64,000 bases of DNA from the NCBI GenBank assembly GCA_005893275.1, contig VBOW01000014.1:1-64000 (forward strand), read 5' to 3'. A program made the translations under genes and the position numbers. The DNA comes from Candidatus Eisenbacteria bacterium (GTDB lineage: Bacteria > Eisenbacteria > RBG-16-71-46 > SZUA-252). The notes under the pieces are model-generated. The model saw nothing but the letters and a program-made list of their open reading frames with translations. It did not search any database and was not told the origin of the DNA. Below are positions 1 through 64,000 of the stretch, piece after piece; position 1 is the stretch's first letter; each line of letters opens with the position of its first letter.

Positions 1-253
1 CGAAGATCTCCTCATGCGCGATCTTCTCGTGACGTGAGCGATGGTCGAAGTCGGTGCTGATCGCGTCCTCGATGGCGCTGCGTCGCGCGAGCATGGCCGC
101 CTTGAACTTCTTCAGATCATGGCGCCGCTTCGTCCGCGACGGTGCCCGCTCGCGAAGATAGGCGGCACGCTGGACGGCGAGGATGTTAACGAAGCGCTCC
201 CGGTCGGACCGGCTGGCGGCTTTGCGGTTCAGTTCGGACATGGTGGTTGTCAT
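1..253 (-). CDS. Coniferyl-aldehyde-dehydrogenase-type ALDH, N-terminal part (cut by window edge)
   Basis: Only the first 84 residues are visible; the gene runs off the left edge with no stop. Translation from the ATG at 253 gives an N-terminus with RAAYLRERAPSRTKRR, a DL-KKFKAAM helix and ISTDFDHRSRHEKIAHEEIF. This is the substrate-side opening of NAD(P)-dependent aldehyde dehydrogenases of the coniferyl aldehyde dehydrogenase (CalB) group. GGAGG lies six bases before the ATG, which fixes the start; a second in-frame ATG is at 241. The catalytic Cys and Glu are outside the window, so the substrate is inferred from the family. It starts 11 bp after the SDR stop and is probably co-transcribed with it. 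Confidence 0.75.
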   Translation of the reverse strand, partial: MTTTMSELNRKAASRSDRERFVNILAVQRAAYLRERAPSRTKRRHDLKKFKAAMLARRSAIEDAISTDFDHRSRHEKIAHEEIF

Positions 254-264
254 GGGAGTCCTCC

Positions 265-1098
265 CTATCGCCGCGCGACCTTGACAGGCGCGGTGTGCGC
301 ATCGCCGCGATCAGCTGCGGCACCCATGATGCGAGCGAACACGGCTTGATGGAGCGAGCGAGGCGTGGCCCTTGTGAACATCACGGTGGCCTTGTTCGCC
401 CAGCCAGGCACGACGCTGATGCGCCCGGCCTGCAACGCACGGATCCCGGCTCGCACCACGGGTGCCGGCTGCATCATGAGGAGCTTCAACGCGGGCGTGA
501 TCTTCTGCTGCGCTGCCGTGGCGAATCCGGTGTCCGACATACCCGGGCACAGCACGGTCACCATGACGCCGTCGCGTTTGAGTTCGCGATGAAGGGCTTC
601 ACCTAGACGCAACACGTACGCCTTTGCGGCCGCGTACACTGCGAACTTCTCCACGCCCTGATAGGCCAGCAGGCTGGCGACCAGCAGAATCTTCCCGCGT
701 CCGCGCGTCCGCATGTCCTGCGCAAAGACGTGCGTGACCGCCGTCAGGCTCACGACCTCCAGCTGCAGCATCGCCAGTGCCGCGTCCAGCGTGCCATCCA
801 CGAACGTGCCTTGCAGTCCGTGGCCGGCGTTGTTGATCAGGATGTCGATCGCAATGCCTCGCTCGCGAAGCCGCTGATGCAGGTGGATGACTGCCGCAAC
901 ATCCGAGAGATCGACTTGCTCCACGACGACATCGATGCCGTACTGCTGGCGCAATTCCTCGGCGAGGGTTTCAAGCCGGTCCAACCGACGCGCCACCAGA
1001 ACCAGAGAATGGCCTTGCGCCGCGTACTGGCGGGCGAACTCCGCGCCGAATCCGCTCGATGCGCCGGTGATGAGAACCCACGAGTTGTCTGTCGTCAT
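265..1098 (-). CDS. SDR family NAD(P)-dependent oxidoreductase
   Basis: A 277-residue classical short-chain dehydrogenase. It has the Rossmann motif TGASSGFG near residue 10, NNAG near residue 90, a catalytic Ser (VASLLAYQG) and the YAAAK Tyr/Lys pair. It should reduce or oxidise a small carbonyl/alcohol substrate in the cytoplasm; the substrate cannot be read from the sequence. I chose the ATG at 1098 because GGAG precedes it by eight bases; the ATG at 1122 has no clear ribosome site. It lies between the efflux lipoprotein gene and the aldehyde dehydrogenase, which suggests one detoxification operon. Its C-terminal extension (ITPALKLL...) resembles DltE-like SDRs. Confidence 0.85.
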   Translation of the reverse strand: MTTDNSWVLITGASSGFGAEFARQYAAQGHSLVLVARRLDRLETLAEELRQQYGIDVVVEQVDLSDVAAVIHLHQRLRERGIAIDILINNAGHGLQGTFVDGTLDAALAMLQLEVVSLTAVTHVFAQDMRTRGRGKILLVASLLAYQGVEKFAVYAAAKAYVLRLGEALHRELKRDGVMVTVLCPGMSDTGFATAAQQKITPALKLLMMQPAPVVRAGIRALQAGRISVVPGWANKATVMFTRATPRSLHQAVFARIMGAAADRGDAHTAPVKVARR

Positions 1099-1118
1099 GG
1101 CGTGTACTCCATGCTCCG

Positions 1119-2621
1119 TCATGAATGGATCACTGTGGAAACCGCGCTTGATCCTGGGTCGCGGCGGGAGCGGCGCCGCAGGGATGTTGTCGCGCATCCC
1201 ATCCGCCTCCCAAGGCGCGGAACGAGGCAATGGCGGCGCGCGCCTGTTTGCGCTTGCGCCTTCGCGTCGCGCACCTGCAGCAAGTTGCTGTCAGCGTCCA
1301 GCACCTCGATCAGGCTGATGACGCCGCCCCTATAGGCCGCATCGGCGCTCTCGCGCGCACGCGCCAGCGATGATTCACCCTGCGTGAGGATGCCGACCTG
1401 GGCTTCGCGTTTGACGAGGGCGGCGAAGGCGTTCTCGACGTCCTCGGTCGCCCGCAACACGGCCAGCCGGTATGCCGCCAGCACTTCGACTTCCTGACCG
1501 CGCGCGGCGACGATTTGTGCATCGACGCGGCCGAAGTCGAAGAGGCGCCACCGCAGGCCGAGAACACCCAGGGCTTGGTTCGCCCCGCTGGTGAACAGAT
1601 TGCCGCCCGAGATCGTGGTGGCGGTGCCCAGCAGCGCGCCGAGCGAGAACTTGGGGTAGTACTCCGACATCGCCACGCCGATCCGCGCATTGGCGGACGC
1701 AAGACGCCGCTCGGCCACGATGAGATCCGGCCGGCGCCGGATCATGTCGGCTGGCGTGCCAGTCTCGACGATGCCCGGCGGGACAGGGACCGGCATCGCC
1801 GGGCTGAGTTCTGAACGATAGGTTCCCGGCTGCACGGCGAGCAGCACGTCCAGCGCGTTCATCGCCGTCTCGAGCCCGGCTTCCAGGACCGGGATCTGCG
1901 CCTCGACTTGAGCGAGCGCACCCTCGGCCTGGTTCACCTGGAGTTCGGCAGCGATGCCCCTTCCGTACAGGAGCTTGACCAAGGTGAGCAACTGCCGGCG
2001 GGTTTCGGCTTGCTGCCGGGCAATCGCGAGGCGCCCCTGTAAGCCCCGGATCGTGACATACACGTCCGCGGTCTGTGCGGCGACGGCAAGCCGGATCGCG
2101 ACCGCGCCCGCTTCAGACGCCGCGTACTCCGCGCGCGCCGCTTCGTGCCCGCGGCGCAGACCGCCGAACACATCGACTTCCCAGCTCGCGCCGAGGTTCA
2201 CCTCGTAGGAACTTCCCGCGCGGTCGAAATCGGGTGTCGCGGCGACCACCCGTCCGAGCGGCGTCTCGACCGACTGATAGACCGTCGCACCTTGCGCGCT
2301 CACCTGGCCGGACGGAAGCAGCGCCGCACCGGCGACGCGCAATGCGGCGCGCGATTGCGCGACACGTGCCGCTGCTTGGGCGAGCTCCAGGTTCTGTTCG
2401 AGGGCCAGCGAGACGAAGCGCGTCAGCGCCGGATCATCGAAGCTGGCCCACCAGCGCTGGAGGTCGGCCTTGCTCTGGACCTCCCGTCGCTCGACACCTT
2501 GCTGGCCAAGGAACTGTGCGGACAGTTGAATCTCGGGCGCTTTGTAGCGCGGCCCGACCGCGCAGTCCGTCATGAGGCTGGCAGTCAGCAGAACGGATAG
2601 AGAGCGCGTGTGGGCGAGCAT
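1119..2621 (-). CDS. NodT-family RND efflux outer-membrane lipoprotein, C-terminus frameshifted
   Basis: An OprM/NodT-type TolC-like outer-membrane channel for tripartite drug efflux. It has a short signal peptide with lipobox-like LMTDC followed by AVGPRYKAPE, then two outer-membrane efflux repeats with coiled coils, and the signature ADMIRRRPDLIVAERRLASANARIGVA. AAGGA lies five bases before the ATG. After LLQVRDAKAQAQ the open frame turns into arginine-rich nonsense, while the next frame reads KQARAAIASFRALGGGW, the normal family ending, and stops at 1130-1132. Removing one base near 1250 restores the family sequence. This is a sequencing error or a real frameshift. No membrane-fusion or RND pump gene precedes it; a TonB gene does. 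Confidence 0.85.
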   Translation of the reverse strand: MLAHTRSLSVLLTASLMTDCAVGPRYKAPEIQLSAQFLGQQGVERREVQSKADLQRWWASFDDPALTRFVSLALEQNLELAQAAARVAQSRAALRVAGAALLPSGQVSAQGATVYQSVETPLGRVVAATPDFDRAGSSYEVNLGASWEVDVFGGLRRGHEAARAEYAASEAGAVAIRLAVAAQTADVYVTIRGLQGRLAIARQQAETRRQLLTLVKLLYGRGIAAELQVNQAEGALAQVEAQIPVLEAGLETAMNALDVLLAVQPGTYRSELSPAMPVPVPPGIVETGTPADMIRRRPDLIVAERRLASANARIGVAMSEYYPKFSLGALLGTATTISGGNLFTSGANQALGVLGLRWRLFDFGRVDAQIVAARGQEVEVLAAYRLAVLRATEDVENAFAALVKREAQVGILTQGESSLARARESADAAYRGGVISLIEVLDADSNLLQVRDAKAQAQTGARRHCLVPRLGRRMGCATTSLRRRSRRDPGSSAVSTVIHS

Positions 2622-2640
2622 GATGGTCCTTTCGGGGACA

Positions 2641-2656
2641 CCGCCCGGCCGGGCGG
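2641..2656. repeat. 16-bp GC palindrome between tonB and the efflux gene
   Basis: A perfect self-complementary CCGCCCGG/CCGGGCGG lies in the 45-bp gap between the tonB stop and the efflux lipoprotein start. It could end tonB transcription, but no T-run follows on the minus strand. It sits where the gene content changes character, so it may mark a junction. Function unproven. Confidence 0.4.
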
Positions 2657-2666
2657 CCCGCGCCGC

Positions 2667-3365
2667 CTACAGCCGATAGAGAACGGGTACTTCGACCCAG
2701 ACCTCGACAGGATTCCCGTTCGAGAGTCCCGGGTGGAACGTCCAGCCCATCACCGCCTTCACGGCGTCTTCCCCCAGGGCCCGCAGCCCGCCCGCCACGA
2801 TGACCTTCCTCGGGTGTCCGTCCGTTCCCACGAGCACGCGAAGCAGGACCCTGCCCTCGACACCCGCGTCCTTCGCCCAGTCGGGATAGGCGGGCTTCGG
2901 GGCATCGATCAGCTCGGGTGGGCTGTCGACGGCCCGGAACGCGGGCAGGACCTCGGGGGAAGCCGGGCGCGGCGGGCCTTTGTTTATTCCACCCTCGCCC
3001 TCCGCGCCGATCGGTTTCGCCGGGCGAGAAAAGCCGAAGTCAGACCATTGGAAATCCTGCCGCGGGGGAACGGGCTCGACAACTCCGTCCTTCGCGCTGG
3101 CCAACCCCGATGTTCGGACGATGAGCGGCGGCAGGTCAAGCGGCACGAGCAGATTCACGGTGTGAGCTTGCTCCGGTTTTCCTTCTGGCCGCTGTTCCCC
3201 CCGGCGCGAACCCCTTTCACTCGCCACCCGAATGAATCCGACGACCGTGAGGTGCACCAGGGCGGAAAACAGGAGCGCGCATTCGAGAAATTTCCGAGCG
3301 TTCGCCCGGAGATCCCCTGGGCCGAAGCGAAACGGTGGCGGTGAAGATGCGAATGCGGATACCAT
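2667..3365 (-). CDS. tonB: TonB-type energy transducer (second copy)
   Basis: A 232-residue TonB-like protein that passes proton-motive-force energy from ExbBD to outer-membrane transporters. A cytoplasmic stretch is followed by one membrane segment (about residues 29-48), a proline-containing periplasmic linker and a C-terminal TonB domain (about 150-232). That domain has PKPAYPDWAKDAGVEGRV, the W-F core (VMGWTFHPGL) and the ending VEVWVEVPVLYRL. The ATG at 3365 is used. It follows another tonB across a 99-bp gap that holds a hairpin, so it may be expressed at a lower or separate level. The two copies are only moderately alike, suggesting partner specialisation. Confidence 0.85.
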   Translation of the reverse strand: MVSAFASSPPPFRFGPGDLRANARKFLECALLFSALVHLTVVGFIRVASERGSRRGEQRPEGKPEQAHTVNLLVPLDLPPLIVRTSGLASAKDGVVEPVPPRQDFQWSDFGFSRPAKPIGAEGEGGINKGPPRPASPEVLPAFRAVDSPPELIDAPKPAYPDWAKDAGVEGRVLLRVLVGTDGHPRKVIVAGGLRALGEDAVKAVMGWTFHPGLSNGNPVEVWVEVPVLYRL

Positions 3366-3399
3366 GGCGTGGGCTCCATCCCGGCGGATGAAAGCGAAC

Positions 3400-3426
3400 G
3401 AGGCCTGCCCGAGGGGGGTAGGCCTC
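3400..3426. terminator. Hairpin between the two tonB genes
   Basis: Seven-base arms GAGGCCT/AGGCCTC flank a G/C-rich centre that can add three more pairs, in the 99-bp gap between the tonB genes. On the minus strand the 3' side continues GTTCGCTTTC, only mildly T-rich. It is therefore at most a weak or partial terminator, or an mRNA-stability stem within the operon. Confidence 0.4.
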
Positions 3427-3464
3427 TTGTTCCAGAAAGGGGCGGAGGTTCCTAGAAAAGGATC

Positions 3465-4193
3465 CTAGAAGTGGAAGTCCATCGGGACTTCCACCCATAC
3501 CGCCACCGGTTTGTTGTTGCTGAGCGCCGGCTTGAATACCCATTTCTTGATGGCGTCCACCGCGGCCTCGTTGAGCCCCGTCACCCCCCGGATCACCTTC
3601 ACGTTCTTGACGCGGCCGTTCTTGTCTACGAGCACATGGAGAACGACCTTGCCCTGGATCTGGGCCTCCCGCGCGAACTCGGGATACGCGGGCTGCACCT
3701 GGGTCACCGGCACCGGCGGATCCTCGTAGTAAACGAACTCCCCCTCCGAGGGAAGCTCTTCCGTCGTGATGACGAGGCTGTCCTTCCCCGAACCGCCCAC
3801 GCCGACCGGCGCCGTGAGCGCGGCAATTTCCTGCTGCGTCATGATCGTCTGCTCGGGCGCCTGGGCGTCCGGCACCGGCACCGGGGTCCCGATCGTCGGC
3901 TTCACGATAGGCTGGTTCGGAATCACGGGCGGCGGCGGCGCGTTGGAGAGCGACGGCGGGGGCGGCAGCGTCTGGAGGCGGATGACGCGGCCCGTGTACT
4001 CCGTATCGTCTCTCGGCTTCCAGATCGTGGCCAGAACGTAGAGCCCGACGAGGCTCAGGTGGATCGCGGCGGAAATGATCAGCGCCTTCTTGAGGAGCCG
4101 CTGCGCGTTCGCCTTGAGGTCCGCCGCGCCGATCGGGACGCGCTCGCTCGTATCCCTGAAATCCAGAGTTGTCGCCGCGGTGGTCGACGTCAC
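3465..4193 (-). CDS. tonB: TonB-type energy transducer (first copy)
   Basis: A 242-residue TonB protein. One membrane segment lies at about 37-56, a Pro-rich periplasmic linker at about 77-112 (LPPPPSLSNAPPPPVIP) and a C-terminal TonB domain from about 160 (VQPAYPEFAREAQIQGKV ... KKWVFKPALSNNKPVAVWVEVP). It starts with GTG whose GTGA overlaps the upstream exbD stop at 4190-4193, so it is translationally coupled to the ExbB-ExbD-ExbD motor genes. Expected role: inner-membrane anchored coupling of proton motive force to TonB-dependent receptors. No receptor gene lies in the window. Confidence 0.9.
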   Translation of the reverse strand: MTSTTAATTLDFRDTSERVPIGAADLKANAQRLLKKALIISAAIHLSLVGLYVLATIWKPRDDTEYTGRVIRLQTLPPPPSLSNAPPPPVIPNQPIVKPTIGTPVPVPDAQAPEQTIMTQQEIAALTAPVGVGGSGKDSLVITTEELPSEGEFVYYEDPPVPVTQVQPAYPEFAREAQIQGKVVLHVLVDKNGRVKNVKVIRGVTGLNEAAVDAIKKWVFKPALSNNKPVAVWVEVPMDFHF

Positions 4194-4702
4194 AGCGTCT
4201 CCACCTCCTTCTTTTCCTCGGGCAGGAGCGGCGCCAAGGAGAAGCGGTTCAGCTCGGCGAACTGGAGCTGGTCGATGATGTCGACCATGTACCGGTACTT
4301 GGCCTTTCTGTCGATCTTCAAGAGCACGACCAACTTTGGATTTTTCTTACCCTCCGTCTCGAAGATCGACTCGAGCTTGTCGATGTTCGCTTCCTGAAAG
4401 GGCTCCTTGCCGAGCCTCCAGAAGACGCGCACGTCGCCGCGCGTGCTGTCCTCGGGCGCGATCACGCGGACCGTCATCACGTTCGACTCCGCGATCTCGA
4501 CTTTGGCGTTCGGGTCCGGGGGCAGATTGATTTCGAGCGCTTGCGGTTTGCGGAACACCGTCGTGCACATGAAGAAAATGAGGAGGAGGAAGGCCACGTC
4601 CACCATCGGGGTCATGTCGATCTTGATCCCGATGCGCTTCGGCTTGCGCCTCTTGCCCTTTTTGTGTTTTACGCCAGATTCTGGGGTGTCTACGGCACCC
4701 AT
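4190..4702 (-). CDS. exbD: ExbD/TolR biopolymer transport protein (second copy)
   Basis: A 170-residue ExbD-type motor subunit. A basic cytoplasmic tail (KKGKRRKPKRIGIKID) precedes the single membrane helix at about 31-50, with the proton-carrying Asp at residue 35 in MVDVAFLLLIFF. A periplasmic domain of about 115 residues follows. The tail contains a longer Lys/Arg-rich segment than the other copy. ATG start with GGAAGGAG about nine bases upstream. It lies between another exbD and tonB; two ExbD copies per ExbB are common in Bacteroidota-like TonB systems, where they may form hetero-dimers in the ExbB pentamer. Confidence 0.92.
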   Translation of the reverse strand: MGAVDTPESGVKHKKGKRRKPKRIGIKIDMTPMVDVAFLLLIFFMCTTVFRKPQALEINLPPDPNAKVEIAESNVMTVRVIAPEDSTRGDVRVFWRLGKEPFQEANIDKLESIFETEGKKNPKLVVLLKIDRKAKYRYMVDIIDQLQFAELNRFSLAPLLPEEKKEVETL

Positions 4703-4736
4703 CGGAGAATGCTCCTTCCGCGAATCACCGCGCGGA

Positions 4737-5180
4737 TCAGTGCGCCAGCGCGGATTTCTTACTGGTCACGAGCTCCGTGACCAAGCTGAACGTGATCGTA
4801 TTGGTTTTCTGCATGACCGCCATGATGTCTTCCATGGTTCCGTAGTCCGCGAGCTTGTCGGCTTTGATCGCCACCCGCAGCCTGATATTCCGGTGGCGGG
4901 CATCGGCCACGATATTCTCCAAATTCGTGATATCCGTGTACTCCTGCGGACTCTTGCCGATTTGATACAGAATCCGGTTGTCCTTGGAAACCCCGATGAT
5001 CATCACGTCCGACTCCGGGACTTTCAAGTTGGAATGGCTGTCGGGAATCGTGATCGGCACCTTCTGCGGAGGATCGAACTGCGAGGTCGACATGAAGAAG
5101 ATCAAGAGGAGAAACGCGACGTCGACCATGGGCGTCATATCGATCTTGATGCCGATGCGCCGGAGCTTCTTCGCTGGCAT
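4737..5180 (-). CDS. exbD: ExbD/TolR biopolymer transport protein (first copy)
   Basis: A 147-residue ExbD-type protein: short basic N-terminus, membrane helix with the essential Asp at residue 20 (IDMTPMVDVAFLLLIFFM), then a periplasmic domain with VSKDNRILYQIGKSP and a C-terminal KTNTITFSLVTEL segment. Its ATG directly abuts the exbB stop (no spacer), implying coupled translation. It works with ExbB as the proton-driven stator that energises TonB. It is shorter than the downstream copy and diverges from it outside the membrane helix. Confidence 0.92.
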   Translation of the reverse strand: MPAKKLRRIGIKIDMTPMVDVAFLLLIFFMSTSQFDPPQKVPITIPDSHSNLKVPESDVMIIGVSKDNRILYQIGKSPQEYTDITNLENIVADARHRNIRLRVAIKADKLADYGTMEDIMAVMQKTNTITFSLVTELVTSKKSALAH

Positions 5181-5903
5181 TTACTTCCTCGCCTCTTTCA
5201 GGGACAGGACCTCGACCACCTCGAGGCTTGCCTCGTCCATCATGTAATTGAAGTTATCGATCATCGTGACGAACACGTTGTAGAGCACGATCGAGAAGAT
5301 CGCGACGAAGAGCCCGCCCGCCGTGTTGATGAGCGCCTCCGAAATGCCGAGCGCCAGCTTCACCGCGTCCACCGAGCCGGTGTGCCCCAACGCGGCGAAG
5401 GAGCGAATCATCCCGATGACCGTGCCCAGAAGTCCGACCATCGTGGCGATCGACGCAATCGTCGCGAGGGCGATCAAATTGCGCTCGAGGAGCGGCACCT
5501 CCAGCATGTTCGCCTCCTCCATCGCCTTCTGCACCTCTTCCATCCGCGTCTTGAGGTCCAGGTTCACCGTGCGGACCACCGCGTATCGATCCAGGCCCGC
5601 GCGGAGCACGTTCGCGAGCGATCCGCGCTGTTTGGCGCACAGGTCGGCGGCGCCCTCGATATCCATCGCGTCGATCTTCTGGCGCACGCTCCGCATGAAC
5701 ACCGGAAGCGGCTGCCTCCCGCGCGCGCGGTTGAGTGTGAAGAGCCGCTCGAACGTGAGGGTCACTGACATGATCGAGAGCATGATGAGGAGGGCAACCA
5801 GGGGCCCGCCCTTCTTGATGTACTCGGGCAAGAACATGTAAACCACGATCGCGATCCCGAGCGCGATCGCGCCCACAATCGTCATGAACACACCTTGTTT
5901 CAC
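5181..5903 (-). CDS. exbB: ExbB/TolQ/MotA-family proton channel protein
   Basis: A 240-residue inner-membrane protein. Two membrane segments lie near the N-terminus (about 7-25 and 34-52) and a two-helix channel bundle near the C-terminus (about 141-169 and 190-213). The family signature VGLLGTVIGMIRSFA and GGLFVAIFSIVLYNVFV are clear. An N-terminal helix before the usual first segment is typical of the longer ExbB forms. Start is GTG, supported by AGGAGG about five to eight bases upstream. It forms the pentameric channel that surrounds the ExbD dimer. A promoter-like element lies just upstream (5939-5967), so exbB-exbD-exbD-tonB-tonB may have its own transcript. Confidence 0.92.
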   Translation of the reverse strand: MKQGVFMTIVGAIALGIAIVVYMFLPEYIKKGGPLVALLIMLSIMSVTLTFERLFTLNRARGRQPLPVFMRSVRQKIDAMDIEGAADLCAKQRGSLANVLRAGLDRYAVVRTVNLDLKTRMEEVQKAMEEANMLEVPLLERNLIALATIASIATMVGLLGTVIGMIRSFAALGHTGSVDAVKLALGISEALINTAGGLFVAIFSIVLYNVFVTMIDNFNYMMDEASLEVVEVLSLKEARK

Positions 5904-5938
5904 CTCGACCTCCTCCGATTCCAGTTGGACGAACTCTC

Positions 5939-5967
5939 AGTATGCAACATGCATCCCGCTCGGGCAA
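5939..5967 (-). promoter_or_regulatory. Predicted sigma70-type promoter of exbB
   Basis: TTGCCC (-35, 5962-5967), 17-bp spacer, CATACT (-10, 5939-5944), in the 70-bp gap between the STAS gene and exbB. It matches four of six consensus bases at each element. The predicted transcript begins about 30 bases before the GTG and includes its ribosome site. Confidence 0.45.
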
Positions 5968-5973
5968 CCACCA

Positions 5974-6312
5974 CTAGTGAAAGCTCTTCAACGCCTCTTC
6001 TTCTGTCTCGTAAACGTCGAACACCAGGGAGAGCTTGGTCACGACGAAGATATTTTGGATCTTCTTGTCCACCGCGCAAAGTTTCATCTTGGCTCCCCGC
6101 TTGGCGTAGTTGCTGTGGGCGGCGATCAGCACGCCCAGGGAGACGCTGTTCATGAACGAGGTCTGGCCCAGATTGATCAGAAGCTTCTTGTTGCCCGCTT
6201 CCGCCAGCTCCTTGATCTTGCCTTGGAGCTCGTCCGTTTCCTTGCCGCCAAGGAGCATCCCTTTCGGCGTGAGACTCGTGACGTCGCCCACGGTTCGGAC
6301 ATCCAGACTCAT
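5974..6312 (-). CDS. STAS-domain protein, anti-sigma-factor-antagonist type
   Basis: A 112-residue stand-alone STAS domain like SpoIIAA/RsbV. The region that carries the phosphorylated serine reads SFMNSVSLGVLIAA (family: DSSGLGVL), so a serine is present but the usual preceding Asp is Asn. GGGAGG precedes the ATG by four bases. Such proteins bind anti-sigma kinases or act as phospho-switches; no partner kinase or phosphatase gene is in the window. Its position between the TPR protein and exbB suggests a regulatory part of the surface-transport cluster. C-terminal end ETEEEALKSFH is typical of the fold. Confidence 0.85.
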   Translation of the reverse strand: MSLDVRTVGDVTSLTPKGMLLGGKETDELQGKIKELAEAGNKKLLINLGQTSFMNSVSLGVLIAAHSNYAKRGAKMKLCAVDKKIQNIFVVTKLSLVFDVYETEEEALKSFH

Positions 6313-6348
6313 CGTACCTCCCTCTCCGCGGCGCCTTGCCGCCCTTTC

Positions 6349-8244
6349 CTAGGGTGTCCCCCCGCCCGATTTCGCCGCGCTGGGTGCCGCCCCGCTCGGT
6401 GTCGCGCCGCTCTTCTTCAGCGCCTTTTGCTGCTCGTATTTTCGAATCAGCTCCAATCCCCTGGATGCGTCCTTGTTGTTCGGATCGATGTCCAGGGCCT
6501 TGTTGAACTCGATCTTTGCCTTCGAAATGTCGCCGCTGTTCGAGTAGGCCTGCGCGAGCCAGACGTGACCCTGGAGATTCTCCGGCTCGAGCTGTACGCC
6601 ACGCTCGAGATAGCCGACCGCTTCGGGCCAGTTCTTCTGGAGCAGGAGCACGACCCCGGCCCCCCGACACGCTTCGGCGTTCGTGGAATCCTGCGCGATC
6701 GCGGACTGGTACATTTCGAAGGCCTCAGGAAGCGAGTCGAGCGCGGTCAGAGTCTGCGCGATCCAGACCCGCGCCCGGGTCTCTTTCGGGTTCACCGCCA
6801 GGGCGCGGCGGAGAATGTCCACCCCCGCGGCCGACTCCTTCACCGCGAGCTTCGCCAGACCGAGATTCAGGAGCGCCGGCATGAAGGTCGAATCGGCTTT
6901 GAGCGCCGATTCGAAGTACGGGATCGCGCGCGCATGATCCTGGCGCGCGAAGTAGAGGAATCCCAGCTGGAAGTTCGCGTCCCTGGCGAGCGTGGAGTCC
7001 ATCTCGAGCGCGCGCGAGAGCTGGGGAGCCGCTTTGGCCGAGTCCTTGACGGCGACGTAGAGCGTGCCGAGCCTCAGGTGCTCCTCGGCGGTCATGAGCG
7101 TGTCCGCGCACTGCGCGTACAGGTCGTAATACTTGAGCGCATTCTCGTTGTCGCGCTTGTCGAAGTAGAGCTTCCCGAGCGCGCCCACGACCTCGCAGTT
7201 CTTGGGCTTTCCCTCGCTCGGCGCTCCCTCGTTCGCCTTCTCGAGCAACTCGTTCGCCTTCTCCAGCACGACGATCGCCTCTTCGCGGTCCCCCGGGACC
7301 GGGCTCTTCGCGAGGGCGCGGCCCAGCTCGATGTAGCCCTCGGGATCGTCGGGCTTGAATCCCGTGTACGCCCGGAATTTGTCGGCCGCGTCCTGGGGAC
7401 GGTTCGCGCGGAAGTACAGGCGCCCCGCTTCCAGATAGGCGGGAGCGGAGGTCGAATCCACCTCGATCGCCCGCATGAACGAGGAGAGTCCCGCGTTGAA
7501 CTCGTTCATCGCGACCAGCGCCCGCCCCGCGAGGTAATGCGCCTCGGGATTCTTGGGATCCAGCTCGGCCGCCTTCACGTACTCCGGCGCGGCGAGCACC
7601 GGGATTTTCTTGCGCTCGTAGAAGCCGCCGAGGTCCAGCCTCACGCGAAGATTATTGGGATCGGTTTCGCGGGCGCGGATAAACATCTCCTCGGCCTGTT
7701 TGATCTCACCCTTACCTTCCAGGGCGAGGGCCACGCCGTCGAGGAAAAGCGCACGCCCCTGCTTGAGCAGGGTCCCCTTGCGGAACACGGCGAGCGCTTG
7801 GTCCCACTTCTTGTCCTTGAGGTAGGCCTGCCCCAGGGCGTAGAGGGCGGGCGGGTCCTTCGGGTTGTACTTCACCGCTTCCTGGAGCCCCGCGGTCCCC
7901 TCCTCCAGCTTCCCTTGCTTGCGGAGGAGATTTCCCAGCCCGGTCAAGGCCTCGACGTACTTGGGATCGATCCGAACGGCGGTCTGGTATTCGGCCATGG
8001 CGCTGTCGGGCTCCCCCAGCTTCTCAAGGGCGCTCCCGATGAAATAGTGAGGCTTCGCCCCGCCAGGATCGAGGCGCAGCGCCTGGGTGAAAAGCTCCAG
8101 GGCGCGCTTGTAGTTACCCCCGCGATAGGCCTCCACACCCTGCTTGATGATGTCGCCCGATGAGAGCGCGTAGACCGCGGCGGCGGCCGCGAGGAGCCCT
8201 CCGACCACGAGCGCGGGCAGAACGCGGTGGAATGCCCGGTTCAC
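6349..8244 (-). CDS. Membrane-anchored TPR-repeat protein
   Basis: A 631-residue protein. A single N-terminal membrane anchor (about residues 5-25) is followed by roughly fifteen tetratricopeptide repeats (e.g. AYRGGNYKRALELFTQALRL, AEYQTAVRIDPKYVEALTGL) and a low-complexity Ala/Ser/Gly tail. The repeats form a periplasmic or cytoplasmic protein-binding solenoid. The start is GTG at 8244, overlapping the upstream stop as GTGA with GGAGG three bases before it. A longer open frame reaching 8694 runs inside the neighbour and is not used. No enzyme domain is visible. Coupled translation suggests it works with the phosphate-binding-type lipoprotein, perhaps scaffolding the ExbB/TonB machinery (inference). 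Confidence 0.85.
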   Translation of the reverse strand: MNRAFHRVLPALVVGGLLAAAAAVYALSSGDIIKQGVEAYRGGNYKRALELFTQALRLDPGGAKPHYFIGSALEKLGEPDSAMAEYQTAVRIDPKYVEALTGLGNLLRKQGKLEEGTAGLQEAVKYNPKDPPALYALGQAYLKDKKWDQALAVFRKGTLLKQGRALFLDGVALALEGKGEIKQAEEMFIRARETDPNNLRVRLDLGGFYERKKIPVLAAPEYVKAAELDPKNPEAHYLAGRALVAMNEFNAGLSSFMRAIEVDSTSAPAYLEAGRLYFRANRPQDAADKFRAYTGFKPDDPEGYIELGRALAKSPVPGDREEAIVVLEKANELLEKANEGAPSEGKPKNCEVVGALGKLYFDKRDNENALKYYDLYAQCADTLMTAEEHLRLGTLYVAVKDSAKAAPQLSRALEMDSTLARDANFQLGFLYFARQDHARAIPYFESALKADSTFMPALLNLGLAKLAVKESAAGVDILRRALAVNPKETRARVWIAQTLTALDSLPEAFEMYQSAIAQDSTNAEACRGAGVVLLLQKNWPEAVGYLERGVQLEPENLQGHVWLAQAYSNSGDISKAKIEFNKALDIDPNNKDASRGLELIRKYEQQKALKKSGATPSGAAPSAAKSGGGTP

Positions 8245-9158
8245 TGTGCCTCCTCTGCGGTGCGCACGACGTGAACGGAAACCGTCGCCGGCGCGTATCC
8301 GTACCTGGCCACGATCTGCTGCCCGTCCACGCTGGTCACGAAATTGATGAAATCGGTCGCGGTACCCGGGGGGTTTCCTCGCGTGCACAGAGAAATGCTG
8401 CGCAAGAGCGGATAGGTTCTCAGCATCAGTGTCTCCCGATCCAGCGCCACGTACGGAAATCCGACCGCCGACGACACGGCGAGGGCCCGCACGCGCCCCT
8501 CCACGAATTCGCGCGAAACGCAGGCGATCGCATTCGGCCGTGACGCCACGATGTCGACGATCTCCCGCTCGCTTTTCTGGGCGTAGACGCCCGGTCCGTA
8601 GGGCTCCCCTCCCAGCAAGGCTTGCTGGACGAACTCGTAGAGCCCGAGCCTCGGGCCGCTGGTGAGCGGGACGACGGCACCCCCCTCTTTCCAACCCAGG
8701 TCCGACCAGTCCACGACGCTACCCCGGTACACGGCGCCCAGCTCGGTCCTCGAGATCTGGCGAACCGGCGAGCGCGGGTTCACAATCACCGCGACGCCGT
8801 CCCAGGCGACCGCGAAGGCGTTCAAACCCTCCCGCGCCACCGCGGCCCGGATTTCAGGATCCGTCAGCTCTCTCGTCAAGATGGACATGGTCACTTCGCC
8901 GTTGACGAGCTGCTCCATCCCTTCGGCCGAACCATTCGGGGCGACGCGGATCTCGGGCGCCTTGGGATTCCGATCCGCAAAGGCCCGTATCTCTCCGCGA
9001 AGCAAAGGGACCATATGCTCGGCGCCGGCAAGGACAAGCGGTGCGGGAGCGCTCTCGCGCGGGGGGGATGGCGACGAACACGAGCCAAGGCATGATGCGG
9101 CCAGCGTTGCGGTCGCCCAAATCAGCCGGTGCCTCTGCGCCCGGCCTCTAACTCTCAC
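8241..9158 (-). CDS. Phosphate-binding-type (PstS-like) substrate-binding lipoprotein
   Basis: A 305-residue PBP2-fold protein with a lipoprotein signal (LGSC, Cys27). The PstS/PBP-like pattern is NGSAEGMEQLVNGEVTMSILTREL, then VAWDGVAVIVNPRSPVRQISRTELGAVYRG, and a C-terminal PGTATDFINFVTSVDGQQIVARYGY. The phosphate-box residues of true PstS are not all evident, so the ligand is uncertain. No PstC/A/B permease lies nearby; instead a TPR protein and ExbB/D/TonB follow. The GTG start coincides with the predicted transcription start of a TTGACA promoter, suggesting a leaderless mRNA. Orphan PstS-like proteins can act as sensors or adhesins. Confidence 0.8.
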   Translation of the reverse strand: MRVRGRAQRHRLIWATATLAASCLGSCSSPSPPRESAPAPLVLAGAEHMVPLLRGEIRAFADRNPKAPEIRVAPNGSAEGMEQLVNGEVTMSILTRELTDPEIRAAVAREGLNAFAVAWDGVAVIVNPRSPVRQISRTELGAVYRGSVVDWSDLGWKEGGAVVPLTSGPRLGLYEFVQQALLGGEPYGPGVYAQKSEREIVDIVASRPNAIACVSREFVEGRVRALAVSSAVGFPYVALDRETLMLRTYPLLRSISLCTRGNPPGTATDFINFVTSVDGQQIVARYGYAPATVSVHVVRTAEEAQ

Positions 9159-9164
9159 CGTTTC

Positions 9165-9193
9165 AGAGTACCCACCCCTCCAGCCGATGTCAA
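9165..9193 (-). promoter_or_regulatory. Predicted sigma70-type promoter of the phosphate-binding-type gene, leaderless geometry
   Basis: TTGACA (-35, 9188-9193, perfect match), 17-bp spacer, TACTCT (-10, 9165-9170). The expected first transcribed base, about seven bases past the -10, is position 9158, the first base of the GTG start codon. The mRNA would have no 5' leader. Confidence 0.55.
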
Positions 9194-9195
9194 CG

Positions 9196-9213
9196 CCGCC
9201 CGTTACGGGGCGG
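9196..9213. promoter_or_regulatory. Inverted repeat abutting the -35 element
   Basis: Arms CCGCCC/GGGCGG with a six-base centre end two bases before the -35 box. The position suits an operator or a backstop terminator for upstream transcription; no T-run follows on the minus strand, which favours an operator. No binding-protein family is recognised. Confidence 0.35.
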
Positions 9214-9315
9214 AACGGTTCCTGCTCCGTAGTACCCCGTTCCGCTTCCGATTATTCCTTCCCCCGGCCCTCCAGCGGACCGGATGCCGCTCCGTGAAAG
9301 AAGCCCCGGCTGCTC

Positions 9316-9343
9316 GCAAAAACGCCACCCATGCGAGGGTGGC
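9316..9343 (-). terminator. Rho-independent terminator of asnS
   Basis: On the minus strand a perfect seven-base stem GCCACCC/GGGTGGC with a six-base loop is followed by GTTTTTGC. It lies about 93 bases beyond the asnS stop and upstream of the next promoter, and it separates asnS from the phosphate-binding-type operon. Confidence 0.75.
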
Positions 9344-9435
9344 ACGAAGCGCGTCGTGGGATCGAAAAGAGGCTGGAACCTAGTGCAGGGCGGGAGATTC
9401 TGTCAACGGAATTCTCGCCGTGGACCGCCGCCGTC

Positions 9436-10737
9436 CTACGGGCGCAGGCGGTTCAGCATCCGTGGAAATGGGATCGTCTCCCGGAGGTGCTCGATGCCGC
9501 ACAACCAGGTGAGCGTGCGCTCGATTCCCATCCCGAAACCGCTGTGCGGCACGGAGCCGTAACGCCGGAGGTCGAGGTACCACTCGAAGGCGTCGACCGG
9601 GAGCTTGTGCTCCTGGATCCGCCCGACCAGCCGCTCCAGGCTGTCCTCCCTCTCGCCGCCGCCGACGATCTCCCCATACCCTTCGGGAGCGAGAAGGTCG
9701 CATGAGAGGGAGAGCCGATCGTCGTCCGGATCCCGCTTCATATAGAAGGCCTTCACCGCCGCCGGAAACCTGTGCACAAAGAACGGCCGGTCGTACTGTT
9801 CGGTCAGGGCCGTCTCGTCGGTCGCTCCGAAATCGGCCCCCCACTCGAACGGAAGCGCCTTCTCCTGTTTCAAGACACGCGCCGCCTCGTCGTAAGAAAG
9901 CCTTGGAAACGGGGTCCGGACGCGCTCGAGAGGTGCGGTGTCGCGCTCGAGAACCTTGAGCTCCTCGCGCCGCTCCTCGAGGATCCGGCCCACGATCCCC
10001 TCCACGAAGCGCTCGATCAGATCCATGACGTCGTCCAGCGTGGCGAAAGCCACCTCGGGCTCCACCATCCAAAACTCGATCAGATGCCGCCGGGTCTTGG
10101 ATTTTTCGGCGCGAAAGGTCGGGCCGAAACAGTAGCTCTTCCCGAAGGCCATCGCGGTCGCCTCGTTATAGAGCTGCCCGCTTTGGGTCAGGTACGCCTT
10201 TTCGTCGAAGTACTGGGTCTCGAACAGCGTGGTCGTGCCCTCGCAGGCGGACGGCGTGAAGATCGGCGCGTCGGCAAGGATGAACCCGTCGGCGTCGAGC
10301 CAATCGCGGCAGGCCTGGACAAGCGTGTGGCGGATTTTCAGAACCGCCGCCTGGCGCTGGGACCGTATCCAGAGATGGCGTTGATCCAGAAGGAAGGAGG
10401 GGCCGTGTTCTTTCGGCGTGATCGGGAAGTCGACGCTCGCTCCGACGATCTCGATGCCGCGGAGGGAGATCTCGACGCCGCTCGGCGCGCGCTTGTCCTC
10501 GCGCACGACGCCGGTGACGCGGAGCGAGGATTCCTGCGTCACGGTCGCGCAACGCGCGAAGACCTCTTCGGGAAGCTCGGCTTTTGCCGCGACGCACTGA
10601 ACGGTCCCGCTCCCGTCACGCACGAGAAGGAACTCGAGCTTGCCGCTGGAGCGACGATTGTAGAGCCACCCCTCGAGCAGGACTTCGTCGCCGATTCTCT
10701 CCCGTAGCGCCCCGATCCGGGTCGCTTTCCGACTCAT
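9436..10737 (-). CDS. asnS: Asparaginyl-tRNA synthetase
   Basis: A 433-residue class IIb synthetase that charges tRNA-Asn with asparagine in the cytoplasm. The N-terminal OB-fold anticodon-binding domain runs to about residue 100 ([26 protein letters not shown]). The catalytic core has motif 2 [20 protein letters not shown] and motif 3 [15 protein letters not shown]. The long spacing typical of AsnRS rather than AspRS, the FWMVEPE stretch and the size all fit AsnS. I use the ATG at 10737 because GGAGG sits eight bases before it; a GTG three codons upstream overlaps that site. It is transcribed alone, divergent from the plus-strand pair and ended by a clear terminator. Confidence 0.96.
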
Positions 10738-10794
10738 GGTTCCCACCTCCGCTGCGATGCGATGGATTCGCGGCCCCGAAGCGCCGAGGATAGC

Positions 10795-10808
10795 ATGTCG
10801 GGGGACAT
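10795..10808. promoter_or_regulatory. Small palindrome in the divergent asnS / TPR-gene promoter region
   Basis: Arms ATGTC/GACAT with a GGGG centre lie five bases upstream of the -35 element of the plus-strand gene and in the asnS leader region. It could be an operator. No regulator is implied by neighbours. Confidence 0.3.
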
Positions 10809-10813
10809 TTCCC

Positions 10814-10842
10814 TTGACACCCCCGACGCCGCGCGCCTAACG
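10814..10842 (+). promoter_or_regulatory. Predicted sigma70-type promoter of the TPR/zinc-ribbon gene, leaderless geometry
   Basis: TTGACA (-35, 10814-10819, perfect), 17-bp spacer, CTAACG (-10, 10837-10842, weak). The predicted transcription start falls at about 10849-10850, on the GTG start codon, and no ribosome site precedes that GTG. The arrangement matches the promoter at 9165-9193. Confidence 0.5.
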
Positions 10843-10849
10843 TGCGGCC

Positions 10850-12784
10850 GTGGCGCGAATTGAGCCCTCGAGATCTCGACGCGCATGGCTCAAGCCGCTC
10901 GTTTTCGCGGTGGCGGGCCCGCTGACGCTCGCGCTGGTCGCGCCCCTAGGACCGGCCCCGGTGGAGCTGGCGGCGGCCTATGCCGGTCCGGACGCGGTGC
11001 GGGACGAGCTGGAGCAGATGCGGAACGCGGGACAGATCCGTGCCCTCGCGCCGGCCCAAGCTCGCTATCGCGAGGCGCTCGTATCGCTCGCCAAGGGAGA
11101 GGATCCCGAAGCCGCGCGGCTCCTCGCGGCGGCGGCGGAGTTCGATCCCGAGTACCCCGATCCCCATTTCACGCTCGCGCGGCTTCTCGCGTTCAAGAAC
11201 CCCGAGCGCGCGGTCGGAGAGCTCGGTGAGGCGCTCCGGATCGTGGGCCGGACTTACGCCTGGCAGCGACACCTCCTCGCCAACACGCTGACCGCCTTTC
11301 TCGTGGTCTGGACGGTTGGCCTCCTGGTCGCGATCGCCGGGATCACCCTTCGGCATCTGCCGCATCTGATCCACGTGATTCTCGAGCTGGTCGGCCGCTC
11401 GAAGGGCCGCCTCGCCCGCGGCGGCGCGACGATCATCGCGCTCTCGCCGCTCCTCTGGGGGCTGGGCGCGATTCCCACCGCGACGGTCTATGCCGGGTTG
11501 CTCTCCTTCCGGGTGACCCGGCGCGAGGCGTTTCTGGTAGGGCTCTTCATCGTTTCGGCGATCGCGCTCTCGAGCTTTCTGAGGTCGGTCGCGCCGTGGG
11601 CGGGACCGCCGAGCCTGGAGGAGCCGAGCCTCCTCGTCGATCGTGCGCTCCGCTCGGGCTCCGATCCCGAGATCCGGACCGGGCTCATGGCGCTCGAGTC
11701 GCGGGACCCGGCGGAGCCCCTCTATCCTTTCACCGCGGGGACGATCGCTCGGCGCGAAGGAGATTTGGAGTCCGCGGAGCGCCTGCTCGCCCGGGCGGCC
11801 GCGCTCCGTCCCAACACCGCGTGGACCTTGACCAACCTCGGGAACGTGTACTTCGCGCGCGAGGATTACCCCCGGGCGCACGAGGCCTACGAAGCCGCCG
11901 CGAAAGCAGCGCCGCGGGCGGTCGAGCCGCATTTCAACCTCGCGCAGACCTACACGAAGCAGCTCCTCTTCGCCGAAGCGAACCGAGAACAGTCGATCGC
12001 GTCGTCGCTCGCCTTTGACCGCGTCCGCGACATGAGTCGCATCTCGGCGCCTCAGCTCAATCGCACGGTCATGGAAGCCATGCCCCCGGTCAAGGTGCTC
12101 TGGGATCTCGCGCGCAGGACCGCGCCGGAACGCGGAATCGCGGCCACAGAGGGGAACCCCTACGTCGCCTTTCTCGAGCGGCTCGCGCCGCCGCCCCCGT
12201 TCGCGATCTTTTTTCTCGTCTCCCTCTTTCTTCTCTTCGCGGGGCTGGGACAGATCCTGGGCCGGGCGCTCGCGACGCTCCAGTGCTCGAACTGCCAAAA
12301 GGTGGTCTGCCGCCGCTGCGTCTTCCGCATGCAGCAGCGCGCCTTCTGTGAAGGGTGCTTCGCCGCGGTCAGGGGACTGAAATCGATGGAATTCACCCGG
12401 CTCCTCCTCACCGGGCGGGATCGCCGGGCGGCACGACGCAGGACCTTCTGGGAGACAGCCACGACGTTCCTTCTCCCCGGCGCGGGGCAGATGCTCCGCG
12501 GGGCGAGCTTGAGCGGGTTCCTCGCGATCCTGGTCATGGTCCTGGCAGCGGTGCTCGTGGTTGGAAACGGCTCGCTGGTCCCGTCGGTCGACGTGCTGCC
12601 GCTCAACTCGGCGGGCTGGGCGAAGCGAATCCCCCTGACCCTGCTCTTCGCCCTGACCTACGCGCTCACCGTCGCGCGCTACTACGCGAAGACCTCGGCC
12701 AAGGTGCCGAGCATCACCCACGGCATCGGCCGCCTCTCGGAACGCACCGCCCCGCGCGCGAAGGCCGAGGGAGGCAGGCTCTAG
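10850..12784 (+). CDS. Multi-pass membrane protein with TPR repeats and a zinc-ribbon segment
   Basis: A 644-residue protein I do not recognise as a named family. In order: an N-terminal signal/anchor (about 17-43); a first TPR-like region; membrane segments at about 145-165, 195-220 and 225-245; a second TPR block (AEPLYPFTAGTIARREGD, WTLTNLGNVYFAREDYPRAHEAYEAAAK); a membrane helix; a six-cysteine cluster (CSNCQ, VCRRC, FCEGC) around residues 480-505 that should bind zinc; two final membrane helices. The start is GTG with no ribosome site but a well-placed promoter. The stop directly abuts the ATG of the DUF4388 gene, so the two are coupled. Possible role in a surface or motility assembly, by analogy only. 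Confidence 0.8.
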   Translation: MARIEPSRSRRAWLKPLVFAVAGPLTLALVAPLGPAPVELAAAYAGPDAVRDELEQMRNAGQIRALAPAQARYREALVSLAKGEDPEAARLLAAAAEFDPEYPDPHFTLARLLAFKNPERAVGELGEALRIVGRTYAWQRHLLANTLTAFLVVWTVGLLVAIAGITLRHLPHLIHVILELVGRSKGRLARGGATIIALSPLLWGLGAIPTATVYAGLLSFRVTRREAFLVGLFIVSAIALSSFLRSVAPWAGPPSLEEPSLLVDRALRSGSDPEIRTGLMALESRDPAEPLYPFTAGTIARREGDLESAERLLARAAALRPNTAWTLTNLGNVYFAREDYPRAHEAYEAAAKAAPRAVEPHFNLAQTYTKQLLFAEANREQSIASSLAFDRVRDMSRISAPQLNRTVMEAMPPVKVLWDLARRTAPERGIAATEGNPYVAFLERLAPPPPFAIFFLVSLFLLFAGLGQILGRALATLQCSNCQKVVCRRCVFRMQQRAFCEGCFAAVRGLKSMEFTRLLLTGRDRRAARRRTFWETATTFLLPGAGQMLRGASLSGFLAILVMVLAAVLVVGNGSLVPSVDVLPLNSAGWAKRIPLTLLFALTYALTVARYYAKTSAKVPSITHGIGRLSERTAPRAKAEGGRL

Positions 12785-13861
12785 ATGGCCCTCCAAGGAA
12801 ACCTCGACGATTTCAGCCTCCCGGAGATTCTCCAGCTGATCTCCGTCCAGCAAAAATCGGGGGTGCTCAAGCTCACGGCAGGCGCGGACGTCGCGGTCAT
12901 CTTCTTCGAAGGGGGCCGGGTCGTCTCGACCCGCGACCGGCGCCGGAACACGCGCGACCCCCTCAAGACGTTTCTGGTTCAAACCGGCTTCATCACCGAG
13001 GCCCAGCTCAAGCAGATCGAGACCATCGAGGCCGAGAGCCGCCGCGAGCTCACCGACATCCTCCTGACCGGCAATTACGTCGCGAGCGATCAGTTGACGG
13101 ACGCCTTGGAAAGCCAGATTCAGGACACGTTCCACCAGCTCCTGACTTGGAAGGCGGGCACCTATCACTTCTCAGGGGACGCCAGGACCGTGCCCAAGTT
13201 CGCGGCGAACGTCCGAATGAACACCGAAGGCCTTCTCATGGAGTCGATGCGACGGCTGGACGAGTTCGTCCGCTACAAGGAGGTCCTCACGTCGCCGGCG
13301 ATGGTGCTTCGACCGAAGCCGCTCGCGACCCCGCCGAAGGACATGACCACGCCCGAGCAGCGCGTGCTTCCGCTCGTGGACGGCCTGCGGCCTCTACGCG
13401 ACATCGTCGCGCAGGCGAAGCTGGTGGAGTTCGAAGTCTACGAGGCGCTCCACCATCTGCTCGAGCTGGGCGTGGTCGAGATCTCCCTCGGCGCGGCGCC
13501 CGCCAAAGTCACTCCGATCGCCAAGGAGGAGGCCGCGGCGCCTCCTCCGCGGAGCATGGCGATTCCGGTCGCGGCCCTCTTTCTCCTGCTCTCGATCGCG
13601 ATCGGAACCCGGGCCACCCCGAAGCTCTACTCCCATGTGGAGCGGACGGCGCACCGCGCCCCCGCGGGCTCTTCGAGCATCGACGAGTCCCAGCGTTTGG
13701 CCCTCGCGCTCGAGGTCTACCGCTCCATCCGAGGCGAGTACCCCACCGAGCTTCGGGCGATGTCGCGCGAAGGGTACCTGCCCCCCGCCGCCGTGTCCTC
13801 CTTCTACCGACGCTTCGACTACCAAAGCGACGGGACCAGCTACTCCAAGATCGCCCACTAG
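12785..13861 (+). CDS. DUF4388 (PATAN-like) protein with membrane helix and pseudopilin-like tail
   Basis: A 358-residue protein. Residues 1-130 are a DUF4388 domain (LQGNLDDFSLPEILQLISVQQKSGVLKL, FFEGGRVVSTRDR, then a GxYHFSGD-type end). A winged-helix-like second segment lies at about 180-235 (QRVLPLVDGLRPLRDIVAQA), a membrane helix at about 258-275, and a C-terminal stretch of about 70 residues contains RGEYPTELRAMSREGYLP and FDYQSDGTSYSKI. That last part resembles the periplasmic tail of major pseudopilins (GspG-like). DUF4388 proteins occur with two-component and gliding/pilus systems. The ATG immediately follows the previous gene's TAG. Convergent with waaF, 10 bp apart. Confidence 0.85.
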   Translation: MALQGNLDDFSLPEILQLISVQQKSGVLKLTAGADVAVIFFEGGRVVSTRDRRRNTRDPLKTFLVQTGFITEAQLKQIETIEAESRRELTDILLTGNYVASDQLTDALESQIQDTFHQLLTWKAGTYHFSGDARTVPKFAANVRMNTEGLLMESMRRLDEFVRYKEVLTSPAMVLRPKPLATPPKDMTTPEQRVLPLVDGLRPLRDIVAQAKLVEFEVYEALHHLLELGVVEISLGAAPAKVTPIAKEEAAAPPPRSMAIPVAALFLLLSIAIGTRATPKLYSHVERTAHRAPAGSSSIDESQRLALALEVYRSIRGEYPTELRAMSREGYLPPAAVSSFYRRFDYQSDGTSYSKIAH

Positions 13862-13871
13862 GACGTCCGGC

Positions 13872-14891
13872 TTACGAGCTCGCGGCGATGAGCCCGCCCG
13901 CGGCGCGGATCGCCTCATCCGGCTGGATCGAACGAAGGCATCCGTACCCGATCGGACACGTGCGGCGGAAACAGGGGGAGCATGGGTAGCCGGCGTACAG
14001 GTTCCGCACCCAGGGGGCATCCGCGGCGCTCCAGACGGGGCTCGTCGATCCGAACACCGCGACGGTCGGCCTCCCGAGCGCTGCCCCGAGATGCATGACG
14101 CCCGAGTCGTTCGACACCACGAGATCCGCTCCGGCGAGGAGCCCGGTCAGCGTGGAAAGATCGGTGGCGTCGACGAGGCTTCGAGCCGAGCCCCCCGCCA
14201 TACGCTCCGTCTCCGCCGCCGGTACCACGTCGTCCTGCGTGCCGACAAGAATCGAGGTCACGCCGAAACGCGAGTCGAGATGCCTCGCCACCGCCGCGAA
14301 GCGCTCGGGATCCCACCGCTTCGCGGGGCCGTAGGCGGCACCCGGCGCCAGGACGGCGTACGGCGCGCCGCCGCGCCCGACGCCCCGGAGCAGCTCCACC
14401 GCGGCCCGACGCTCTTCCGGGAGCGCGGTGAGCCGCGGCACAGGATCGCGCACCGAGAGCCCCGCCGCGCGCGCGAGCGCCGCGTACTCTTCGACCCGGG
14501 GCGCGGCCCGGGATGGCGCGGAGCGCGGGACCCGCCGCGTGAGCAGGGCGCCGCGAAGCTCGGCCGCATATCCGATCCGGTCCGGGATCAGAGCGAGGGC
14601 GGCGAGGATGGCCGACGAGAGCGAGTCCGTGAGGAGGAGGGCCGCGCCCGGGCGCGCGCGCCTCAGCGCGCCGGCCGCGGCGAACCGGCGCTCGCGGGAC
14701 CAGGGGACGAACTCGGCCGAAGGGAACCGGGGCACGAGGAGCGGCCCGAAGCCGGCGGGACCGAGAAAAATCACCCGGCGCGACGGATCCTCCGCCGCCG
14801 CCGCGACGACGGGAAGGGCCTGGACGAGATCCCCGAGCCAATTGGGAAGGCGGACCAGAAGCGGACGCGGTGGGGAAGCCGACGAGGACAC
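13872..14891 (-). CDS. waaF: ADP-heptose:LPS heptosyltransferase (GT9), WaaF-like
   Basis: A 339-residue GT-B fold glycosyltransferase of family 9 that adds L-glycero-D-manno-heptose to the LPS inner core at the cytoplasmic face. It has LLVRLPNWLGDLVQALPVV, the donor-site APGAAYGPAKRWDPERFAAVA, and VVSNDSGVMHLGAALGRPTVAVFGSTSP, all diagnostic of heptosyltransferase II. The C-terminus carries four cysteines (CSPCFRRTCPIGYGC) as in many GT9 enzymes. It follows kbl by 13 bp, so it probably shares the tdh-kbl transcript, an unusual pairing. A second GT9 enzyme lies at 18206-19288. Confidence 0.9.
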   Translation of the reverse strand: MSSSASPPRPLLVRLPNWLGDLVQALPVVAAAAEDPSRRVIFLGPAGFGPLLVPRFPSAEFVPWSRERRFAAAGALRRARPGAALLLTDSLSSAILAALALIPDRIGYAAELRGALLTRRVPRSAPSRAAPRVEEYAALARAAGLSVRDPVPRLTALPEERRAAVELLRGVGRGGAPYAVLAPGAAYGPAKRWDPERFAAVARHLDSRFGVTSILVGTQDDVVPAAETERMAGGSARSLVDATDLSTLTGLLAGADLVVSNDSGVMHLGAALGRPTVAVFGSTSPVWSAADAPWVRNLYAGYPCSPCFRRTCPIGYGCLRSIQPDEAIRAAGGLIAASS

Positions 14892-14904
14892 GAAAGTCCC
14901 CCGA

Positions 14905-16104
14905 CTAGGGGATGACGCCCAGCTCGCGGCCGACGTCTGCCAGGATGGCGAGCGCGCGATCCAGATCCTCGTCGGAATGGGTCGCGGTCACGATCGTGCG
15001 TAGACGGGCCTTCCCTTTCGCCACGGTGGGATACCCGATACCCTGGGCGAAGACCCCGCGCTCGAAGAGGCGGTCGGAGAAGCGCATCGCCAGCTCCGCT
15101 TCCCCGACGAGGATCGGCGTGATCGGGGTCTCGCTCGATCCCGTGTCGAAGCGGAGGCGCCGCAGCCCCTCCTTGAAGCGCCTCGTATTCGACCAGAGCC
15201 GTTCGATCCGCTCCGGCTCCTGCTCGAGCACGTCGAACGCGGCGAGGCAAGCGGCCGCGGCGGCGGGTGGATGCGAGGTGCTGAAGAGAAACGGCCTCGC
15301 GCGGTGGTACAGATACTCGATCAGGCTCTTCGAGCCGCAGACGTAGCCGCCGAGCACGCCGATCGCCTTGGAGAGCGTGCCGACCTGGACGTCGACCTGT
15401 CCGTGGAGATCGTAGTGATCGACGGTGCCCCGGCCGGCGCGGCCCAGGACGCCGCTTGCGTGCGCGTCGTCGATCATCATGATCGCCCCGTGCGACCGCG
15501 CCAGCGCCGCGATTTGGGGCAACGGGGCGATGTCCCCGTCCATGCTGAAGACCCCGTCCGTGATGACGAGGCGTCGTTTCACGTCCTTGGTTTCGTCGAG
15601 CACCCTCGTGAGCCCGGAAACGTCCCGGTGGGGAAAGACCCGGATCTCCGCGCGCGAGAGCCGCGCCCCATCGATGATGCTCGCGTGGTTCAGCTCGTCC
15701 GAGATGATGAGGTCCCCTTTGCCGAGCAGCGAGGAGACCGTCCCCGCGTTCGCGGCGAACCCGCTCTGAAACACGACGGAGGCTTCGGTCTTCTTGAAGG
15801 CGGCGATCCGCCGCTCGAGCTCCATGTGGAGCTCCATCGTGCCCGCGATCGTGCGGACGGAGCCGGACCCCACGCCGAGCGAGCGGACCGCTTGGAGGGC
15901 CGCCTCCTTGAGCTTCGGGTGGGTCGTGAGGCCGAGATAGTTGTTCGAGGAGAGATTGATGACTTCGCGTCCGTCGAACCGCGCCCGGGGAAGCTGCTCG
16001 CCTTCGAGCTCGCGGAGCGTCCGGTAGAGGCCGTCGCGCTTCAGCTGGAGGATCGCGTCTTCCAGATACTGGAGCGGGCTCTCGGTAGCGGGTGAGGCGC
16101 TCAC
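14905..16104 (-). CDS. kbl: Glycine C-acetyltransferase (2-amino-3-ketobutyrate CoA ligase)
   Basis: A 399-residue PLP enzyme of the alpha-oxoamine synthase family. It cleaves 2-amino-3-ketobutyrate with CoA to glycine and acetyl-CoA, the second step of threonine degradation. Visible: NLSSNNYLGLTTHPKLKEAA, the Asp-Asp-Ala-His site MMIDDAHASGVLGRAGRG, and the PLP lysine at about residue 246 (GTLSKAIGVLGGY). The family length (about 398) is matched only with the GTG at 16104, whose GTGA overlaps the tdh stop; a much longer open frame upstream is inside tdh. The tdh context distinguishes it from BioF. Confidence 0.95.
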   Translation of the reverse strand: MSASPATESPLQYLEDAILQLKRDGLYRTLRELEGEQLPRARFDGREVINLSSNNYLGLTTHPKLKEAALQAVRSLGVGSGSVRTIAGTMELHMELERRIAAFKKTEASVVFQSGFAANAGTVSSLLGKGDLIISDELNHASIIDGARLSRAEIRVFPHRDVSGLTRVLDETKDVKRRLVITDGVFSMDGDIAPLPQIAALARSHGAIMMIDDAHASGVLGRAGRGTVDHYDLHGQVDVQVGTLSKAIGVLGGYVCGSKSLIEYLYHRARPFLFSTSHPPAAAAACLAAFDVLEQEPERIERLWSNTRRFKEGLRRLRFDTGSSETPITPILVGEAELAMRFSDRLFERGVFAQGIGYPTVAKGKARLRTIVTATHSDEDLDRALAILADVGRELGVIP

Positions 16105-17183
16105 GGGTGATCCCGCTTCAGGACGATCTTTCCCGCTTTCCCGGAACGCTGGAGGCCCACAGCTTCCTCGAAATCGGACCAGCCGAGCACGTGGGTGAGC
16201 ACAGGGCGCACGTCGAGCTTGCCGCTCAGAAGCAAAGCCTCCATGCGGTACCATGTTTCGAAAATGAGCCTGCCGTTGATTCCCTGCACCACGGCTCCGC
16301 GGAAGATCACTTCCTTGGCCACGTCGATCTCGAGCGGCTTGGACGGAATGCCGAGGAGCGAAACGCGGCCACCGTTCGCGAGCGCCTCGAAACCGTCCCG
16401 GAACGCGTCGGGATGTCCCGACATCTCGAGCATACCATCGACGCCCCGGCCCTGGGTCTTCTCGAGGATTCGCTTCACGATCGCATCGCGCTCGACGTTC
16501 AGGACCAGGTCCGCGCCCATCCGCTCCGCAAGCTCTAGCCTCAAGGGATTCTTGTCGACCGCCGCGACCCAGGACGCTCCCGACGCCTTGAGCACCCCGA
16601 CGGCGAAGCACCCGATCGGGCCGCAGCCGAAGACCGCGAACTGGAGACCGGCGACCGGGCCGGCGAGCGCGGTGTGCACCGCGTTTCCGAGCGGATCGTG
16701 GACCGCCGCGATCTCCTCGGGAATATCGGGGTGGAGCTTCCACACGTTCTGCTCGGGCAGGACGACGAAGTCGGCGAACGCGCCCTGTCGGTCGACCCCG
16801 AGGATCTCCACTTTCTCGCAGAGATGCCGCAGGCCGCGGCGGCAGGCATAGCAAAGGCCGCAATACACGTGGGTCTCCCCCGTCACCCGATTCCCCGGTT
16901 GGACGGAGCGGACGTCACCGCCGACCCAGTCCACGATCCCGGTGAACTCGTGCCCGAACACGAGCGGCGTCTTGATTCGGGAGGCGGCCCAGCGGTCCCA
17001 GTTCACGATGTGGAGATCCGTCCCGCAAATCGCGAACGCGGTCACGCGAATGCGGACATCCTTGGAGCCGCCTGCCGGCACCGGGGCCTGGACGCGCCAG
17101 AGTCCGGGCTCAGGCTTGGTTTTTTCGATGGCCCACATGCGGTCGACGGTCACTTGAGCCGGTGTGGCGGTCTCGAGGGTCAC
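16101..17183 (-). CDS. tdh: L-threonine 3-dehydrogenase (zinc type)
   Basis: A 360-residue zinc medium-chain dehydrogenase that oxidises L-threonine to 2-amino-3-ketobutyrate with NAD+. Catalytic zinc ligands are Cys53 (CGTDLHI) with His78-Glu79 (GHEF); structural zinc cysteines are at 108, 111, 114 and 122 (CGLCYACRRGLRHLC). The Rossmann motif is VFGCGPIGCFAVG. The tract INGRLIFETWYRMEALL is characteristic of TDH. The GTG start is supported by AGGAG seven bases upstream. A promoter lies at 17226-17253. It feeds kbl, coupled by a 4-base overlap. Confidence 0.93.
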   Translation of the reverse strand: MTLETATPAQVTVDRMWAIEKTKPEPGLWRVQAPVPAGGSKDVRIRVTAFAICGTDLHIVNWDRWAASRIKTPLVFGHEFTGIVDWVGGDVRSVQPGNRVTGETHVYCGLCYACRRGLRHLCEKVEILGVDRQGAFADFVVLPEQNVWKLHPDIPEEIAAVHDPLGNAVHTALAGPVAGLQFAVFGCGPIGCFAVGVLKASGASWVAAVDKNPLRLELAERMGADLVLNVERDAIVKRILEKTQGRGVDGMLEMSGHPDAFRDGFEALANGGRVSLLGIPSKPLEIDVAKEVIFRGAVVQGINGRLIFETWYRMEALLLSGKLDVRPVLTHVLGWSDFEEAVGLQRSGKAGKIVLKRDHP

Positions 17184-17225
17184 AGGGTCGCTCCTCTCCG
17201 TGAGCGCAAGGTCCAGAGTCGATGG

Positions 17226-17253
17226 ATTATGGGAGAGGAGTCCCCGGAATCAA
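17226..17253 (-). promoter_or_regulatory. Predicted sigma70-type promoter of tdh-kbl-waaF
   Basis: TTGATT (-35, 17248-17253), 16-bp spacer, CATAAT (-10, 17226-17231, five of six). Located in the 99-bp gap before tdh, giving a leader of about 36 bases that contains the tdh ribosome site. Confidence 0.6.
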
Positions 17254-17268
17254 GCCCTTTCCCCTCCG

Positions 17269-17283
17269 GCGCGGCGGCCGCGC
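17269..17283 (-). terminator. GC hairpin at the end of the large envelope cluster
   Basis: Arms GCGCGG/CCGCGC with a three-base loop begin at the stop codon of the hydroxyacid dehydrogenase. No T-run follows, so it is a weak terminator candidate. It marks the boundary between the 24.5-kb cluster and the tdh promoter. Confidence 0.35.
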
Positions 17284-18209
17284 TAATACCCTCGCGCGCG
17301 GTCCACGCGATTTTGGAGCGGCTCCCCGGCGCGGAATCGCAGCCAGTTCTCCGCGAAGTCTCGCGCCAGGGACGGAATCACGCTCGCGCCCGCGACGTGC
17401 GGGGTGATCCAGACATTCTCCCTGCCTCGGAGCGGATGATCCCCGGGCAGAGGCTCCTCGCGGAAGACATCCAGAATCGCCGCCCGCGGCTTTCCACGGC
17501 CGAGCGCGCGAACCAGCGCCTGCTCCTCCACCGTGCCGCCGCGCGACACGTTGATGAACGTGGAGCCGGCCTTCATCGACGCGAAGCGCTCCGCATTCCA
17601 GAACGACTCGGTCTCGGGAGTGAGCGGAAGGAGATTCACGACGACGTCGGCCCACCCGAGAAGCTCGGCGAGATCCCGGCCTTGGGAATCGTGCGATCGC
17701 CGGTCCTCCCCTCCTCCGCCGCGCCGCACGCCGGCGACGTGCATCTGGAACGCGCGCGCCGTGGCGGCGATCTCGAGACCGATCGCGCCCATGCCGACGA
17801 CGAGAAGATTCTTCCCCGCGATCGAGTCCGGGGTCCAGCGCTTCCAGGACCGGTCCGCCATCTGCCGCAGGGCTTCGTCGACCCCGAGCGTCTGGGCGAG
17901 CAGGTAGCCGAAAACGTGCTGCGCCATCCTCTGCGGAAAATCCCCGACCGTCCGCGTGAGGATCACCTCCGTCCCCCACTCCGGGCGGAGAAACCAGTTC
18001 TCCACGCCGGCCCATCCGCTCTGGATCCAGCGAAGCCTGGGGAGGCTGAGCGGAGATTCGGGAGGGGCGCCGGCGCAAAACCAAACGGTCGCCTCCTCGA
18101 AGCCGCGGGCGTCGAGCCTGTACCACGGCAGCTGCTCACCGGTTTCCTCCTCGACCGCGCGCGCGAGCCCTTCCGGGTCGGAGCTCGTGATGAGGACGCG
18201 CTCGCTCAC
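17283..18209 (-). CDS. D-isomer-specific 2-hydroxyacid dehydrogenase (GhrA/GhrB-like)
   Basis: A 308-residue NAD(P)-dependent 2-hydroxyacid dehydrogenase. It has the cofactor loop VVGMGAIGLEIAATARAF, the catalytic Arg (NVSRGGTVEEQALVRAL), the Glu (LDVFREEPLPGDHPL) and His (WITPHVAG). Substrate-side N-terminal sequence is short, like glyoxylate/hydroxypyruvate reductases. The start is GTG at 18209, whose GTGA overlaps the stop of the preceding heptosyltransferase; the longer frame to 18689 lies inside that gene. It is the last gene of the large envelope cluster, and its metabolic link to LPS is not evident. Confidence 0.88.
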   Translation of the reverse strand: MSERVLITSSDPEGLARAVEEETGEQLPWYRLDARGFEEATVWFCAGAPPESPLSLPRLRWIQSGWAGVENWFLRPEWGTEVILTRTVGDFPQRMAQHVFGYLLAQTLGVDEALRQMADRSWKRWTPDSIAGKNLLVVGMGAIGLEIAATARAFQMHVAGVRRGGGGEDRRSHDSQGRDLAELLGWADVVVNLLPLTPETESFWNAERFASMKAGSTFINVSRGGTVEEQALVRALGRGKPRAAILDVFREEPLPGDHPLRGRENVWITPHVAGASVIPSLARDFAENWLRFRAGEPLQNRVDRARGY

Positions 18210-19288
18210 GCGCGCGACACCGCGGCGGCGCTCGCGGCGCCCGCCCCGTCGAGGGCCCGGGCGAGGGCCCGGAACGTCAGATCCGGATCGAGCCGCTTCA
18301 TGCACGCGTGGTGCCCGAGCGGGCAGCGCGAGCGTCCGTGCACGCCGCAGGGACGGCACCCGACCTCGATCTCCGCGACCTCGTCGAGCGGGCCCTGGCG
18401 CGCAAATCCGAACTGGGGCACGGTCCCCCCGAACACGCCGACGGCGGGGATGCCGAGCGCGGGCCCCAGGTGGAGCACCGCGGAGTCGTTGGACACGACG
18501 GCCCGGGCGTGCGCGGCAAGGGCGGCGAGCTCGCGAAAGGGCAGCGCGAGAAGCGCCCCTTCCCGCCCGGGCAGAAGGGGCATGAGCTCGGCCGCGGCCC
18601 GCTCCCCGGGCGCCACCGCATAGAGCGACTCGAGCCCGCGCTCCCGCTCGATCCGATCCGCGAGGGCCACGAAGTGTCTCGCGGGCCACCGCTTGGTTTC
18701 CCAGCGCGCTCCGGCCCCCAGCAGGATGAATCCCCTCGCAAGCGCGCCCCGTCCCGCCCTCTCCGCCCCGCGCTCAAGCTCCACGTCGGAGAGAGCGCGG
18801 CGGAGCCAGGCCTCCGATCCGCCCGCCGGGTCGAGGCCGCAGAGCCGGCGGTACGTTCGAAGCAGCGGCGGCACGGGGGCTGGCTTGAGCCAGCGCGCGT
18901 ATACCATGAGCCGCCGTCTCAGCGCGTACTTCGGAGGCAGCCGGTGCTTCGCGTCCGAGAAGGCCGTCCGGACCCGGAACGAGCGCCAGTTTCGGTGGAG
19001 GTCCAAGATCTCCTCGACTCCGTCCCGGCGCATGGCATAGATCAGGTCGCGGAGCGACCCCGAGATGCACGACGGCGTGGGCGCATACCCGCCGTGGCGT
19101 TCTCGGACCGCGTACACGCGATCCACGTGGGGATGCCCGCGGAGGAGATTCGCGTACCGCTCCTTGGTCACGAAGAGCACGCGCCGGCCGGAATCCTCCT
19201 CTTTCAGGTACCCGGGAACGTGTGCGGCGAGAAGCACGTCGCCCAGCGAGGAGAACCGGACGACCGCCGCCGCGCGGCGGTGGAGCAC
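18206..19288 (-). CDS. Glycosyltransferase family 9 (heptosyltransferase-like)
   Basis: A 360-residue GT9 protein. It opens VVRFSSLGDVLLAAHVPGYL (heptosyltransferase I/II N-terminal loop), contains FILLGAGARWETKRWPARHFVALADRI for the ADP-heptose site and VVSNDSAVLHLGPALGIPAVGVFGGTVP. It ends in a cysteine-rich tail (CRPCGVHGRSRCPLGHHACM) seen in many GT9 enzymes. It probably adds a core heptose or related sugar to Kdo-lipid A. GTG start one base after the msbA stop. It resembles WaaC/WaaF-type enzymes equally, so I give no symbol. Confidence 0.88.
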   Translation of the reverse strand: MLHRRAAAVVRFSSLGDVLLAAHVPGYLKEEDSGRRVLFVTKERYANLLRGHPHVDRVYAVRERHGGYAPTPSCISGSLRDLIYAMRRDGVEEILDLHRNWRSFRVRTAFSDAKHRLPPKYALRRRLMVYARWLKPAPVPPLLRTYRRLCGLDPAGGSEAWLRRALSDVELERGAERAGRGALARGFILLGAGARWETKRWPARHFVALADRIERERGLESLYAVAPGERAAAELMPLLPGREGALLALPFRELAALAAHARAVVSNDSAVLHLGPALGIPAVGVFGGTVPQFGFARQGPLDEVAEIEVGCRPCGVHGRSRCPLGHHACMKRLDPDLTFRALARALDGAGAASAAAVSRA

Positions 19289-19289
19289 G

Positions 19290-21323
19290 TTAGCCGGCCT
19301 GGTCCGCGGCGAGCGCGTCCGGGAGGGAAGCGAGGGCGCCGCGGGGGTCGCTCTCCGCCAGCCGGAACTGCAGACGGTGGAGCTTCTGATAGAGCCCGGG
19401 GCGTTTCACCAGCTCCGCATGGGTTCCGGTCTCCACGATCCGTCCCTGGTCCAGGACGAGGATTCGATCGGCGCGCTGGATCGTGGAGAGGCGGTGCGCG
19501 ATGACGAACACGGTGCGGCCCCGGAAGAGCACCTCGAGCGCCTCCTGGACCAGAAGCTCCGACTCGGAATCGAGATTCGAGGTCGCTTCGTCGAGAAGGA
19601 GGAGCGCGGGGTCCTTGAAGATGGCCCGCGCGATCGCGATCCGTTGCCGCTCCCCTCCCGAGAGGCGCAGCCCGCGATCGCCGACTTTCGTATCGTACCC
19701 CGCCGACATCTCGCGGATGAAGCGGTCGGCGTTCGCGGCGAGCGCGGCGCGGCGGATCGCCTCCCCATCGGCCTCCACCACGCCGTAGGCGATGTTGCGC
19801 GCCACGGTGTCGTTGAACAGCAAGGGATCCTGCGTCACGATCCCCATCATCCGCCGGAGCGATCCCACGTCGTAGTCGGTCAAGTCGTGGCCGTCGAGGA
19901 GGATTCGGCCTTCGGTTGGATCGTAGAAACGCGCGACGAGGTCCACGAGCGTCGATTTGCCCGAGCCGCTCGGCCCGACGAGCGCGACGACCTCCCCCGA
20001 CTCGACCGAGAACGAGACGTCGCGCAGGACCGCGGGGCCGTTCCCGTAGCGAAAGCCCACGCGGTCGAATTCGATCCCGCTCCGGATCGTCGAAACGGCG
20101 CGGGCGGCCGGGCGACTCACGATGGCCGGCTGGGTGTCGAGAATCCGGAAAATTCGAACCGCGGCCGCGAGCCCTTCCTGGAGGGTGGCGTTCACATTGC
20201 TCAGTGATTTGAGCGGGCTCATCAGCTGGAGCATCGCGAAGAGGAAAATGAAGAACTGCTGCGGTTCGAGCGCACGCTGGAGCAGAATCTCATGGCCCCC
20301 GTACCAGAGAACGCCCGTCGCGGCGACGACCCCCAGGTACTCCGAAATCGGCCCCGCCATCGCTCCGAGCCTGCGCTGCTTGACGAACGCCCGGAAGTAG
20401 TCGCGCGCGGCGTCGGCGAACCGGCGTTTCTCGAACTCCTCCATCGAGAACGCCTTGACCACCCGGATCCCGCTCAACGTCTCGGCCAGGATCGAGTTCA
20501 GGTCGGCCATCCGCTCCTGCGTGATCGTGCTCCTCTTCCGAAGCTTCTTCCCGAGCCAAACGATGAGGGACAAGGACGGCGGTATCACGATGAGCGAGAG
20601 CAGGGCAAGCCGCCACGATGTCCAGAAGATCCAGAACATGCAGACGACGAGCAGAAGCGCGCTCTTGATCAGGTTGCTGAATCCGGCGGCGAGCGCCCCG
20701 CGCACCAGCGCGATGTCGTTCGTAAGGCGTGAGAGGAGACCCCCGGTGCGCCGCGTGTGGAAGAAGGAGAGCGACAGATCGTGGAGGTGCGCATAGAGCT
20801 GGTTTCGAAGGTCGCGCACCACCGCTTGCTCGACCCAGACGGTGAGCACGCTTTGCAAGTAATCGAACAGATTCTTCAAGAAGAACACGACCAGAAGCGC
20901 CAAGCAGATTCGCGTCAGGGAGCGGAGCGGATTTCCGGTGAGGAAGAAATGCTCGAACCAGGTTCGAAGCGACTGCTTCCACTCCGTGACGCGCGAGGCG
21001 AGGGCGCTCCATGCGCCGGGAACGCCTCCCGCGGGCGAGAGGCCCGGGGCCTTGCGGCCTGCCGGCGCCCGATCCGGTTCCACGGGCCCCAGGGCCCCGA
21101 GGATCGCCGCCGTTGCGTCCCCCCCGGCCGGCGTCCCGGCCCGGGCGCTCGCGGAAGCGGCGGGATGCGGCGTAAACAGAATCTTCACGAACGGGGAGAT
21201 CATGCCGATCGTGACGCCGCTCGAGAGCGCGAAGCCGGCCATCAGGAACGCGGTCAGGATCAGCCTGCCGCGATACGGTTTCAGGTACCGGAGAAGGCGG
21301 AGCGAGGTGCTCTCGGAATTCAT
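19290..21323 (-). CDS. msbA: MsbA-type lipid A/phospholipid flippase ABC transporter
   Basis: A 677-residue half-transporter with six membrane helices followed by an ATPase domain: Walker A GPSGSGKST, signature RLSGGERQRIAIARAI, Walker B ALLLLDEATSNLDSE, H-loop IAHRLSTI. It is longer than MsbA (about 580). About 75 extra residues rich in Ala, Pro and Gly (about 51-125) lie between helices 1 and 2, on the periplasmic side. Setting among lpxK, waaA and heptosyltransferase genes supports lipid A export. It follows the Minf_1886-type gene by 27 bp. Confidence 0.9.
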   Translation of the reverse strand: MNSESTSLRLLRYLKPYRGRLILTAFLMAGFALSSGVTIGMISPFVKILFTPHPAASASARAGTPAGGDATAAILGALGPVEPDRAPAGRKAPGLSPAGGVPGAWSALASRVTEWKQSLRTWFEHFFLTGNPLRSLTRICLALLVVFFLKNLFDYLQSVLTVWVEQAVVRDLRNQLYAHLHDLSLSFFHTRRTGGLLSRLTNDIALVRGALAAGFSNLIKSALLLVVCMFWIFWTSWRLALLSLIVIPPSLSLIVWLGKKLRKRSTITQERMADLNSILAETLSGIRVVKAFSMEEFEKRRFADAARDYFRAFVKQRRLGAMAGPISEYLGVVAATGVLWYGGHEILLQRALEPQQFFIFLFAMLQLMSPLKSLSNVNATLQEGLAAAVRIFRILDTQPAIVSRPAARAVSTIRSGIEFDRVGFRYGNGPAVLRDVSFSVESGEVVALVGPSGSGKSTLVDLVARFYDPTEGRILLDGHDLTDYDVGSLRRMMGIVTQDPLLFNDTVARNIAYGVVEADGEAIRRAALAANADRFIREMSAGYDTKVGDRGLRLSGGERQRIAIARAIFKDPALLLLDEATSNLDSESELLVQEALEVLFRGRTVFVIAHRLSTIQRADRILVLDQGRIVETGTHAELVKRPGLYQKLHRLQFRLAESDPRGALASLPDALAADQAG

Positions 21324-21350
21324 CGGCGGGTCGGAGAGGGCGCGCGCATG

Positions 21351-21752
21351 CTACGCGGCGGGATCGGTCGGATCCGACGCGATCCGATCCAGCCAGTCGA
21401 AGTTGCGCACGAACGCTTCGTTGAAGTCGTACCCGCGGGCGAAGTCGCTCAGCTTGTCCTGCTCGGTCTTGCCGAGGAGACCCTCATCCACGAGCTGGAA
21501 GACAATCGCGCCGAAATCCTCGGTCCGGATGATGCCCCATTGCTCGAACACCGTCTTCGCCAGCGGACCGAACCGCGTGAGCGCGAGGCGGCGGATTCCC
21601 TCCAGGAGCTCCTCTCCGGAGACGTGGCGGATCTCACCCAAGCTCTGGACCGTGAAATGCACCGCGTCGAGTGTAAACCGGTACGCATTCGCTCGGTAGC
21701 GCCCGTGCTTGTGCTCCAGATCCAGAAGAGCGTTCTCGAGATCGGCCGCCAT
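21351..21752 (-). CDS. Minf_1886-family protein of unknown function
   Basis: A 133-residue protein with the family pattern RYRANAYRFTLDAVHFTVQSLG, HVSGEELLEGIRRLALTRFGPLAKTVFEQWGI, TEDFGAIVFQLVDEGLLGKTEQDK. The family is found in Planctomycetota, Verrucomicrobiota and other high-GC environmental bacteria; its function is not known to me. No membrane segment or catalytic motif is visible. The ATG at 21752 lies one base after the nadB stop; a longer frame to 21893 is inside nadB. The position between nadB and msbA is otherwise uninformative. Confidence 0.82.
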   Translation of the reverse strand: MAADLENALLDLEHKHGRYRANAYRFTLDAVHFTVQSLGEIRHVSGEELLEGIRRLALTRFGPLAKTVFEQWGIIRTEDFGAIVFQLVDEGLLGKTEQDKLSDFARGYDFNEAFVRNFDWLDRIASDPTDPAA

Positions 21753-21753
21753 A

Positions 21754-23388
21754 TCAACGCACGTCCCGACGGGTGAGCATGGTGTCGCTTCGAAATCGGT
21801 CGAGGGGCCTGTGGTGGTCGACATTGTAATGCAGCCCCCGGCTTTCCTTGCGCCTGAGCGCGCAGGCCACCATGAGGTCCGCGACGAGTCCAATGTTCCG
21901 AAGCTCGACCAGGTCGCTGTCGAGCCGGTAGCGCCAGTAGTCCCGCTCGATCTGGTCGCGCAGGACGTCGACCATCGCGGCCGCGCGCCTCAACCGTTCG
22001 TCGCTCCGGACGATGCCCATATAGTCCCACAGCACCCGCCGGAGCGCATCCCAATTATGGTCGAAGATCACCTGCTCTTTCGGCGCGATGGCGCCGTTCA
22101 TCCGCCACGCCGGGAGCCTGGGAAGGCCGGCTCGCTTCTCGTCCAGGAGCTGTGCCAAGACGGCCCGCCCCGCACGCCGCGCGAACACGAGCGCTTCGAG
22201 CAGCGAGTTCGAGGCGAGCCGGTTCGCCCCGTGAACGCCGGTGCACGCGACCTCGCCGCACGCGTACAGGGCCGGGATCGCCGTGCGCCCGTCCAGATCG
22301 GTCACGACGCCGCCGCAGATGTAGTGCGCGGCCGGAACGACGGGGATCGGTTCGTGGAACAGGTCGTAGCCGAACCCGCGCACCCGGCTCGTGATGTGCG
22401 GAAACCGTTTCTCCAAGAGCCTCTTCCCCAAACGCGCCATATCGAGCAGGACGAACTTGTCGCCGCGGCGTTTCATCTCGGCATCGATCGCCCGCGCGAC
22501 GATGTCGCGCGGCGCCAGGTCCCGGAGTCGATGATATCGATGCATGAAGGGTTTTCCGTCCGTGGTGAGAAGCCGCGCTCCTTCTCCGCGGACCGCTTCG
22601 GAGATCAGGAACGATTTGGCCTCGGGGTGGAAGAGACACGTGGGATGAAACTGGATGAACTCGAGGTTCGCCACCGGAGCGCCGGCGCGGAATGCCGCCG
22701 CCAGCCCGTCCCCCGTCGCGATGTCGGGATTCGTGGTGTAGAGGTACGCTTTGCCGGCGCCTCCGGTCGCGAGCACCGTGGCGCGGGCCGCGCACGCGCG
22801 GATTTTCCCGGTGGCGCGATGAAGCACGTAGGCGCCCCAGACCCGGTCGCGCGCGGCGGGGATCTTCCTTCCGGCCAGGTGCTTCGACTCGAGGATCAGG
22901 TCGACCATGATCTGATTCTCGAGAATCGAAATCTTGGGGTGGCGTTCCGCGAGGCGGAGGAGCGTCGTTTCGATCGCCCGCCCGGTGCGATCCTTGGCGT
23001 GGACGATGCGGCGCCGCGAGTGCCCGCCCTCCCGCCCCAGGGCGAGCGTGCCCGGGGCCTTCGGATCGCGATCGAACCGGACGCCGAGCGAGACAAGGTG
23101 CGCGATCTCCCCGGAGCCCTCCTCGACCAGCACGCGGACCGATTCCGGGTCGCAGAGCCCGGCCCCGCACACGAGCGTGTCCCGCTCGTGGAGGTCGAGC
23201 CGATCGTCCTCTCCGAGCACCGCCGCGATGCCGCCCTGCGCGTAGTTCGTGTTGGACTCGTGCCCCTCGCGCTTCGTGACGATGAGCACGCGCGCGAACC
23301 GCGCCGCATGGAGCGCGACGGAGAGCCCCGCGATCCCGCTCCCCACCACCAGCACATCGCTTTCCAGCTCGTTGGACGATCGCTTCAT
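21754..23388 (-). CDS. nadB: L-aspartate oxidase
   Basis: A 544-residue FAD enzyme that oxidises L-aspartate to iminoaspartate for NAD+ synthesis. It has FAD motifs VLVVGSGIAGLSVALHAA (residue 13 on) and YACGEVACTGVHGANRLASNSLLEALVF, the substrate-site HSRRRIVHAKDRTG, FIQFHPTCL, and a C-terminal three-helix domain (RRAAAMVDVLRDQIE). It differs from succinate dehydrogenase SdhA by the NadB-type HGANRLASNSL and by lacking SDH partners. ATG start. NadA and NadC are not nearby. It lies 28 bp after lpxK inside the envelope cluster. Confidence 0.95.
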   Translation of the reverse strand: MKRSSNELESDVLVVGSGIAGLSVALHAARFARVLIVTKREGHESNTNYAQGGIAAVLGEDDRLDLHERDTLVCGAGLCDPESVRVLVEEGSGEIAHLVSLGVRFDRDPKAPGTLALGREGGHSRRRIVHAKDRTGRAIETTLLRLAERHPKISILENQIMVDLILESKHLAGRKIPAARDRVWGAYVLHRATGKIRACAARATVLATGGAGKAYLYTTNPDIATGDGLAAAFRAGAPVANLEFIQFHPTCLFHPEAKSFLISEAVRGEGARLLTTDGKPFMHRYHRLRDLAPRDIVARAIDAEMKRRGDKFVLLDMARLGKRLLEKRFPHITSRVRGFGYDLFHEPIPVVPAAHYICGGVVTDLDGRTAIPALYACGEVACTGVHGANRLASNSLLEALVFARRAGRAVLAQLLDEKRAGLPRLPAWRMNGAIAPKEQVIFDHNWDALRRVLWDYMGIVRSDERLRRAAAMVDVLRDQIERDYWRYRLDSDLVELRNIGLVADLMVACALRRKESRGLHYNVDHHRPLDRFRSDTMLTRRDVR

Positions 23389-23416
23389 GGCTCCCTCGCT
23401 CGGGGAACCATTCAGC

Positions 23417-24547
23417 CTAGACGATCCGCGCCGCCTCCGCCACCGCGGCGCGCAAGGGGCGCAGCGCCTCCTCGACGGGATCCAGCGGAGCGATCCCGGT
23501 CCGGAGCACCCGCACGGGCAGGGCCGGACGCAGAGCCGCGGGCCACCGCGGCTCGTCTTTCTCGGTGATCAGGATCTCCTCGGCGCCCTCGCGACGCGCG
23601 CGCTCGGCCGCCGCCTCGAGCGAGACCTTGGTCCAGCGGGCGTGATCCGGATAAACCGCGTGAAGACGAATGTCCGCCCCAGCGGCGCGAACGAAGCGCT
23701 CGAGCCGGCGCGGCGCGCCGATTCCCGAGACGAGGGCGACCCGCCCTCCGGGCCGCAAGGGCTCACCGGCCGCGGGCTCGCCGACCGGTGTGAGGCACCG
23801 GAGCGTGCGCGTGAAACGGAGCGACGGAATCCCGGGCGCGAACCGGGCGACCCAGGCCCGGGTCGCGTCCGGAACCTGCTCGCGCGGGTCCTCGAGGAGG
23901 AGGACGATGCGGGTCGCCTCGCGGAGCGTGGAGAGAGGGCGCCTCAGCGGCCCCGCCGGAAGAAGCGCCCCGTTTCCCGCGGGAAGGCGCGGGTCGAGCA
24001 CCACCCAAAGCTCGTCCCATCGGATCCCTCCTTGTTCCCACCCGTCGTCCAGCACGAGAACGCGCGCGTCGTATCCGAGACGGAGCGCCCGTGCTGCCCG
24101 CCACCGATCTGGGTCCGCGGCCACGACCGCCTCCCGGGGGAGCGCCAGGCGGTGCGCGATCGCCTCATCGCCGAAACGCCCCGCGAGCCCCAGGAGCGGA
24201 TATCCCGCGAAGTCCGGCACCACACCTCCCTCGCGGGACGCCCCCCCTGCGCCGTGGCCACGCAGGAGGATTCCGGAGCGCACCCCTGCCCCCACCGCTT
24301 CGAGGGCGAGCCACCGGGCGAGGCTGCTCTTGCCGACCCCGCCGACCGTGACGTTGCCGACCGCGATCACGTGGCAGTCCTCGAGCGTTCGCCGCCGGCC
24401 GGCGGCGCGACGCCGCGCGAGGCCCGATCCGGCCCGATAGCCGAGCGAGAGCGGCAGGAAGAGCTTGGTCCAGGGGAGCGTCCCGGGTTCCCCGGACCAG
24501 GACCGCTCGAAGGGGCCCGCGATCCCTCTCATGACGAAGCGCTTCAC
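23417..24547 (-). CDS. lpxK: Tetraacyldisaccharide 4'-kinase
   Basis: A 376-residue membrane-associated kinase that phosphorylates the 4' position of tetraacyldisaccharide-1-phosphate to make lipid IVA. It has an N-terminal amphipathic/hydrophobic segment (KLFLPLSLGYRAG), and a modified P-loop at about 66-76, VTVGGVGKSSLARWL; most LpxK have TVGGTGKTP. It also has RGHGAGGA and VLDDGWEQ (family: DDGFQ). GTG start at 24547 overlaps the waaA stop as GTGA; ATG at 24532 is an alternative. The C-terminus has LITEKDEPRWP (family: TEKDAVK). Confidence 0.92.
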   Translation of the reverse strand: MKRFVMRGIAGPFERSWSGEPGTLPWTKLFLPLSLGYRAGSGLARRRAAGRRRTLEDCHVIAVGNVTVGGVGKSSLARWLALEAVGAGVRSGILLRGHGAGGASREGGVVPDFAGYPLLGLAGRFGDEAIAHRLALPREAVVAADPDRWRAARALRLGYDARVLVLDDGWEQGGIRWDELWVVLDPRLPAGNGALLPAGPLRRPLSTLREATRIVLLLEDPREQVPDATRAWVARFAPGIPSLRFTRTLRCLTPVGEPAAGEPLRPGGRVALVSGIGAPRRLERFVRAAGADIRLHAVYPDHARWTKVSLEAAAERARREGAEEILITEKDEPRWPAALRPALPVRVLRTGIAPLDPVEEALRPLRAAVAEAARIV

Positions 24548-25824
24548 GGCATGAGGCCGAATCGTCCGAGCGCCTCGACCGAGAGCGCGGCCGACTTCGA
24601 CGCGAGGTCGGCCACGCGGACCGCGCCCTTCCCCATTCGGCGCATGGTTTCCGGCGCCTCGAGGAGCGCGAGGAGGGCTTCGCTCGCCTGCGGGACGTCG
24701 TTCACCACGAGGATCGCCTGCTCGCGCGCGAGCGCGTTCACGGCCTCTTCGACCGCATCCGAATACGGTCCCACGACCACCGCGCAGCCGCGCGCCGCCG
24801 GCTCGAGCACGTTGTGTCCCCCGTAGGGCGCGAACGTTCCGCCGACGATCGCGACGCCGGCCGACTCGTACGCGAGCGGGAGCTCCCCCTGGGTGGCGAG
24901 GACGCCCACGCCCGGCGGCGGGGTGGACCTGAGCCGGTCGATCCAGGCCGGGAAGCCCTCGCGCGCCCGATCCTCCTCGCGGCGGATCGAGAGCGGCACG
25001 CCGGCGACCTGAAGCGCCGCGAGCACCCGTTCCGTGCCGCGCGGATGCCGGGGCGCAACGACGAGAGCGGGCGCGTCCCGGCCCGCGAGGCCCCGCGCCA
25101 GATCCACCGCGACCCGCTCCTCGCCGGATCTCAAGCTCCCGAACACGATCGCCGGCCTCTCGGAGGGATCGCGCAGCGCCCCGACCTGGGGCGGCTCGGC
25201 CTTGAGATCGCCGGTCACCGCGATCCGCGAGGGGGGCACGCCCAGCGAGCGGAATCGGTCGGCGTGCCGCTCCGATTGGGCAAGAACCCACACGCCCTCG
25301 CCGAACAGGGCCCCTCCCGCGAGACCCCAGCGCAGGAGACGCCGCCTCGTTCGATCCGAGACCGAGGCGCTGACGAAGACCACGCCGATCGATCGGCGCC
25401 GGGATTCCAGGATCAGGTGCGGCCAGATCTCCGTCTCCACGATGTCGAGGCGCCACGGCGCGGCGTGCGCCAGAAAGGAGCGGACGAGCTGCGGCAGATC
25501 GAGAGGCGCCACGCGCGCGACCACGCGGTCCCCCAGGTCGCGGCGCGCCCGGGCGAGGCCCCGTTCGGTCCGTGTCGTGAGCAGGAGCGGGGCGCTGTAC
25601 CCTGCGCCGAGGAGCGTCGTGACCCAGGTGCGCGCGGCCACCACCTCCCCCATCGAGGCGGCGTGGATCCAGACGCTTCCCGCGGCCCGCGCGAGATCCT
25701 CGCTCCCGCCCGTGAGCGCCGATCGCCAGGCGCTCTCCCTGCCGCCGAAGCCGCGAAGGAGGGGCGAGACGGTCCCGGCCAGGGTTGCCACGCCCCGGTA
25801 CGCGAGAAGACCGAGCGGGTTCAA
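24544..25824 (-). CDS. waaA: Kdo transferase (3-deoxy-D-manno-octulosonic acid transferase)
   Basis: A 426-residue GT30 inner-membrane enzyme that adds Kdo to lipid IVA from CMP-Kdo. It has IHAASMGEVVAA near residue 55, LLTTRTERGLARA, ETEIWPHLILESRRR, ITVTGDLK-type VTGDLKAEPP, and APRHPRGTERV. The start is TTG at 25824, forming TTGA with the lpxB stop; no better start keeps the N-terminus. Whether it adds one or two Kdo residues cannot be judged. CMP-Kdo synthesis genes (kdsA, kdsB) are outside the window. Confidence 0.93.
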   Translation of the reverse strand: MNPLGLLAYRGVATLAGTVSPLLRGFGGRESAWRSALTGGSEDLARAAGSVWIHAASMGEVVAARTWVTTLLGAGYSAPLLLTTRTERGLARARRDLGDRVVARVAPLDLPQLVRSFLAHAAPWRLDIVETEIWPHLILESRRRSIGVVFVSASVSDRTRRRLLRWGLAGGALFGEGVWVLAQSERHADRFRSLGVPPSRIAVTGDLKAEPPQVGALRDPSERPAIVFGSLRSGEERVAVDLARGLAGRDAPALVVAPRHPRGTERVLAALQVAGVPLSIRREEDRAREGFPAWIDRLRSTPPPGVGVLATQGELPLAYESAGVAIVGGTFAPYGGHNVLEPAARGCAVVVGPYSDAVEEAVNALAREQAILVVNDVPQASEALLALLEAPETMRRMGKGAVRVADLASKSAALSVEALGRFGLMP

Positions 25825-26981
25825 GCCGTTCCCCCCGATCCGACGAACTCGATCAGAGCCGAGGCGGCGCGGTCCGCCGCTCCGGGACCCCCCAGCCGTT
25901 CGGGGATCCCGGCGAAGGCCCGGAGCTGCGCGTCGCGCTCGGCGGGGTCGGTCAGGAGCTTCGCCAGCTCCGCCGCCACGCGGTGCCCGTTCGCGTCCCG
26001 CTGGACGAGCTCCGGCGCCGCGCGGACTCCCGCCACCAGGTTCGCCAACCCGATCGAGGGAACGCGCACGAGACGCCTCGCGATTTCATAGTTGAGCCAT
26101 CCGGTCTTGTACACGATCACCTGAGGCACGCCCAGCGCCGCCGTCTCGAGCGTCGCGGTTCCCGATGCGACCACCGCGACGTCGGCCCCGCGAATCAGAT
26201 CCTTCGCGTCCCCGCTCCACCGGAGCGGCGCCAAGGCATCCCAGAGGGCGCGGTTCTCCGGGGCGCGCCGCGCGGTCTCGACCTGCCCGGCATCGCTCAC
26301 CGCCGCATGCACCCGCCGGCCCGTCTGCGCGATGACGCGCGCGGCTCCGTCGAGCATCGGGGCCAGATGCCGCCGCACCTCATCGCGCCTGCTCCCCGGC
26401 AGGAGCGCCACGAGGCGATCGCCGGGATCGAGCCCGAGCGATTCTTTCACCCCGGCCCGGCGTCCGGGCTCGGCGCGCAGCGCGCCCGCGGGATGCCCGA
26501 CCCATCGCGCGGCGACCCCTTCCCTCGCGAGAAGCTCCGACTCGAAATCGAACAGAAGGAGCGTGAGATCGACATCCTCGCGCAGGCGCCGGATCCTGCC
26601 GCGGCCCCAGGCCCAGATCTGCGGGCAGACGTAGTAGACCACGCGATGCCCCCTCCGCTTCGCCGCACGTGAGAGCCCCAGGTGAAGCCCGGGAGAGTCG
26701 ATGGGGAGGAACACGGCATCCGGGTGGGCCGCCAGAAGGCGGAGAAGCGCCCGGCGGGCGCCGCGGATCTCGGAAAGCCGGCCGAGGACCGATGCGAAGC
26801 CCATCACCGCGATCGATTCCATCGGGACGATCGTGTCGAGACCGGCCGAGCGGAGCTTGGGTCCACCGATTCCCGCGGCTTGAAAGGACACGCCGCGCGC
26901 GCGGAGCGCGGCCAGGAGGTCGGCCCCGAGGCGGTCCCCGGAGGGCTCGCCCGCGGAGACGATGAGAAACGGAAACTTCAG
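25821..26981 (-). CDS. lpxB: Lipid-A-disaccharide synthase, CTG start
   Basis: A 386-residue GT19 enzyme that condenses UDP-2,3-diacylglucosamine with lipid X. The first ATG/GTG-type start (26891) would remove the essential N-terminal motif FLIVSAGEPSGDRLGADLLAALRA, which is fully encoded upstream in the same frame. The only plausible start retaining it is CTG at 26981, overlapping the Gfo/Idh stop as CTGA. Other family marks: VYYVCPQIWAWGRGR, LLPGSRRDEVRRHLAPML, and VIVYKTGWLNYEIARRLVRVPSIGLANLV. With the CTG start the length matches the family (about 380). Confidence 0.93.
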   Translation of the reverse strand: MKFPFLIVSAGEPSGDRLGADLLAALRARGVSFQAAGIGGPKLRSAGLDTIVPMESIAVMGFASVLGRLSEIRGARRALLRLLAAHPDAVFLPIDSPGLHLGLSRAAKRRGHRVVYYVCPQIWAWGRGRIRRLREDVDLTLLLFDFESELLAREGVAARWVGHPAGALRAEPGRRAGVKESLGLDPGDRLVALLPGSRRDEVRRHLAPMLDGAARVIAQTGRRVHAAVSDAGQVETARRAPENRALWDALAPLRWSGDAKDLIRGADVAVVASGTATLETAALGVPQVIVYKTGWLNYEIARRLVRVPSIGLANLVAGVRAAPELVQRDANGHRVAAELAKLLTDPAERDAQLRAFAGIPERLGGPGAADRAASALIEFVGSGGTA

Positions 26982-27946
26982 ACGGACAGATCCAGCGGCA
27001 GGTTCCGCATCGCCTGGCTCCGCACTTCCTCCGCGACCCCGAGCGCTTGGAGCGCGACCTCCGTCTCCTCCCAGGAGCCCTCGGGCTCGTGGGTCAGCGC
27101 GAGAAAATGCGTGAGCTCCGACTCGAGCGGGTCGCGCGGCTCGACGCGGACCTCGAGCGGCCGGATGCGCCGGAGCAAGTCCTCGGGAGCGTCGGAGTCC
27201 GCTGGCTTGAGCTCATACGCCTCCGCGCGCCGGTTCAGGCAATCGACCGAGACGTATTCGTTCGCCTCGAAGAAGCGGATCTTGCGGACCTTCTCGCGCG
27301 AAACCCGGCTCGCGGTGAGATTCGCCACGCAGCCGCTCGCGAACGTAAGGCGCGCGTTCGCGATGTCGATCCGCGGGGTCAGGACCGGCACCCCGACCGC
27401 GTGCACCTGCGTTACCCGGGATCGCGTGACCCAGAGCGCGAGATCCAAGTCGTGGATCATGAGGTCGAGGATCACGTCGACGTCGATTCCCCGGGGCACG
27501 ATCGGGGCCAGGCGATGCGCCTCGATGAATCGCGGCTCCCGCAGGAGCGGACGGACGGCCTGGACGGCGGGATTGAACCGCTCGACCTGCCCCACGAAGA
27601 GCGCCCGCTTCTGCGCGCGCGCGGCGGCCAGCATCGCCGCGCCCTCCTCCGGAGTCTGGGCCATCGGTTTCTCCACGAGAACGTGGAGCCCTCGTGAAAG
27701 ACAGTAGAGCGTGAGATCGGCGTGGCGCGGCGTGGGCGCGGCGACCGAGACGGCGTCCACGCGGTCGGCCAGAGTCTCCAGCGTCTCGAACGCGTGGAGT
27801 CCCAGCTCGCGGGCCGCCCGCTCGCGCGCGGCCGGGTCCGGATCGAAACCTCCGACCAGCCCGGCCCCTTCGACTTTGGCCCAGGCGCGCGCGTGATGGC
27901 TGCCGAGGTGTCCGACCCCGACCACCCCCACGCGGAGCCGGCTCAC
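26978..27946 (-). CDS. Gfo/Idh/MocA oxidoreductase in the lpxA-lpxB interval (GnnA-like candidate)
   Basis: A 322-residue NAD(P)-dependent sugar oxidoreductase. It has Rossmann [17 protein letters not shown], the catalytic [10 protein letters not shown] Lys, and a C-terminal sugar domain with [16 protein letters not shown]. Such genes sit between lpxA and lpxB in several phyla; in Acidithiobacillus and Leptospira the homologue GnnA oxidises UDP-GlcNAc at C3 before the aminotransferase GnnB makes the 3-amino sugar for amide-linked lipid A. No gnnB is adjacent here. GTG start overlaps the lpxA stop (GTGA 27943-27946). Confidence 0.88.
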
Positions 27947-28848
27947 CGCACGATGCCTCGCTCCGAGCTGCGCACGAACTCGATGAATTCGTGGATCTCG
28001 GGATAGGGTTTCAGGTCGCGCGCGATCCGCGTGAGGGCCTGGGAGACGTTGAGCTGCGAGCGGTAGAGGATGCGGTACGCGCGTTTGAGCTCCAAGCGGA
28101 CCTCCGCGGGAATGCCGCGGCGGTCCATCCCGACCGAATTGAGCCCGCACGCGCGGAGCGGGTTTCCCGCGGCCTTGACGAAGGGGGGCACGTCCTGCGG
28201 GACGCGCGACCCCCCTCCGATGAACGCGTGGCATCCGATGGTCACGAACTGATGCACCGGGGTCATGCCCCCGATGATCGCATAGTCATCCACGCGGACG
28301 TGTCCCGCGAGATTCACGGCGTTCGCGAGGATCACGTGATTTCCGATGCGGCAATTGTGCGCCACATGCGCGTAGGCCATGAGCAGGACATGGTCCCCGA
28401 CGATCGTGGATTCACGTTCCCCCGTCGCGGCATGGACCGTCGCGTACTCGCGCACGACGGTGTCGTGGCCGATGCACACCTCGGTGGGCACGCCGCGGAA
28501 TTTCAGGTCTTGCGGAATATTTCCGATCACGGCGCCGTGATGGACCTGGCAGCGCGGGCCCATCGTGGTTCTGCCCTCGATGATCGCGTGGAGACCCACT
28601 TGCGTGCCGTCGCCGAGGGTGACCCGGGGTCCGATGTAGGCGAACGGACCGATCACGACGCCGTGGCCCAGCTCCGCCCCCCTGGCCACGATGGCGGTCG
28701 GGTGAACGGCGGGCGGGGTGCCGCGCGGCTCGGGGAGCTCCAGAACCGCCCCGGGAACGCGTGCCCAGGTGCCGGTGAGTCCGTCCGCCTCAGGAATCGC
28801 GATCGACAATGCTTGAGAGAAGCTCTGCTTCCGCGACGAGGTCTCCAT
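27943..28848 (-). CDS. lpxA: UDP-N-acetylglucosamine acyltransferase
   Basis: A left-handed beta-helix acyltransferase that starts lipid A synthesis by transferring a 3-hydroxyacyl chain from ACP. Hexapeptide repeats begin at [21 protein letters not shown]; the catalytic His is in [13 protein letters not shown]; the C-terminal helical part is [22 protein letters not shown]. The start is uncertain. I list ATG 28848, which overlaps fabZ by 59 bases and gives an N-terminal extension; TTG 28809 or CTG 28743 (266 residues, the family length) are alternatives. The chain length and whether it accepts a 3-amino sugar cannot be read directly. Confidence 0.92.
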
Positions 28849-30124
28849 CGACGTAGGCCTTCCCCTCCATTTTGCAAATCCGTGACTTAAGGCGAAGGAG
28901 CGTGAGCTCAAACCGGAGCTGGTCGCCCGGCCGGACCGGTTTCCGGAATTTCGCCCGGTCGATGCCGATAAAGTAGACCAGCTTCTCCTTCGGGTGATCC
29001 ACCGCGTTCAGGAGCAGAACCCCCCCGCACTGCGCCATCGCCTCGATGATGAGCACCGCGGGCATGATGGGATGGCCGGGAAAATGTCCGACGAAAAAGG
29101 GCTCGTTGATCGTGACGTTCTTGATGCCGACGACCCGATTCTCCTCGAGGCTCAGGATCCGGTCGATGAGCAGGAACGGATACCGGTGCGGCATGATTTC
29201 CATGATCGCGCCGATGTCCAGCTGGATCGATCCGCCGGTCCCGTTCGGCTTTCCCGCGCGGACGGGCTCCTCCCGCCGCTCGGTCGCGGCCAGGCGTTGC
29301 ACGAAGCGAACGTTGGTCGCGTGTCCGGACTTGATCGAAACAAAATGCCCGAGCGCCGGCCGTCCGAGAAGGTAGAGATCGCCGAGAAAATCCAGGATCT
29401 TATGACGCACGAACTCATTGTCGAACCGGAGCGGCTCCTGGTTCAGGATGCCGGTCGGCTGGACGACCACGGCGTTCTGGAGCGTACCGCCCAAGATCAT
29501 GCCCCTCGCCCTGAGGGCGTCCACGTCGCGCTGGAGCACGAACGTGCGCGCCGGCGCAATCTCGCGAATGAAAACGTCGCGGTCGATGTCATAGGTGGCG
29601 TGCTGCGTGCCGAGGTACGCATCGTCGTACTCGATCGTGAACGTGATGCGAAGCCCATCGTGCGGGAGCCCCACGAGCACGACCCCGTTCTCCTCGTACC
29701 GGACCGGCTCGCTCACGCGAAAATAGCGGCGCGGCGCATGCTGCTCGACAAGCCCGGCCTCCTGGAACATCCGGACGTACGGCGCCGCGCTGCCGTCGCG
29801 GGGTTCGGCCGGCTCTTTGGCCGTCAAGGCGATGACGAGGTTGTCGATCTCGAGTCCGGCGGCGGCGGCGAGGATGTGCTCCACCGTATGCACCTCGGCG
29901 TCCCCGCTTTTCAAGATCGTCCGCCGCATCTCCTCGGTGTCGGCGCAGGCATACCGCGGCGAGACGGGGATCTCCGGCGCGCCGGGCAGGTCGAGACGGA
30001 CGAATCGAATTCCGGAATCGGGAGGAGCGGGGCGGAATTCCACCCGGCAGGGCTGCCCTGTGTGGAGTCCGACCCCCTCGAAGGAGATGGGTCTCGCGAT
30101 CGTGCGCTGGCGGGCCGTGGTCAC
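28790..30124 (-). CDS. lpxC/fabZ: Bifunctional UDP-3-O-acyl-GlcNAc deacetylase / 3-hydroxyacyl-ACP dehydratase
   Basis: A 444-residue fusion. Residues 1 to about 290 are LpxC, the zinc deacetylase and committed lipid A step: zinc ligands in [10 protein letters not shown] (His79) and [15 protein letters not shown], and FEGVGLHTG at the start. Residues about 300-444 are Fab[17 protein letters not shown] and [20 protein letters not shown] with the catalytic His and Glu. Fusion of these two is known in Bacteroidota, Chlorobiota and relatives and couples 3-hydroxyacyl-ACP flux to lipid A. GTG start with GTGA overlap to lpxD. No obvious linker degradation signal was seen. Confidence 0.96.
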
Positions 30125-31158
30125 CGCGGTTCTTTGGGACCCTCGAGCTCGGCCACGCGGCGTTTGAGCCGGCGCACCGTCTGAATGAGCTCGGGTAGGT
30201 TCCGGATGCTCGCCTCGATGCGCTTTGCCTGCCCCAACGGCAGGGCGGGATAGCCGAACATGCGTTCGCCGGGTTTGACCGATTTGGACACGCCCGATTG
30301 GGCTCCGACGACCGCGCCGGCTCCGATCTCGATGTGCCCGACGATACCGACCTGCCCCGCGAGAACGACGTGGTCTCCAAGCACGGTGCTGCCCGAGATG
30401 CCCACCTGCGCCACGATGATGCAGTTCTTCCCGACTTGAACGTTGTGGGCGATCTGAACCAGATTGTCGATCTTGCTGCCCGCACCGATCCGGGTGGTCC
30501 CGGTCGTGGCGCGGTCGATGGTAACGTTGGCGCCGATCTCGACGTCGTCCTCGACGAGGACGTTACCGACCTGGGGAAGCTTGCGATAGACATCGCCGTC
30601 GCGGACGAACCCGAACCCATCGCTTCCGACGACCGTCCCGGAATGGACGATGACCCGGTCCCCCAGAACGCATTCCTCGCGAACGGTTACGTTCGGATAG
30701 AGCAGCACCTCGTCCCCGACCCGCGCCCGCGCGCCGATGAAGCAGCCCGCGTGAACGATGGCGCGCGCGCCGATGGAGGCGCCCCGCCCGATCACCACGT
30801 GGGGGCCGACCGATGCGTCCAGCGCGATGAACGCGTCCTCCGCGACGACCGCCGTTGGATGGACGCCGGCGCACGGGCGCTCCGCCTCTCCGGTGAAGAG
30901 ACGCATCGCTTTGAGGAAGGCGAGGTAGGGATTGGGATTCTGGATCAGCGGCTTTCCGATGTTCCGGTGGTTTTCCGAAACGATGATCGCGGAGGCCTGG
31001 GTCAGCTCGAGGTAGGACTCGTATCGCGGGTTCGCGAGAAACGTCAGCTCGCCTTCACGTGCCTCGCGGATTCCGGCCACGCCCGTAATCTCGACGGAGC
31101 CGTCGCCGACGACCGTACCGTCGATCGCCTTGGCGACCGCCTCCAGCGTGACCTTCAT
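30121..31158 (-). CDS. lpxD: UDP-3-O-acylglucosamine N-acyltransferase
   Basis: A 345-residue trimeric left-handed beta-helix enzyme adding the N-linked 3-hydroxyacyl chain. The N-terminal uridine-binding domain is at about 1-100 (ELTFLANPRYESYLELTQASAIIV), hexapeptide repeats at about 105-310, catalytic His in LVQIAHNVQVGKNC, and VVGSDGFGFVRDG for the substrate. The C-terminus is a coiled coil (LIQTVRRLKRRVAELEG). ATG start with GGGGAG six bases before. It follows skp by 46 bp. Confidence 0.97.
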   Translation of the reverse strand: MKVTLEAVAKAIDGTVVGDGSVEITGVAGIREAREGELTFLANPRYESYLELTQASAIIVSENHRNIGKPLIQNPNPYLAFLKAMRLFTGEAERPCAGVHPTAVVAEDAFIALDASVGPHVVIGRGASIGARAIVHAGCFIGARARVGDEVLLYPNVTVREECVLGDRVIVHSGTVVGSDGFGFVRDGDVYRKLPQVGNVLVEDDVEIGANVTIDRATTGTTRIGAGSKIDNLVQIAHNVQVGKNCIIVAQVGISGSTVLGDHVVLAGQVGIVGHIEIGAGAVVGAQSGVSKSVKPGERMFGYPALPLGQAKRIEASIRNLPELIQTVRRLKRRVAELEGPKEPR

Positions 31159-31204
31159 GGTTTGCTCCCCTTGAATCGGTTCGCGCCCCGCTCCCGGCGA
31201 CCCG

Positions 31205-31801
31205 CTACTGGGATCCCCCCGAAGCGGCTGGAGCCGTGTTGCTCGGCGTCGGCACCCCGCTCGAGTCTTCCTTCCTCAGCTGATCCAGAACCCGGTCCGT
31301 AAGGTCGAGCGTCTTGTCGCCGAAGATAATGTTGCCGTCCGCAGCGTCCATGATGATCGAGTAGTTCTCGCCCGAGCCGATGGCCGAAACGATCCTGTGC
31401 ACGCGATCGACGATCGGTTTCAGGTACTGCTCGTTCAGCTTCGAAACGGAGCCCTGGGGACCCCAGTTTTTCTGAACGAAGGCGTCGTACTCGGCGATCT
31501 TCTTCTGCAAGATCTGGTTCTGCTCGTCGCGCTTCGCCTCGCTCAGCATCGGGCCCTGAGCGTCGAGCTTGCGCTGGAGATCGTCGATCTCGGTCTTTTT
31601 TTCCTTGGCGGTCTTGGTGAGCTCCTGGACCTCCCTGTTGAACGACTTCTGGGCCTCCTGCGTGCCCGCATACTCCGCAAAGATCCGCTCGGAGTCAATG
31701 AAGCCGATTTTCAGGTCCGCCGCCCCCGCGGGGGCCGGAACGGTCAGGCAGAACGCCGCGACGGCCCAGATTACCGTACCCCACGGCCGCTGTCGAGTCA
31801 T
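31205..31801 (-). CDS. skp: Skp/OmpH-family periplasmic chaperone
   Basis: A 198-residue periplasmic protein with a signal peptide (about 1-27, ending APAGA) and the OmpH pattern LKIGFIDSERIFAEYAGTQEAQKSF. Long coiled-coil arms follow (QELTKTAKEKKTEIDDLQRKLDAQG), and the end is KLNEQYLKPIVDRVHRIVSAIG, rich in Gly/Ala/Ser after that. It holds unfolded outer-membrane proteins for BamA. Placed directly after bamA and before lpxD, the arrangement found in Proteobacteria and others. ATG start with AAGGGA upstream. Confidence 0.93.
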   Translation of the reverse strand: MTRQRPWGTVIWAVAAFCLTVPAPAGAADLKIGFIDSERIFAEYAGTQEAQKSFNREVQELTKTAKEKKTEIDDLQRKLDAQGPMLSEAKRDEQNQILQKKIAEYDAFVQKNWGPQGSVSKLNEQYLKPIVDRVHRIVSAIGSGENYSIIMDAADGNIIFGDKTLDLTDRVLDQLRKEDSSGVPTPSNTAPAASGGSQ

Positions 31802-31817
31802 ATGCTAGTCCCTTCTG

Positions 31818-34268
31818 CTAGAAGGTGTTACCCAATTGGAAATGGGGTTCCCAGCGGGCTCCGTCCTCGCGGTCGAGGCCGTAGCCTACGTCGAAGCCGA
31901 TTCGCCCGAGCGCGGGCACCTCGAGCCGAACCCCGAACCCGATGGCTTTCCTGAGATCACCAAGGTCTAGATCCCTCGTCGAGTTCCAGGTATTCCCGGC
32001 CTCGAAGAAGATCAGCCCGTGGAGCGGGTCCGCGATCGGAAATTGGAGCTCGCTGGTCAGGACCAGCATCGTCTTGCCACCGGGGTAGCGGTCCAGAACC
32101 GCGCCGGTCAGCGGGTCCCGGATCACATTGGCCCGCGGCACTACGTAGTAGTCCGGGTAGCCCCGGAGATAATCGACCGTCGTGCCCCCGAGCCGGAAGC
32201 GCTCGTAATCGGGGACCTGCCCGCCCCCCAGGAATCCGGTCTTCCCACGCAGCATGAGCACGAAGGGGCCGTCGAGCCGCGTGTAGGTCTTGTTCTCGAA
32301 CGTCTCCTTGTAGAAGGATTCCACGCCCCCCAGGAGACCGCCTGCGACCTCGTTGCTCAGGAGGATCTTCGATCCGCGCGAAGGATAGAACGGGTTATCG
32401 GTGCTGTTGCGGCTGAAGGTGAGCGTGACGCTGCTCACGCGTCGCGGCCATTGGGTGGTGCGCAGGACTTGGAGATTCGACGGCTCCCCGACCCGCGGGG
32501 GGATGAAATCGCTGAGCGTCACGTCGCGGAGATCGTAGGAGATGATGCCGCGGGTGTAGTCCGGCCAGCGGAGCGGACGACCGAGGCGGACCCCGCCGCC
32601 CACGTCCTTTCGATTGTAGAAATCGAGGTTGCGCCGGGTGTTGAAGATATCGAAGCCGATGGAGAGCGGCGTGTCCCGAAACCAAGGCTCCGTAAACGAA
32701 AGCTCGAGGTCGTTTCTCCTCCCGCCGCGTTCCAGTCGGATGTTCACGCTCTGCCCGTTCCCGAACAGGTTGTTGTGCCCCAGCTCGATGAATCCGGTCA
32801 GCCCCGATTGGCTCGAGTACCCCGCGCCCGCGCTCGCCGTGCCGGTCTGCTTTTCCTGCACCTTGAGCGTCAGATTGATGTCCGAGCTGTCCCCCGTGGG
32901 CTCGTAATCTACGTTCACGTCCTGGAAAAACCCGAGCCCGAAAATGTCGCGCTGGGTCCGCATGAGCGCCGAGCGGCGGAAGGTGTCGCCGGGAAACACG
33001 GTCGCCTCGCGCCGGATCACGTTCTCCTTGGTGCGGGTGTTCCCGGTGATATCGAGGCTCGCGACCCGGGAGCGCGAGCCCTCGTTGATCTGAAAGACCA
33101 GGTCGACGAGCGAGTCGCGGTCGGCCATCTTGGGCTCGATCGAGAGGAAGAGATAGCCCTGCTCCTGGTACATCGTGTACGCGTGCTCGAGCGTCTTCTG
33201 GACCTGCGCCTCGTTGTAGATCGCCCCGGGCTTCGGCACGGTCGCGGCGTCGAGCGCCGGAGTGGGCACGGAGGTGTTGCCGCTCCAGGAGATGGCTCCG
33301 AACCGATACCGCGGGCCCTCGCGGAGGAAGACGTGGAGGATCACTCCCTTTCCGTCGGGGGTATCCGCCGGAACGATCGAGTCCACGTCCGCGTCCTTGT
33401 GGCCGCGGGTCCGCATGTAGAGACGCAGCTTCGTTTCATCCTTCTCCCGACGCTCGGGCTTGTACGCCCCGCTTCGAAGGAATCCCGGAGTCTTGCTCTC
33501 CATCGCCTTCGCGAGCGCGTCGGACTGTATCGCCTGGTTCCCATGGAAGGCGATCCCCCGCACCTTGACCTTGGCCCCCTCCTGCACATCGAAGACGACG
33601 CGCACCGCTCCCGCCCCGACCGGCTCCGTGCGCGAAACGACCTTGGCGTGCGCATATCCCTCCTCGCCGTAGGCCGCTTCGATCTTTCGCGCGTCCAGCT
33701 CGAGCGTCCCGGTGTCGAGCAGCTGCCCGTCGGCGACGGTCAGCTTTGATTTGAGGGTGGAGGTTTCGATCTTCTTGACGCCGCGGAACACGATTTCCTT
33801 CACGCGCGCGCGCTCGGAAACGTGAATCGTGAGCGCGACGCCTCCATCCGGCGTGGGCTCGTCGCTCACGGTCACGTCGGTGAAGAGCCCCGTGGCGAAC
33901 AGGCGGCGGACTCCGCTTCGAACTTCCTTGGCATCATAGGGCTGACCGGGTGCGAGGCCGAACGTGCGGACCACGACCAGGGAATCGACGCTGATGAACC
34001 CTTTCGCCGCAATCCGTCGGATCACCGCCGCCGGCGCGGACACCTCCCCCGGCGCCGACACCGAGTCCTGAGCCTGGGCGCCCCCCGGCGGGACCGAGAG
34101 CGTGTCGGGAGGCTCTGCGCCCGCTCGAAGCGGCGATCCCGAGAGCAGAGCAACGGAGGCCAGGACCCCCGCAAAGGCGGCAAGACGCGAAACGCCGCCG
34201 GGGCGATTTCTCCCCGGCGGACATGGGTTCCGTCCGCTTCGACGTGGCGCCTTCGTGGAATCCCTCAA
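31818..34268 (-). CDS. bamA: Outer-membrane protein assembly factor
   Basis: An 816-residue Omp85 protein that inserts beta-barrel proteins in the outer membrane. After a basic N-region and signal segment (about 27-50) come five POTRA domains and a C-terminal 16-strand barrel from about residue 470, with RLGGTTVDYLRGYPDYYVVP (loop-6 region) and GFGVRLEVPALGRIGFDVGYG. It ends FQLGNTF with a terminal Phe. The start is TTG at 34268 forming TTGA with the clpC stop; no ATG or GTG lies before the signal peptide. Confidence 0.95.
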   Translation of the reverse strand: MRDSTKAPRRSGRNPCPPGRNRPGGVSRLAAFAGVLASVALLSGSPLRAGAEPPDTLSVPPGGAQAQDSVSAPGEVSAPAAVIRRIAAKGFISVDSLVVVRTFGLAPGQPYDAKEVRSGVRRLFATGLFTDVTVSDEPTPDGGVALTIHVSERARVKEIVFRGVKKIETSTLKSKLTVADGQLLDTGTLELDARKIEAAYGEEGYAHAKVVSRTEPVGAGAVRVVFDVQEGAKVKVRGIAFHGNQAIQSDALAKAMESKTPGFLRSGAYKPERREKDETKLRLYMRTRGHKDADVDSIVPADTPDGKGVILHVFLREGPRYRFGAISWSGNTSVPTPALDAATVPKPGAIYNEAQVQKTLEHAYTMYQEQGYLFLSIEPKMADRDSLVDLVFQINEGSRSRVASLDITGNTRTKENVIRREATVFPGDTFRRSALMRTQRDIFGLGFFQDVNVDYEPTGDSSDINLTLKVQEKQTGTASAGAGYSSQSGLTGFIELGHNNLFGNGQSVNIRLERGGRRNDLELSFTEPWFRDTPLSIGFDIFNTRRNLDFYNRKDVGGGVRLGRPLRWPDYTRGIISYDLRDVTLSDFIPPRVGEPSNLQVLRTTQWPRRVSSVTLTFSRNSTDNPFYPSRGSKILLSNEVAGGLLGGVESFYKETFENKTYTRLDGPFVLMLRGKTGFLGGGQVPDYERFRLGGTTVDYLRGYPDYYVVPRANVIRDPLTGAVLDRYPGGKTMLVLTSELQFPIADPLHGLIFFEAGNTWNSTRDLDLGDLRKAIGFGVRLEVPALGRIGFDVGYGLDREDGARWEPHFQLGNTF

Positions 34269-36682
34269 GAAGCGAAGATCAATTCGTCACCCCGGCGGGA
34301 GACCAATACGTCGCTGCCTTCCTTCAACTGACCCCGCAGCACGTGCTCCGAAAGCGGGTCCTCGATCAGCTTCTGGATGCTGCGCTTGAGCGGCCTCGCG
34401 CCCAGCGCCTCATCGAAGCCCTTCTGGATGAGCAGATCCACGACCGCGTCCTCGAAGTTCAGCGTGATCCCGTTTCCCTTCATTCGGTCCGCGACCTGCC
34501 CGAGCAGGATTTTTGTGATCGAGCCCATCTGCGGCCGGTCGAGCGGGTGGAACACGATCATCTCGTCGATCCGGTTCAGGAACTCCGGATTGAACACGCG
34601 CTTCACCTCGTCCATGATCGTGTTTTTCATGGTCGCATAGCTGGACCCGCCGTCTCGCTCCGTGAATCCCAGGCCCCGGCCGCCCTTGATCTGCCTGGCG
34701 CCCAGGTTCGAGGTCATGATGAGCACGGTGTTCTTGAAGTCCACCTTTCGCCTCAGGCTGTCCGTGAGCTGCCCGTCGTCCAACACTTGCAAGAGAATGT
34801 TGAAGACGTCCGGGTGGGCCTTCTCGATCTCGTCGAGGAGGACGACCGAGTAGGGTTTCCGCCGTACCTTTTCGGTGAGCTGCCCCCCCTCCTCGTGCCC
34901 GACATACCCGGGCGGGGCCCCGATGAGCCTGGAAACCGAGAATTTTTCCATGTACTCCGACATGTCGATCCGGATCAGCGCGTCGGGGTCATCGAAGAGA
35001 AAACGGGCCAGGACGCGGGCCAGCTCGGTCTTCCCGACGCCGGTCGGTCCCAGGAAGATGAACGAGCCTATCGGCCGGCGCGGGTCGCGGAGGCCGGCGC
35101 GATTCCGCCGGATGGCGCGAGACACGGCCGCAACCGCCTCTTCCTGACCCACGATCGACTTCCGAAGCTCTTCCTCCATCCGGAGCAGCTTCTCCGATTC
35201 CTTCTCCTCGAGCCGCGCGATCGGGATTCCCGTCATGCGGGAGATCACTTTCGCGATCAGGTCGACATCGACCAGCGCTTCCTTCTCGTGCTTGATCTCG
35301 GTCCACGTCTTCTTATGCTCCCGCAGCTTCGCCCGGAGGTCCTTCTCTTTGTCGCGAAAGCGCGCCGCCTTCTCGAACTCCTGCTGCTGGATGGACGCTT
35401 CTTTTTCCTTGGCGACCTCTTCGACCTGCTTCTCCAGCTCACGCACCTCCGTCGGGATGGCGGAAATGCTGAGCCGCGCGCTCGCGCCCGCCTCGTCGAT
35501 CACATCGATCGCCTTGTCGGGAAGGAATCGGTCATTGATGTACCGGTCGGCCAGTTTCACGGCCGCGAGGATCGATTCGTCGGAGTACTTGGCGCCATGG
35601 TGGGCCTCGTACTTGTCTCGGAGCCCCCGGATGATCTGGATGGTCTGGTCGACCGAGGGCGGATCGACCATGATGGGCTGGAAGCGCCGCTCCAGCGCGC
35701 CGTCCTTTTCGATGTACTTCCGGAATTCATCGAGCGTCGTCGCGCCGATGCACTGCAGCTCTCCCCGCGCGAGCGCGGGCTTCAGCATGTTGGAGGCGTC
35801 GATCGCTCCCTCGGCGCCGCCGGCCCCGACGATCGTGTGCAGCTCGTCGATGAAGATGATCGTATCCTTGGATTCGCGGATTTCGTTCATCACCGCCTTG
35901 AGGCGCTCCTCGAACTGACCGCGGTACTTCGTGCCCGCCACGACGGCGGCGAGATCCAAGGTCACGATCCGCTTGTCCTTGAGCGTCTCCGGAACCTTGT
36001 TCTCCACGATCCGCTCGGCGAGCCCCTCGGCGATCGCGGTCTTCCCGACGCCCGGCTCGCCGATCAGAATCGGATTGTTCTTCTTGCGCCGCGAGAGAAC
36101 CTGAATGACGCGATCGATCTCCAGCTCGCGCCCGATGATCGGATCCAACTTGCCTTCCCTGGCCAGCGACGTGAGATCGCGGCCGAACTGATTCAGCGCC
36201 GGCGTCTCGACCTTGCCCTCGCGTTCCGGTTGCGACACGGACGGTGTCCCCCCCAAGAGTTTGAGCGTCTCTTCGCGGACCTTCTTCCGGTCGACGCCGA
36301 GCTCGAGCAGCACGCGGGCGGCAACGCCTTCGCCTTCGCGGATGAGCCCCAAGAGGAGATGCTCGGTGCCGACATAGTTGTGCCCGAGCTGCCGTGCTTC
36401 ATCGACGCTCAGCTCCAAGACCCTCTTCGCCCGCGGCGTGAACGGAATCTCCCCGATCGTGAGCGTCCCGCCGGTCGAGGACACCATGCTCTCCACCGCC
36501 TGGCGTATCGCGTCGAGATCGAGCCCCAGGTTGTTCAGCACCGTCGCCGCGATCCCTTCCCCTTCCCGGATCACTCCCAGGAGCAGGTGTTCCGTGCCGA
36601 TGTAGTCGTGCTGGAGCCGCGCGGCTTCCTCGCGCGCGAGGTACATCACCTTCCGCACGCGTTCCGTAAATTTGTCATGCAT
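34265..36682 (-). CDS. clpC: AAA+ unfoldase ClpC
   Basis: An 805-residue Hsp100 ATPase. An N-terminal double Clp-N repeat ([29 protein letters not shown] and a second copy about residue 80) precedes AAA-1 with [18 protein letters not shown]. The middle coiled-coil has the UVR-like [22 protein letters not shown], and AAA-2 has [16 protein letters not shown]. It should feed unfolded or arginine-phosphorylated proteins to ClpP (outside the window). ATG start with GGAGG eight bases upstream. Directly after mcsB, as in Firmicutes but without ctsR. Confidence 0.97.
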
Positions 36683-36706
36683 GGATCAGGCCTCCAGCCT
36701 CATCGG

Positions 36707-37783
36707 CTAATGACTCGCAACCGGAACCGAGCCTCCCTCGCCGAGAAGCCTCCGGATATATTCCGCCCTCAGGATGTTCCGCTCGCGCTGCTCGAGCTCG
36801 CGTCCGACGGTAATTTGAAGGTGCGCCGGTTGGGACCGCACCAAGAGCTCGTTCAGAGTCTGCACGCTCGCCAGGCCCTCGATCCGCAGTGCCACCCCGA
36901 AGCGCACCGCGGAAGAGAGGTTGACCACCTCCTGAGAGGAGATGACGCGGCTGTGACGAAGGGTGCCGTAGGCGCGCCAGATCTTGTCCTCGATCTGAAC
37001 TCTTGCGTCTTTTAGGAGCTCGTCCCGCGCCCTCTGCTCCGAATCGATGATCTGCTTCGTGACGCGTTCCAAGCTGTCGATCGTCTCGCGTTCGTTCTGT
37101 CCCAAGGTCGTCTGGTTCGAAATCTGGAAGAAGTTTCCCATGATCTGGGACCCTTCACCGTAAAATCCACGCACCGCGAGGCCCACCTGCGTGATGCCCT
37201 GCAGCACGCGTCCGATTTGCTTCGTCAGCACGAGCGACGGGAGGTGGATCAGCACCGACGCTCGCATCCCCGTGCCGACGTTGGTCGGACAGGCGGTCAA
37301 ATACCCCAGCTCGTCGCTGAAAGCATAGTCCAGGTCCTGGGCCAATTCATCATCGATGGCGTTCACCGACTCCCACGCGGCGCGAAGCTGAAAACCCGAG
37401 GCCAGCGCTTGAAGCCTCAGGTGATCCTCCTCGTTGACCATCGCGGAGATGCTCTCGTCGGGAAGCACCAAGAGTCCGCGCAGCTTCCCGTTGTCCGCCA
37501 GGTCATGGCTGATCAGGTGTCGCTCCACGAGGAACTGCCGGTCGAGCGGCGTGAGCTCGCGCATCTCGAGCGCGAGCGATTGCGTGAGCGCCGGCGTCTT
37601 CCGGACCGCGGACAAAACGCTCGAGTAGACCATCGCCAGCTGTTCTTCGCGCGCCCTGTGTGTGAACGGCACGCCGGCGAGGTTCCGGGCCAGGCGGACG
37701 CGCGTGCTCAGGACCACGTCCGAGGCCGGCCCCGATCCGTCCAGCCAGCGCCCGAGCGAGGTCGAAAGCCCCGTGAGCTTCAC
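36707..37783 (-). CDS. mcsB: Protein-arginine kinase
   Basis: A 358-residue phosphagen-kinase-fold enzyme that phosphorylates arginine residues on proteins and so tags them for ClpCP. ATP-site arginines are in LSTRVRLARNLAGVPF and TACPTNVGTGMRASVLIHLP (active-site Cys). GFYGEGSQIMGNFFQISNQTTLGQNE and RIEGLASVQTLNELLVRSQPAHLQ are typical of McsB rather than creatine kinase. GTG start overlaps the mcsA stop as GTGA; a longer frame to 38215 is inside mcsA. The position directly before clpC supports the role. Confidence 0.95.
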   Translation of the reverse strand: MKLTGLSTSLGRWLDGSGPASDVVLSTRVRLARNLAGVPFTHRAREEQLAMVYSSVLSAVRKTPALTQSLALEMRELTPLDRQFLVERHLISHDLADNGKLRGLLVLPDESISAMVNEEDHLRLQALASGFQLRAAWESVNAIDDELAQDLDYAFSDELGYLTACPTNVGTGMRASVLIHLPSLVLTKQIGRVLQGITQVGLAVRGFYGEGSQIMGNFFQISNQTTLGQNERETIDSLERVTKQIIDSEQRARDELLKDARVQIEDKIWRAYGTLRHSRVISSQEVVNLSSAVRFGVALRIEGLASVQTLNELLVRSQPAHLQITVGRELEQRERNILRAEYIRRLLGEGGSVPVASH

Positions 37784-38307
37784 GTGGCCCCTCCCTCGAC
37801 CGTCCGGACGTCGTTCGCCTCGAGCTTGCGGATCCGATCCCTCAAGTCCGCGGCGGTCTCGAAGTCCTCGCGCTCGACCGCCTTCTGGAGCTGCTCGTGC
37901 AGCCCCTGCATCTCCCGCCTCAGGGCCACGCGCGCGGCATCGCGCACGGGGGCTTTCCCCACGTGCTTCGTGCTGCCGTGCACCCGGCGCAAAAGCGGAC
38001 GGAGCTGGGAGCGAAAGGTCGGGTAGCACTCCGAGCAGCCGAGGCGGCCCGTTTCCTTGAAATTGGAATAGACCAGGCCGCACTTCGGACACTGGACCCG
38101 CCCGACGCGAGCCTCCTCCGCGGATCCGGGCTGCTCCACCATCCCGGCCAGCAGGTCTCCCACCGAGAACTTCGTCTTGACGAGCGGCACGTGGTAGCCC
38201 TTCTCCTCCGCGCACCTCTCGCAGACGTGGTATTCCGACTTCTTGTTGTTCACGATCTCGGTGAAATGAACCACCGCCGGTCGCTTACCGCAAATTTGAC
38301 ACTGCAT
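37780..38307 (-). CDS. mcsA: McsA, zinc-binding activator of the protein-arginine kinase
   Basis: A 175-residue protein with two zinc modules, Cys3/Cys6/Cys29/Cys32 and Cys73/Cys76/Cys91/Cys94, followed by a C-terminal UVR domain (about 132-165, LQKAVEREDFETAADLRDRIRKLE). McsA binds and activates McsB. ATG start with GGAAGG six bases before. mcsA-mcsB-clpC are contiguous and overlapping. It is 33 bp after lolD, so regulation is probably with the upstream lysS-lol transcript. No CtsR repressor gene is present. Confidence 0.95.
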   Translation of the reverse strand: MQCQICGKRPAVVHFTEIVNNKKSEYHVCERCAEEKGYHVPLVKTKFSVGDLLAGMVEQPGSAEEARVGRVQCPKCGLVYSNFKETGRLGCSECYPTFRSQLRPLLRRVHGSTKHVGKAPVRDAARVALRREMQGLHEQLQKAVEREDFETAADLRDRIRKLEANDVRTVEGGAT

Positions 38308-38340
38308 ATTTTCCTTCCGGGTGCCGGACCCCCCGTTTCA

Positions 38341-39051
38341 TTAGATGCGACCCGCTTCCATTCTAATCGGCCTCAGATATCCATCCTCAAGGGCAACCAC
38401 CCGGCCCGCCGATTTGGCAACATCCGGGTTATGTGTCGCAATGACAATAGCTTGTTGCTCCTGGGACCGATACCTGTCAAAGATTTCCAAGAGCACCGAC
38501 GAAGCCCGCCTGTCCAGGTTCCCCGTGGGCTCGTCCGCGAGAAGGACCGCAGGCTTCATATGCAAGGCGCGAGCCACCGCCACCCGCTGCTGCTCGCCTC
38601 CCGAAAGCTCGGCCGGTTTGTGCTCCGCCCGCTCGATCAGCCCGAGATCGCGCAGAAGGCTCTCCGCGCGCTCTCGCGTCGCCCCGCGCGGGGCGCCCGC
38701 GATCCAGCCCGCCATCATCACGTTTTCCAGGGCCGTGAACTCGGGCAGCAGCTGGTGGAACTGGAACACGAACCCCACCGCCCGGGCGCGAAGTTGCGAC
38801 CGTCCCGACTCGTCCAGGAGCGAGAGATCCTCCCCGCCGACCCTCACGGAGCCGGCGGTCGGCCGGTCGAGCCCCCCCAGGAGATGAAGCAGCGTGGATT
38901 TTCCGGATCCCGAGGCCCCCACGACCGCCACCACTTCGCCGGAATGGACGCTGAGGTTGGCATCGCGAAGAACTTCGACGGGCGCCATGCCGTCGTGGTA
39001 GGTCTTCGCGAGGCCCCTGGCCTCGAGCGCGGGAGCTGCCGCCTCATTCAT
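38341..39051 (-). CDS. lolD: LolD-type lipoprotein-release ATPase
   Basis: A 236-residue ABC ATPase that powers LolC/E to extract lipoproteins from the inner membrane. Walker A VVGASGSGKSTLLHLLGGLD, Q-loop VGFVFQFHQLLPEFTALENV, signature LSGGEQQRVAVARAL, Walker B AVLLADEPTGNLD. It is typical of the MacB/LolD group. I start at ATG 39051 because ATGAATGA overlaps the lolC stop; the ORF extends eight residues upstream without need. The genes are contiguous with lolC. Confidence 0.93.
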   Translation of the reverse strand: MNEAAAPALEARGLAKTYHDGMAPVEVLRDANLSVHSGEVVAVVGASGSGKSTLLHLLGGLDRPTAGSVRVGGEDLSLLDESGRSQLRARAVGFVFQFHQLLPEFTALENVMMAGWIAGAPRGATRERAESLLRDLGLIERAEHKPAELSGGEQQRVAVARALHMKPAVLLADEPTGNLDRRASSVLLEIFDRYRSQEQQAIVIATHNPDVAKSAGRVVALEDGYLRPIRMEAGRI

Positions 39052-40270
39052 ACCGGATCGATTCCACGGGGGCAAGCCTCGCGGCCCTCCACGCGGGGTA
39101 GAGGCTCGCCAGGAAGCAAAGCGCCGTGGCCGCGACCCCGACCAGCGCGAAATCGGTCCATTCGATTTTGACCGGCAGCGTATCGATGAAATAAATCTCG
39201 CCGGGCAGGTGGAGCAGCTTGTAGCGGCCCAGCGCGAACGAAACGGCCCATCCTACGATGAGCCCGAGCGCGGTGCCGCCGATCCCGACCAGAGTCCCCT
39301 GTAAGAGGAAAATGCGCATGATCCCCCGGGGCGTCACTCCCATCGTCCGTAGAACCCCGATGTCGCGCCGCTTCTCCAATACGAGCATGACCAGGCTGGA
39401 GACGATATTGACCGTCGCCACCAGCACGATGAGGATCAGGATCGTGAACATGACCGCCTTCTCGATCTTCATCCAGGCGAAGAGATTCCGGTTCAGGTCG
39501 ATCCAGTTCGTCACCCGGTACTCCGAGCCGAGCCTCGCCTCCAGCCCGCGCGCGGCCTCGCGCGCCCGGAACATGTCGGGGATCCGAAGCTCGTAACCGG
39601 TCACGTCCGGGCCCAGCCCGAAAAATTCGCGCGCCGTCTCGAGCCGCACGATGCCGAACGAGGAGTCGTACTCGTAAAGGCCCGAGCGAAAAATGGAGCT
39701 CACGCGCAGGCGCTTCATTCGGGGCATTCCCCCGAAGACGCCTCCCGGCTCTTCGCTCGGCAGACTGATCAGGATCACGTCGCCGCGCGAGACTCGAAGC
39801 CGGACCGCCAGCTCCTCCCCCAGACCGATCCCCGGCAGATCGCCGCCGTCGAGCGCGCCGCCCTCCGGGGCCAAGTGCGACATGATGTCGGTCACCCGCG
39901 CCTCCGCCGAGGGATCGACCCCTTTCAGAACCATCCCGTCCACGCTGCTGCGCGAGGCCACCATGACCTTGCCGTAGACAAAGGGGGCGAGGGCCGCGCC
40001 CGGCGGGGCCGCCTCGGCGATTCTCCTGACGAGCGGATCGCCGGGCTGGACGGGACGGTCGTCCGCGGAGAGAACGGCGATGTGCGCGTTCGTCCCGGCG
40101 ATCCGCCGTTGAACCTGGTCCTCGAAGCCGTTCATGACCGAGAGGACGATCGTGAGGGCGGCGACGCCGATGAACACGCCCCCCGAGGCGAGAAGGCTGA
40201 TCAGGGTGATGAAGCTCAACCTCCGCTTGGAGCGGAGGTAGCGCGAAGCGATGATCCAGACGAATCCCAT
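39044..40270 (-). CDS. lolC: LolC/LolE-family lipoprotein-releasing permease
   Basis: A 408-residue FtsX-like permease with a first membrane helix (about 20-45, SLLASGGVFIGVAALTIVLSVMNGF), a large periplasmic MacB-type domain (about 50-260) and three C-terminal membrane helices (about 270-385). Only one LolC/E gene is present, so the complex may be a homodimer (LolF-like) or a partner lies elsewhere. ATG start. It is 42 bp after lysS. It works with lolD, coupled by overlap. Confidence 0.92.
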   Translation of the reverse strand: MGFVWIIASRYLRSKRRLSFITLISLLASGGVFIGVAALTIVLSVMNGFEDQVQRRIAGTNAHIAVLSADDRPVQPGDPLVRRIAEAAPPGAALAPFVYGKVMVASRSSVDGMVLKGVDPSAEARVTDIMSHLAPEGGALDGGDLPGIGLGEELAVRLRVSRGDVILISLPSEEPGGVFGGMPRMKRLRVSSIFRSGLYEYDSSFGIVRLETAREFFGLGPDVTGYELRIPDMFRAREAARGLEARLGSEYRVTNWIDLNRNLFAWMKIEKAVMFTILILIVLVATVNIVSSLVMLVLEKRRDIGVLRTMGVTPRGIMRIFLLQGTLVGIGGTALGLIVGWAVSFALGRYKLLHLPGEIYFIDTLPVKIEWTDFALVGVAATALCFLASLYPAWRAARLAPVESIRYE

Positions 40271-40312
40271 GGAAGCCTCCGCGGCGGCGATCAGCCGCGC
40301 GCGGCCGCCCCC

Positions 40313-41776
40313 CTAATCCTCATCCCCGTCCTCGGGCCGCATGTGGGGGAACAGGATCACGTCGCGGATCGAGCGTGAATCGGTGAGGATCATCACGAGT
40401 CGGTCCACACCGACGCCCACGCCTCCCGTCGGCGGCATCCCCATTTCGAGCGCGCGAAGGTAGTCGGTATCGAGCATCTGCGCCTCCTCGTCCCCCCGCT
40501 CCCGGAGCGTTGCCTGCTGCTCGAACGCGCGCCGCTGCTCGAGCGGATCGTTCTGTTCCGAAAAGGCGTTCGCGACCTCCATGCCGGCCACGATCAGCTC
40601 GAACCGCTCGACCAGGTCGGGATGGCCGCGCTTTGCCTTCGCGAGCGGCGACGTTTCGCGCGGGTGATCGACGAGGAAGGTGGGGTTCCTGAGCTCCGGC
40701 TGGACCTTCACCGAAACGATCTCGTCCAGGATGCGTCCGTACCCGAACGAGGGATCCAGGGCGACGTGGGCCCGGCGGGCCAGGTCGCGGAGCGAGCGCT
40801 CGTCGGAGGGAAGCTCGCTCACGCCGAGCCCCTTCTGGGCGGCCTCGCGGACGGTGAGGCGCCGCCATGGAGGGGTGAAGTCGATCGGCGTTCCGTCGAA
40901 GACGATCTTGAGGCTCGGGTGCACGGCCCTCACGCTCTCGATGAGGATGGCCTGGGTCGATTCGAGCATGTCCTCGTAGTCCGCGAAGGCCTGGTAGAAC
41001 TCGAGCATGGTGAATTCCGGATTGTGGGTCCGGTCCATGCCTTCGTTGCGAAAGTCCTTCGAGATTTCGTAGACACGCTCGAGTCCCCCGACGATCAGGC
41101 GTTTCAAATAGAGCTCGTCCGCGATTCTCAGATAAAGCTTCATGTCGAGCGCGTGGTGGTGGGTCACGAACGGCCGCGCCGACGCGCCGCCGTAGAGCGG
41201 TTGGAGCGCCGGTGTCTCGACCTCGAGGAAGCCCCGCGATTCGAGCGAGGCGCGCAGAGACCGGATGATGGCCGCGCGGGCGCGAAACACCGCGCGCACC
41301 TCGTCGTTCACGATGAGATCGGTATAGCGTTGGCGGTACCGGATTTCGACGTCGGTCAGACCGTGCCACTTCTCGGGGAGCGGCCGAAGCGATTTCGCAA
41401 GCAGCTCGACGCGCTCTGCCCGGATCGTGATTTCCCCCGTCTTCGTGAGGAAGACGCGTCCCTCCACGCCCACCCAGTCCCCGAGATCCAGCTCCATCGC
41501 CTGGGCGAAGGTGTCGGGCCCGAGAACGTCCTCCCGAAAATAGATCTGCTGAAGGCCCTCTTTGTCCTTCACGTGGGCGAACGCCGCCTTGCCGTGCCCG
41601 CGCTTCGTCATGAGCCGTCCCGCGAACCGGACGCGTTCCCCGGATTGCTCGAGCTCCGCATGGCGCGCCTGGATCGCGGCGGATCCATGGGTCACGTCGA
41701 AGCGGTAGGCATAGGGTTGGATTCCGCGCTGGATCAGGGCGTCGAGCTTGCTGCGGCGCGTCTCTTGGACGGACAC
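40313..41776 (-). CDS. lysS: Lysyl-tRNA synthetase (class II)
   Basis: A 487-residue class II synthetase. The N-terminal anticodon-binding OB fold is at about 50-150 (VRFAGRLMTKRGHGKAAFAHV). Motif 2 is VYEISKDFRNEGMDRTHNPEFTMLEFY and motif 3 is GMPPTGGVGVGVDRLVMILTDSRSIRDVI. GTG start with GGAG four bases before. It begins the long envelope cluster, about 68 bases downstream of a strong promoter (41851-41879). It has no relation to a prfB gene here. Function: charging tRNA-Lys. Confidence 0.97.
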   Translation of the reverse strand: MSVQETRRSKLDALIQRGIQPYAYRFDVTHGSAAIQARHAELEQSGERVRFAGRLMTKRGHGKAAFAHVKDKEGLQQIYFREDVLGPDTFAQAMELDLGDWVGVEGRVFLTKTGEITIRAERVELLAKSLRPLPEKWHGLTDVEIRYRQRYTDLIVNDEVRAVFRARAAIIRSLRASLESRGFLEVETPALQPLYGGASARPFVTHHHALDMKLYLRIADELYLKRLIVGGLERVYEISKDFRNEGMDRTHNPEFTMLEFYQAFADYEDMLESTQAILIESVRAVHPSLKIVFDGTPIDFTPPWRRLTVREAAQKGLGVSELPSDERSLRDLARRAHVALDPSFGYGRILDEIVSVKVQPELRNPTFLVDHPRETSPLAKAKRGHPDLVERFELIVAGMEVANAFSEQNDPLEQRRAFEQQATLRERGDEEAQMLDTDYLRALEMGMPPTGGVGVGVDRLVMILTDSRSIRDVILFPHMRPEDGDED

Positions 41777-41816
41777 GATTCTCCGGGGCGCGAGGGCTCC
41801 CGCCGCGCGTGGGGGG

Positions 41817-41831
41817 CCGGCACGATGCCGG
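41817..41831 (-). promoter_or_regulatory. Leader hairpin upstream of lysS
   Basis: A perfect six-base stem CCGGCA/TGCCGG with three-base loop lies in the predicted 68-base leader of lysS, about 13 bases after the transcription start. It may stabilise the mRNA; no T-box or other riboswitch features are visible. Confidence 0.3.
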
Positions 41832-41850
41832 TGCGGAGCGAGATCGAGCG

Positions 41851-41879
41851 ATTCTAGGAACGAGGGAAACCGCGGTCAA
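41851..41879 (-). promoter_or_regulatory. Predicted strong sigma70-type promoter of the lysS-lol-mcs-bam-lpx cluster
   Basis: TTGACC (-35, 41874-41879, five of six), 17-bp spacer, TAGAAT (-10, 41851-41856, five of six). It is the only clear promoter I find between 41925 and 17253, and so may drive the 20-gene cluster. Confidence 0.7.
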
Positions 41880-41924
41880 GGAGGGAAGCGCGCGGCGGCG
41901 GCCCCGCGCGCTCGCGCCGGCGAC

Positions 41925-42767
41925 TCAGGCGGCGCGAGCCGGCTTTTGCAGCGCGAGGGTGAAGTAGGGCGTCAGCATTCCCGCCGAGATCCCGAAGGGG
42001 CGGGCAAGCGCGCTGAGGCACCGGAGCGCCAGAAGCCGTCCCCGTCCCACACCCATGGCTTGTTTCGCCCGGAACAGGGCCTCCCCCTTGTCGCGCCACA
42101 CGAGATCCTCATAGCCGTAGAAGGGGCGCTTGGCCTCGCGCGGCGAGACCGCCCTTGCCGCGTCATGCCGCCTGCCCGAGACACGCTCCTCCAGCGCGCG
42201 CGGAAGGAAGCTTACCCACCATGCGCCCGAATGGGGCTCCACGGGCGACCATCGGTTGCTCGTGGAGCATATCAGGACGGTTCCCCCGGGTCGCAGCGTG
42301 CGTCCCAGCTCGAGCAGGATGGGCTCGAGCCCGCGGTGCGGGATGTATTCGAGCACGCTGTTCATGCAGATCAGATCGAAGACCTCCTCCGGCCAGGGCA
42401 GCGGCGCCGAGCCTTGAATCCTCGAGAACGTGATGCGGGAAGCGACGCCGTAGCGCGCGGCGTTGGCCCGGGCGAGGGTGAGAAAATCCGGGTTCGGATC
42501 CACGGCGGTTACGCGGGCCCCGAGGAGCGCCAACACGATGCTGGTCGCGCCGAGGTTGCAGCCGAACTCGAGGACGTCGCGCCCCTCCGGCGCGGCCAGC
42601 CCGCACCGGAACAGATGACGAATGTGGCTCCACTCCCAGTCGACGTAGCCCCGAATCCAGCGGCTCCCCAGATTGAGGCGCGCGCTCCGGGCGAGCGCGA
42701 AGAACTCCTCCTCGGCGGCGGCATCGGTGGGGGGCAGCTCGGTGACGGGTGGGTGCGGAGAGATCAA
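41925..42767 (-). CDS. Class I SAM-dependent methyltransferase
   Basis: A 280-residue methyltransferase with the SAM motif VLEFGCNLGATSIVLALLGARVTAVDPNP at about 65-93 (Asp90 ribose ligand), DLICMNSVLEYI and GRTLRPGGTVLI. The fold is that of UbiE/small-molecule methyltransferases; the substrate is unknown. The C-terminal third (YGYEDLVWRDKGEALFRAKQA) suggests a lipid or sugar acceptor but this is guesswork. The start is TTG, with GAGG seven bases upstream and its own promoter (42831-42859). Not overlapping neighbours. Confidence 0.82.
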   Translation of the reverse strand: MISPHPPVTELPPTDAAAEEEFFALARSARLNLGSRWIRGYVDWEWSHIRHLFRCGLAAPEGRDVLEFGCNLGATSIVLALLGARVTAVDPNPDFLTLARANAARYGVASRITFSRIQGSAPLPWPEEVFDLICMNSVLEYIPHRGLEPILLELGRTLRPGGTVLICSTSNRWSPVEPHSGAWWVSFLPRALEERVSGRRHDAARAVSPREAKRPFYGYEDLVWRDKGEALFRAKQAMGVGRGRLLALRCLSALARPFGISAGMLTPYFTLALQKPARAA

Positions 42768-42830
42768 TCCTATTCCTCATCCAGGGCTGGTGGAGGGTGC
42801 CGGCGCCATCCTGGGCCGGCGGAAGGCAGG

Positions 42831-42859
42831 AATCTAAGAGTGGCGCGGGCCCAGGTCAA
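42831..42859 (-). promoter_or_regulatory. Predicted sigma70-type promoter of the methyltransferase gene
   Basis: TTGACC (-35, 42854-42859), 17-bp spacer, TAGATT (-10, 42831-42836). It is almost identical in form to the lysS promoter and lies in the 131-bp gap before the methyltransferase start. Confidence 0.62.
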
Positions 42860-42898
42860 GCGCCCGATCACCGAGGCTCTTCGGTCCGTCGCGCGGGC

Positions 42899-44866
42899 TC
42901 AGCGGCGGGACCTCCTGGACGTGCGGGCGTTCCCTCCGGCGAGAACCAGCGGCTCGGGCGAGAGCTCGGGCTCCGCGTCCCGCTCGCGACGCGTGCCGCA
43001 GGCCGGACAATAGTCCCAATTCGGATCGACGCGGCGATCGCACTTCAAGCACGTGGCGGCGATCGTATGCCCGCAGTGCGGACAGAAGTGGTACTCGGAC
43101 GCGACCGGCAGGTGGCACGCGGGGCAGAGCCGCGCCGACTCCTCTTCGTAATACACCACCCGCCGGAGCTCCTCCAGGCTCGTCTCCCCCGCGAGCACCT
43201 TGGCCAACCCGTCCTCGCCGATGGGGATCATGCCCGCCTGGACCGCCTCCGCGCGGATCATCGATTCCGCCGCTCCGGCCGCGATCAATCTCCGGATCGG
43301 GTCGTCCAATTCGAGAACCTCGAAGATCCCGGTCCTTCCCCGGTATCCGGTCTGGCCGCAGTACTCGCAGCCGACCGGGCGGTGGAGGCCGACGTCCTGT
43401 GCGTCACGGCTCGAGATGCCGAGAATCCGGAGCTCGTCCCCCGCCGGGATGTATGGATCCTTGCATTTCGGGCAGAGGACCCGCACGAGCCTCATCGAGA
43501 TCACGCTGATGAGACTCGATGCCACCATGTAGGGCTGGAGACCCAGGTCGACGAGACGGGTCACGGCCGAGGGGGCGTCGTTGGTGTGCACGGTCGAGAG
43601 AACGAGGTGCCCCGTGATCGAGGCGCGGAAGGCGATCTGGGCGGTTTCGAGGTCGCGGACCTCCCCGATCATCATGATGTCGGGGTCCTGGCGCAGCATG
43701 GCGCGCAGGATCGCCGCAAAAGTCTTCTTGCTCTTCTCATCGACCTGGACCTGGTTGATGCCCGCGATCTGGTATTCGACCGGGTCTTCCACCGTGATGA
43801 TGTTCTTGGTCACGGTGTGGATCTGCTGGAGGAGCGAATAGAGAAGGGTGCTCTTGCCGCTGCCGGTCGGACCGGTGACGATCACGATTCCCTGAGGCCG
43901 CTTGCCGTAGGCCCGGATCTTCCCGAGGTCGGATTCCGAAAGCCCCAGCGATTCGAGGTGAAGCGCGGAGCGCTCCTGATCCACGATCCGGATCACGACC
44001 TTCTCGCCGTGGGCCGTGGGGAGCGTCGAGACGCGCAGGTCGATGCGCCGCCCGCTGACCTCCACCCGGAAGCTCCCGTCCTGGGGCAGGCGCTTTTCGG
44101 CGATGTCGAGCGTCGCGAGGATCTTGATCCGAGACACGAGCGCTCCCTGCGTCCATTTGGGGAGGCGTTCCAGGTCTTGCAGAAGCCCGTCCACGCGGCA
44201 TCGCACCCCGACCCCCTTCTCCTGGGGCTCGATGTGGATGTCGCTCGCGCGCATCTCGACCGCCCGGGTGATGAGCCAGTTCGCGAGCCTCACGATGGGA
44301 GGGCCCGAGCTGATTTTCATCAGCTCGTCGATGTTCTCCTCCCCTTCTTCCGGAACGATCTCGCGAACCTCGACCGAATCGTTCTTGATGATGTTCTCGA
44401 GGATCTCTACGACCGAGGCGTCGATGTGGTAGTACTTCGCGATCGCTTCGACGATCTCGGAGGGGGGCGCGAGCACCGGCCGCACGAAATATCCGCTCTG
44501 GAACTTGATGTCCTCGAGCGCCTGGGGATTCAGAGGGTCGGCCAGCGCCACGCGGATCGTGCTTCGGTTCTCGAGCTCGATCGGAATGGCGGTGTGTTTC
44601 TTGGCGAGGTCCTCGCGCAAGAGCCCGATGACCTGCTCGTCGATCGCGATGCTCTGCAACTCGACGATCGGAAGCCCGAGCTGCTGGTGAAGGACGCGGC
44701 AGATGTCCCCCTCGCTGACCATGCCCTGCCGCGTCAGGATCTGACCCAGCGGCTCTTTGGTTTGTCGTTGCCGCCTCAGCGCTTCCCTGAGCTGCTGGTC
44801 GGTGATGAGCCCCGCCTCGAGCAGGTACTCCCCCAGCTTCTTCCGCGCGGCGTTGGATTCGGACAC
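42899..44866 (-). CDS. PilB/GspE-type secretion ATPase with C-terminal double zinc ribbon
   Basis: A 655-residue hexameric ATPase of type IV pilus/type II secretion. It has an N-terminal MshEN domain (LGEYLLEAGLITDQQLREALRRQRQ), Walker A IVTGPTGSGKSTLLYSL, Asp box TVEDPVEYQI, Walker B RQDPDIMMIGEVRD, His box TGHLVLSTVHTND, and the usual four-cysteine site (CPKC...CEYC). It then continues with an unusual tail of about 95 residues: CPAC...CPHC and CLKC...CPAC, two more zinc ribbons, then a basic end. GTG start 44866 is supported by GGGGGAG six bases before. No pilin or PilC/D genes are in the window. Confidence 0.92.
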   Translation of the reverse strand: MSESNAARKKLGEYLLEAGLITDQQLREALRRQRQTKEPLGQILTRQGMVSEGDICRVLHQQLGLPIVELQSIAIDEQVIGLLREDLAKKHTAIPIELENRSTIRVALADPLNPQALEDIKFQSGYFVRPVLAPPSEIVEAIAKYYHIDASVVEILENIIKNDSVEVREIVPEEGEENIDELMKISSGPPIVRLANWLITRAVEMRASDIHIEPQEKGVGVRCRVDGLLQDLERLPKWTQGALVSRIKILATLDIAEKRLPQDGSFRVEVSGRRIDLRVSTLPTAHGEKVVIRIVDQERSALHLESLGLSESDLGKIRAYGKRPQGIVIVTGPTGSGKSTLLYSLLQQIHTVTKNIITVEDPVEYQIAGINQVQVDEKSKKTFAAILRAMLRQDPDIMMIGEVRDLETAQIAFRASITGHLVLSTVHTNDAPSAVTRLVDLGLQPYMVASSLISVISMRLVRVLCPKCKDPYIPAGDELRILGISSRDAQDVGLHRPVGCEYCGQTGYRGRTGIFEVLELDDPIRRLIAAGAAESMIRAEAVQAGMIPIGEDGLAKVLAGETSLEELRRVVYYEEESARLCPACHLPVASEYHFCPHCGHTIAATCLKCDRRVDPNWDYCPACGTRRERDAEPELSPEPLVLAGGNARTSRRSRR

Positions 44867-44995
44867 CGAGGGCTCCCCCTTCGACCTGGTCCATGGATGG
44901 GTCACGCCCCAGATCGGCCGTTGGGCTGCTGATCTTGACCGGGGAATCGGAGGGCGGGACGGCCCTCTGGGCGGAAGGCCCTCGGGGAGCGCGGG

Positions 44996-46474
44996 TTAGC
45001 GGCGGCCCTGGAGGCGGCTCTGCGCGCGTTGCTCCAAGGCGAGCTTGTCCAGCGGCTCGCCGTACCACTCGGAATACTTGCCGTCGAAGCAGGCGTAGCA
45101 GTGATCGTCGGGGCGCGACACACAAGCCCTGAGCCCCTCCATGGAGAGGTAGCCCAGCGTGTCCACGTGGAGGTATTTGCGAATCTCCTCCACCGAGTGG
45201 GAGGATGCGATCAGCTCTTTCCGGTTCGGGGTGTCGATGCCGTAGTAGCAAGACCACGCGATCGGCGGGCTCGAGACGCGGAAGTGGATCTCGCGCGCGC
45301 CCGCGCCGCGGAGCATCGCCACGAGGCTTCGGCTCGTCGTGCCGCGGACGATCGAGTCGTCCACCACCACGACCCGCTTCCCCTCCAGAATCCGCCGGAC
45401 AGGGTTGAATTTGAGGTTCACGCCGAAGTCGCGTTTCACCTGCTGCGGCGCGATGAACGTGCGTCCGACGTAGTGGTTCCGGATGAGGCCCAGCTCGAAA
45501 GGAATCCTGGAAGCCTCCGAAAAACCAAGCGCGGCGGAGTTGCTGGAATCCGGCACCGAAATGACGATGTCGGCGTCGACCGGATGCTCCTCCGCGAGCC
45601 TTCGCCCGAGGCGCCTGCGGATCAGGTCGACGCTCTCGCCGAAGACCTCGCTGTCCGGGCGGGAAAAATAGATCAGCTCGAAGACGCACGCCCTCGCCGG
45701 CTTGGGCTTCAGGGCGGGATACGATCGGACGCCGCTTCCGTCGATCACGACCATCTCCCCCGCGGCGATCTCGCGGATGAAGTCGGCTCCGACCATATCG
45801 AGCGCGCAGGTTTCGCTCGCGAGGACGTGCGCGTCGCCGCGCTTCCCCAGGCAGAGCGGGCGGAACCCCCTCGGATCCCGCAGACCGATCAGCTTCTCCC
45901 CCGCGAGGATCACGAGGGTGTAGGCCCCCTGGCAGCGCGCGAGCGCCTCCGGAATCATCCGCTCGATCTCGGTCGCCTTGGATCGGGCGATCAAGTGCAG
46001 GATGACTTCGGTGTCGCTCGTGGTCTGGAAGATGGAGCCCTGCGTCTCCAGCTCGTTCCGAAGGGCGACCGCGTTGACGAGATTCCCATTGTGGCCGAGC
46101 GCGAGCATGCCCTCGCGAAAATCGACCACGAGCGGCTGCGCGTTTCGAAGAAGGGTGCTTCCCTGCGTGGAGTACCGGTTGTGTCCGATCGCAATGTGGC
46201 CTTTGAGCGAATCGAGAACGGCTCCCGCGAACACGTCGGAAACGAGGCCCACCGCCTTGTGGTGGCGGAATTCGACCCCGTCGGTCGCGACGATCCCGGC
46301 ACTCTCCTGTCCGCGGTGCTGGAGCGCGTAGAGACCCGCGTACGTGAGGCGGGCCGCGTTCTCGGCTCCCCAGATGCCGAAGACACCGCACTCCTCGTGG
46401 AGACGGTCGCCGAGCCGCCGCGAGGCGGCGGCCTCTAACTCGCGGTTTTCGCTCAAGGCTTCTCCCCCGTTCAT
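44996..46474 (-). CDS. purF: Amidophosphoribosyltransferase (Fe-S type)
   Basis: A 492-residue enzyme making phosphoribosylamine from PRPP and glutamine. The N-terminal nucleophile is Cys29 (EECGVFGIW), implying removal of a 28-residue propeptide. The PRPP loop is RVVVVDDSIVRGTTSRSLV. The four cysteines of the Bacillus-type iron-sulfur enzyme are present (ACVFELIYFSRPDS, WSCYYGIDTPNRKEL, CYACFDGKYSEW). ATG at 46474 overlaps the upstream stop as ATGA. It is the last gene of the pur cluster. Confidence 0.96.
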   Translation of the reverse strand: MNGGEALSENRELEAAASRRLGDRLHEECGVFGIWGAENAARLTYAGLYALQHRGQESAGIVATDGVEFRHHKAVGLVSDVFAGAVLDSLKGHIAIGHNRYSTQGSTLLRNAQPLVVDFREGMLALGHNGNLVNAVALRNELETQGSIFQTTSDTEVILHLIARSKATEIERMIPEALARCQGAYTLVILAGEKLIGLRDPRGFRPLCLGKRGDAHVLASETCALDMVGADFIREIAAGEMVVIDGSGVRSYPALKPKPARACVFELIYFSRPDSEVFGESVDLIRRRLGRRLAEEHPVDADIVISVPDSSNSAALGFSEASRIPFELGLIRNHYVGRTFIAPQQVKRDFGVNLKFNPVRRILEGKRVVVVDDSIVRGTTSRSLVAMLRGAGAREIHFRVSSPPIAWSCYYGIDTPNRKELIASSHSVEEIRKYLHVDTLGYLSMEGLRACVSRPDDHCYACFDGKYSEWYGEPLDKLALEQRAQSRLQGRR

Positions 46475-47070
46475 GCCGCCGCCCGGAACGCGGGCGCGGG
46501 ATCGATCAGAAACCGTTCGACGACGTCCCACCGGGTAGCCTCCGTTAGGTCTGCGGCCGCCTCGCTGTGCGGATTCACGAGCAGCCCGTGCTTTTGATCG
46601 TGAAGCGTTCCCAGGGCGCGGCTCACGGAAGCGATCGACGCTCCTCCGTCGGGCCCGCGCGACCAGATCCACCAGAGCTTCGCGCGCCGGATGGCGGCAA
46701 GCCCCGGCATCGGATGCTCGCGGAGCAAGCGCCGCTTGAGCCCCTCGTCCGCCGTCTCCTCGCGCGTCCGCGCCAGGATGCCCCACGCGCCCTCGGGCGG
46801 AGACCATGTCTTCCCGCGTTCCGCGGCCGTGAGGAACCGGTAGCTCTCCTTGTTTGGATTCACGAAGAAGTTCGAATGCCGCACCGCTTCGCCCAGGCGC
46901 GGCTCGAAGGAATCGGCGCGCGCACCCGCCTCCGGCTCGAAGAGCAGGAGCTGCTCGCGCACGATCCGCGTGAGCGTGTACCCGGGGTCGAGCAGCCGGC
47001 GCCCGGTCTCGAGCGCGGTCCAGGCCGTGAGGTCGGTGATCTTGAGCCTTATGAGAAGAACCGCGCTCAC
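46471..47070 (-). CDS. Uncharacterised protein between purQ and purF (possible divergent tandem PurS)
   Basis: A 199-residue protein of no family I know, coupled by overlaps on both sides (GTGA with purQ, ATGA with purF). It seems to hold two related halves. The first, from residue 1, has a strand-helix-strand plan (VLLIRLKI, TAWTALETGRRLL, TLTRIVREQLLLFEPE). The second, near residue 95, is similar (WGILARTR, DEGLKRRLLREH, LAAIRRAKLWWIW). PurS, the small FGAM synthase subunit, has the same strand-helix-strand order, and no purS is seen although the short PurL needs one. The PurS idea is inference from fold pattern and position only. Confidence 0.72.
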   Translation of the reverse strand: MSAVLLIRLKITDLTAWTALETGRRLLDPGYTLTRIVREQLLLFEPEAGARADSFEPRLGEAVRHSNFFVNPNKESYRFLTAAERGKTWSPPEGAWGILARTREETADEGLKRRLLREHPMPGLAAIRRAKLWWIWSRGPDGGASIASVSRALGTLHDQKHGLLVNPHSEAAADLTEATRWDVVERFLIDPAPAFRAAA

Positions 47071-47909
47071 GGTCGGGCCTCTTCCGCCACGCGGGAGGCA
47101 AGCTTGGACGCGAGCGATGCAAAGAGGACCCTCCCCGGTCCCGGACCCTCGAGCGCTTCCCAGCGCCCCACCGCCGCCCGGCGCCGCTCGCTCCAGCTGC
47201 TCTTCAGATCCATGGGCACCTGGCGGAGCCACGCGGCCCGCTCCGGATGCGGCATGAACGCGAGGATGTTCCCATCTACGTTGGTGATGCCCGCGGCCTG
47301 GAACATGGCTCCGTTGGGATCGATGGGGAACTCCCGCGCGGGTCCTCCCGACGGGGCCACGAATCGATACAGCACGAGCCCTTCCTTTTGGATGCGGTCC
47401 CGAACCTCCGGGTCCGCGGTCAGAAACCGCCCCTCGCCGTGCGCGATCGGCATCGGGATCACCTGGCCCGGCTCCGCGAGCGCCGCAAACCACTCGCGTC
47501 CCGGGCCCTCTTCGGCGCGAAGCGAGGTCCAGCGGCAGAGATACCCCTCCCGGCGCGGGGCGCGGTTGGGGGCGAGCGCCATTTCGACCCTCCCGGGATG
47601 GAACCCGGGGACGAGGCCCGCCTCCACGAGAACCTGGGCTCCGTTGCATATTCCGAGAACCGGCTTGCCGCGCTTCGCCTCGACCGCGATCCGGTCGATC
47701 GCGGAGAGCTTGGCGGCGACCGCTCCGGCCCGGATCCTGTCCTGAAACGAGAATCCGCCGGGGAGGACGTACGCATCGAACTCGCTCCAGACCGAAGCCG
47801 GCTCGTTCCAGCGGACGATGCGCGCCTTGAGCCCGACGGCCTCGAGCGCGCGCGCGGTCTCGTACTCGCAGTTCACGCCCGGTAACTGGAGCACGGCGAC
47901 GTTCGGCAT
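47067..47909 (-). CDS. purQ: Phosphoribosylformylglycinamidine synthase subunit PurQ (glutaminase)
   Basis: A class I glutamine amidotransferase domain giving ammonia to PurL. It has ATG at 47909 with GGAG five bases upstream, PGGFSFQDRIRAGAVAAK, the nucleophile in GICNGAQVLVEAGLVPG, and AHGEGRFLT. At 280 residues it is about 50 longer than most PurQ; the extra C-terminal region is Arg/Glu-rich and lacks recognised motifs. It follows purL with a 2-bp gap and overlaps the next gene. Confidence 0.94.
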   Translation of the reverse strand: MPNVAVLQLPGVNCEYETARALEAVGLKARIVRWNEPASVWSEFDAYVLPGGFSFQDRIRAGAVAAKLSAIDRIAVEAKRGKPVLGICNGAQVLVEAGLVPGFHPGRVEMALAPNRAPRREGYLCRWTSLRAEEGPGREWFAALAEPGQVIPMPIAHGEGRFLTADPEVRDRIQKEGLVLYRFVAPSGGPAREFPIDPNGAMFQAAGITNVDGNILAFMPHPERAAWLRQVPMDLKSSWSERRRAAVGRWEALEGPGPGRVLFASLASKLASRVAEEARP

Positions 47910-47911
47910 TC

Positions 47912-50299
47912 TCACTCCGCGATCGGCTGGAGCGCGCCCGAGTGGATGCGCTGCAGCGTTTCGAGGTCCATGTCCACCAGGGTGTGCCCTCCGTCCAAAA
48001 TTCGAAATCGAGGCTCGGCAAGGGTCCGTCCGACCATGGCCGCGTCCGTTTCCCAGCGGTCGAAAAGGTTCAGAAGCTCGGTCAGCCGATCCTTGGCCAC
48101 CTCGAAGAGGAAGCCGGGCGCTTCCGAGTAGAGCCGGGATTCGGGCGATGTGCTCCCGAGGCCGGAGATCGGGATCTGGACCCCGATGCCCTGGGCCGCG
48201 TAGCCGCCGAGCGCCATCTCGAGGGCCGTGATCGCGAGCCCCCCTTCGGCGATGTCGTGGCACGCGAGCACGATTCCGGTCCGCACCGCCTCGAGCGCGG
48301 CGTAGATGCGCCGGCGCTCCCGGTCGAAGTCGAGATCGGGGAGCGGTCCATCGGTCCGGTTCGAGAGGGCAAAACCGAGCTGCGAAGCACCCAGCCGGTC
48401 CTGTCGCGGCCCGCTCAGGACGAGGACGCTGCCGGCGCGCTTGGTCGCGCTCGTCACGGCGACACTCCAGTCCGCCAGGACGCCGAGGCCGGCCACGATC
48501 GGCGAGGGCTCCACGGCCCGACCCGAGGGAGCCTCGTTATAGAAGGATACGTTTCCCGAAACTACCGCGACCGGAGGCCCGGACAACCCGTCCTTGCCGA
48601 GCGCCCGCGCCGCATCGCCGAGCCCGCGAACGCTCTGGACGAAATCCCCGAAGACTTCCGGATCCTCGGGGTTCCCGAAGTTCAAGCAATCCGTGAGCGC
48701 GGCGGGCTCCGCGCCCACCGCGACCAAGTTGCGCAGGACCTCGCACACCACGTGGGCCGTTCCCCAGTAAGGGTCGGCCGCGACCCACCACGGGTTTCCG
48801 TCCACCGTGACCGCGCAGCCGAGCATCGATCCCGGAATCGGCGCGAGGACGGAGGCGTCCGCCTCGCCCGCCCGGAGGACCATCCTTCCCTGAACCTCGG
48901 TGTCGTAGTAGCGGATGATCGGCTCGCGCGAAGCGAGATTCATGCTCTGCGCCATGCGCGTGAAGAGCGCCTCGTGATCGTGCACCGGTGGGAGCGGCGG
49001 CGGCGCGGGGGCCTTGGGCCGCGGCCGCTCGGGCCTCAAGTGTTCGATACCGGCGGTGATGACCTCGACCGGGGAATCGCAGACCGCTTGGCCCCCCTTC
49101 AGAATCCTGTAGCGCGGGTCGGTCCGCACGCGTCCGATGACCGCCGCGCAAGCGCCCTGGTACACCTCGGGAAGGGCGTACGTGGCGTTGTAGAGCTCGA
49201 GCACGCGGTCGGCGACCCGCTCCGGAACGACCAGGGCAAATCGCTCCTGGGTCTCGGAGCACGCGATCACTTCGGGAGGGTATTCGCCTCGCGCCACGGG
49301 GACGCGGTCCAGGTCGACGTCCATCCCGAATCCCCCGGCGGCGGCCAGCTCGGAGGAAGCGCACGCGATTCCGCCCGCGCCCAGATCCTTGAACCCAAAG
49401 GAGACGCCCTGCCCGTGGAGCATGTCCAGCATGGCGCGGTTCGCCTCCAGGAGCACCCGTTTCAGGAAAGGATCGGGCACCTGGACGTGGCCCCGCTGCG
49501 TCTCGGCGTTCTCCTCGAGAACGGCCGACGCGAAGGACGCGCCCCCGAAACCGGTTTCGTCGGTCGGCTTCCCGATCAGGACGAGAACGTAGGGTTCCCG
49601 GCGCGCCGCCTCCGGCACCCGGCTCCGCACGACGCGATCGGCGCGCACGAGCCCGAGCGAGACCACGTTCACCAGACAGTTTTCGTCGAATCGCGGCGAG
49701 AAGAAAACATCGCCACCCAAATTCGGGACCCCGAGCGCGTCGCCGTATTGCCAAATCCCGTCGATCACGCCGCGCACGATCTCCCGCACCGGCGCGGAGC
49801 GCGGCCCGTCGGGGTCGCCGAACCGGAGCGAGTCCATGACGCCGATGACCTCGGCCCCCATGCACGCCACGTCGCGCACGATGCCGCCGATCCCGGTCGC
49901 GGCCCCTTCCGTGGGGACGACCTGGGAGGGATGGTTATGGCTCTCGTGCGCGATCACGAGCGCGTACTCCACACCCTCGTGGACACCGAAGCGGACGACG
50001 CCGGCGTCCTCCCCCGGCCCGAGGATGACGCGCGGACTCTGGGTGGGCAAATGCGCCTTCAAGACCCGCCGGCTGCTCTTGTACGAGCAGTGCTCGCTCC
50101 ACATCGTGTCGAAGATGGTCGCCTCCACGCGCGTGGGGTCCCGCTCGAGAAGCGAGAGCATCCGCCGCGCTTCGGCGGGGGCGAGCCTCAGGCCTTCCCG
50201 TGCGAGGAGCCCCGCGAGGGCGCGGTCGTCCGCGCCCGCGAGCGGAAGAATGGGGGCGCTAGCGGCCTGCTGCAACGGGTTCCCCCAAAACGCGTTCAA
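47912..50299 (-). CDS. purL: Phosphoribosylformylglycinamidine synthase subunit PurL (small type)
   Basis: A 795-residue synthase of the small PurL class, which normally needs PurQ and PurS. It has TIFDTMWSEHCSYKSSRRVL, the two AIRS-type halves, DLGAGGIACASSELA and HDIAEGGLAITALEMALGG. No PurS-like domain is fused at its N-terminus. The start is uncertain: TTG 50299 or TTG 50275, the latter with GGGGGAA six bases before. Both overlap the purB end. The purB-purL-purQ-X-purF order is operonic. Confidence 0.94.
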   Translation of the reverse strand: MNAFWGNPLQQAASAPILPLAGADDRALAGLLAREGLRLAPAEARRMLSLLERDPTRVEATIFDTMWSEHCSYKSSRRVLKAHLPTQSPRVILGPGEDAGVVRFGVHEGVEYALVIAHESHNHPSQVVPTEGAATGIGGIVRDVACMGAEVIGVMDSLRFGDPDGPRSAPVREIVRGVIDGIWQYGDALGVPNLGGDVFFSPRFDENCLVNVVSLGLVRADRVVRSRVPEAARREPYVLVLIGKPTDETGFGGASFASAVLEENAETQRGHVQVPDPFLKRVLLEANRAMLDMLHGQGVSFGFKDLGAGGIACASSELAAAGGFGMDVDLDRVPVARGEYPPEVIACSETQERFALVVPERVADRVLELYNATYALPEVYQGACAAVIGRVRTDPRYRILKGGQAVCDSPVEVITAGIEHLRPERPRPKAPAPPPLPPVHDHEALFTRMAQSMNLASREPIIRYYDTEVQGRMVLRAGEADASVLAPIPGSMLGCAVTVDGNPWWVAADPYWGTAHVVCEVLRNLVAVGAEPAALTDCLNFGNPEDPEVFGDFVQSVRGLGDAARALGKDGLSGPPVAVVSGNVSFYNEAPSGRAVEPSPIVAGLGVLADWSVAVTSATKRAGSVLVLSGPRQDRLGASQLGFALSNRTDGPLPDLDFDRERRRIYAALEAVRTGIVLACHDIAEGGLAITALEMALGGYAAQGIGVQIPISGLGSTSPESRLYSEAPGFLFEVAKDRLTELLNLFDRWETDAAMVGRTLAEPRFRILDGGHTLVDMDLETLQRIHSGALQPIAE

Positions 50300-51572
50300 A
50301 TATTCGGTTCACGTGACGGATGAAGTGGGCCGGATCGAAGCAGGCGAGGAGCTTTTCTTTGGAAAGGAAGCGGGACACGGTGGGATCCGCGAGCAACCGG
50401 GTCGCGAGGTCGGGCTGGCCCCGCCACGCCGCCATCGCGTGGCGCTGCACCACGGCGTAGGCGTCCTCGCGACTCTGGCCCGCGTGGACGAGAGCCAGGA
50501 GGACCCGTTGCGAGTAGATCAAGCCGCGGGTCATCTCCAGATTCGAGCGCATCCGCTCCGGGTACACGTTCAAGCCTTCGAGCACCTCGCGAAGCTGGGC
50601 CGCCATGAAATCCGCGGCAAGAAACGAGTCCGGCAGGATCACGCGCTCCACGCTCGAGTGGCTGATGTCGCGCTCGTGCCAGAGCGCTACGTTTTCGAGC
50701 GCGGCATGGGCGTTCGCGCGCAGGAGCCGGGCGAGCCCGCAGATCCGCTCGCAGTTGACCGGATTTCGCTTGTGCGGCATCGCCGACGAGCCCTTCTGTC
50801 CTTCCCGGAACGGCTCCTCCGCCTCGAGGACCTCGGTCCTCTGGAGATGCCGGATCTCGAGCGCGATCTTCTCGAGCGAGGCCCCGAGGAGGGCCACGGC
50901 CTGCAGGACCTCGGCATGCCGGTCGCGCTGCACCACCTGCGTGGTCACAGGATCGGGCGCCAAGCCGAGCGAGCCCAGCACTTCCTCCTCTAAGTCGGGG
51001 CTCAAGTGCGCATGCGTCCCCACCGCTCCGGAGAGTTTTCCCACGGCGATGGCGGCGCGCGCGCGAGCGAGCCGTTCCATCGCCCGCCCCAGCTCCTCGT
51101 ACCAGACCAGGACCTTCAATCCAAACGTGATCGGCTCGGCGTGAACGCCGTGGGTTCGGCCGACCATGATCGTCTCCTTGTGCCGGAGCGCCAGCGCCCG
51201 CGCCGTCTCCCGGAGCCGGCCCACCTCCGCTCCCAGGAGATCGCACGCCCGCGTCATCGTGAGCCCAAGCGCGGTATCCACGAGATCGGACGAGGTCATC
51301 CCCCGGTGGAGGTGGCGCGCGTCCTCCCCGGCCGTTTCCGCGATGTGGGTCAGGAACGCGATGACGTCATGGCGGACCGTCGTCTCGAGCGCCTCGATGA
51401 GGGCGGGATCGATCCTGGCCTTCGACCGGATCCGCGCGGAGGTACCCGCGGGAATGTCCCCGCGCCGCTCCATCGCGGCGCAGACCGCGAGCTCTACATC
51501 GAGCCAGGTCCGGTAGCGGGCGTCGTCGTCGAAGAGCGCCGCCATTTCCTTGCGGCTGTAGCGGGAAATCAT
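50259..51572 (-). CDS. purB: Adenylosuccinate lyase
   Basis: A 437-residue fumarase/aspartase-superfamily lyase acting twice in purine synthesis. It has MTSSDLVDTALGLTM, VGRTHGVHAEPITFGLK, and the family signature GSSAMPHKRNPVNCERI, with the flexible catalytic Ser loop. ATG start, four bases after the htrA stop, GGAG upstream. It overlaps purL by up to 41 bases at the end. Confidence 0.97.
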   Translation of the reverse strand: MISRYSRKEMAALFDDDARYRTWLDVELAVCAAMERRGDIPAGTSARIRSKARIDPALIEALETTVRHDVIAFLTHIAETAGEDARHLHRGMTSSDLVDTALGLTMTRACDLLGAEVGRLRETARALALRHKETIMVGRTHGVHAEPITFGLKVLVWYEELGRAMERLARARAAIAVGKLSGAVGTHAHLSPDLEEEVLGSLGLAPDPVTTQVVQRDRHAEVLQAVALLGASLEKIALEIRHLQRTEVLEAEEPFREGQKGSSAMPHKRNPVNCERICGLARLLRANAHAALENVALWHERDISHSSVERVILPDSFLAADFMAAQLREVLEGLNVYPERMRSNLEMTRGLIYSQRVLLALVHAGQSREDAYAVVQRHAMAAWRGQPDLATRLLADPTVSRFLSKEKLLACFDPAHFIRHVNRIFERVLGEPVAAGR

Positions 51573-51576
51573 CGTC

Positions 51577-52800
51577 TCACTCCGGCAGCTCCTGCAAGAC
51601 GAGGCGGAGCGTCAGCGACGCTCCGTCCCGCTCCACGGTGAGCGTGATGGCATCCCCCACGTTCGCCCCGAAGAGAGCGCGGTAGGCTTCGTTCACGTCC
51701 CCGACCGGAGTGCCGTTCACTTTTCGGATGATGTCGCCGATCTTCACCCCCGCCTTGTCGGCGGGGCTCCCCTTTTCCAGGGAGGCGACGTAAAGCCCGT
51801 TTCGATCGCTTGTGCCGAGCCGCTCGGCCAAGTAGGGGGTGATGTCCCAGGTCCCGACGCCGATCCAGACGTTGCGCACCCTGCCGTATCGGATCAGCTC
51901 GTCCACCACGCGTTTCGCGGCATCGATCGGAATCGCGAACCCGATGCCCTCCGAGCCGCCGCTCTTGGTGAAGATGAACGTGTTCACGCCGATCACTTCG
52001 CCGCGCGCGTTCACGAGGGGCCCCCCGGAATTCCCCGGATTGATGGCGGCATCGGTCTGAATCATGTTCTTGTAAATCCCGCCGCTCGTCGTTTCGGCCT
52101 TGATGTCCCGGCGCGTCGCGCTGATTACGCCGGCGGTGACCGTCGGCTGGGTGTCGTTGAGCAGGAAGCCGAACGGATTTCCGATCGCGATCGCCCACTC
52201 TCCGACCATGAGATCTTCGGAGTTCCCGAGCGGCGCCACCGGCAGCTTGTCTCCCTCGATCTTCACGATCGCGACGTCGTACTGGGGCTGGGCCCCAACC
52301 ACCTTGCCCGTGAAGGACCGTCCGTCGGCCAGGATGACGGTGATCTTCTCGGCTCCATGCACCACGTGCTCGTTCGTGAGCACGTAGCCCTTCGGCGAAA
52401 TGACGAAACCGGAGCCCATGCTCGGAATCTGCTCCCGGTATCGATAGGAAGGGATCATGTCCCGGAAAAAAGGCTCGAAGAATTCGCTGCCGAAGGGAAC
52501 CGACTGGACGAGGCGGGTCTGCACGACGCTGATCGTGACCACGCTGGGCCCGACCCGCTCGGCGGCCTGCACGATCGCGGTCCGGCGGGAATTCCCCGGA
52601 TCGCGGTGGGCCTGGCTGTCCTCGGCGACGGCCACGCCGGGTCGGACGTCTCCCCCCGGGGAGGGCGTCAGAATCACGGTCGCTCCAAGGATGAGCGCCC
52701 CCAGCAAGAGGAAGCCGAACAGGACCCCCCACAACCAAGCGCTCCTGGATTCCTTTCGCCTCCAGCGCGTGACCTTGGCATTCAACTCAAGCAACGACAT
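51577..52800 (-). CDS. HtrA/DegP-family serine protease, one PDZ domain
   Basis: A 407-residue membrane-anchored periplasmic protease. A basic cytoplasmic N-tail and one membrane helix (about 23-46) precede the trypsin-like domain with TNEHVVHGA (His), YDVAIVKIEG (Asp) and GNSGGPLVN (Ser), then one PDZ domain (about 305-400). The single PDZ and membrane anchor are like DegS/HtrA of Gram-positives rather than DegP. It overlaps truA by 14 bases and precedes purB. Likely role: clearing misfolded envelope proteins. Confidence 0.93.
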   Translation of the reverse strand: MSLLELNAKVTRWRRKESRSAWLWGVLFGFLLLGALILGATVILTPSPGGDVRPGVAVAEDSQAHRDPGNSRRTAIVQAAERVGPSVVTISVVQTRLVQSVPFGSEFFEPFFRDMIPSYRYREQIPSMGSGFVISPKGYVLTNEHVVHGAEKITVILADGRSFTGKVVGAQPQYDVAIVKIEGDKLPVAPLGNSEDLMVGEWAIAIGNPFGFLLNDTQPTVTAGVISATRRDIKAETTSGGIYKNMIQTDAAINPGNSGGPLVNARGEVIGVNTFIFTKSGGSEGIGFAIPIDAAKRVVDELIRYGRVRNVWIGVGTWDITPYLAERLGTSDRNGLYVASLEKGSPADKAGVKIGDIIRKVNGTPVGDVNEAYRALFGANVGDAITLTVERDGASLTLRLVLQELPE

Positions 52801-53578
52801 CCAAGCGCTCCTTGGGGAGCCACCCCAGGCCGGGATAGCGAACCCGCATGAGATACAAGCCGTGCGCGGGGGCGGGCGGCGCCGCCGCTCTGCGGTCGCG
52901 CGCCTCGAGAACCTCGCGGATCGCTTTCGCGCCCCCAGATTCCTCGGCGGCGCGAATCGTGGTCGACACGATGCGTCGCACCATAGTGTACAGGAAGCGG
53001 TCGGCCACGATGTCGAAGCGGGTCACCCGCCCGCGCCGCGACCAGCCCGCGTGGGTCACGGCGCAGACCGTCCCCCCGTCGTCGCCCCCCTGCTTGGAAA
53101 ACGAAACGAAGTCGTGCCTGCCCAGAAGAGGCCTCGACGCACTGCGGAGCGCCTCGAGGTCCGCCCGGATCGGGCGAGTCCACGCGTAACGGCGTTTCAG
53201 CGCCGAGGGCTGCGGTACGATCAGGTAGCGGTACGCGCGCCGCATCGCGCGGTATCGGGCGTGAAACCTGGGCTCCGCCTCGGCCGCCTCGACGATGCGG
53301 ATGTCGGGTGGCAGATGCGCGTTCAGGGCCGCGCGCAGCCGCTCGGGCGTGAGCCTCGTGTTCAGCGTCGCGCTCGCCACTTGCCCCGCGGCATGACAGC
53401 CCGAGTCGGTCCTGCCCGCTCCGGCGATCCGAACCCTCGCGCCGGTGACGCGCCAGATCGCCTGCTCGATCTCCCCCTGCACGGTGCGGTCCCTCGGTTG
53501 CACCTGCCATCCGCGGAACTCGGTGCCGTCGAACTCGATTCCGAGCCGCAGCGTCAGCGTGCGAGCTTCAGAGGCCAC
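52787..53578 (-). CDS. truA: tRNA pseudouridine(38-40) synthase
   Basis: A 263-residue pseudouridine synthase for positions 38-40 of tRNA. The catalytic Asp58 is in IAGAGRTDSGCHAAGQVAS (family: GRTDxGVHA). Further marks are FDGTEFRGWQVQP, FHARYRAMRRAYRYLI and RFLYTMVRRIVSTTI. The GTG start at 53578 overlaps the ecfT-like stop by 11 bases, and the end overlaps htrA. The ecfT-truA neighbourhood is also found in Firmicutes. Confidence 0.93.
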   Translation of the reverse strand: MASEARTLTLRLGIEFDGTEFRGWQVQPRDRTVQGEIEQAIWRVTGARVRIAGAGRTDSGCHAAGQVASATLNTRLTPERLRAALNAHLPPDIRIVEAAEAEPRFHARYRAMRRAYRYLIVPQPSALKRRYAWTRPIRADLEALRSASRPLLGRHDFVSFSKQGGDDGGTVCAVTHAGWSRRGRVTRFDIVADRFLYTMVRRIVSTTIRAAEESGGAKAIREVLEARDRRAAAPPAPAHGLYLMRVRYPGLGWLPKERLDVVA

Positions 53579-54407
53579 GGAGAAACCATGCGGCGGCGCC
53601 CGCGCTCCCCAAGATGGCGGCCCACTCCCTGAGACCCCATGCCAGGTCGAGCCCCGTGCGCCGGGCGCGCCCGGCCACGTACCCCCTCGTGATGAGGGCG
53701 TCGGCGAACGCGTCGCTGACGCGAAGCATCGTCCCGAGAAAGGGAAAGAACCAGGCGAGGAGGTAGCGAGCCCTCCCACGGAGACCGCGACCCACGCGGA
53801 TGCCGCGGGCGCGGAGCGCCGTCACGTGCTGCTCGGCTTCACGCAGGGCGAGCGGAAGGAGCGCCGCCGTGAGCCGGGCGCTTTCGGAGAGGAGCAGAAG
53901 GAATCGCGGTCTCGCGGGCGGCCGAAAGCCCATCAGCCATCGGGCGACTCGGCCGAGCGCCCTCCGCGCGGCCCAGCGCAATAAGTAGAGGAGCGCCAGA
54001 AGTCGAAGCGCCACGACCGCGGCGGGCCCCAGCGCTTGGCGGAAGTCCCTGCCCGCGGCCGCCAGATGCGCGAGGAAGACGATCGACGCAAGCCCCACGA
54101 GCGGCGCCTCGCCTCGCGCGGATCGTCGCTCCGCGCGGAGGGCCGCGGAACCGAGGAGGAATGCCGCGGCCGCGAGGTCGACCCACGAGCGGCACATCGC
54201 GAGGCCCGCGCACAATACCGCGAGAGAGAAAACCCAGGCCAAGGGATGGAGCGCGGGCGTTCTGCTAGGTTTCGGGTCTAGGTCATCGAGTTCCGGCGAG
54301 CCGGGCACTTGCTGCGAGTCCTCCGTGCCTTCGGAGGCGGGGCTCCGCTCTCGGCGCTCCGCCTGAGACCTGACCTTACACGGAGGGGAACCCGCCGTCA
54401 ACTCCAC
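53568..54407 (-). CDS. EcfT/CbiQ-family energy-coupling transmembrane protein (orphan)
   Basis: A 279-residue membrane protein. The first about 50 residues are polar and low-complexity, then four to six hydrophobic segments (e.g. PLAWVFSLAVLCAGLAMC, AAFLLGSAALRA, AVVALRLLALLYLL). The coupling-helix pattern is HVTALRARGIRVGRGL and ADALITRGYVAGRARR, as in EcfT/CbiQ (AxxARGF). The ATPases and an S component are not adjacent. The start is GTG 54407 with a poor ribosome site; an internal start is possible. Confidence 0.72.
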   Translation of the reverse strand: MELTAGSPPCKVRSQAERRERSPASEGTEDSQQVPGSPELDDLDPKPSRTPALHPLAWVFSLAVLCAGLAMCRSWVDLAAAAFLLGSAALRAERRSARGEAPLVGLASIVFLAHLAAAGRDFRQALGPAAVVALRLLALLYLLRWAARRALGRVARWLMGFRPPARPRFLLLLSESARLTAALLPLALREAEQHVTALRARGIRVGRGLRGRARYLLAWFFPFLGTMLRVSDAFADALITRGYVAGRARRTGLDLAWGLREWAAILGSAGAAAWFLRGL

Positions 54408-54428
54408 CCGCGCTGCCCGGGCGCACGC

Positions 54429-55910
54429 TCAGGGCTCGCGCCGAAGCGGCCGAAACCAGCCCAGCAACGTGAGCACGCTCGCGAGCCCCAAACAGAGCCC
54501 GGACACCCAGTCCCCCCATAGGCGGAACAGCGTTGGACGCGAGCCCAGCGCGACGTCCCCGAGGATCACGGCCTCCCGGAAGAGCGGACTTTCCTGCGTT
54601 ACGCGCCCGACCGGATCGACGAGCATGGAGATGCCGGTGTTCGCGCAGCGCGCCATCCCGAGCCCCTGCTCCACGCACCGCAAGATCGCCATGTCGGCGT
54701 GCTGGCGCGGCGCCGCCGTCCGCCCGAACCACTCGTCGTTTGTGATGTTCACGAGGAATCGGGCACCGTCCACACCATAGTCGCGGGAAAGCTCCGGGAA
54801 GATCGACTCGAAACAAATCAACACGCCGAACGAGGCCGTTCCGAGCTGGAACAGGTACGGACGCGTTCCCGGCGTCCATTCCGCCTGACCCAGATCGATC
54901 TTCCCGAGAAACGGCAGGACGCCCTGAAACGGGATCCGCTCGCCGAACGGCACGAGATGGATCTTCTCGTACTGTCCCGCGATGACGCCGCGAGGCAGGA
55001 CCAAGCCGGCGGCGTTGTGCGTGATCACGCCTCCGCTCAAGCTCAGGGTCGCGTCCGGGTACCCCACGAGAAGCGGCGCGTTCAGCTCGCGCACCAGATT
55101 GTACAGCCGCCCCAGCTTTCGCCCTTCGAGCCGGACATAGAACGGGAGCGCCGTCTCCGGCCAGACGAGGAGGTCCGGTTTCGGCTCGCTCTGCGCCGCC
55201 TCGACCGAGAGCCGGGCGAGGGTGCCCATGCTCTTCTCCTGATGGGCCGTGTCCCATTTCTCCTCGCTCCCGATATTGGGCTGCACGAGAGCGACCCTGA
55301 CCGATCCCTCCGGTTTCCAGGAACGAATTCTCGCGGCTCCCCACACGACCGGAAGCGCGAGCCCGAGGGCGGCGACCAACCCGAGGGCCACCCTCGAGGG
55401 CCACCGCTTCGTCATGATCGCGCCGGCGATGAGCGCGTTCACCGAGACGACCCAAACGCTGAGCCCGGGCGCGCCGACGAGGGAGGCTCCCTGAATCCAC
55501 GCGGGGTGCTCCGCGAGGGCGTAGCTCACGTTTCCCCAGGGGCACCCCAGCGGGCCCGAGGACTTGAGCCATTCACAAGCGCCCCAGACGGCGGGCGCCA
55601 CGACGAGGGGGGGCCATCCAATACGCCGGCGGATGAAACCCGCGAGCCAGCCGAAGAGCGCCACGTACGACCCGAGGTAGAGAGCGAGCGCCAGAAGCCC
55701 CGGGAAGATAATCCAGGGGTGGGTCATCGCCCGGGCCGGAAGCCTCACCAGCCACCAGAAGAGGAGCGCGTTGAAGACCATTCCTGTGATCCACGCGACC
55801 CTGCCCTGGCCGCGCACGCTCCCGCCAGGGGAGGTGAGGGTGGCCGGCCCGGTGGATTCGCGCTGCATCCACATCAAGAGGGGAACCAGAGCGACGAAGG
55901 CGAGGGGCAT
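54429..55910 (-). CDS. lnt: Apolipoprotein N-acyltransferase (N-terminus probably longer)
   Basis: An inner-membrane enzyme that adds the third acyl chain to lipoproteins. Several N-terminal membrane helices precede a nitrilase-like periplasmic domain with the triad in LVWPETALP (Glu), YEKIHLVPFGERIPF (Lys) and VLICFESIFPEL (Cys). From ATG 55910 it has 493 residues, but the same frame upstream still reads a typical Lnt start (GVLLSLSFPKPGLMPLAFVALVPLL) back to 55988 without ATG, GTG or TTG. The true start may be CTG or the ATT overlapping the upstream TAA. It is the outer-membrane lipoprotein partner of lolCD. Confidence 0.93.
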   Translation of the reverse strand: MPLAFVALVPLLMWMQRESTGPATLTSPGGSVRGQGRVAWITGMVFNALLFWWLVRLPARAMTHPWIIFPGLLALALYLGSYVALFGWLAGFIRRRIGWPPLVVAPAVWGACEWLKSSGPLGCPWGNVSYALAEHPAWIQGASLVGAPGLSVWVVSVNALIAGAIMTKRWPSRVALGLVAALGLALPVVWGAARIRSWKPEGSVRVALVQPNIGSEEKWDTAHQEKSMGTLARLSVEAAQSEPKPDLLVWPETALPFYVRLEGRKLGRLYNLVRELNAPLLVGYPDATLSLSGGVITHNAAGLVLPRGVIAGQYEKIHLVPFGERIPFQGVLPFLGKIDLGQAEWTPGTRPYLFQLGTASFGVLICFESIFPELSRDYGVDGARFLVNITNDEWFGRTAAPRQHADMAILRCVEQGLGMARCANTGISMLVDPVGRVTQESPLFREAVILGDVALGSRPTLFRLWGDWVSGLCLGLASVLTLLGWFRPLRREP

Positions 55911-55983
55911 GAGCCCCGGCTTCGGAAAGGAGAGGCTGAGCAGAACGCCGGACGCGGCCGCGGAGAGCGGCCCGCGGAAGCGG

Positions 55984-57000
55984 TTAATGGAGCCGAACCT
56001 CGCGGCGAGTCTCGGCGGACTGGTAGATCGCGTCGATGATCCTCATGATGTGGAGACCCTCCTCCGGAGAAGCCTGAGGGCGTTCGCCTTGGCTGATACA
56101 GCGCAGAAAGTGCTCGAGCTCCGATTCGTAGGATTGCTTGTACAGGTTCCGCCCCGAGTCGAGCGAGGGCGTGACATCCTTGAGCCTCCCTCCCATTTCC
56201 TTGTGGATCCGGAACGGGTGCAGGAGGGCTGCCCCTTCCGTCCCGTACAGGTTCAAGTACGCGAAATTCTTCTCGAGCAGGAGCGCCCAACTCACTTCCA
56301 GCGTGAGCGAGGCGCCGTTCTCAAGGAGCAGCATCGCGGCCACCGTGTCTTCAACGTCCTGGCGTGGATCGCGGCCGTATTTGGTCGCGGTCACGGAGAC
56401 CACCTTGGGGTTGCCCAAGAGCCAGACCGAGAGATCGAGCATCTGAACGCCGAGGTCCATCAAGACGCCGCCCCCGGAGCTCCGCTTGTTGGTGTACCAC
56501 TCGGGGCCGCCCCGCTCCGTGCGATATCGCAGCCAGCCGGTCTTGGCGTAGAAGATATCTCCCAGCTCTCGACGCTCGATGAAGCGGCGCAGGATTTGGG
56601 CCTCGGCGCGGAACCGATTGTTCATGGCGTACATCAGAGTCTTTCCCGAGCGCCGGGCCGCCTCCGCCATCATCTCCGCCTCCGACGCCGTCCGCGCCGG
56701 CGGCTTCTCGCAGAGGACGTGCTTGCCGTAGTCCAGCGCGGCGAGCGTCATCGGAGCATGAAGGTGGTTGGGCGTGGCCACGATCACCGCGTCGAGCTCC
56801 TTCAAACGGAGCAGCTTCTCGTAGTCGGAGAGCGCGTGCGGAACCCTGAACCGCTCCGCCACGACGCGCGCCTTCTCGGGATCGTCGTCGCAAATGCCAA
56901 AGATCTCGACGTCCTTCATGCGCGCGAGGGCGGGCAGGTGATTGACCTGCGCAATGGCTCCGACCCCGATCAGTCCGACGCGGGTGATACCCTGGGGCAC
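55984..57000 (-). CDS. Gfo/Idh/MocA-family oxidoreductase
   Basis: A 338-residue NAD(P)-dependent oxidoreductase with GLIGVGAIAQVNHLPAL, the Lys in VLCEKPPARTASEA and a sugar-domain loop GGGVLMDLGVQMLDLSVWLL. The substrate is unknown, but cyclitol or nucleotide sugars are usual. The GTG at 57000 has GGGAG eight bases before it; GTG 57009 is an alternative. It begins the lnt-ecfT-truA-htrA-pur run, and a promoter is at 57052-57079. Confidence 0.85.
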   Translation of the reverse strand: MPQGITRVGLIGVGAIAQVNHLPALARMKDVEIFGICDDDPEKARVVAERFRVPHALSDYEKLLRLKELDAVIVATPNHLHAPMTLAALDYGKHVLCEKPPARTASEAEMMAEAARRSGKTLMYAMNNRFRAEAQILRRFIERRELGDIFYAKTGWLRYRTERGGPEWYTNKRSSGGGVLMDLGVQMLDLSVWLLGNPKVVSVTATKYGRDPRQDVEDTVAAMLLLENGASLTLEVSWALLLEKNFAYLNLYGTEGAALLHPFRIHKEMGGRLKDVTPSLDSGRNLYKQSYESELEHFLRCISQGERPQASPEEGLHIMRIIDAIYQSAETRREVRLH

Positions 57001-57051
57001 GGCAGGCACTCCCGATCATAAAGTGAGGGACAATTCGGCAAGCGTCGCGCG

Positions 57052-57079
57052 AGTATAGGAATTGAGAGGGCGAAATCAA
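57052..57079 (-). promoter_or_regulatory. Predicted sigma70-type promoter of the Gfo/Idh-lnt-truA-htrA-pur run
   Basis: TTGATT (-35, 57074-57079, overlapping the end of the sigma-54 activator gene), 16-bp spacer, TATACT (-10, 57052-57057, five of six). No -24/-12 sigma-54 element was found here. Confidence 0.6.
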
Positions 57080-58119
57080 GGCGAATCGGGATCGAATTCA
57101 CGAAGTCGGCGCATCTTCTTCCACAGCCCCTGACGCGTGATGCCCAGCGAGCGCGCGGCGCCCGCCTTGTTCCCACCATGCGACTGAAGCGCGCTCCGAA
57201 TCAGCTCGGCTTCGTACGCGCGGGTCCGCTCCTTGAGATCGGCGGCACGTTCACGGACCAGCGCCGACGCGTCGCGCCCGAAGCCCTCGCCGAGCGAGCG
57301 GCGCGTCACCCACCCGGAGGAATCGAGCGCGTGGCAGGCGCGCTCGAGCGCGCCCATCAACTCCCGCACGTTCCCGGGCCACGCGTGCTCCACCAGGGCG
57401 GCCAGCGCGTCCTCGCGGATCCCCCGCACCGGAACGCGATCCCGCCGCGAAAGCCGCGTGAGAACGTGGGCGGCCAGGAGCGGAATATCTCCCAGCCGCT
57501 CGCGGAGCGGCGGTATCGCGAGCGTGAGCACGTGGAGCCGGTAGAAGAGGTCCGCGCGAAAGCGACCCTCCGAGACCTCCGCGCTCAGATTGCGGTGTGT
57601 CGCCGCCAGGATCCGGACGTCAACGCGCCTCGCGCGTGAATCCCCCACGCGGCGAATCTCCCCTTCCTGCACCACGCGCAGGAGGCGGCTCTGCACCGAG
57701 GGGCTCGCGTCGCCGATCTCGTCCAGGAAGAGCGTACCCTTGTCGGCCGCCTCGAAGAGACCCGCGCGATCGGCGTGGGCTCCGGTGAACGAGCCCCGGG
57801 TGTGGCCGAAGAGCTCGCTCTCGACGAGCGTGTCGGTGATCGCGCCGAAGTTGTGAGGTATGAAAGGCCCGGCAGGACGCAACGAGAGCGCGTGCAGGGC
57901 TCGGGCGACCAGCTCTTTTCCCGTGCCGGTCTCGCCCAGAATGAGCACGGTGGCGTGGCTCTTCGCGAGGGCCCGGATCCGCTCGCCGAGCTCGCGGATT
58001 CCGGGGCTTATCCCGACGAGCCCGAGCGACTCGGCGTAAGGCCCAAAGCCCTCCCGTGCGACGTGCTCGAGCGTGCAGCGCCCCGCCGCCTCGGGAGGGG
58101 ATGCCATCCCCCGTCCCAC
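57076..58119 (-). CDS. Sigma-54-dependent transcriptional activator without receiver domain
   Basis: A 347-residue bacterial enhancer-binding protein: AAA+ core with Walker A LGETGTGKELVARALH, the sigma-54 contact loop GSFTGA (usually GAFTGA), Walker B LFLDEIGD, R-finger region FRADLFYRL, and the C-terminal FIS-type helix-turn-helix (NKAGAARSLGITRQGLWKKM). Only about 35 residues precede the AAA+ domain, so it has no receiver, PAS or GAF sensor and is probably regulated by a partner protein or abundance. GTG start with GGAGGGG six bases before. It follows purM by 19 bp. Confidence 0.92.
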   Translation of the reverse strand: MGRGMASPPEAAGRCTLEHVAREGFGPYAESLGLVGISPGIRELGERIRALAKSHATVLILGETGTGKELVARALHALSLRPAGPFIPHNFGAITDTLVESELFGHTRGSFTGAHADRAGLFEAADKGTLFLDEIGDASPSVQSRLLRVVQEGEIRRVGDSRARRVDVRILAATHRNLSAEVSEGRFRADLFYRLHVLTLAIPPLRERLGDIPLLAAHVLTRLSRRDRVPVRGIREDALAALVEHAWPGNVRELMGALERACHALDSSGWVTRRSLGEGFGRDASALVRERAADLKERTRAYEAELIRSALQSHGGNKAGAARSLGITRQGLWKKMRRLREFDPDSP

Positions 58120-58138
58120 GTCCCGCCCCTCCGCTCCG

Positions 58139-59161
58139 CTACGCCGTGAGCCTCACCTCGCGGCGCCCTTTCGCGATGACGCCGATGCGATAGTGGGGGT
58201 GGCCGGCCTGCCCCAGGGCACGCTCCACCGCCGGCGCGTCCTCCTGCTTCACGACGAGGATCATGCCGAGACCCATGTTCCACACTTCGTACGCTTCCAC
58301 CTCGCTCACTTGTCCCGCCTCGCGGAGAAAGCGGAAGACCGGGAGCACGGGCCAGGTCCCCACCGTTACCTCCGCAGAGAGCCCGGGGGGGAGCGCGCGG
58401 ACGAGGTTTCCCGGAATCCCTCCGCCCGTGATGTGCGCCATCCCGCGCACCGCGCCCGCGGCGCGCGCGATCCGCACGGGTGGGCCGTAGTAAGGATGAG
58501 GCTTGAGCAGCTCCTGCCCCACCGTGGCGTCTCCGAACGGCAGCCGGTCGGACACGGCGAGCCCCATCGTATCGAAGAGGATCCTTCTCGCGAGCGAGTA
58601 TCCGTTGGTGTGGAGCCCGACCGCGGGAAGCCCCAGGAGGATGTCCCCCGCGACGATCGTCGAGCCGTCGATCCATTCCGCCTCGGACGTGAGCCCCACG
58701 ATCGCGCCCGCGAGATCGTACTCGCCCGGCGCGTAGAGGCCCGGCATCTCGGCCGTCTCTCCCCCGATGAGCGCGCAGCCCACCTCGCGGCATCCGCGCG
58801 CGAGACCCGAGACCAGCTCCTCGACCCGCGGGGGGTCGAGCGTGCCCATGGCGACGTAGTCGAGGAAGAAGAGCGGGGTCGCTCCGTGGACGAGGATGTC
58901 GTTGCCGCAATGGCGAACGAGGTCCGCCCCGATCGAGTCGTGCTTCCCGCAGAGGATCGCGACCTTGAGCTTCGTGCCGACGCCGTCCATGCTCGCGGCG
59001 AGCAACCGTCCGGGGACGCCCGGAATCCGGTAGGCGCCCGCGAACCCGCCGAGATCGGCCGCCACGTTCGCATTGAACGTCGAGCGGCAGAGCTCGCGGA
59101 TGCGGTCGAGCGCTTCCTCCCCCTTGCGGATGTTCACCCCCGCGTCGCGATACCGGCTCAT
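58139..59161 (-). CDS. purM: Phosphoribosylformylglycinamidine cyclo-ligase
   Basis: A 340-residue AIR synthetase converting FGAM to AIR. It has YRDAGVNIRKGEEALDRI at the N-terminus, SMDGVGTKLKVA, GGETAEMPGLYAPGEYDLAG and MAHITGGGIPGNLVRALP. ATG 59161 overlaps the upstream HD gene stop by one base. It stands apart from the main pur cluster at 44996-51572. Confidence 0.97.
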   Translation of the reverse strand: MSRYRDAGVNIRKGEEALDRIRELCRSTFNANVAADLGGFAGAYRIPGVPGRLLAASMDGVGTKLKVAILCGKHDSIGADLVRHCGNDILVHGATPLFFLDYVAMGTLDPPRVEELVSGLARGCREVGCALIGGETAEMPGLYAPGEYDLAGAIVGLTSEAEWIDGSTIVAGDILLGLPAVGLHTNGYSLARRILFDTMGLAVSDRLPFGDATVGQELLKPHPYYGPPVRIARAAGAVRGMAHITGGGIPGNLVRALPPGLSAEVTVGTWPVLPVFRFLREAGQVSEVEAYEVWNMGLGMILVVKQEDAPAVERALGQAGHPHYRIGVIAKGRREVRLTA

Positions 59162-60516
59162 CAGAATATCTCGACGAGCAGCTCCGAATCCCGTGGAGCG
59201 ATATGCAGGCCGCCCGATTCGTGGAGCTCGGAGAGCGCCGCGACCGGCCTCGGATCGAACTGGGAGCCGGAGTGCCGGCGGAGCTCTGCGAGGGCCCGCT
59301 GGGCGGGGAGCCCCTTCCGATAGGGCCGGTCCGAGGTCATCGCGTCGAACGCGTCGCACGCGTGGATGATCCGGGCACCCAGCGGCACGTCCGAATCGCC
59401 GAGCCCCGCCGGATAGCCTCGCCCATCAGGCCGCCAGTGGTGGGTGCGCACCATCGCCGCCGCGGAGCGGAGCGCGCGGATCTGTCCCACGATACGAGCG
59501 CCCGCCTCGGGGTGGCGCATCATGAGCCGGCGCTCCTCGTGGTCGAGCGCCTCGGGTTTTCGGATCACCTCCGGATGCTGGGCGATCTTCCCGATGTCGT
59601 GGCAGAGCGCCGCGTAGTGGATCGTCTCCACCTCGTCCTCGCGAAGCCCCAGGTGCCGCGCCACGCGCACAGAGTACTCGGCGACGCGGACCGAGTGCTC
59701 ATGCGTGTACGGATCCACGGCGTCGAGCACCACGCTCAACGCGCGGACGAAGCTAGCGAGATCCTCCTTGAGATCGGCGTAGAGCTGGAGCGCGTACCGC
59801 GCGGACAGGAGCGGGAGCACGAGAAGCAGCACGCCCGGGATTCCCGCCGCGACGCGGACCCGGGCGAACAGAAGGCCGAACCCGATCGAGAGCGCATACT
59901 GCGGGATACCGTCGCGGAACTGATGGCGCCAGATTCGGCCGGGATCCTCGCCCGTCCGCGTGCCCATGAGGAGACTCACGGCGCCGGTATTGAGCATGAA
60001 ATAAAGGGAGCCCGCGATGAGCACCGGGAGGAGATCCGGCCCCAGACGCGGCGACCCGAGCGATCCCCCCGCGGCGAGATACGCGCAGCCCGCGAGAATC
60101 GTGGTCGACGCATAGAGGCCCGCGTTGAGCGTCGCGTCGCCGGGGCGCTGGCGCAGGATCAGCATCTGGGCGGCAAGCGTGGTGATCAGGTCGAGCGCAC
60201 CCGCGACCCACGGGCCGAAGAGCAGGATCGCGCCCACGTCCAGGATCGACGCGATCGTCATCGTTCCGCCGCGGATCATCGGAACGGGCAGCGCCTCCGC
60301 CAGGATGAGGAGCACGAACCAGACGCCGACGCCCACGACGTCCCACCGCGTCTGCTTCACCTCCGGCCCGCCGAAGATCGCGAGAAGGACGGGAAGGGCC
60401 GCCAGGAACGACGGCAGCAGCATCCAGAGAAACCCCGGGCTCCACGCGGCGGGCTTCGCCGTAGCCTGCTTCGGCTCGACCGGCGTCACGAGCTCCGCTT
60501 CCAGTCTGCGACCCAA
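59161..60516 (-). CDS. HD-GYP-like metal-dependent phosphohydrolase with N-terminal membrane domain
   Basis: A 451-residue protein. About 250 residues with eight or so membrane segments (MASE-like) are followed by a soluble HD domain: LCHDIGKIAQHPEVIRKP and VRTHHWRPDGRGYPAGLGDSDVPLGARI. This resembles HD-GYP cyclic-di-GMP phosphodiesterases, but the Glu after the double His (HHE) is Trp here. The start is uncertain: I use TTG 60516, which has GAGGGGAGGGG just before; GTG 60489 and TTG 60612 are alternatives. It overlaps purM. Confidence 0.8.
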   Translation of the reverse strand: MGRRLEAELVTPVEPKQATAKPAAWSPGFLWMLLPSFLAALPVLLAIFGGPEVKQTRWDVVGVGVWFVLLILAEALPVPMIRGGTMTIASILDVGAILLFGPWVAGALDLITTLAAQMLILRQRPGDATLNAGLYASTTILAGCAYLAAGGSLGSPRLGPDLLPVLIAGSLYFMLNTGAVSLLMGTRTGEDPGRIWRHQFRDGIPQYALSIGFGLLFARVRVAAGIPGVLLLVLPLLSARYALQLYADLKEDLASFVRALSVVLDAVDPYTHEHSVRVAEYSVRVARHLGLREDEVETIHYAALCHDIGKIAQHPEVIRKPEALDHEERRLMMRHPEAGARIVGQIRALRSAAAMVRTHHWRPDGRGYPAGLGDSDVPLGARIIHACDAFDAMTSDRPYRKGLPAQRALAELRRHSGSQFDPRPVAALSELHESGGLHIAPRDSELLVEIF

Positions 60517-60667
60517 GGCCCCTCCCCTCGCGAATAGGATCCGCTTCCGCACGGAGTGTGCCAGGGAGCACCCCCGAGCGCCAGAGGGCAACTTCCATGC
60601 GGGACGGAACAAGCCGTGGGACGCCGGGCGGCCTTCCCCGGGGCCGCGCGTCGGGCGATCGACGGCG

Positions 60668-61597
60668 TCAACGAAGGAGCCGCGCCGTGTCGTCCAGGCT
60701 GAACCGGGTCATCTCCATGATCTCGTCCGCCCTGCGGAGAACCTCCGCGCGCTTCGCGCGGAGCAGCCCCTGCACGCCGAAATCCTCCACGGTGAAGGAC
60801 GCCATCACGCATCCGTAGACGGCCGCGGCACGGAGCGTGCGGTCGGTGAGGCGGCCCATCCGCGCGAGCGCGCCGAAGAATCCGCCCGCGAACGTATCGC
60901 CGGCCCCGGTCGGATCGATCACGCTCTCGATCGGAACCGCCGGACAGGTGAAGTAGAGGTCGCGTCCCAGCAAGAACGCGCCGTGCTCTCCCTGCTTGAT
61001 CGCCACGGTCTCCGGGCCGAGGCTCAGGATCGCCCGCGCGGCGCGGTGCGTGAGCGACTCGCCGGTCAGCTCGCGCGCCTCCTCTTCGTTGATGAGGAGG
61101 ATGCGAACCCGCTTGAGAATCGCGAGCAGGGCCTCCCGCTTGTTGTGGATCCAGTAGTTCATCGTGTCGCAGAGCACGAGCCTCGGATCCTTGAGCTGAT
61201 CGAGCACCTCACGCTGGAGAACCGGGTCGATGTTGGCGAGGAAGATATTTCGAAACGACCGGATTCCGTCGTGGAGCTTCGGGCGGAAACGCTCGAACAC
61301 GTTGAGCTCGGTGCGCCTCGTTTCGCGCGTATTCATGTCGCGGCTGTAGACGCCCTCCCAGCGGAAGGTTCGCCCCTCCTGAACCTCCAGCCCTGAGAGG
61401 TCCAGATCCGGCTGCTCCAAGGCGCGCCGAGCCTCCTCCGGGAAATCGGTGCCGACGACCGCAACGAGCGAGACGGGAACAAAGCGCCGCGCGGCGAGAG
61501 AGAAATACGCGGCCGACCCGCCGAGGACATCCTCCACGCGCCCCGCGGGAGTCTCGATCGTGTCCAGCCCGAGGGAACCGACGACGGCGATCGCCAA
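60668..61597 (-). CDS. PfkB/ribokinase-family sugar kinase
   Basis: A 309-residue PfkB carbohydrate kinase with VVGSLGLDTIETPAGRVEDVLGGSAAYFSLAA and the active-site DPTGAGDTFAGGFFGAL, anion hole plus catalytic Asp. INEEEARELTGE is a further family mark. The substrate is undetermined; the family includes adenosine and sugar kinases. TTG start, two bases after the argS stop. A 151-bp gap follows it before the HD-GYP-like gene. Confidence 0.88.
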   Translation of the reverse strand: MAIAVVGSLGLDTIETPAGRVEDVLGGSAAYFSLAARRFVPVSLVAVVGTDFPEEARRALEQPDLDLSGLEVQEGRTFRWEGVYSRDMNTRETRRTELNVFERFRPKLHDGIRSFRNIFLANIDPVLQREVLDQLKDPRLVLCDTMNYWIHNKREALLAILKRVRILLINEEEARELTGESLTHRAARAILSLGPETVAIKQGEHGAFLLGRDLYFTCPAVPIESVIDPTGAGDTFAGGFFGALARMGRLTDRTLRAAAVYGCVMASFTVEDFGVQGLLRAKRAEVLRRADEIMEMTRFSLDDTARLLR

Positions 61598-61599
61598 GG

Positions 61600-63279
61600 C
61601 TACATCGACTCCGGCGCGCTCACGCCCAAGAGCTCGAGCCCGCGCCGCAACACCACCCCCGTCGCGCGGGTGAGGAGGAGCCTCGCCGCCGTGACCGCGA
61701 CGTCCGGGCCGACGACACGGTGCTGGTGATAAAAGGAATGAAACTTGGCCGCCAACTCCTTGAGATAAATGGGAATGCGATGCGGCTCCCGATGCCTTGC
61801 CGCCGCCGCGACCAGCGAAGGAAACCCGGCGATTCCGCGCAAGAGAACCAAGGTCTCCGCTTCGTGCAAGAGCTCAGATCGCGCGGAATCGGGCCCCGGA
61901 TCCGCCACCCCCTGCTGTCGCGCGTAGTCGAGAATATGCGCGATCCGGGCGTGCGCGTACTGGACGTAGTAGACGGGGTTGTCCTCGCTGCGCTTCACCG
62001 CCAGCTCGAGATCGAAGTCGAGAGGGCTCTCGGCGCGCCGCATCAGGAAGAAGAACCGGGCCGCGTCCACCCCCACCTCGTCCACCAGGTCTTCCAGGGT
62101 GATGAACTCGCCGGCGCGCTTGGACATCTTGACCGGCTCCCCGCCACGCAAGAGGCGCACCCACTGGATCAGGATCACTTCGAAGCGATCGCGCGGCCAC
62201 CCCATCGCCTCGATCACGCCCTGCATCCTCTGGATGTGGCCGTGGTGGTCCGGGCCCAAGAGATCGATGAGCCGATCGAACCGGCGCGAGAACTTGTCGT
62301 GGTGATACGCGGCATCGGCGAGGAAATAGGTCGGCTCCCCGTTCGCCCTCACGATCACGCGGTCCTCCTGATCGCCGAAGGCGGTCGAGCGAAACCAGAG
62401 GGCGCCGTCCCTCTCCTCGCTCAGCCCCCGCTCCGCAAGCCGGGCGCGGGCCTTTTCGACCGCGCCGCCGCGATGGAGCTCGCTTTCCCGAAACCACCGA
62501 TCGATGCGCGCGCCGAAGCGGGTGAGCTCCCGCTTCTGACGTTCCAGCATCCGGTCGATGCCCCAAGCGGCGAACCGCAAGCGTTGCTCGCGCTCCGGAT
62601 GCGCCAGCCACTCGCGTCCCTGGGATTCCGGGATCGCGTCGGCGACCTCGGTCACATAGCTCCCCGCGTAGCCCTCTTCGGGGATCGCCGGAGCCTGGAC
62701 GCCGATCCGCTCCGCGAAGCGCGTCCGGATCGAAGCGCCGAAGAGCTCCGCCTGGAGCCCCCAGTCGTTCGCGTAGAATTCGCCGCTCGCCTCGTAGCCC
62801 GCGGTGTTCAGAATCCGGATCAAGGCGTCTCCGATACTCGCGGCTCGGGCATTGACGACGTTCAGCGGTCCGGTCGGATTGGCGCTCACATACTCGATCA
62901 GGACCTTCTCTCCCCGGCCCACCGGAGAATTGCCGTAGGCGGCAGGGTCCGAGAGAATACGCCGGACGTTCGCGGCGAGCCAGGCGGGCGCCAGCCGAAA
63001 GTTGATGAACCCCGCCCCGGCGGCTTCCACGCCGCTCACCACGTCCGGCTCGATCTCCAAGGATCGGAGCAATGCGCCGGCCACCTCCCGCGGCGGCCGG
63101 CGTGCCGTCTTCGCGAGGGTGAGCGCCACCGGGGTGGCCCAGTCGCCGTGCTCCGGCTCACGCGGCACCTCGACCTCGACCCGCGCGCCGTCGGGCATCG
63201 AGAAGCCCGCGCGCGCGATCGCCCCCTCTAAGCGTTCGGCGAGGTAGGCCTCAATCGGCCACGGTTTCTCGGTGGGCAT
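61600..63279 (-). CDS. argS: Arginyl-tRNA synthetase (altered HIGH motif)
   Basis: A 559-residue class I synthetase with the N-terminal Add-1 domain, YVSANPTGPLNVVNARAASIGDAL, VKMSKRAGEFITLEDLVDEVG (KMSK) and a DALR anticodon-binding C-terminus (RRAESPLDFDLELAVKRSEDNPVYYVQYAHARI). In most ArgRS the first motif reads PLHxGHxR (HIGH); here both histidines are Asn. The remainder matches the family well. ATG start, overlapping rsfS by 29 bases. Confidence 0.95.
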   Translation of the reverse strand: MPTEKPWPIEAYLAERLEGAIARAGFSMPDGARVEVEVPREPEHGDWATPVALTLAKTARRPPREVAGALLRSLEIEPDVVSGVEAAGAGFINFRLAPAWLAANVRRILSDPAAYGNSPVGRGEKVLIEYVSANPTGPLNVVNARAASIGDALIRILNTAGYEASGEFYANDWGLQAELFGASIRTRFAERIGVQAPAIPEEGYAGSYVTEVADAIPESQGREWLAHPEREQRLRFAAWGIDRMLERQKRELTRFGARIDRWFRESELHRGGAVEKARARLAERGLSEERDGALWFRSTAFGDQEDRVIVRANGEPTYFLADAAYHHDKFSRRFDRLIDLLGPDHHGHIQRMQGVIEAMGWPRDRFEVILIQWVRLLRGGEPVKMSKRAGEFITLEDLVDEVGVDAARFFFLMRRAESPLDFDLELAVKRSEDNPVYYVQYAHARIAHILDYARQQGVADPGPDSARSELLHEAETLVLLRGIAGFPSLVAAAARHREPHRIPIYLKELAAKFHSFYHQHRVVGPDVAVTAARLLLTRATGVVLRRGLELLGVSAPESM

Positions 63280-63619
63280 CGCCCCATAGCTTGTCTAACA
63301 GGTAGTATTCGCGCGCCCGCGCGTGAAAGACGTGCACGACGAAATCGACGTAATCGAGAAGGATCCAGCGCCGTGCCTCGTAGCCCTCGACGTGCCACGG
63401 ACGGACCCCGCGGGCGCGCATCCCTTCATCGACTGCGTCCGCGATCGCGCGCGTCTGAACTTCGGACTGGCCGGTCGCCAGCACGAAGTAGTCGCACACG
63501 CCGTCGAGCTCCCGCAGATCCAGGATCAGGACGTCCTCGGCGCGCTTGGTCAGCGTCAACCGCGCCGCTTCCCGGGCGAGGTCCTTCGCTTGAATGTTCA
63601 GGACGGGAACTTGGTTCAA
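63251..63619 (-). CDS. rsfS: Ribosomal silencing factor RsfS/Iojap
   Basis: A 122-residue protein that binds L14 of the large subunit and blocks subunit joining in starvation. It has KRAEDVLILDLRELDGVCDYFVLATGQSEVQTRAIADAV and HVEGYEARRWILLDYVDFVVHVFHARAREYYLLDKLWGDA. TTG start with TTGA overlap to the upstream polyprenyl synthase stop. Confidence 0.96.
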   Translation of the reverse strand: MNQVPVLNIQAKDLAREAARLTLTKRAEDVLILDLRELDGVCDYFVLATGQSEVQTRAIADAVDEGMRARGVRPWHVEGYEARRWILLDYVDFVVHVFHARAREYYLLDKLWGDAHRETVAD

Positions 63620-64000
63620 CGCTCGCGCGTCACCGCGTACCGGACGGCGGATTGTAGGGCTTCGCGGATCTCGAGGTCGGGAACCAAGTCGAGCTCCCGC
63701 TCGGCGCGGTCCGCCAGCTCCGCGCTCCGCTTCTGGCTGTACGCGACGCCACCGTGAGCCGTGACGAACCGCACCACGTCCGACCAGTGGCCGTTCCGGA
63801 AATCGCGCGAACGAATCAGATCCTCCATGTCACGCCTCTCCCGCTCGGGCGCTTCTCGCAGCGCATTGATCAAGGGGAGCGTGATCTTTCCGCCGTCCAA
63901 GTCGTTCCCCATCGCCTTTCCGATCACGTTCTCGGCACCCAGGTAGTCAAAGACATCGTCCGTGATCTGGAACGCGAGGCCCACCGCTCGGCCGAAACGG
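63616..64000 (-). CDS. Polyprenyl diphosphate synthase, C-terminal part (cut by window edge)
   Basis: The last 127 residues of a trans-isoprenyl diphosphate synthase (IspB/IspA family); the start lies beyond the right edge. The second Asp-rich motif is LAFQITDDVFDYLG, then KAMGNDLDGGKITLPLINAL, as in long-chain enzymes making the quinone side chain. Chain length cannot be read here. TTGA overlap couples it to rsfS. Confidence 0.9.
   Translation of the reverse strand, partial: RFGRAVGLAFQITDDVFDYLGAENVIGKAMGNDLDGGKITLPLINALREAPERERRDMEDLIRSRDFRNGHWSDVVRFVTAHGGVAYSQKRSAELADRAERELDLVPDLEIREALQSAVRYAVTRER

Follow-up and report, generated by a model that had tools for sequence, protein, structure and literature searches.

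The closest described systems are the pseudopilin GspG, the MshEN domains of the motor proteins MshE, PilF and PilB, the DUF4388 regulators PixE, PixG and PatA, and the TPR pilotins or assembly factors PilW, Tgl and GltE. PilW is a lipoprotein or pilotin, and Tgl and GltE are named as lipoproteins in their respective models. DUF4388 is presumed here to belong with PATAN. Open-access literature on DUF4388 yielded a gene-table entry alone, and that on MshEN together with PATAN concerned cyanobacterial motility. No account of GspG-like proteins, or of GspG joined to a cytoplasmic domain and MshEN, was found in open-access full text, and the papers listed for pseudopilin-like proteins with tetratricopeptide repeats and a zinc ribbon included none of relevance. 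Two reports describe an interaction of Synechocystis PATAN domains with PilB, the pilus motor (PMC10519157, PMC9090330).

A conserved gene pair and its variants

The window analysed is a stretch of 64,000 nucleotides from a contig of Candidatus Eisenbacteria. Two plus-strand genes, designated G1 and G2, are flanked on both sides by minus-strand genes (Table 1), and the stop codon of G1 directly abuts the start codon of G2 with 0 bp between them. The original prediction of a coupled pair in minus-strand surroundings was borne out, the flanking genes being AsnRS and a family-9 heptosyltransferase.

Table 1. Features of the G1-G2 locus, in positions of the window
Feature	Position	Strand	Basis or remark
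AsnRS (asparaginyl-tRNA synthetase)	9436-10746	-	divergent neighbour of G1
G1, polytopic TPR/zinc-ribbon membrane protein, 644 aa	10850-12784	+	ORF (GTG start), Pfam, hydropathy, conservation, AF2
G1 first helical (TPR-like) region, residues 47-134	10988-11251	+	AF2 helices; probably periplasmic (charges, helix count)
G1 membrane block, residues 136-251	11255-11602	+	hydropathy, AF2
G1 TPR domain, residues 259-397	11624-12040	+	Pfam TPR_11 3.7e-12; AF2, Foldseek TPR; probably periplasmic
G1 membrane helix, residues 451-474	12200-12271	+	hydropathy, AF2
G1 six-cysteine zinc-ribbon-like knot, C479-C503	12284-12358	+	conservation, AF2; probably cytoplasmic
G1 last two membrane helices, residues 553-571 and 590-618	12506-12703	+	hydropathy, conservation, AF2
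G2, DUF4388(MshEN-like)-wHTH-TM-pseudopilin-like protein, 358 aa	12785-13861	+	ORF (ATG start), Pfam, family alignment, structure model
G2 DUF4388 domain, residues 4-160	12794-13264	+	PF14332, E 1.5e-31
G2 MshEN-like helical insertion, residues 57-116	12953-13132	+	profile-to-PDB, structure comparison, motif count
G2 winged-helix-like segment, residues 166-237	13280-13495	+	family profile, structure model, fold comparison
G2 single membrane helix, residues 257-275 (about)	13553-13609	+	hydropathy, structure model; no prepilin-like pattern
G2 GspG-like pseudopilin tail, residues 296-358	13670-13858	+	family profiles, structure model; probably periplasmic
Family-9 heptosyltransferase	13872-14891	-	flank beyond G2

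Of 40 Eisenbacteria-class genomes encoding G1, 38 carry G2 behind it; in the remaining two the contig breaks off. Among the best 80 of 159 stretches encoding a G2 relative, which span Eisenbacteria, Krumholzibacteriota, Latescibacterota, Acidobacteriota, Myxococcota, NC10 and others, G1 precedes G2 in 76, and the pairing is therefore beyond chance; loci L065 and L100, where G1 is split into two frames, were counted as paired and their G1-G2 gaps of 839 and 892 are unreliable. The pair is ancient, and the lack of conservation that the original prediction named as evidence against itself did not appear. Retention side by side in several phyla suggests that the pair does something basic, and its presence in Myxococcus and Archangium isolates (L126, L134, L135, L143) makes it accessible to ordinary genetics. 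No description of the pair was found in the open-access full-text literature.

Several loci depart from this arrangement. One genome (G151, locus L216) encodes a full-length G2 with G1 absent within the 9 kb retrieved. In three genomes of two families (L221, L222, L223) G1 stands beside a tail-only partner, in L230 beside a partner without DUF4388, and in L232 beside a DUF4388 protein in which the tail match is absent. The presence of PhoH next to L221, L222 and L230, as next to the Myxococcota pair, suggests that the locus is the same. The G2 alignment (A4) omits L068, L070 and L122, whose lengths fall outside 300-480.

Domain architecture of G1 and G2

G1 was confirmed to combine TPRs, membrane helices and six cysteines. 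Hydropathy and the AF2 model resolve its membrane block into a short hydrophobic helical hairpin flanked by two long helices, and a conserved PG motif stands just ahead of the last two membrane helices. The cysteines follow the pattern C479-x2-C-x4-C-x2-C-x9-C-x2-C503, and each of the six is conserved without exception in the class homologues aligned (21 of 21). C479, C482, C500 and C503 are kept in 69 of 69 G1 proteins of the wider alignment A5, which omits eight fragmentary or split genes, and a CxxC..CxxC pair occurs in 15 of 16 further G1 genes, with L225 as the exception. On this sequence pattern G1 has zinc-ribbon-type CxxC...CxxC knuckles, for which metal binding is putative. Residues 475-552 contain 15 K+R and 4 D+E, a charge balance on which the cysteine knot is probably cytoplasmic. 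Among the Foldseek matches listed for G1 are proteins with TPRs and a single designed membrane protein. Identity with PilW, Tgl or GltE was rejected, since scores of 28, 22 and 17 bits to the respective models (TIGR02521 for PilW) fall far under the cut-offs of 154, 225 and 225.

The DUF4388 domain and membrane helix originally assigned to G2 were both recovered; window G2 scored 109.4 bits against PF14332 (cut-off 25), and all 78 of 78 family members matched. A new observation is that the helical insertion within this domain is an MshEN-like fold, a motor N-domain. The family profile matched PilF (5.9e-18) and MshE (1.4e-9) in the PDB, the modelled insertion matched 5htl_B with a Z of 8.8 over 60 aligned residues (rmsd 3.0), and an MshEN-like match was obtained for 59 of the 78 members at E<=1. 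Taken alone, window G2 reached 29.1 bits to NF053729, for which the cut-off is 38. Its two repeats read PLK...E and ELT...Q, where the motif has RLG at the start of each repeat and a closing Gln; across the family, RLG is found at repeat 2 in 26/78, at repeat 1 in 7/78 and at both in 5/78, and 34/78 have Gly as the third residue of each repeat. The c-di-GMP motif is largely retained in Myxococcota and Acidobacteriota and lost in window G2. In one study, changing Gly11 of MshE abolishes binding (PMC5013675), and the corresponding position of window G2 is not Gly. Binding of c-di-GMP by window G2 through the classical motif was rejected, as the contact residues are not kept. For G2 as a whole, Foldseek returned no PDB match at E<=0.001 and barely covered the tail.

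By sequence profile, the tail of G2 is pseudopilin-like and related to GspG. T2SSG matches 39 of 78 members at E<=1 (best 1.7e-7) and the gspG model 26 of 78 (best 1.1e-5), while one class member (G028) exceeds the T2SSG cut-off with 24.5 against 21 bits. A profile built from the tail only gave 17 PDB matches, the best eight, with E from 9.1e-4 to 0.047, all being GspG or type II pseudopilins, and tail searches also find pilin-type GspG proteins in L206-L208, of which L207 was confirmed as GspG by Pfam and matches N_methyl as well. The window tail alone has no direct Pfam match; its link to GspG comes through the family profiles. The GspG-like end of the original prediction thus stands at the level of the family, and a tail unrelated to pseudopilins, which would have spoken against it, did not emerge. 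Residues 301-358 were modelled with pLDDT 94-97 as a helix, short helices and two strands, a region that fold searches barely covered. Not every locus keeps the tail: besides L232, 7 of 80 loci gave E values over 1e-3 with the class tail profile, and L103, where the tail is degenerate, was omitted from the tail alignment A6.

No prepilin-like pattern precedes the membrane helix in any of 78 G2 proteins, as judged by two patterns sought over the positions that align with residues 230-289; among control pilins the stricter pattern recovered 3/4 and the looser 4/4. G2 was accordingly rejected as a true pilin. That it might nonetheless be a genuine minor pseudopilin, entering the filament of an unrecognised type II secretion or pilus system by virtue of its GspG-like tail, is highly improbable given this count and the folded cytoplasmic part, some 240 residues long, that lies ahead of the helix. 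The missing prepilin signal, the MshEN-like fold, the winged-helix segment, the spread past Eisenbacteria and the tail-only version are observations beyond those first made on this locus.

Neighbouring genes, pilus motors and a possible role

Genes identified beside the pair across loci comprise AsnRS, heptosyltransferase, UbiA, PNPase, S15, M16 peptidase, UvrA, MazG, PhoH, YbeY, DnaK, Hsp20, HtrA and a sigma factor. AsnRS lies divergent to the pair in many Eisenbacteria and Latescibacterota loci and is a synteny marker only, outside the proposed function. It was the only group used from the neighbour clustering, in which many clusters were mixed with spurious frames of GC-rich DNA; other comparisons relied on a simple gene caller, which detected G2 in 65 loci where the profile search had 80. 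The idea of a conserved third gene in the operon was dropped because the neighbours vary by lineage.

An envelope-stress or protein-quality sensor or scaffold with no pilus link, in which the pseudopilin fold has been reused as a module for the periplasm, is an unlikely reading, although several loci would suit it. The pair precedes DnaK, Hsp20 and a sigma-70 family factor in L121 (Acidobacteriota), a DnaK cluster follows it in 6 of 8 loci having the DUF1844 cluster, HtrA and a sigma factor follow it in L132 (NC10), and in L134 (Myxococcus) it lies between MazG and PhoH/YbeY. Other proteins, anchored or secreted and with no G1 nearby, have GspG-like tails too (L224, L229, L231). However, the neighbour sets are lineage-dependent and resemble ordinary housekeeping synteny, the pair in the window lying beside AsnRS and heptosyltransferase and the Latescibacterota pair beside M16, PNPase and S15 (the same in Krumholzibacteriota by clustering), and the MshEN and GspG parts belong to pilus and secretion machines.

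That the pair is a general scaffold in the inner membrane, serving cell polarity or envelope biogenesis and tied through PATAN/DUF4388 to MglA/MglB-type polarity factors, is rather improbable. PATAN genes are reported to lie near some mglA and mglB genes (PMC4316618), and in Myxococcus SgmX is reported to co-occur with two PATAN proteins (PMC11580455), none of which could be mapped to G2. The annotated neighbours of the pair include no recognised gene of the mglA/mglB type, and the tail-only version dispenses with DUF4388.

The surface or motility apparatus first proposed for the pair did not gain support from its surroundings: of the neighbours annotated or read in L073, L109, L121, L132, L134 and the window flanks, a part of all those present, none was recognised as a pilus, type II secretion or gliding gene. 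The co-occurrence of full-length G2 with PilB is graded and statistical. Of 38 out-of-class genomes in which G2 is full-length (assigned by hand where the match runs from A7 position 35 or lower to at least 170), 34 had PilB over the cut-off, compared with 107 of 300 others (p 1.2e-10, uncorrected for phylogeny). PilB was also commoner in genomes with a partial G2 match (30 of 44) than in those lacking any match (77 of 256), so that the link need not be specific to this protein; these counts keep G129, G145 and G283 as partial though they hold G1 and full-length G2, and G137, G197 and G335 as partial though they hold G1 and a tail-only partner. The comparison used the G2 matches listed, to about E 3e-9, and where the score was missing PilB was taken as over the cut-off at E<=1e-203 (inferred for G170, G176, G250 and G313). 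Within the class, PilB presence is uninformative because 59 of 59 searched relatives carry PilB-family ATPases at E<=0.001.

Our tentative reading, still short of probable, is that G1 and G2 form a membrane scaffold or adaptor complex for pilus- or secretion-like machines, its function being putative. We infer one inner-membrane complex in which G1 would be the platform, with its TPR regions in the periplasm and its zinc ribbon in the cytoplasm. G2 would be a permanently anchored pseudopilin-like subunit whose periplasmic tail is, in our view, held by the TPRs of G1, and whose one helix would join that tail to a cytoplasmic winged-helix and DUF4388/MshEN-like module binding partner proteins. 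Such a complex may link a machine resembling a pilus or type II secretion system to control from the cytoplasm. In Myxococcota and Acidobacteriota, which largely keep the MshEN motif, c-di-GMP could perhaps exert this control; in Eisenbacteria it would act through protein contacts only. A more specific version is doubtful: an undescribed, widespread TPR/zinc-ribbon platform could hold an uncleavable, non-polymerising pseudopilin as a fixed periplasmic sensor or plug, joined to a cytoplasmic GspE/PilB-type N-domain, as a stand-alone control element reading or capping pilus or secretion pseudopilins from the membrane. G2 would in either case join across the membrane a motor-type N-domain and a pseudopilin, modules from the two ends of a pilus or type II secretion machine, a fusion that would represent an unnoticed mode of controlling such machines.

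Comparison with known systems

G1 has TPR repeats in common with PilW, Tgl and GltE, and is polytopic with a zinc-ribbon-like knot whereas these are lipoproteins or pilotins. G2 shares PF14332 with PixE, PixG and PatA; unlike them, window G2 has no Pfam receiver domain and carries a membrane anchor and a probably periplasmic tail. The MshEN domain of MshE, PilF and PilB consists of two tandem 24-residue helical motifs, as does the G2 insertion, and window G2 aligns gap-free to MshE 5htl (E 0.13 for the single sequence), but the MshEN-like fold of G2 sits inside DUF4388 with no ATPase attached. Like GspG (PF08334, TIGR01710), G2 has a helix followed by ALxxYxxxxGxYPxxLxxLV..GxL....Y....Y.L, and some NC10 and Acidobacteriota homologues also share DPWGxxYxY and the GPDG-type end; the window tail is shorter than GspG and lacks DPWG. 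G2 differs from GspG in having no prepilin-like pattern and in its GspG-like part, which is never N-terminal in the 78 aligned proteins and is instead fused after a cytoplasmic regulatory part.

Organisation and conservation of the gene pair

G1, encoding a TPR/zinc-ribbon membrane protein of 644 amino acids, and G2, encoding 358 amino acids, abut exactly (Table); the source genome comprises 2.88 Mb in 95 contigs. Its origin was taken to be Eisenbacteria, since Candidatus Eisenbacteria MAGs hold the nearest named homologues of G2 (L065, at 86% identity). Among 59 genomes searched, G1 was matched at E<1e-15 in 40 of 47 belonging to the Eisenbacteria class and in none of 12 outside it; the class genomes yielding no match were G009, G012, G017, G022, G024, G027 and G044. 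Gene order was read by hand in the 40 genomes: G2 followed G1 on the same strand in 38, and the remaining two (G029 and G043) reached a contig end. The intergenic gap ranged from -41 to +30 bases in 29 loci examined closely.

A scan of genome contigs yielded 159 stretches encoding G2 relatives. The best 80 of these were kept; going by record title, they belong to Eisenbacteria, Latescibacterota, Krumholzibacteriota, Acidobacteriota, Myxococcota (including named Myxococcus and Archangium), NC10, Gemmatimonadetes, a Thermodesulfobacteriota and others. G1 lay upstream in 76 of the 80, which is not an unbiased rate since the loci were selected by G2 similarity. Among the exceptions, G2 was at a contig edge in L070, L075 and L082, and L122 had neither a G1 nor a tail match. 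In a later profile search, G1 was upstream in eight of nine genomes picked by full-length G2 match; none was found in the stretch fetched for the other, L216 (genome G151). Twelve more loci were picked as partial or tail matches, with G1 adjoining in eight (L221, L222, L223, L225, L226, L227, L230 and L232) and not seen beside the match in L224, L228, L229 or L231. The anatomy and pairing of G1 and G2 are firm. At L065, G1 is split and an inverted G2 fragment lies at the break, probably an assembly fault.

Table. Coordinates and gene content of the pair, its relatives and associated features
Feature	Location	Strand	Content
G1	window 10850-12784	+	neighbour AsnRS gene, divergent, minus strand
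G2	window 12785-13861	+	neighbour heptosyltransferase gene, convergent, minus strand
G2 winged-helix part	window 13280-13495		best alignments: GATOR1/KICSTOR and SEA complex chains (Z 8.3-8.9, 70-74 residues)
ATPase	window 42899-44905	-	PilB/GspE type (MshEN + T2SSE) with C-terminal double zinc ribbon (DZR, E 8.4e-10)
Inverted G2 copy, L065	G003:C52:3133-3357		G2 residues 15-89, 84% identity
Cluster c19 protein	L121:5420-5980	+	DUF1844 by Pfam (one locus scanned)
Fusion protein, L216	L216:2097-3650	+	MshEN + TonB C-terminal domains; immediately upstream of G2-like gene
Neighbours, L073 (Latescibacterota)			UvrA, UbiA, polysaccharide deacetylase, M16 peptidase, PNPase, S15
Neighbours, L134 (Myxococcus)			by model: PhoH, YbeY; by reading sequences: LeuS, LptE-like, S20, MazG, HD protein
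Neighbours, L121 (Acidobacteriota)			MazG, DUF1844, DnaK, Hsp20, sigma-70 factor
Neighbours, L132 (NC10)			HtrA, sigma-70 factor, RmuC

Domains of G2 and G1

The AlphaFold2 model of G2 (78 sequences, mean pLDDT 90.2, pTM 0.65) reached pLDDT 94-97 over residues 301-358. The helical insertion of its DUF4388 domain is MshEN-like: against the PDB the family profile matched, over residues 55-113, PilF (5.9e-18, spanning several repeats), MshE (1.4e-9) and PilB. The model aligned to MshE (5htl_B) over 60 residues with rmsd 3.0, 30% identity and Z 8.8, close to the typical best for models lacking a clear match, so that the assignment rests mainly on the sequence profile. Members from Acidobacteriota and, mostly in repeat 2, from Myxococcota have largely retained the RLG motif; it is missing from the aligned Eisenbacteria and Krumholzibacteriota members and is not kept by the two from NC10. 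Residues 166-237 resemble a winged helix, and their structural similarities may reflect no more than a common wHTH arrangement.

The G2 tail was matched by T2SSG in 39 and by the gspG model in 26 of 78 members (both E<=1), exceeding the T2SSG cut-off in one class genome, G028 (24.5 vs 21 bits). A tail-only profile of 77 members gave 17 PDB matches up to E 10, the top eight being GspG or type II pseudopilins (E 9.1e-4 to 0.047). Applied to fetched genome stretches, it detected pilin-type GspG proteins in L206-L208, that of L207 being confirmed by Pfam T2SSG and N_methyl. None of the 78 members had a prepilin-like pattern, so the tail domain should stay anchored. GspG-like tails also occurred in stretches with no G1 match, L224 (G219), L229 (G186) and L231 (G144), in one short anchored protein, one lipoprotein-like protein with two GspG-like regions and one large protein. 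This recurrence suggests that the tail is a reused module.

In genomes G197 and G335, of one family, and G137, of another, the partner following G1 has no parts other than the tail and a signal or membrane helix; that of G235 is a version without DUF4388. No DUF4388 match was found in the L221, L222 and L230 partners (G197, G335 and G235), and PhoH adjoins these pairs as in Myxococcota, suggesting the same locus. The G137 partner (L223), which may be a lipoprotein, exceeded the T2SSG cut-off (21.7 vs 21 bits). Such partners suggest that the steadier core of the pair is G1 together with an anchored tail, DUF4388 being optional. Against this, however, G1 in L232 adjoins a DUF4388 protein with no tail match after its membrane helix, L103 has a degenerate tail, and in seven of 80 loci, one cut by a contig end, the class tail profile gave an E-value above 1e-3.

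In the AlphaFold2 model of G1 (69 sequences, mean pLDDT 88.6, pTM 0.85), an N-terminal helix and a first helical region precede a membrane block that carries a short hydrophobic hairpin. A TPR domain and a membrane helix come next, and a small cysteine knot is followed by the two final membrane helices. Residues 475-552 contain 15 K+R and 4 D+E, and residues 572-589 none and one, respectively; by these charges the zinc ribbon and C-terminus would lie inside and, by helix counting, both TPR regions outside. All 69 aligned sequences retain the same four of the six cysteines. A six-cysteine spacing was found in 60 of 76 G1 (two of these genes are split); the L225 protein has not even a CxxC pair of knuckles.

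Gene neighbourhood and possible role

The AsnRS cluster recurs in many Eisenbacteria and Latescibacterota loci and an M16-PNPase-S15 cluster in Krumholzibacteriota, with PhoH downstream of G2 in Myxococcota and DnaK downstream in six of eight Acidobacteriota loci. The small cluster c19 protein is encoded immediately upstream of G1 in eight Acidobacteriota loci. No pilus genes were recognised among the neighbours annotated or read (window, L073, L134, L121 and L132) or in the same clusters elsewhere. The pair might also act as an envelope-stress sensor or scaffold, which is unlikely, or as a general polarity/envelope scaffold, which appears slightly less probable still.

Full-length, partial and absent G2 matches were classed by hand in 338 non-class genomes. 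With kinship ignored, PilB was over the cut-off in 34 of the 38 genomes with a full-length match vs 107 of the 300 others (30 of 44 with partial matches and 77 of 256 with none). This co-occurrence fits a pilus link, but the enrichment extends to genomes with partly matching proteins only, some of which hold the pair.

Ten ORFs scanned around the window ATPase included no other pilus genes. Its fusion to a double zinc ribbon is not known from classical PilB.

Our tentative best guess is that the pair serves a pilus- or secretion-like machine as an adaptor, ahead of both the envelope-stress and the polarity/envelope scaffold roles. In published work, PATAN domains interact with Synechocystis PilB (PMC10519157, PMC7690835, PMC9090330), PATAN genes are located near some mgl genes (PMC4316618) and SgmX co-occurs with two PATAN proteins (PMC11580455). 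A DnaK system of Nostoc is described as cooperating with pilus motors (PMC9239167); set alongside the DnaK neighbourhood of the Acidobacteriota loci, this link is suggestive at most.
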